NCBI GenBank assembly: GCA_002404095.1
Contig: DHJA01000001.1
Location: forward strand, 1-11,996
Source: Planctomycetaceae bacterium UBA4732
GTDB lineage: Bacteria; Planctomycetota; Planctomycetia; Gemmatales; Gemmataceae
Length of the DNA stretch: 11,996 nt
Direction: 5' to 3'
The position numbers and the translations under genes are program-made. This document shows, piece by piece, positions 1-11,996 of this stretch. The notes beneath the pieces were generated by a model, which was not told the DNA's origin, made no database searches, and was given only the letters and a program-made list of their open reading frames with translations. Numbering within the stretch: the stretch's first letter is position 1; each line of letters opens with the position of its first letter.

Positions 1-999
1 CTCGCAGCGATCGGCCAGGCCCGCGGCCACGACGTTCTTCGCCGCGTATCGGGCCATGTAGGCGGCGGAGCGGTCCACCTTGGTCGGATCCTTGCCGCTA
101 AAGGCGCCGCCGCCGTGCCGGCCGCGACCGCCGTAGGTGTCCACGATGATCTTCCGACCCGTCAGTCCGCAGTCGCCGTGCGGGCCGCCTTCGAGGAAAC
201 AGCCCGTCGGGTTGATGTGGCAAAGGATCGTCTTGTCGTCGGCGCGCGGCAGCTTTTGACCCGGCAACACTAGCTCGACTTTGTCCTTGCCGTCGAGCAA
301 GTTCCAGCGCTTTTCCTTGCGAAGCTCGTCGCGCAACGTCGGCAGGATCAGCTTTTGCACCAATTCCTCACGCGCCGCGTCCGAGAAATAATCTCTGCCG
401 TCCTTCTTGACCATGACGCTTTCGTCATGCTGCGTCGAGAGGACGACGGTGTGAATGCGATGCGGCGTACCGTCGCCGTTGTACTCGACCGTGACCTGGC
501 TCTTGGCGTCGGGACGGACGAAGGCCAATTCGCCGCTGTGGCGCAGTTTGGCATGATTCTCGACCAGCCGATGGGCCAGGTAAATGGGCAGCGGCATCAG
601 CGTGTGCGTTTCCTTGCAGGCGAAGCCGAACATCATGCCTTGATCGCCGGCTCCGCCCACGTCCACGCCGGCCGCGATGTTGCGCGATTGGGCGTGCAGC
701 TTGCAAATGACCTGGCAAGTGTCGGCGGCGAAGCCGATGGCCGGATCGACGTAGCCGATTTCACGGATCACGTTGCGGACGAGGCCGTCCACGACGACGC
801 GGTGGAGGTTGGCGCCGGTGGTGATTTCGCCGGCGACGACGACGAGGTCGGTGGTGACGAGGGTTTCGCAGGCGACGCGGCTCTTGTCGTCGTGTTTGAG
901 GCAATGGTCGAGGATGGCGTCGCTGATCTGGTCGGCCACCTTGTCGGGATGGCCCATGGAGACGGATTCACTGGTGAAAAGGTATCGGTCTTCGCTCAC
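1..999 (-). CDS. metK: S-adenosylmethionine synthetase, C-terminus beyond window
   Basis: Makes S-adenosylmethionine from methionine and ATP in the cytoplasm. 333 codons are visible, reading [20 protein letters not shown] from a GTG at 999; an AAGGA lies about 10 nt upstream. Family landmarks are all present: GHPDK at residues 16-20, GAGDQG at 116-121, RPDAKSQV around 162-169 (D164, K166), [18 protein letters not shown], and [16 protein letters not shown] at 296-311 (K303, K307, D309, matching E. coli K265, K269, D271). The last ~60 residues lie outside the window. Compared with E. coli MetK as I recall it, the stretch between STQH and INPTG is about 36 residues longer, an insert rich in charged residues. 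The gene stands alone on this strand here and is divergent from the glycosyltransferase gene. Identification is certain; the GTG start is well supported by the Shine-Dalgarno and the normal N-terminus. Confidence 0.97.
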
Positions 1000-1058
1000 G
1001 AGTAATATCCTTTGGTGCGGAGTGATGGAAAGAACGCGCCCTCGCCTACTGGTGAGGA

Positions 1059-1088
1059 ATTATAGGAGAATCGGTGGAATCGTGGCAA
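1059..1088 (-). promoter_or_regulatory. Probable sigma70-type promoter of metK
   Basis: Read on the minus strand, TTGCCA (1088-1083) and a perfect TATAAT (1064-1059) are separated by 18 bp. The expected transcription start near 1052 leaves a leader of about 50 nt before the GTG at 999. I see no SAM-riboswitch-like fold in this short leader. Consensus match is seen directly; activity is inferred. Confidence 0.55.
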
Positions 1089-1197
1089 TGTAAACTGCCG
1101 GCAGCGTCTCCTATTTCCTCTTCCGTGTTGACCCCCTTGCCCAGCTGTGGCATCCTATTGCGGCCCGGAATGGATTCCCCGCGCGAGGATGCCCGAC

Positions 1198-2829
1198 ATG
1201 GATTGTGTCGCAACCGACGCCCTACCGCGTACTCTGTCCGCCTGGCCGATGTTTCTCTGGTCGCGCGTCCTCTTCCCCGGCGACCGTCCGGCCGCGGCCG
1301 AGCCGGTTCGCGTCGTCTCGGTCCTTATTCTCCTGTTCGTGCCGGCGTTGCTGCTCTACCCGTGCCTGTCGTTCCCGCTGTTCGAGCCGGATGAGAGCCG
1401 GTATGCGGAGATACCGCGCGAGATGATCCAACACGGCGATTGGATCACGCCTCGCCTTCAGGGTGAACCCTATCTCGAAAAACCGCCGCTGCTCTACTGG
1501 CTCACGGCCGTTAGCTTTCAGCTCTTCGGCGTCCACGATTGGTCCGCCCGCCTACCGCCGGCCTTGGCGGTGCATGGCTGCGTCTTGGCGCTGTACTTCG
1601 TGGGCCGGCGCGGCTTCGGCGAAGCGACGGCGTTTCGCGGCGCCCTGATCCTGAGCCTGGCGCCGGGCTTCATGAGCATCGGCCGACTGCTCATCATCGA
1701 CGGCGTTCTCACGTTCTGTACCACCTTGGCCCTGTTCAGCGCCTTCGAGGCGGTGCGCGGATCGCGCTTGCGCTGGAGCTGGTGGTTGTTGTCTGCCGTC
1801 GCGTGCGGACTCGGCGTTCTCAGCAAAGGCCCTGTCGCGCTCGCGCTGCTGGCGCCGCCGTTGCTGCTGCATCGCTGGCTGACCGGCCGACCGCTGCCGG
1901 TCACGCGCGGCGCCGTTGCCGCTTTCCTCGGCGTCACCATCGGCCTGTCCGTGCCGTGGTACGCGGTGCTGTGCCTACGAGCGCCCGATTTCGCTTACAA
2001 CTTCTTCTGGGAACACAACGTGATGCGCTTTCTGACGCCGTTTGCCCACGAGCGCGGCATCTGGTTCTATGGGCCGGTGCTGCTGCTGGGGCTGCTGCCA
2101 GGCTCTTTGCTGATTTGGCCCTTTCTGCGATTTTTGGGATCGTCTGACGGCGCCATAGCGGCGCGACGACCGGCGGAACTCGGCTTTCTGCTCCTCGCCG
2201 GCGGCTGGTGCGTACTGTTTTTCACGCTGTCGTCGTGCAAGCTGCCGACGTACATCCTGCCGGCCTTCCCGCCGCTGGCCCTCGCCCTCGGCTGGTTCCT
2301 GACCCATAGCGCATGGCGCCGGTCGCGCTGGCCGGGCGTAGTCGCCGTCGCCGCCTTCACGCTGTTAGCCGGCTTCCATCACGTCGCCGAGCCATGGTAC
2401 GCCGCCTACCGTTCGCCCATGCACCGGCCAGAAGAGGTGCGTCGCCTGTGCGCCGACCCATCCGTGCCCGTCGTCTGCTACCCGCGCGATTGCGATTCCG
2501 TCGCCTTCTACCTCGGTCGCGACGATCTACGCAGTTATCGTAGTAAGGACATCGACGAACTCCGTAAATTGGTACGCGCCCAGCCGCGCACCGTGATCCT
2601 CTGCACACATCGGCACTCGCGGCAGCAGCTACACCAGTTACTGCCGCCAGAGGTGCGTATTGTGGAGGAAGTGCATGTCGGCTTGGAGGAATTGCCCGGC
2701 GTACCGGCGTCGCTGCGGAAGGCGCTGACGGTGCTGATGGGCGAGACGGCGCTGGGATTGAGCGATCTGGCGGTGGTGGAATGCGGCTCGCCTGACGCAA
2801 GGCTGATGACGGCGAATGTGCGCAAGTAG
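1198..2829 (+). CDS. ArnT/PMT-like GT39 family membrane glycosyltransferase
   Basis: Predicted polytopic inner-membrane glycosyltransferase that would move a sugar from a polyprenyl-phosphate donor to a lipid or protein acceptor; the actual substrate cannot be read from the sequence. From the start used here (543 aa), a first membrane segment (about 38-60) is followed by the family signature PDESRYAEIPREM (64-76, with the catalytic-type acidic pair D65-E66), GDWITPRLQGEPYLEKPPLLYWL (80-102), SKGP (209-212), FFWEHNVMRF (269-278) and KLPTYILPAFP (348-358), with about ten hydrophobic segments between. After ~395 comes a soluble ~150-residue tail (VVCYPRDCDSVAFYLGRDDL and on) as in ArnT-like proteins. 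ATG 1198 is chosen because GAGG lies 9 nt upstream; GTG 1147 and ATG 1189 are open alternatives. The last codon and stop (AAG TAG) fall inside the left end of the first repeat unit, so the native C-terminus may have been changed by that insertion. Confidence 0.88.
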   Translation: MDCVATDALPRTLSAWPMFLWSRVLFPGDRPAAAEPVRVVSVLILLFVPALLLYPCLSFPLFEPDESRYAEIPREMIQHGDWITPRLQGEPYLEKPPLLYWLTAVSFQLFGVHDWSARLPPALAVHGCVLALYFVGRRGFGEATAFRGALILSLAPGFMSIGRLLIIDGVLTFCTTLALFSAFEAVRGSRLRWSWWLLSAVACGLGVLSKGPVALALLAPPLLLHRWLTGRPLPVTRGAVAAFLGVTIGLSVPWYAVLCLRAPDFAYNFFWEHNVMRFLTPFAHERGIWFYGPVLLLGLLPGSLLIWPFLRFLGSSDGAIAARRPAELGFLLLAGGWCVLFFTLSSCKLPTYILPAFPPLALALGWFLTHSAWRRSRWPGVVAVAAFTLLAGFHHVAEPWYAAYRSPMHRPEEVRRLCADPSVPVVCYPRDCDSVAFYLGRDDLRSYRSKDIDELRKLVRAQPRTVILCTHRHSRQQLHQLLPPEVRIVEEVHVGLEELPGVPASLRKALTVLMGETALGLSDLAVVECGSPDARLMTANVRK

Positions 2830-2977
2830 GGTGCCATGCTTTCGCGGCTTCTGTCCGCACCGTCTGCCCGCTCAAGCCGCCGCGAAAGCATGACTCCCGC
2901 GCGAGGACACATGCTTTCGCGGGGTTGGGACCGGACGAGGTATCGAGACCGGCCCGCGAAAGCATGGCACCCCACTT
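2824..2977 (+). repeat. BIME-like palindromic repeat, unit 1
   Basis: First of five copies. Inverted ends AAGTAGGGTGCC (2824-2835) and GGCACCCCACTT (2966-2977) differ at one position. Inside are four arms: CATGCTTTCGCGGC (2835-2848), GCCGCGAAAGCATG (2879-2892), CATGCTTTCGCGGG (2910-2923) and CCCGCGAAAGCATG (2953-2966). Adjacent arms make two hairpins with loops near 30 nt; outer and inner arms can instead pair as a nested long stem. GTAG at the left and the complement of GTGG at the right fit the GTRG head of REP elements, so the unit looks like two inverted REPs. The GTAG contains the stop codon of the preceding glycosyltransferase gene. Confidence 0.9.
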
Positions 2978-3016
2978 GTGTAGCTACTACTGGGTCTATC
3001 CCGTTGGTATCTACCC
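2978..3016 (+). repeat. 39-bp spacer between repeat units 1 and 2
   Basis: This spacer has exactly the same length as the next one (3170-3208) and shares TATCCC and TGGTATCTA with it at the same offsets. The true repeating period of the left cluster is therefore about 192 bp (unit plus spacer), which suggests the cluster grew by tandem duplication rather than by independent insertions. Confidence 0.7.
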
Positions 3017-3169
3017 AAGTAGGGTGCCATGCTTTCGCGGCCTCTGTCCGCACCGTTTGCCCGCACAAGCCGCCGCGAAAGCATGACTCCCACGCGAGGA
3101 CACATGCTTTCGCGGGGTTGGGACCGGACGAGGTTTTGAACCGGCCCGCGAAAGCATGGCACCCCACTT
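3017..3169 (+). repeat. BIME-like palindromic repeat, unit 2
   Basis: Same architecture and orientation as unit 1. Left end AAGTAGGGTGCC (3017-3028), right end GGCACCCCACTT (3158-3169), core GGGTGCC...GGCACCC 143 bp. The four CATGCTTTCGCGG-type arms are intact, while loops differ from unit 1 at scattered positions (for example CTTGT-like changes in the first loop). The GTRG head is present at both ends. Confidence 0.9.
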
Positions 3170-3208
3170 ATGGTGATACTAACGGATTTATCCCACTGGT
3201 ATCTAACT
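3170..3208 (+). repeat. 39-bp spacer between repeat units 2 and 3
   Basis: Shares GGNTTTATCCC and TGGTATCTA with the spacer at 2978-3016. A related stretch, GGGTTTATCCCGACGGTA (4701-4718), follows the last unit of the right cluster. The spacer family therefore belongs to the repeat rather than to host sequence. Confidence 0.65.
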
Positions 3209-3358
3209 AAGTAGGGTGCCATGCTTTCGCGGCCTCTTTCTACACCTTTCCTCCCTCTGAGCCGCCGCGAAAGCATGACTGCCGCGCGAGGACTCATGCT
3301 TTCGCGGGGTTGGGACTGGACTTCGTCTCGATACCGTCCCGCGAAAGCATGGCACCCC
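3209..3358 (+). repeat. BIME-like palindromic repeat, unit 3
   Basis: Left end AAGTAGGGTGCC (3209-3220) keeps the GTAG head; the right end GGCACCCC (3351-3358) is followed by GGCTCTAG, so the right GTGG head is lost. Core is 144 bp with four intact arms. The first loop is the most diverged of the set (TTTCTACACCTTTCCTCCCT). The unit ends 21 bp from the stop codon of the transposase gene, whose 3' end faces it. Confidence 0.9.
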
Positions 3359-3379
3359 GGCTCTAGTAGATCACCACCT

Positions 3380-3946
3380 TCATCCATCAAGGACCGGCAA
3401 GGGATCCATTCGGAGCGGCTTACCCGGCATCCCTTCGTAAAATCGGGCACTGGACCACGGCCAATCGGTCGGCCGGCTCACTAGGCCGCGCCGTACCGGA
3501 TTCGCGTGGACATACTCAATCATGGTCCGCAACGTGGCGGGGTCGGTGATGTTACGGTCGTAGCCGCCTCCCCGCTGCCAGAAGCGGTAATGCACTTCGC
3601 CGTTGGGCTGTTCGTCTCGCAGGCGGTCGAGGAATTCCGGGGCGTCCCGTCGCAGGAACGCCAGAGCCGCCCGTTGCACGGGAACCTTGAGGGCCGTCCG
3701 GATCAGCCGCACTTCATAGCACGAATCTCGCGGGCGGAGGATGACGTGGACGTGCTCCGGCATGAGGACGTATGCCCAGAGGTCCAGATTCCGCCGCTGT
3801 CGGGCCGACTCCAGGGCTTCGAGGAACCATTGTCGGGAACGATCACGGCTGAAAAGGGGTAAACGGTGGAAGCAGGAGAAGGTTAACTCATGGGCATGGC
3901 CCGGCTCGTTGTAACTTCGGACCTGTTTCCGGTGAAGTGGGTTCAT
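3380..3946 (-). CDS. REP-associated tyrosine transposase (RAYT), Y1_Tnp family
   Basis: 188-aa single-strand DNA transposase of the HUH/Y1 superfamily. The protein opens with a core beta strand (HELTFSCFHRLPLF, 19-32), has the metal-binding HUH motif in LMPEHVHVIL (H65, H67), FWQRGGGYDRNI (122-133) in the place of the FWE region of E. coli TnpA-REP, and EYVHANPVRRGLV (144-156), where Y145 aligns with the catalytic tyrosine (Y115) of the E. coli protein. It ends with DWPWSSARFYEG, typical of RAYTs. Length and all catalytic residues suggest an intact gene. RAYTs are single-copy, domesticated relatives of IS200/IS605 transposases that recognise REP palindromes; here palindromic units lie on both sides (unit 3 is 21 bp past the stop, a single hairpin is 22 bp before the start). 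No TnpB and no IS200-type ends were seen. The ATG at 3946 has no strong Shine-Dalgarno, suggesting weak translation. RAYT class is firm; the link to these repeats is inference. Confidence 0.92.
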   Translation of the reverse strand: MNPLHRKQVRSYNEPGHAHELTFSCFHRLPLFSRDRSRQWFLEALESARQRRNLDLWAYVLMPEHVHVILRPRDSCYEVRLIRTALKVPVQRAALAFLRRDAPEFLDRLRDEQPNGEVHYRFWQRGGGYDRNITDPATLRTMIEYVHANPVRRGLVSRPTDWPWSSARFYEGMPGKPLRMDPLPVLDG

Positions 3947-3968
3947 GGGGATGGGTTCCGGTTATGAA

Positions 3969-4034
3969 AGGCGTCATGCTTTCGCGGCCGGCTTGTCCTG
4001 GGGACAAAGCACCTTGGGCGAAAGCATGGCGCCT
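3969..4034 (+). repeat. Short single-hairpin relative of the repeat arms
   Basis: AGGCGTCATGCTTTCGC (3969-3985) faces GCGAAAGCATGGCGCCT (4018-4034); all but one or two positions pair. The interior holds a second small inverted repeat, CTTGTCC / GGACAAAG. It shares the CATGCTTTCGC arm with the five large units but has only two arms and no GTRG head. It lies just upstream of the RAYT start, so it could be a solo REP form, a regulatory site for that gene, or a decayed copy. Confidence 0.75.
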
Positions 4035-4041
4035 GGCGGCT

Positions 4042-4305
4042 CTACATTTTCGCAAGTGAATCAACTAATTCATCCTCAAACTCAGCGAGGTTGCGTTTTA
4101 CCAGCACGTCCTTTACAGAGGTTTCAAAATCGCATTCTCCCTTTAAAGATATGAATCTTGCCCTAAACTCGTTTCCTTCATTGGTGATGCCGACTAGCAT
4201 TCCTTCGGAGATGATCCTGATTGTGTCACACGGGTCGCTTCGGATGTTCAGGAAAGGAAACCGTTCCTGGATGCGAGAAGCAAGTTCACAAAGTTCTGGT
4301 TTCAT
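4042..4305 (-). CDS. Small hypothetical protein between repeats
   Basis: Not recognised. 87 aa, MKPELCELASRIQERFPFLN to a C-terminus LVDSLAKM, acidic in its second half (FEDELVD), predicted cytoplasmic with no signal peptide or membrane segment. The open frame runs further up to 4410, but that extension is the translation of repeat unit 4, so ATG 4305 is taken as the start; no clear Shine-Dalgarno is visible. The gene fits almost exactly between the short hairpin (ends 4034) and unit 4 (begins 4327). By eye its GC content is about 45 percent, far below its neighbours, which suggests acquisition from elsewhere. Could be an accessory or cargo gene, or a spurious frame; the absence of stops in an AT-richer stretch and the ordinary amino-acid composition favour a real gene. 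Confidence 0.55.
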   Translation of the reverse strand: MKPELCELASRIQERFPFLNIRSDPCDTIRIISEGMLVGITNEGNEFRARFISLKGECDFETSVKDVLVKRNLAEFEDELVDSLAKM

Positions 4306-4326
4306 TGGAGTCTGGTCCCAAACGCA

Positions 4327-4470
4327 GGGTGCCATGCTTTCGCGGCCTCTTTCCGCACCATGCACCCACTCAAGCCGCCGCGAAAGCATGAGACCCACGC
4401 GAGGATTCATGCTTTCGCGGGGTTAGGACAGAACAAAGTTTCGGGACCGGCCCGCGAAAGCATGGCACCC
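4327..4470 (+). repeat. BIME-like palindromic repeat, unit 4
   Basis: 144-bp core with perfect 19-bp inverted ends GGGTGCCATGCTTTCGCGG (4327-4345) and its complement (4452-4470), and two internal arms meeting as CCGCGAAAGCATGA (4379-4392) and TCATGCTTTCGCGG (4407-4420). Same orientation as units 1-3. The bases before the left end are GCAG, not GTAG, and AAAA follows the right end, so the GTRG heads are missing. Confidence 0.9.
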
Positions 4471-4516
4471 AAAACGCCTTGGGGGTTAAGTCATTCCGCT
4501 ATCTGTACCAGTCGTT

Positions 4517-4660
4517 GGGTGCCATGCTTTCGCGGCCTCGGTCTGCACCGTACTCCCACTCAAGCCGCCGCGAAAGCATGATTCCCGCGGGAGGACTCAT
4601 GCTTTCGCGGGGTTGGGACTGGACGAGGTTTCGGGACAGGCCCGCGAAAGCATGGCACCC
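4517..4660 (+). repeat. BIME-like palindromic repeat, unit 5
   Basis: 144-bp core, same orientation, with perfect 19-bp inverted ends (4517-4535 and 4642-4660) and the two internal arms CCGCGAAAGCATGA and TCATGCTTTCGCGG. The linker between the inner arms carries a CCCGCGGG palindrome (4585-4592) not present in the other units. It is preceded by GTTG rather than GTAG. The interval to unit 4 (4471-4516) does not resemble the 39-bp spacers, so units 4 and 5 may have arrived separately. The 74 bp that follow, up to the GspF stop, hold only the spacer-like stretch 4701-4718. Confidence 0.9.
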
Positions 4661-4734
4661 TGTCTGTAGAGGAAACTCAACGGTTTGTGTAGAAACTCAT
4701 GGGTTTATCCCGACGGTAGGGGCGGCTGGCTCCT

Positions 4735-5775
4735 CTATCCCACCTGATTGATGAGGTCGATATACGCCAGGAAAATGCGAAAGACGGCCGCAATGATGAA
4801 GCCAGCCACCATCAGCCACACCAACACCGTCAGCGCCACCGTTAGCGCCGTCATCCGCCGGCCGGCCTCTTCGTGGTAGTGGTCGGCCTGTTGGCGGAGT
4901 ACGTCGGTCAGTCGGCCGGACTCTTCGCCCACCGCCAAAATGTGCTGAAAATCCTCTGGAAACAGGCCCGTCGTCGCCAACGCCACTGTCAGGTCGTCGC
5001 CGCGCTTGACCGAACTCGTCGCCTTATCGAGCTGGGCGGTGAAGGCCGCGTTGTCCGCCGCGTCGAAGCTCAACCGCAGCGCCCGCGCGATCGGCATTCC
5101 CGTTTCCAGCGTAAGCCGCAGCGCCAGGCAGAAGCGGCCCAACGCCAGGGCGCGCAGACACTTGCCCACAATCGGCGTGCGCAAGAGAAAGCCGTCCACA
5201 AACGCCTGACCGCGCAGCAATCGGGTCAATACGAGATATCCAATCCACATAAATAGCAAAAAGCCGAATACCGATCCGAGGAAGAGCAATGCGCCCTCCG
5301 TGCCGGATATGCCTAGGCCGAGCGGGTCGAAGTGCAGGGCGAATTGTCCGGTTTCCTGCGGAATCAGGCCGAAGATGAAGATCAGCCCGGCCAGCACGAA
5401 GACCGCGCCGATGAATTGGATGGCGGGCCAGGCCGTCAGCGCGATGAAACGCCGCCGCAACTGCTGTTGACGGGTGTAGTATTTTTCGAGTTCGGTGAAG
5501 ACTTCCGGCAACATGCCGGTTTGTTCGCCGACGGTGGCCATCGCGGTCATCAGCGGGGGAAATACATCGCCCTGACGTTTCATGGCGTCTTCGAGGCCGC
5601 CGCCCTGTTCCATTTCGGCCGCGATGCGCGCGGCCGTCGGTCGGACGGAGGCGTCGCCGCGCGCCGCTTGCTGGCGGAATACGTCGTGCAGCGAGAGGCC
5701 GGCGCCGAGATAATGGCGGAGTACGCGGCACAACTCGATCACGGTGGACAGGGGGAGACGAGAAGAGAAGAACAT
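4735..5775 (-). CDS. GspF/PilC-like type II secretion / type IV pilus inner-membrane protein
   Basis: 346-aa inner-membrane protein with two T2SSF domains. Domain 1 (about 8-130) includes LCRVLRHYLGAGLSLHDVF and FPPLMTAMATVGEQTGMLPEVF (72-93); membrane segments lie near 113-138 and 163-186; domain 2 (about 205-330) begins after RTPIVGK (199-205), contains the matching FPEDFQHILAVGEESGRLTDVL (272-293), and ends with a segment at 311-335. In type II secretion and type IV pili such proteins form the inner-membrane platform for the assembly ATPase. At 346 aa it is somewhat shorter than classical GspF/PilC (about 400), mostly at the N-terminus. ATG 5775 is chosen over 5832 because GGGAG sits 8 nt upstream and the longer form would overlap the previous gene. 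It starts 20 bp after the repeat-protein gene, so the two are likely co-transcribed. No ATPase, pseudopilin or secretin gene is in view. Confidence 0.88.
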   Translation of the reverse strand: MFFSSRLPLSTVIELCRVLRHYLGAGLSLHDVFRQQAARGDASVRPTAARIAAEMEQGGGLEDAMKRQGDVFPPLMTAMATVGEQTGMLPEVFTELEKYYTRQQQLRRRFIALTAWPAIQFIGAVFVLAGLIFIFGLIPQETGQFALHFDPLGLGISGTEGALLFLGSVFGFLLFMWIGYLVLTRLLRGQAFVDGFLLRTPIVGKCLRALALGRFCLALRLTLETGMPIARALRLSFDAADNAAFTAQLDKATSSVKRGDDLTVALATTGLFPEDFQHILAVGEESGRLTDVLRQQADHYHEEAGRRMTALTVALTVLVWLMVAGFIIAAVFRIFLAYIDLINQVG

Positions 5776-5795
5776 GAGGAAACTCCCGTCAGGCG

Positions 5796-7619
5796 TTATT
5801 TCCCCTCCCGCTTTTTCCACCACGCCTTCCACTCATCGGCCGACGGCCCTAGCTTTTCACCGCTCAAGTCCTTGAGGGCCGCATGGGCGGCCCGCGCCAC
5901 CGCCGGCTCGGGATCTTCCAACAACAATAGCAGAGCGGGAATCAGCGTTTTGTCTTCCTTCATGGCCGCCGCCAGGGCGGCCGCCCGGCGAATCTCGGCG
6001 TCCTGATCCTGAAAGTACCGGACCAGCGTATCGGCCTTCATTCGCGTTAGCCGCTCGGCCAACGCTTCGCGCGCCTTGTCCTTGCCCTCGCCGGCCATCT
6101 GCGGGATCGCACCGGCCAACGCCTCGGTAAACGTCACGCCCTTGCCGTCGCGGTATTTCTCGATCAATTGGCCGCGCCGCTCCGCCGGCGCCTGGAACAA
6201 CTCGCGAGCCATCATGGCGCCTTCCGTATCCTCGGACGCGGGCGGCCGGCTGCCAATCAGCGCCCGGTCGTCCTTGGATTCCAAGCCCGGCTTGAGGCTC
6301 GCCGGCCCTTTTATGAGGTCGTCCGCGGCGCCGCCCGCCTTGAGGGTGACTTCACCGGGATCCTGCAATTTACCCTTTAGGCGAGCCGTTAAGTCGCGGG
6401 CCAGATTGGCGCGCTTGAGGAACAATAGGGCGAAGCACGTATCCACCGTCGCGGGATAATCGCCTTGCCAGGAACCGTCCTGCGCCTGGTTGGCGAGAAG
6501 CACGTCGGCGCCCCAGGCGTACCAATCCTTGCCGCCGATGGTTTTCAGATCAAGGGCCACGCCCACGCGCTCCAGCGACCACAAGAAATAGTATGTCCGG
6601 CCGCCGACCATCGGGATCGGTACGGGCGGCGCGCCGACTCGGGGCTTGGCGAATGGTTGGCCGACGGCCGTGCCCAGAACAGCGAGACCCGCCTTGATGA
6701 CGCGGTCTTTGCCCGGATCGGGGGCGGTTTTGCCTTTTGCCAGAGCCGCTTCCGACGCGGACCCCTGAGCCACGGCCAGCCCGAGTAGGCCGGCGCAAGT
6801 CATCGTCGCGCTGGACCCGCCGCCCCCACCGGGAGACGGGTTGTAGGCCCAGCCGCCGTCGGGGTTCTGCGAGGTGCGGAAGCGCTGGTTGAGGCGGGCC
6901 AGAGCCGTCTCGACCGGCAACCCGTGGCGCCGGCCGACCCACAACGCCACCGTGGCGAACTGGGTGTTGGAGTTGTCGCCGTCCCCGGCCCCTTGATACC
7001 CGCCGGCCGCAGGGGAGCCAATCAGGGCGACCTGGTCGCGGATCTCTTTGGGCAGATCCTTGACGGTTCGCTTAACGCGCTTATCATCCGGCTCTTTATC
7101 CTCTTTGATTTCTTTGGGCCGCTCGCGCCGGCCAATCAGCTCGGTCTGTTGCTTGAGATGGGTCGTTAGCCGGCGGACCTCCGCCTCGCTGACGTCCGGG
7201 CAAGAGTAGGTCCAGCCGCCGCTGGACCCTTGGCCGGCCAACAGGCGAACGGTCATCGACTCAATAAGCGGCACGTCGGCCGGATCGCCAAGGCGGTCGA
7301 GAAAGAGGATCGATAGAGCCAACGAATAGGTTTCGTGCATATTGACGCTGGCGGGCCGCACCATTTCCGCGACGCCGCGCACGTCCTTATCGTCGGCGCC
7401 GGCCCCGCACTCCAACAGAGTCAGGCCCACTAACGCGCGGGCGCCGACCGGCTGCGCGGACGAATTGAAATCTTGATTGGCCGCGCCGCCTTTGTGTAGG
7501 AAGGCCATGCCGCGATCAATAGCTTTGTTAATGGCGTCCTGATCGGCCGCGCGCGCGGCCGGCCCCGTTGCCGCCCACACGACGACGACCGCACATCCAG
7601 CCAGGAGCGCCCGTTTCAT
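5796..7619 (-). CDS. Secreted prenyltransferase/squalene-oxidase-repeat protein with C-terminal HEAT motif
   Basis: 607 aa. An N-terminal signal peptide (MKRALLAGCAVVVVWAATGP, cleavage likely after ARA near 24) sends it across the inner membrane. An alpha/alpha-toroid-like region follows with QW-type repeats: GQGSSGGWTY (129-138), QNPDGGWAYN (251-260) and QAQDGSWQGDYPATVDTCFA (378-397). A charged, lysine-rich insert (about 165-200) separates the first two. The C-terminus (about 540-607) is a HEAT-like pair (DQDAEIRRAAALAAA, EDPEPAVARAAHAALKDLSG) closing with DEWKAWWKKR. The DXDD acid motif of squalene-hopene cyclases is absent, so catalysis of that kind is not expected; this is a lineage-typical planctomycete family of unknown role, possibly a binding scaffold. 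Start ATG 7619 has AGAGGCG about 8 nt upstream. The downstream neighbour is the GspF-like gene, 20 bp away. The 137 bp upstream (7620-7756) hold no gene. Confidence 0.85.
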   Translation of the reverse strand: MKRALLAGCAVVVVWAATGPAARAADQDAINKAIDRGMAFLHKGGAANQDFNSSAQPVGARALVGLTLLECGAGADDKDVRGVAEMVRPASVNMHETYSLALSILFLDRLGDPADVPLIESMTVRLLAGQGSSGGWTYSCPDVSEAEVRRLTTHLKQQTELIGRRERPKEIKEDKEPDDKRVKRTVKDLPKEIRDQVALIGSPAAGGYQGAGDGDNSNTQFATVALWVGRRHGLPVETALARLNQRFRTSQNPDGGWAYNPSPGGGGGSSATMTCAGLLGLAVAQGSASEAALAKGKTAPDPGKDRVIKAGLAVLGTAVGQPFAKPRVGAPPVPIPMVGGRTYYFLWSLERVGVALDLKTIGGKDWYAWGADVLLANQAQDGSWQGDYPATVDTCFALLFLKRANLARDLTARLKGKLQDPGEVTLKAGGAADDLIKGPASLKPGLESKDDRALIGSRPPASEDTEGAMMARELFQAPAERRGQLIEKYRDGKGVTFTEALAGAIPQMAGEGKDKAREALAERLTRMKADTLVRYFQDQDAEIRRAAALAAAMKEDKTLIPALLLLLEDPEPAVARAAHAALKDLSGEKLGPSADEWKAWWKKREGK

Positions 7620-7756
7620 GATGTTTCGCCTCTAAATGGGAGCAATCGGAGTCCTGATTTGAGCATACCCGTTGCGCCAGGGAATGCCAGAGATTTCGCC
7701 GAGAGACCGGGTTCCTTGAGCTTACCGTAGCCAGGCCCCGATGCCGGCGAGCGGCC

Positions 7757-9037
7757 TCATTTGGCCTCGCGTTCCCCCATCCCTTGCACCATCCAGCCCT
7801 CGGCCTGTAGGCGCGCGTAACGAGTCGCCAGAACGTCCGCAGTTGCTATTTTGCCCGCGCTTGCCTTCTCTTCCGCCGTCGCTTCCAGATCTAACGCACG
7901 CCGCCAGTATCTCTCCACGGCAGCAGCTGCTTCCTTCGGACCCGCGGCGGCGGCGCGGTCGGCTTCCAGCCAACGGAAGGACGACTCTAGCGGAACGCTG
8001 GCCCAAACCATACCGGCCCGGAAATCTTCTTTGTGGGCGTCGCGGGCGGCCAGCAGCCTGTCCCGGAGCAGTTGCTGTATGTCGGCGTTGGACGCCTCAA
8101 ATAGCATCCGGGCGCGGCCGACATCCTCGACGGGATCGACATGCGCGGCGTTGAGTGGGGCGGCCGTCTTCCGACCGGCAGGCGTATCCGGTCCCTTTCG
8201 TGCGCGCAACCAGGCGATCTCGGCTTCCAAGCGGTAACAATAGCACGTGAGCAGATCATACCGATTCATCACGCCGCGAGCTTTTTTCCTCCCTTCGGCG
8301 ATTTCCTCGATTCGCCGGCTCGTTTCCCAACACTCTTGTAGAGCCGGCGTCGGGTCGTCGCCCTTATTCAGCAAGGCGAGTTCCGCGTCGCGTACGCACC
8401 ACACCCAGGGGAGGACAATATCCGGCGGCGCCTGGACGTACTCCATGCTGCTGGCCATCTCCCGGGCCGCCTCCAGACTCGCCTGAGCCAGTTCCCGGGG
8501 CGCCGCCTGGACCGCTTCCGCCTGATCACGGGCCGTATTCCGGCGGTATTCAGCCAGAGGGTCCCCTCCGGCCGTAGGGTACGGTTTCTTGCCCTCGCGC
8601 CCACGGTGCGAGAGCCAGCCCATCTCCGCCTGGAGGCTTTCATAGCGCGCGGCGGTCAGATCGCCCAGGCCCGCTTTTCCTGCCTCGAATTTTGTCATGG
8701 CGATGGTTTCGCTTTCGCGCATGTCCCGCCAAAACCGCTCGTAAAGGGGCGCGGGGTCGGCGTCCTTATCCAGCAAGGCGAGTTCCGATTCCAGTACGCG
8801 CGACGACCACACCCAGATGGAATCGGGAGTTGCCTTGCCATTGGCGTACATCTGAAAGGCGGCGGCGTATCCCCGGCGCGCCGTCTCCGCCAGTTCCCGG
8901 GCGCGCTCGGCGGGCGTCCGTTGCGACGCCTCGAACTTCGCCTTGGCGACGGCTTGTAGGGCGTCGAGGGAATCTCCGTCGCCCGTCCCGGCGGCGAGGG
9001 CGGCCGCCAACACGGCGAGGCGCGTGAATCCAGACAT
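7757..9037 (-). CDS. Secreted protein of three ~100-residue internal repeats, function unknown
   Basis: 426 aa. A short signal peptide (MSGFTRLAVLAAALAAG) is followed by three diverged copies of one helical repeat, at about 46-143, 181-277 and 325-418. Each runs: a charged helix (RELAETARRGYAAAF / RELAQASLEAAREMA / RDRLLAARDAHKEDF), a segment with WVWSSRVLESELALL / WVWCVRDAELALL / WASVPLESSFRWLEA, a helix with RFWRDMRESE / ECWETSRRIEE / RYWRRALDLEA, then GDLTAARYESLQAEMGWL / NRYDLLTCYCYRLEAEIAWL / ADVLATRYARLQAEGWMV. A linker rich in Pro/Gly lies between copies. Copies 1 and 2 still share 22 of 23 bases at 8765-8787 and 8363-8385. This resembles a planctomycete repeat family I recall as uncharacterised; no catalytic motif is seen. 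ATG 9037 is preferred over GTG 9055 because AGGAG lies 5 nt before it and the signal peptide begins there. It is divergent from the HEAT-repeat gene. Confidence 0.75.
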   Translation of the reverse strand: MSGFTRLAVLAAALAAGTGDGDSLDALQAVAKAKFEASQRTPAERARELAETARRGYAAAFQMYANGKATPDSIWVWSSRVLESELALLDKDADPAPLYERFWRDMRESETIAMTKFEAGKAGLGDLTAARYESLQAEMGWLSHRGREGKKPYPTAGGDPLAEYRRNTARDQAEAVQAAPRELAQASLEAAREMASSMEYVQAPPDIVLPWVWCVRDAELALLNKGDDPTPALQECWETSRRIEEIAEGRKKARGVMNRYDLLTCYCYRLEAEIAWLRARKGPDTPAGRKTAAPLNAAHVDPVEDVGRARMLFEASNADIQQLLRDRLLAARDAHKEDFRAGMVWASVPLESSFRWLEADRAAAAGPKEAAAAVERYWRRALDLEATAEEKASAGKIATADVLATRYARLQAEGWMVQGMGEREAK

Positions 9038-9139
9038 GGCGACTCCTGCTTTCACGACGACCGTTGCAACACATGGAGTTAGCGTATACCATTAGGGCGC
9101 AGACAACAACTCAGCCCCTGGATTTCAAAAGGATGCTTG

Positions 9140-10906
9140 ATGTCGCTACACCGTATAGCCTGGCCGGCCCCGGCTGTGCTGGCCGCGGCCCTGTTCGCCC
9201 CGGCCGTTCCCGCCGCGGAACCGCCCGCGCCAAGCCCGGTGGAGGAGTTGCGCCAGGCGCTGCTCCAACAGCCTGGCCCTGACGGCGTGGACGCCTATAA
9301 GACTGGCCTCCGAAAGCGCCTCGACGCCCTTAACTCCGTGGGCGGACTGGCCGAAGTGTTGGGGTTTGACCTCTGGCCGGCTGAAGCCGTTCAGCCACGG
9401 CAAGAACAAGAGTCGGAGCCTATTCGCTTTACCCGGGAGTTTCATCTCCTCGTAAGACAGAAATTGTTCAAACAAATCAGGAAGGCGTTTACGACCGGCG
9501 ACGCGGCAACCCAGGCAGCGGCCGCAATCCTCCTTGGCTCAACGGCGGCCGCCGAGCGCGAGCAAAGAATGAAGACCGGCGCGATAGGTTTCGGCCCGAA
9601 TCAGCAGCCCAGGGAGCCTTTCGCCGAATTGGGGGCCGACCTCATCACGCTGATGAAGGCGGAGGACGCGGCCGTGCGCCGTGCGGCTGTACGGGCGTTG
9701 GTCGAGGTGGGATCGGAGCCAGAGCAGACCGTGGCCGCGGTTGGTCGTCTCCTTGATTCAACGGAAAAAGATCCCTCGGTCCGTCGCGCCGCCGCCGCCG
9801 CGCTGGAGAAGCTGCTTGATTCGGCGGGGCGACAAAACGCAGCTATGTTTGGCAGTGACCCCAAAGCGGAGGCGGGCTTCATTCGGCTGGAAAGCCAGGC
9901 GGTCCCAGCGGCCGCACTTGGACTCGCCGACGGAGACGAGGCGGTTCGGCGCCGCTGCCTCGCCGCCCTGCGGCGGATTTTGAACGCCCTTACGGATCTC
10001 ACACGGAACCCATGGCGTCCCGGCTTCAGTAACGGCTTCAACGATCCGCAGCAGCAACTGGCCGTCCTCGAACAAGCCCGGGAAAAGAGCCGGCTGGTGC
10101 TGTCCCTGGCGGGGGCCGCCAATAAGGTGTTGCCCGCTGTGGCTCGCGCGCTCGAGGACGATAAAGCGGACGCGGCCGTGGCAGCGGCGGCGGTGTTGGA
10201 ATCCGCGGCGACGGCCCGGATTGGGGTGCGGCGATGGGACGACGCTCTGTCGCAGGAGAAGCTTGGGGACGCCAAGCCGTCGGCCGATCCACTACCCGCT
10301 CTCCTGGGAGCCAGGCCGAGTTTGGCCAAGAACCTGTCGCGCCCCGAGATTCGTGTGCGGCTGGCCGCGGTGTATGTACTGGAAGCGCTCGGGCCGGACG
10401 CGGCGCCAGCTTCGGAAACGCTGGCCAAGGCGCTTGGGGAGGACGCCGACGCTTTCGTCCGATGGGGGGCGGCGCGGGCGTTAGGGAAAATGGCGCCCGG
10501 TCAGTCGCGCGACGCGGTCCCGGCCCTCGCAAAAGCGCTGGCGGATAAAAGCGCCGACGTGCGCCTGACCGCCGCGGTGGCGTTGCGTCGCTTCGGCCCC
10601 ACCGCGAAAGAAGCCGTTGCCGCCCTGGCTGCGGCCGTGAAGCGCGACGACGGCGCACGGTTGGAAGCGCTCAAAACCCTGGCCGTCGTCGGGGCGGAGG
10701 CTGGACCGGCCGCGAAGGAATCCGCTGTCGCGGCGGCAGTCGCGCTTGCCGACCCGGACCCAGAAGTTCGCGTCGCCGCGGCCCACGCGCTTGCTCACGT
10801 GGGGCCGGCCGATGAAGACTCTCGTAAGGCTCTGCGGAAAGCGCTCGACGACCCCGACGACGCTGTGCGCGGCGCCGCGGCCGCCGCGCTCCTATCTGGA
10901 AAATAG
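9140..10906 (+). CDS. Secreted HEAT-repeat protein
   Basis: 588 aa. Signal peptide MSLHRIAWPAPAVLAAALFA with likely cleavage after AVPAA (residue 26). A Pro/Glu-rich stretch and a ~120-residue N-terminal region of no recognised fold precede HEAT repeats at about 165-195, 205-230, 245-285 and 330-355, then a compact array from 402 to 586, for example DPDPEVRVAAAHALAHVG (538-555) and DDPDDAVRGAAAAALL (570-585). HEAT arrays bind proteins and have no enzymatic role of their own, so its function is likely scaffolding at the periplasm or cell surface (inference). ATG 9140 is chosen over TTG 9137; AAAAGGA lies about 6 nt upstream. The 102-bp gap to the divergent gene at 9037 must hold both promoters, but I could not identify a convincing -10/-35 pair there. 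Confidence 0.85.
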   Translation: MSLHRIAWPAPAVLAAALFAPAVPAAEPPAPSPVEELRQALLQQPGPDGVDAYKTGLRKRLDALNSVGGLAEVLGFDLWPAEAVQPRQEQESEPIRFTREFHLLVRQKLFKQIRKAFTTGDAATQAAAAILLGSTAAAEREQRMKTGAIGFGPNQQPREPFAELGADLITLMKAEDAAVRRAAVRALVEVGSEPEQTVAAVGRLLDSTEKDPSVRRAAAAALEKLLDSAGRQNAAMFGSDPKAEAGFIRLESQAVPAAALGLADGDEAVRRRCLAALRRILNALTDLTRNPWRPGFSNGFNDPQQQLAVLEQAREKSRLVLSLAGAANKVLPAVARALEDDKADAAVAAAAVLESAATARIGVRRWDDALSQEKLGDAKPSADPLPALLGARPSLAKNLSRPEIRVRLAAVYVLEALGPDAAPASETLAKALGEDADAFVRWGAARALGKMAPGQSRDAVPALAKALADKSADVRLTAAVALRRFGPTAKEAVAALAAAVKRDDGARLEALKTLAVVGAEAGPAAKESAVAAAVALADPDPEVRVAAAHALAHVGPADEDSRKALRKALDDPDDAVRGAAAAALLSGK

Positions 10907-10954
10907 GGAGTTAAAAGAGGTTATAATCCGCCGCTTTGACGGTCTGGGAGGCTC

Positions 10955-10983
10955 TCGTCATCCCTCCATCTTTAGGCTATAAT
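10955..10983 (+). promoter_or_regulatory. Possible promoter of the small QPFxPF gene
   Basis: A perfect TATAAT at 10978-10983 is preceded by TCGTCA (10955-10960, four of six matches to TTGACA) at 17 bp. It lies 44 bp before the ATG at 11027. A second TATAAT at 10922-10927 has no usable -35 partner. Confidence 0.4.
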
Positions 10984-11026
10984 AGTGCCATTGGCGCAGT
11001 GAAATTCTCCCCTTCGGAGCGGAGCC

Positions 11027-11203
11027 ATGTTCAGTCCCGACGACATTAAAGCGCGCGTCCGTGTGCAGCCCTTCCATCCGTTTCGCATCGTGACGAGCGC
11101 TGGCCAGACGTTTGACGTTTACCACCCCGATCTTGTGCTGATCGGCCGACGCGACTTGATCGTCGGCAGAGCCAGCACCGAGGACGCGGAGACCTACGAA
11201 TAG
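11027..11203 (+). CDS. Small 'QPFxPF' protein, probably truncated by an in-frame TAG
   Basis: 58 aa: opens MFSPDDIKARVRVQPFHPFR, then a short beta-rich stretch (IVTSAGQTFDVYHPDLVLIG, RRDLIVGRAS). GGAGC lies just before the ATG. Small proteins with this opening (an acidic N-terminus, then R-x-QPF-x-PF) are common and uncharacterised in planctomycetes. The TAG at 11201-11203 is followed in the same frame by 27 more sense codons to TAA 11285-11287, including RLALMHVTALEDLPVP, which looks like the natural end of the family. A single CAG-to-TAG change would explain the stop. It is therefore either a young pseudogene (full frame 11027-11287), a sequencing error, or a short variant. 133 bp of unassigned sequence follow. 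Confidence 0.6.
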   Translation: MFSPDDIKARVRVQPFHPFRIVTSAGQTFDVYHPDLVLIGRRDLIVGRASTEDAETYE

Positions 11204-11420
11204 ACGACGCGGCTGGCTCTCATGCACGTGACCGCTTTGGAGGATCTACCGGTCCCAACAATGCCGACTAGCAACGGACAGCCATAAGCCGCCATTCCCT
11301 CAGCCGCGCGTCGCCTCGAATACCTGACCTTTCCACGCCGGCATGTCCCAATACAACCCATGCGCCGCGAGGTTGTCGCCGTCCTGGAGGAACCTCGAAG
11401 CATTCAGGAAGAGAGCCTCA

Positions 11421-11996
11421 ATGACGCCAGAACCACTGATCGAGGATATTCAGAACTATGCCTTGAACATCGTCGATACGGTGCGCGAGTCCCTGTTGAT
11501 ACTTGACGCCACCTTGCGCGTACGGTCCGCCAACCGTGCTTTCTATCAGACCTTTCACGTCTCTCCCGAAGAAACCGAAAACCGCCTCATTTACGAGTTG
11601 GGCAACGGCCAATGGGACATTCCCGCGCTGCGGACCCTGCTCGAAGATGTAGTTCCCAAAAGCTCCGTCTTCAACGATTTCGAGCTTGAGCATACCTTCC
11701 CGGTGATCGGCCGTCGGGTGATGCTGCTCAACGCCCGCAAGCTCCAGGCGGGCCGCCACGGCGAGCTGCTGGTCCTGGCCATGGAAGACGTGACCGCGCG
11801 CAAGCGGGCGGAAGAAGCACTGCTCGAAGCCGGGGCGTTGCAGAGCGCGATCTTCAACAGCGCCAACTTCTCAAGCATCGCCACCGACGAGAAAGGCGTC
11901 ATTCAAATCTTTAACGTCGGCGCCGAGCGTATGCTGGGCTATACGGCCGCCGAGGTGATGAACAAGATTACCCCGGCCGACATTTCCGATCCGCAG
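11421..11996 (+). CDS. PAS-domain sensor protein, N-terminal part
   Basis: 192 codons are visible and the frame is open at the window edge. PAS domain 1 spans about 10-125 (VRESLLILDATLRVRSANRA, then YELGNGQWDIPALRTLLEDV and EHTFPVIGRRVMLLNARKL), ending in the usual exit motif MEDVTARKRAEEAL. PAS domain 2 starts near 147 (IFNSANFSSIATDEKGVIQI, then GAERMLGYTAAEVM). This form of first PAS domain is typical of sensor histidine kinases, including CheB/CheR-fused hybrids, but the output domain is outside the window, so kinase, cyclase or diguanylate cyclase all remain possible. The start lacks membrane segments and is predicted cytoplasmic. ATG 11421 has GGAAGAGAG ending about 6 nt upstream. Confidence 0.85.
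   Translation, partial: MTPEPLIEDIQNYALNIVDTVRESLLILDATLRVRSANRAFYQTFHVSPEETENRLIYELGNGQWDIPALRTLLEDVVPKSSVFNDFELEHTFPVIGRRVMLLNARKLQAGRHGELLVLAMEDVTARKRAEEALLEAGALQSAIFNSANFSSIATDEKGVIQIFNVGAERMLGYTAAEVMNKITPADISDPQ

Follow-up and report, generated by a model that had tools for sequence, protein, structure and literature searches.

The closest described systems are the REPINs of Pseudomonas fluorescens SBW25 and the TnpA_REP (RAYT) enzymes of Escherichia coli and Stenotrophomonas/Marinomonas. The passages of PMC3116915 considered here describe the SBW25 REPINs as extragenic, inverted REP doublets that form hairpins, lie near a RAYT gene, and also occur as tandem clusters of near-identical copies together with their flanking sequence; the start points of the two conserved 16-mers are separated by 71 bp (GI). 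TnpA_REP cleaves single-stranded REPs via its tyrosine, and the tetranucleotide tag before the REP hairpin is the guide for the cleaved dinucleotide, with GTAG specifying CT and GTGG specifying CC; this recognition has been worked out on a few proteobacterial pairs (passages of PMC8266576). REPs are also known in Planctomycetes, with several families in R. baltica (PMC3733652), and class 3 TnpA_Y1 proteins with atypical structures occur in the same phylum (PMC3733652, PMC6006769). The tag variants in the passages of these two surveys differ at positions 2 and 3 and include GTGG in O. terrae; GTGC is not among them.

The window, a stretch of 11,996 nucleotides from Planctomycetaceae bacterium UBA4732, is contig C96 of a 6.8-Mb assembly of 299 contigs that is 90% complete. 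It probably contains a REPtron, meaning a RAYT gene in one copy accompanied by a REP family of its own in REPIN arrangement. The layout reported in the sequence-only reading, a RAYT gene between three palindromic units on one side and a hairpin and two units on the other, is confirmed by the coordinates. Flanking the repeat block are a mannosyltransferase-like gene, which ends at position 2829, and, on the far side, a type II secretion F gene. Its features are as follows:

2829 to 2972, no strand assigned: REPIN 1, with tag GGGTGC, two inverted REP hairpins, and the tag on the opposite strand
3022 to 3164, no strand assigned: REPIN 2, tandem to REPIN 1, at a start-to-start distance of 193 bp that includes flanking sequence
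3214 to 3357, no strand assigned: REPIN 3, in tandem (start-to-start distance of 192 bp)
3380 to 3946, minus strand: RAYT gene, 188 amino acids, with H65-V-H67, W123-Q124, and Y145
about 3970 to 4033, no strand assigned: single hairpin with the same arm as the REPINs, 11 paired bases exact, without the GTGC tag
4042 to 4305, minus strand: small open reading frame (ORF) of 87 amino acids between the RAYT gene and REPIN 4, without a match in Pfam, NCBIfam, or plasmids
4327 to 4470, no strand assigned: REPIN 4
4517 to 4660, no strand assigned: REPIN 5 (start-to-start distance of 190 bp from REPIN 4)

The locus shares with SBW25 the extragenic, hairpin-forming inverted doublets near a RAYT gene, and its units 1 to 3 resemble the tandem clusters of that genome; it differs in the 144-bp length of the unit, the loop of 31 to 33 nucleotides in each REP, and the tag GTGC. 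With the TnpA_REP systems it has in common an HUH/Y1 enzyme and a tetranucleotide guide before the REP hairpin, this guide being GTAG in E. coli and Stenotrophomonas/Marinomonas; here, as judged from sequence alone, the CATG stem is preceded by GTGC or GTGG. The GTGC tag, CATG stem, and long loops constitute a variant of the known RAYT/REPIN kind. The earlier suggestion of a divergent or undescribed pair thus holds for the GTGC tag, which is not in the survey passages, but not for the pairing itself, given the RAYT/REPIN pairs and R. baltica families already described.

The protein encoded in the window is an intact member of the RAYT family of HUH/Y1 enzymes, as evidenced by a curated model, its fold, and its catalytic residues. 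It is an equivalog of NCBIfam NF047646 (90.5 bits versus a cutoff of 80), scores under the cutoff of Pfam Y1_Tnp (18.6 versus 23), and has the RAYT-REP complex 4er8 as its best structural match, with a fold nearest to TnpA_REP. The residues H65, H67, and Y145 are as the sequence-only reading had given them; across 35 aligned rows, the two histidines are nearly invariant and the tyrosine is invariant. The motifs EHVH, WQ, and YVHANP correspond to class 2 in outline, with no exact row in the motif comparison of Table 1 in the passages of PMC6006769, and WQ and YVHANP stand in place of the class 3 motif YV[VI]xEQ. The gene is single copy in the genome (protein search, E 0.001), rather than multicopy as in IS200/IS605, and it is flanked by REPs that have many copies in the genome, as is characteristic of RAYT (TnpA_REP) genes.

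The "144-bp four-armed" unit is, by its sequence organization, a REPIN composed of two inverted REPs set 17 bp apart with their tags outward. Its reported size stands, but it consists of two hairpins, each about 63 nucleotides long, and is not a single unit; likewise, it is far larger than a REP, as had been remarked, because a REP doublet is combined with loops of 31 to 33 nucleotides. A comparison of 50 distinct doublets (53 rows for tag and spacer counts) revealed the order tag GGGTGC, arm, loop of 31 to 33 nucleotides, arm, spacer, arm, loop of 30 to 34 nucleotides, arm, and tag. The spacer between the two inverted REPs measures 17 bp in 48 of 53 rows, and GGGTGC is present on one side in 49 of the 53 rows and on the other in 50. 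Pairwise identity among the 50 doublets is 0.994 to 1.00 for the arms, 0.66 and 0.69 for the loops, and 0.69 for the spacer, figures biased toward conserved arms in that copies were picked by similarity, although two changes per arm were permitted. The repeat therefore displays the two inverted REPs, conserved ends, variable interior, and hairpin by which REPINs are defined. A REP of about 63 nucleotides lies outside the 20 to 40 bp of the canonical GTAG-superfamily REP, and GTGC departs from the GT[AG]G tag of that superfamily; the window repeat is classified as a tagged RAYT-associated REP and not as a member of the superfamily.

The genome-wide copy search proposed in the sequence-only reading shows that the family is abundant. 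The 13-base arm CATGCTTTCGCGG has 150 forward and 151 reverse matches in the 6.8-Mb assembly, compared with 0 and 1 for a control in which the arm pattern was read backwards, and 21 of the 301 matches fall in the window locus. Division of these matches by four gives a genome total of approximately 75 elements, partial ones included, and at least 43 full elements were obtained from scoring 40 of 100 first-look candidates. The elements lie preferentially between genes (22 of 30 tested are outside ORFs of at least 360 nucleotides versus 131 of 1,285 random placements). One 144-bp element folded as single-stranded DNA gave z values of −9.1 and −10.2 on the two strands, with none of 200 shuffles equal, and the hairpin elements in the window are far beyond chance. 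Many copies in the genome carry CACAAG/CTTGTG-like extensions outside the tags. Three identical 28-nucleotide short-loop REPs with the tag and stem of the window (G000:C66:55320, C122:24078, and C165:34096) may be compact versions of the long-loop REP.

The outer arms of the 144-bp unit are able to pair with each other, and the predicted fold nests them. Such a long outer inverted repeat would suit a miniature inverted-repeat element (MITE) of a DDE transposon with the RAYT gene as a chance neighbor, a reading that was already disfavored and is highly improbable, as the inner arms are as conserved as the outer ones, related repeats adjoin HUH genes, and 48 elements show no sign of target-site duplication. 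In this last test, flank identity exceeded that of shuffled pairings by at most 0.05 at the best-scoring boundary for each length, the huge z value at length 4 being an artifact of zero variance in the shuffles. The invariant arms give no discrimination between nested and side-by-side pairing. With the kinship of the copies ignored in all of these P values, pairing above shuffled levels is present at the spacer ends (P = 0.003) and among the bases beyond the tags (P = 0.008; 0.004 for the CACAAG/CTTGTG-like extensions) and is weak at the loop ends adjoining the inner stem (P = 0.025); the outer loop ends show no excess over shuffled (P = 0.25), and side-by-side loop pairing gave P values of 0.92 and 0.051.

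The assignment of the repeats as the REP elements of the RAYT, made originally for this locus, is supported by its relatives, where hairpins often adjoin the gene and their stems vary with RAYT relatedness. Among the best 80 of 494 relatives kept, hairpins adjoin the RAYT gene at 45 named loci. CATG-based hairpins number 142 in the 76.4 kb within 500 bp of a RAYT gene and 10 in the 200.5 kb more than 1 kb away, a 37-fold difference in density; for 15 other palindromic tetramers, at most 11 hairpins occur near RAYT genes at the 80 named loci. Among 135 hairpins near 88 RAYT loci, GTGC or GTGG is found on one side in 119, on both sides in 4, and on neither in 12, and tagged hairpins are present at 41 of the 88 loci. 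In a wider set of 166 nonredundant RAYT loci, 52 have a tagged CATG REP within 650 bp (GTGC in 37, GTGG in 14, and mixed in 1) and 114 have none within that distance; loci of the latter kind carry hairpins of another kind or none that were found. Stem sequence correlates with RAYT protein distance (Mantel r = 0.33, P = 2e-4, n = 51; r = 0.32, n = 41 in an earlier set), for which genetic linkage alone could be a sufficient cause, and loop length does not track protein distance (P = 0.19). Many relatives have REPs of 27 to 32 nucleotides, under a pattern that permits up to 57 nucleotides. In G030 and G031, four-armed doublets occur whose stems are different or related and whose spacer measures 16 to 18 bp, and the stretches fetched from G042 contain three arms in the same layout.

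Under the REPtron reading, the RAYT would bind the REP as a single-stranded hairpin, use the tag on the 5′ side of CATG as its guide, nick nearby through Y145, and then rejoin the ends. Nicking and rejoining would result in a slow spread of REPINs in which the enzyme holds arms and tags constant. We infer that the window RAYT most likely mobilizes its REPINs in this manner. The genome contains ten other Y1 matches, and it is conceivable, at a low probability, that one of these enzymes or one now lost spread the repeats and that the neighboring RAYT is not the mobilizer. The RAYT of G028 adjoins CATGCCCACGCC repeats and not the CATGCTTTCGCGG repeats of that genome (67/67), and in G028 and G030 alike the stem type of the abundant repeat differs from that beside the best RAYT, as this alternative would have it. 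Against it, the eight other Y1 loci fetched from the window genome have different flanking hairpins or none, and no CATGCTTTCGCGG. In G028, G030, G031, G033, and G034, none of the RAYT or Y1 loci fetched, a subset of those present, adjoins the abundant CATG repeat type of the genome; the distance between one tagged CATGCTTTCGCGG hairpin of G030 and a Y1 gene (L220) is about 830 bp. The CATGCTTTCGCGG hairpins of G028 (L226 to L229) lie within a longer inverted repeat of approximately 150 to 180 bp with CTAAATAGCT-like ends and tags on both sides.

The RAYT-REP link across genomes is real but loose, and a strict one-to-one relationship is not supported. Among 95 family genomes, a RAYT (E 1e-20) is present in 6 of the 9 with at least six hairpin-pattern hits versus 5 of the 86 others; at E 1e-12, some RAYT match, several of them distant, is found in 8 of the 9 repeat-rich genomes versus 23 of the 95 overall. 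Among 397 class genomes, a RAYT (E 1e-25) occurs in 23 of the 35 with at least five tagged REPs versus 107 of the 362 others, where 35 and 23 come from a hand tally of two tables with eight candidates scored per genome and where the hairpin pattern misses the long-loop REPs of the window (three hits in G000). Two of the REP-rich genomes, G097 and G270, were scored as RAYT positive on weak hits (E 3e-26 and 2e-28) without adjoining CATG REPs. Repeats in relatives without a related RAYT, named in the sequence-only reading as a finding that would refute it, do occur in some genomes: at E 1e-12 no RAYT turns up in G042, which shows 65 hairpin hits and has no CATG repeats beside its four Y1 genes, and G035, G160, G165, G190, G203, and G230 are REP rich with no RAYT at E 1e-10. 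A renewed search of 11 of the 12 REP-rich, RAYT-negative class genomes (the twelfth being G042) returned no match at E 1e-10 for six and weak hits for five, and among the 14 loci fetched, a tagged CATG hairpin is present at L271 only. The tagged CATG REP at L271 (G249), positions 1502 to 1527, overlaps the part of a distant RAYT that was matched, and it may represent an insertion into this gene or at its end.

Where REP-rich genomes are RAYT negative or mismatched, the assembly may be incomplete, the RAYT may have been lost once the repeats had spread, or the enzyme may act in trans. The persistence of REPs in genomes without a detectable RAYT also fits a reading in which host selection maintains the REPINs as relics or as sites that the host uses (as terminators or for the nucleoid or gyrase), with a RAYT that is idle or has another role, as does the age of the copies implied by their diverged loops. 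This explanation is unlikely, though the least so of the alternatives, since the RAYT is intact with conserved catalytic residues, repeats of the matching type cluster at RAYT genes, and the tag is one-sided, which neither a terminator nor a simple cruciform needs.

The guide rule predicts that cleavage directed by GTGC falls at GC or GA. In the flanks of 110 GTGC and GTGG REPs from 39 loci, no position holds a conserved cleavage dinucleotide; one 5′ flank position leans with the rule (GC at 0.22 for GTGC and 0.04 for GTGG), and the strongest GTGG flank position, seven bases 3′, contradicts it (GC at 0.30). In the alignment, T134 of the window RAYT stands where E. coli has the guide-reading R104, a point against the proposed mechanism. 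Residue 28 is arginine at 35 of 36 GTGC loci versus 5 of 14 GTGG loci, and without a tree it has the best association of all columns with the fourth tag base (P = 7e-6). In the window RAYT, R28 lies just after strand β-1 (residues 18 to 25), and β-1 is among the regions in contact with the tag in E. coli. The tag changes nine times on either tree, and a tree-aware, underpowered test places 2.9 of 5 independent pairs in the expected direction and 0.2 in the opposite one (median P = 0.25; 3.1 and 0 in an earlier set), so the apparent tie between residue 28 and the fourth tag base is a lead only.

A broader proposal, less likely than not, is a RAYT family spread across Planctomycetota with a shifted guide, in which a CATG stem is preceded by GTGC or GTGG. 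The fourth guide base and residue 28 would switch together so that GTGC REPs are cut at GC or GA and not at CT, and the family would then be a naturally occurring set of HUH enzymes with reprogrammed guides. In the literature searched, which covers the two closest surveys through text passages, no GTGC-tagged planctomycete REP family is described; relative to these passages, the new elements are the GTGC tag, a departure from GT[AG]G, and, as a lead, the tag-linked R28. In this family, dozens of natural RAYT-REP pairs share one stem base, differ in their stems, and carry either of two tags, and these natural variants in another phylum allow comparative tests of guide reading and of RAYT-REP coevolution. 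The RAYT-REP family also accounts for many structured intergenic repeats in such genomes.

Other stem types occur beside RAYT genes as well. The loci L178, L179, L180, L181, L183, and L195, which belong to more distant RAYTs, have a short hairpin of the form CGTTCCCA[GC]GC, 3 nucleotides, and complement, in most cases on both sides of the gene. The RAYTs at L074 and L194 are members of the family and are accompanied by GTGGCACG hairpins, in which the stem base is CACG and not CATG.
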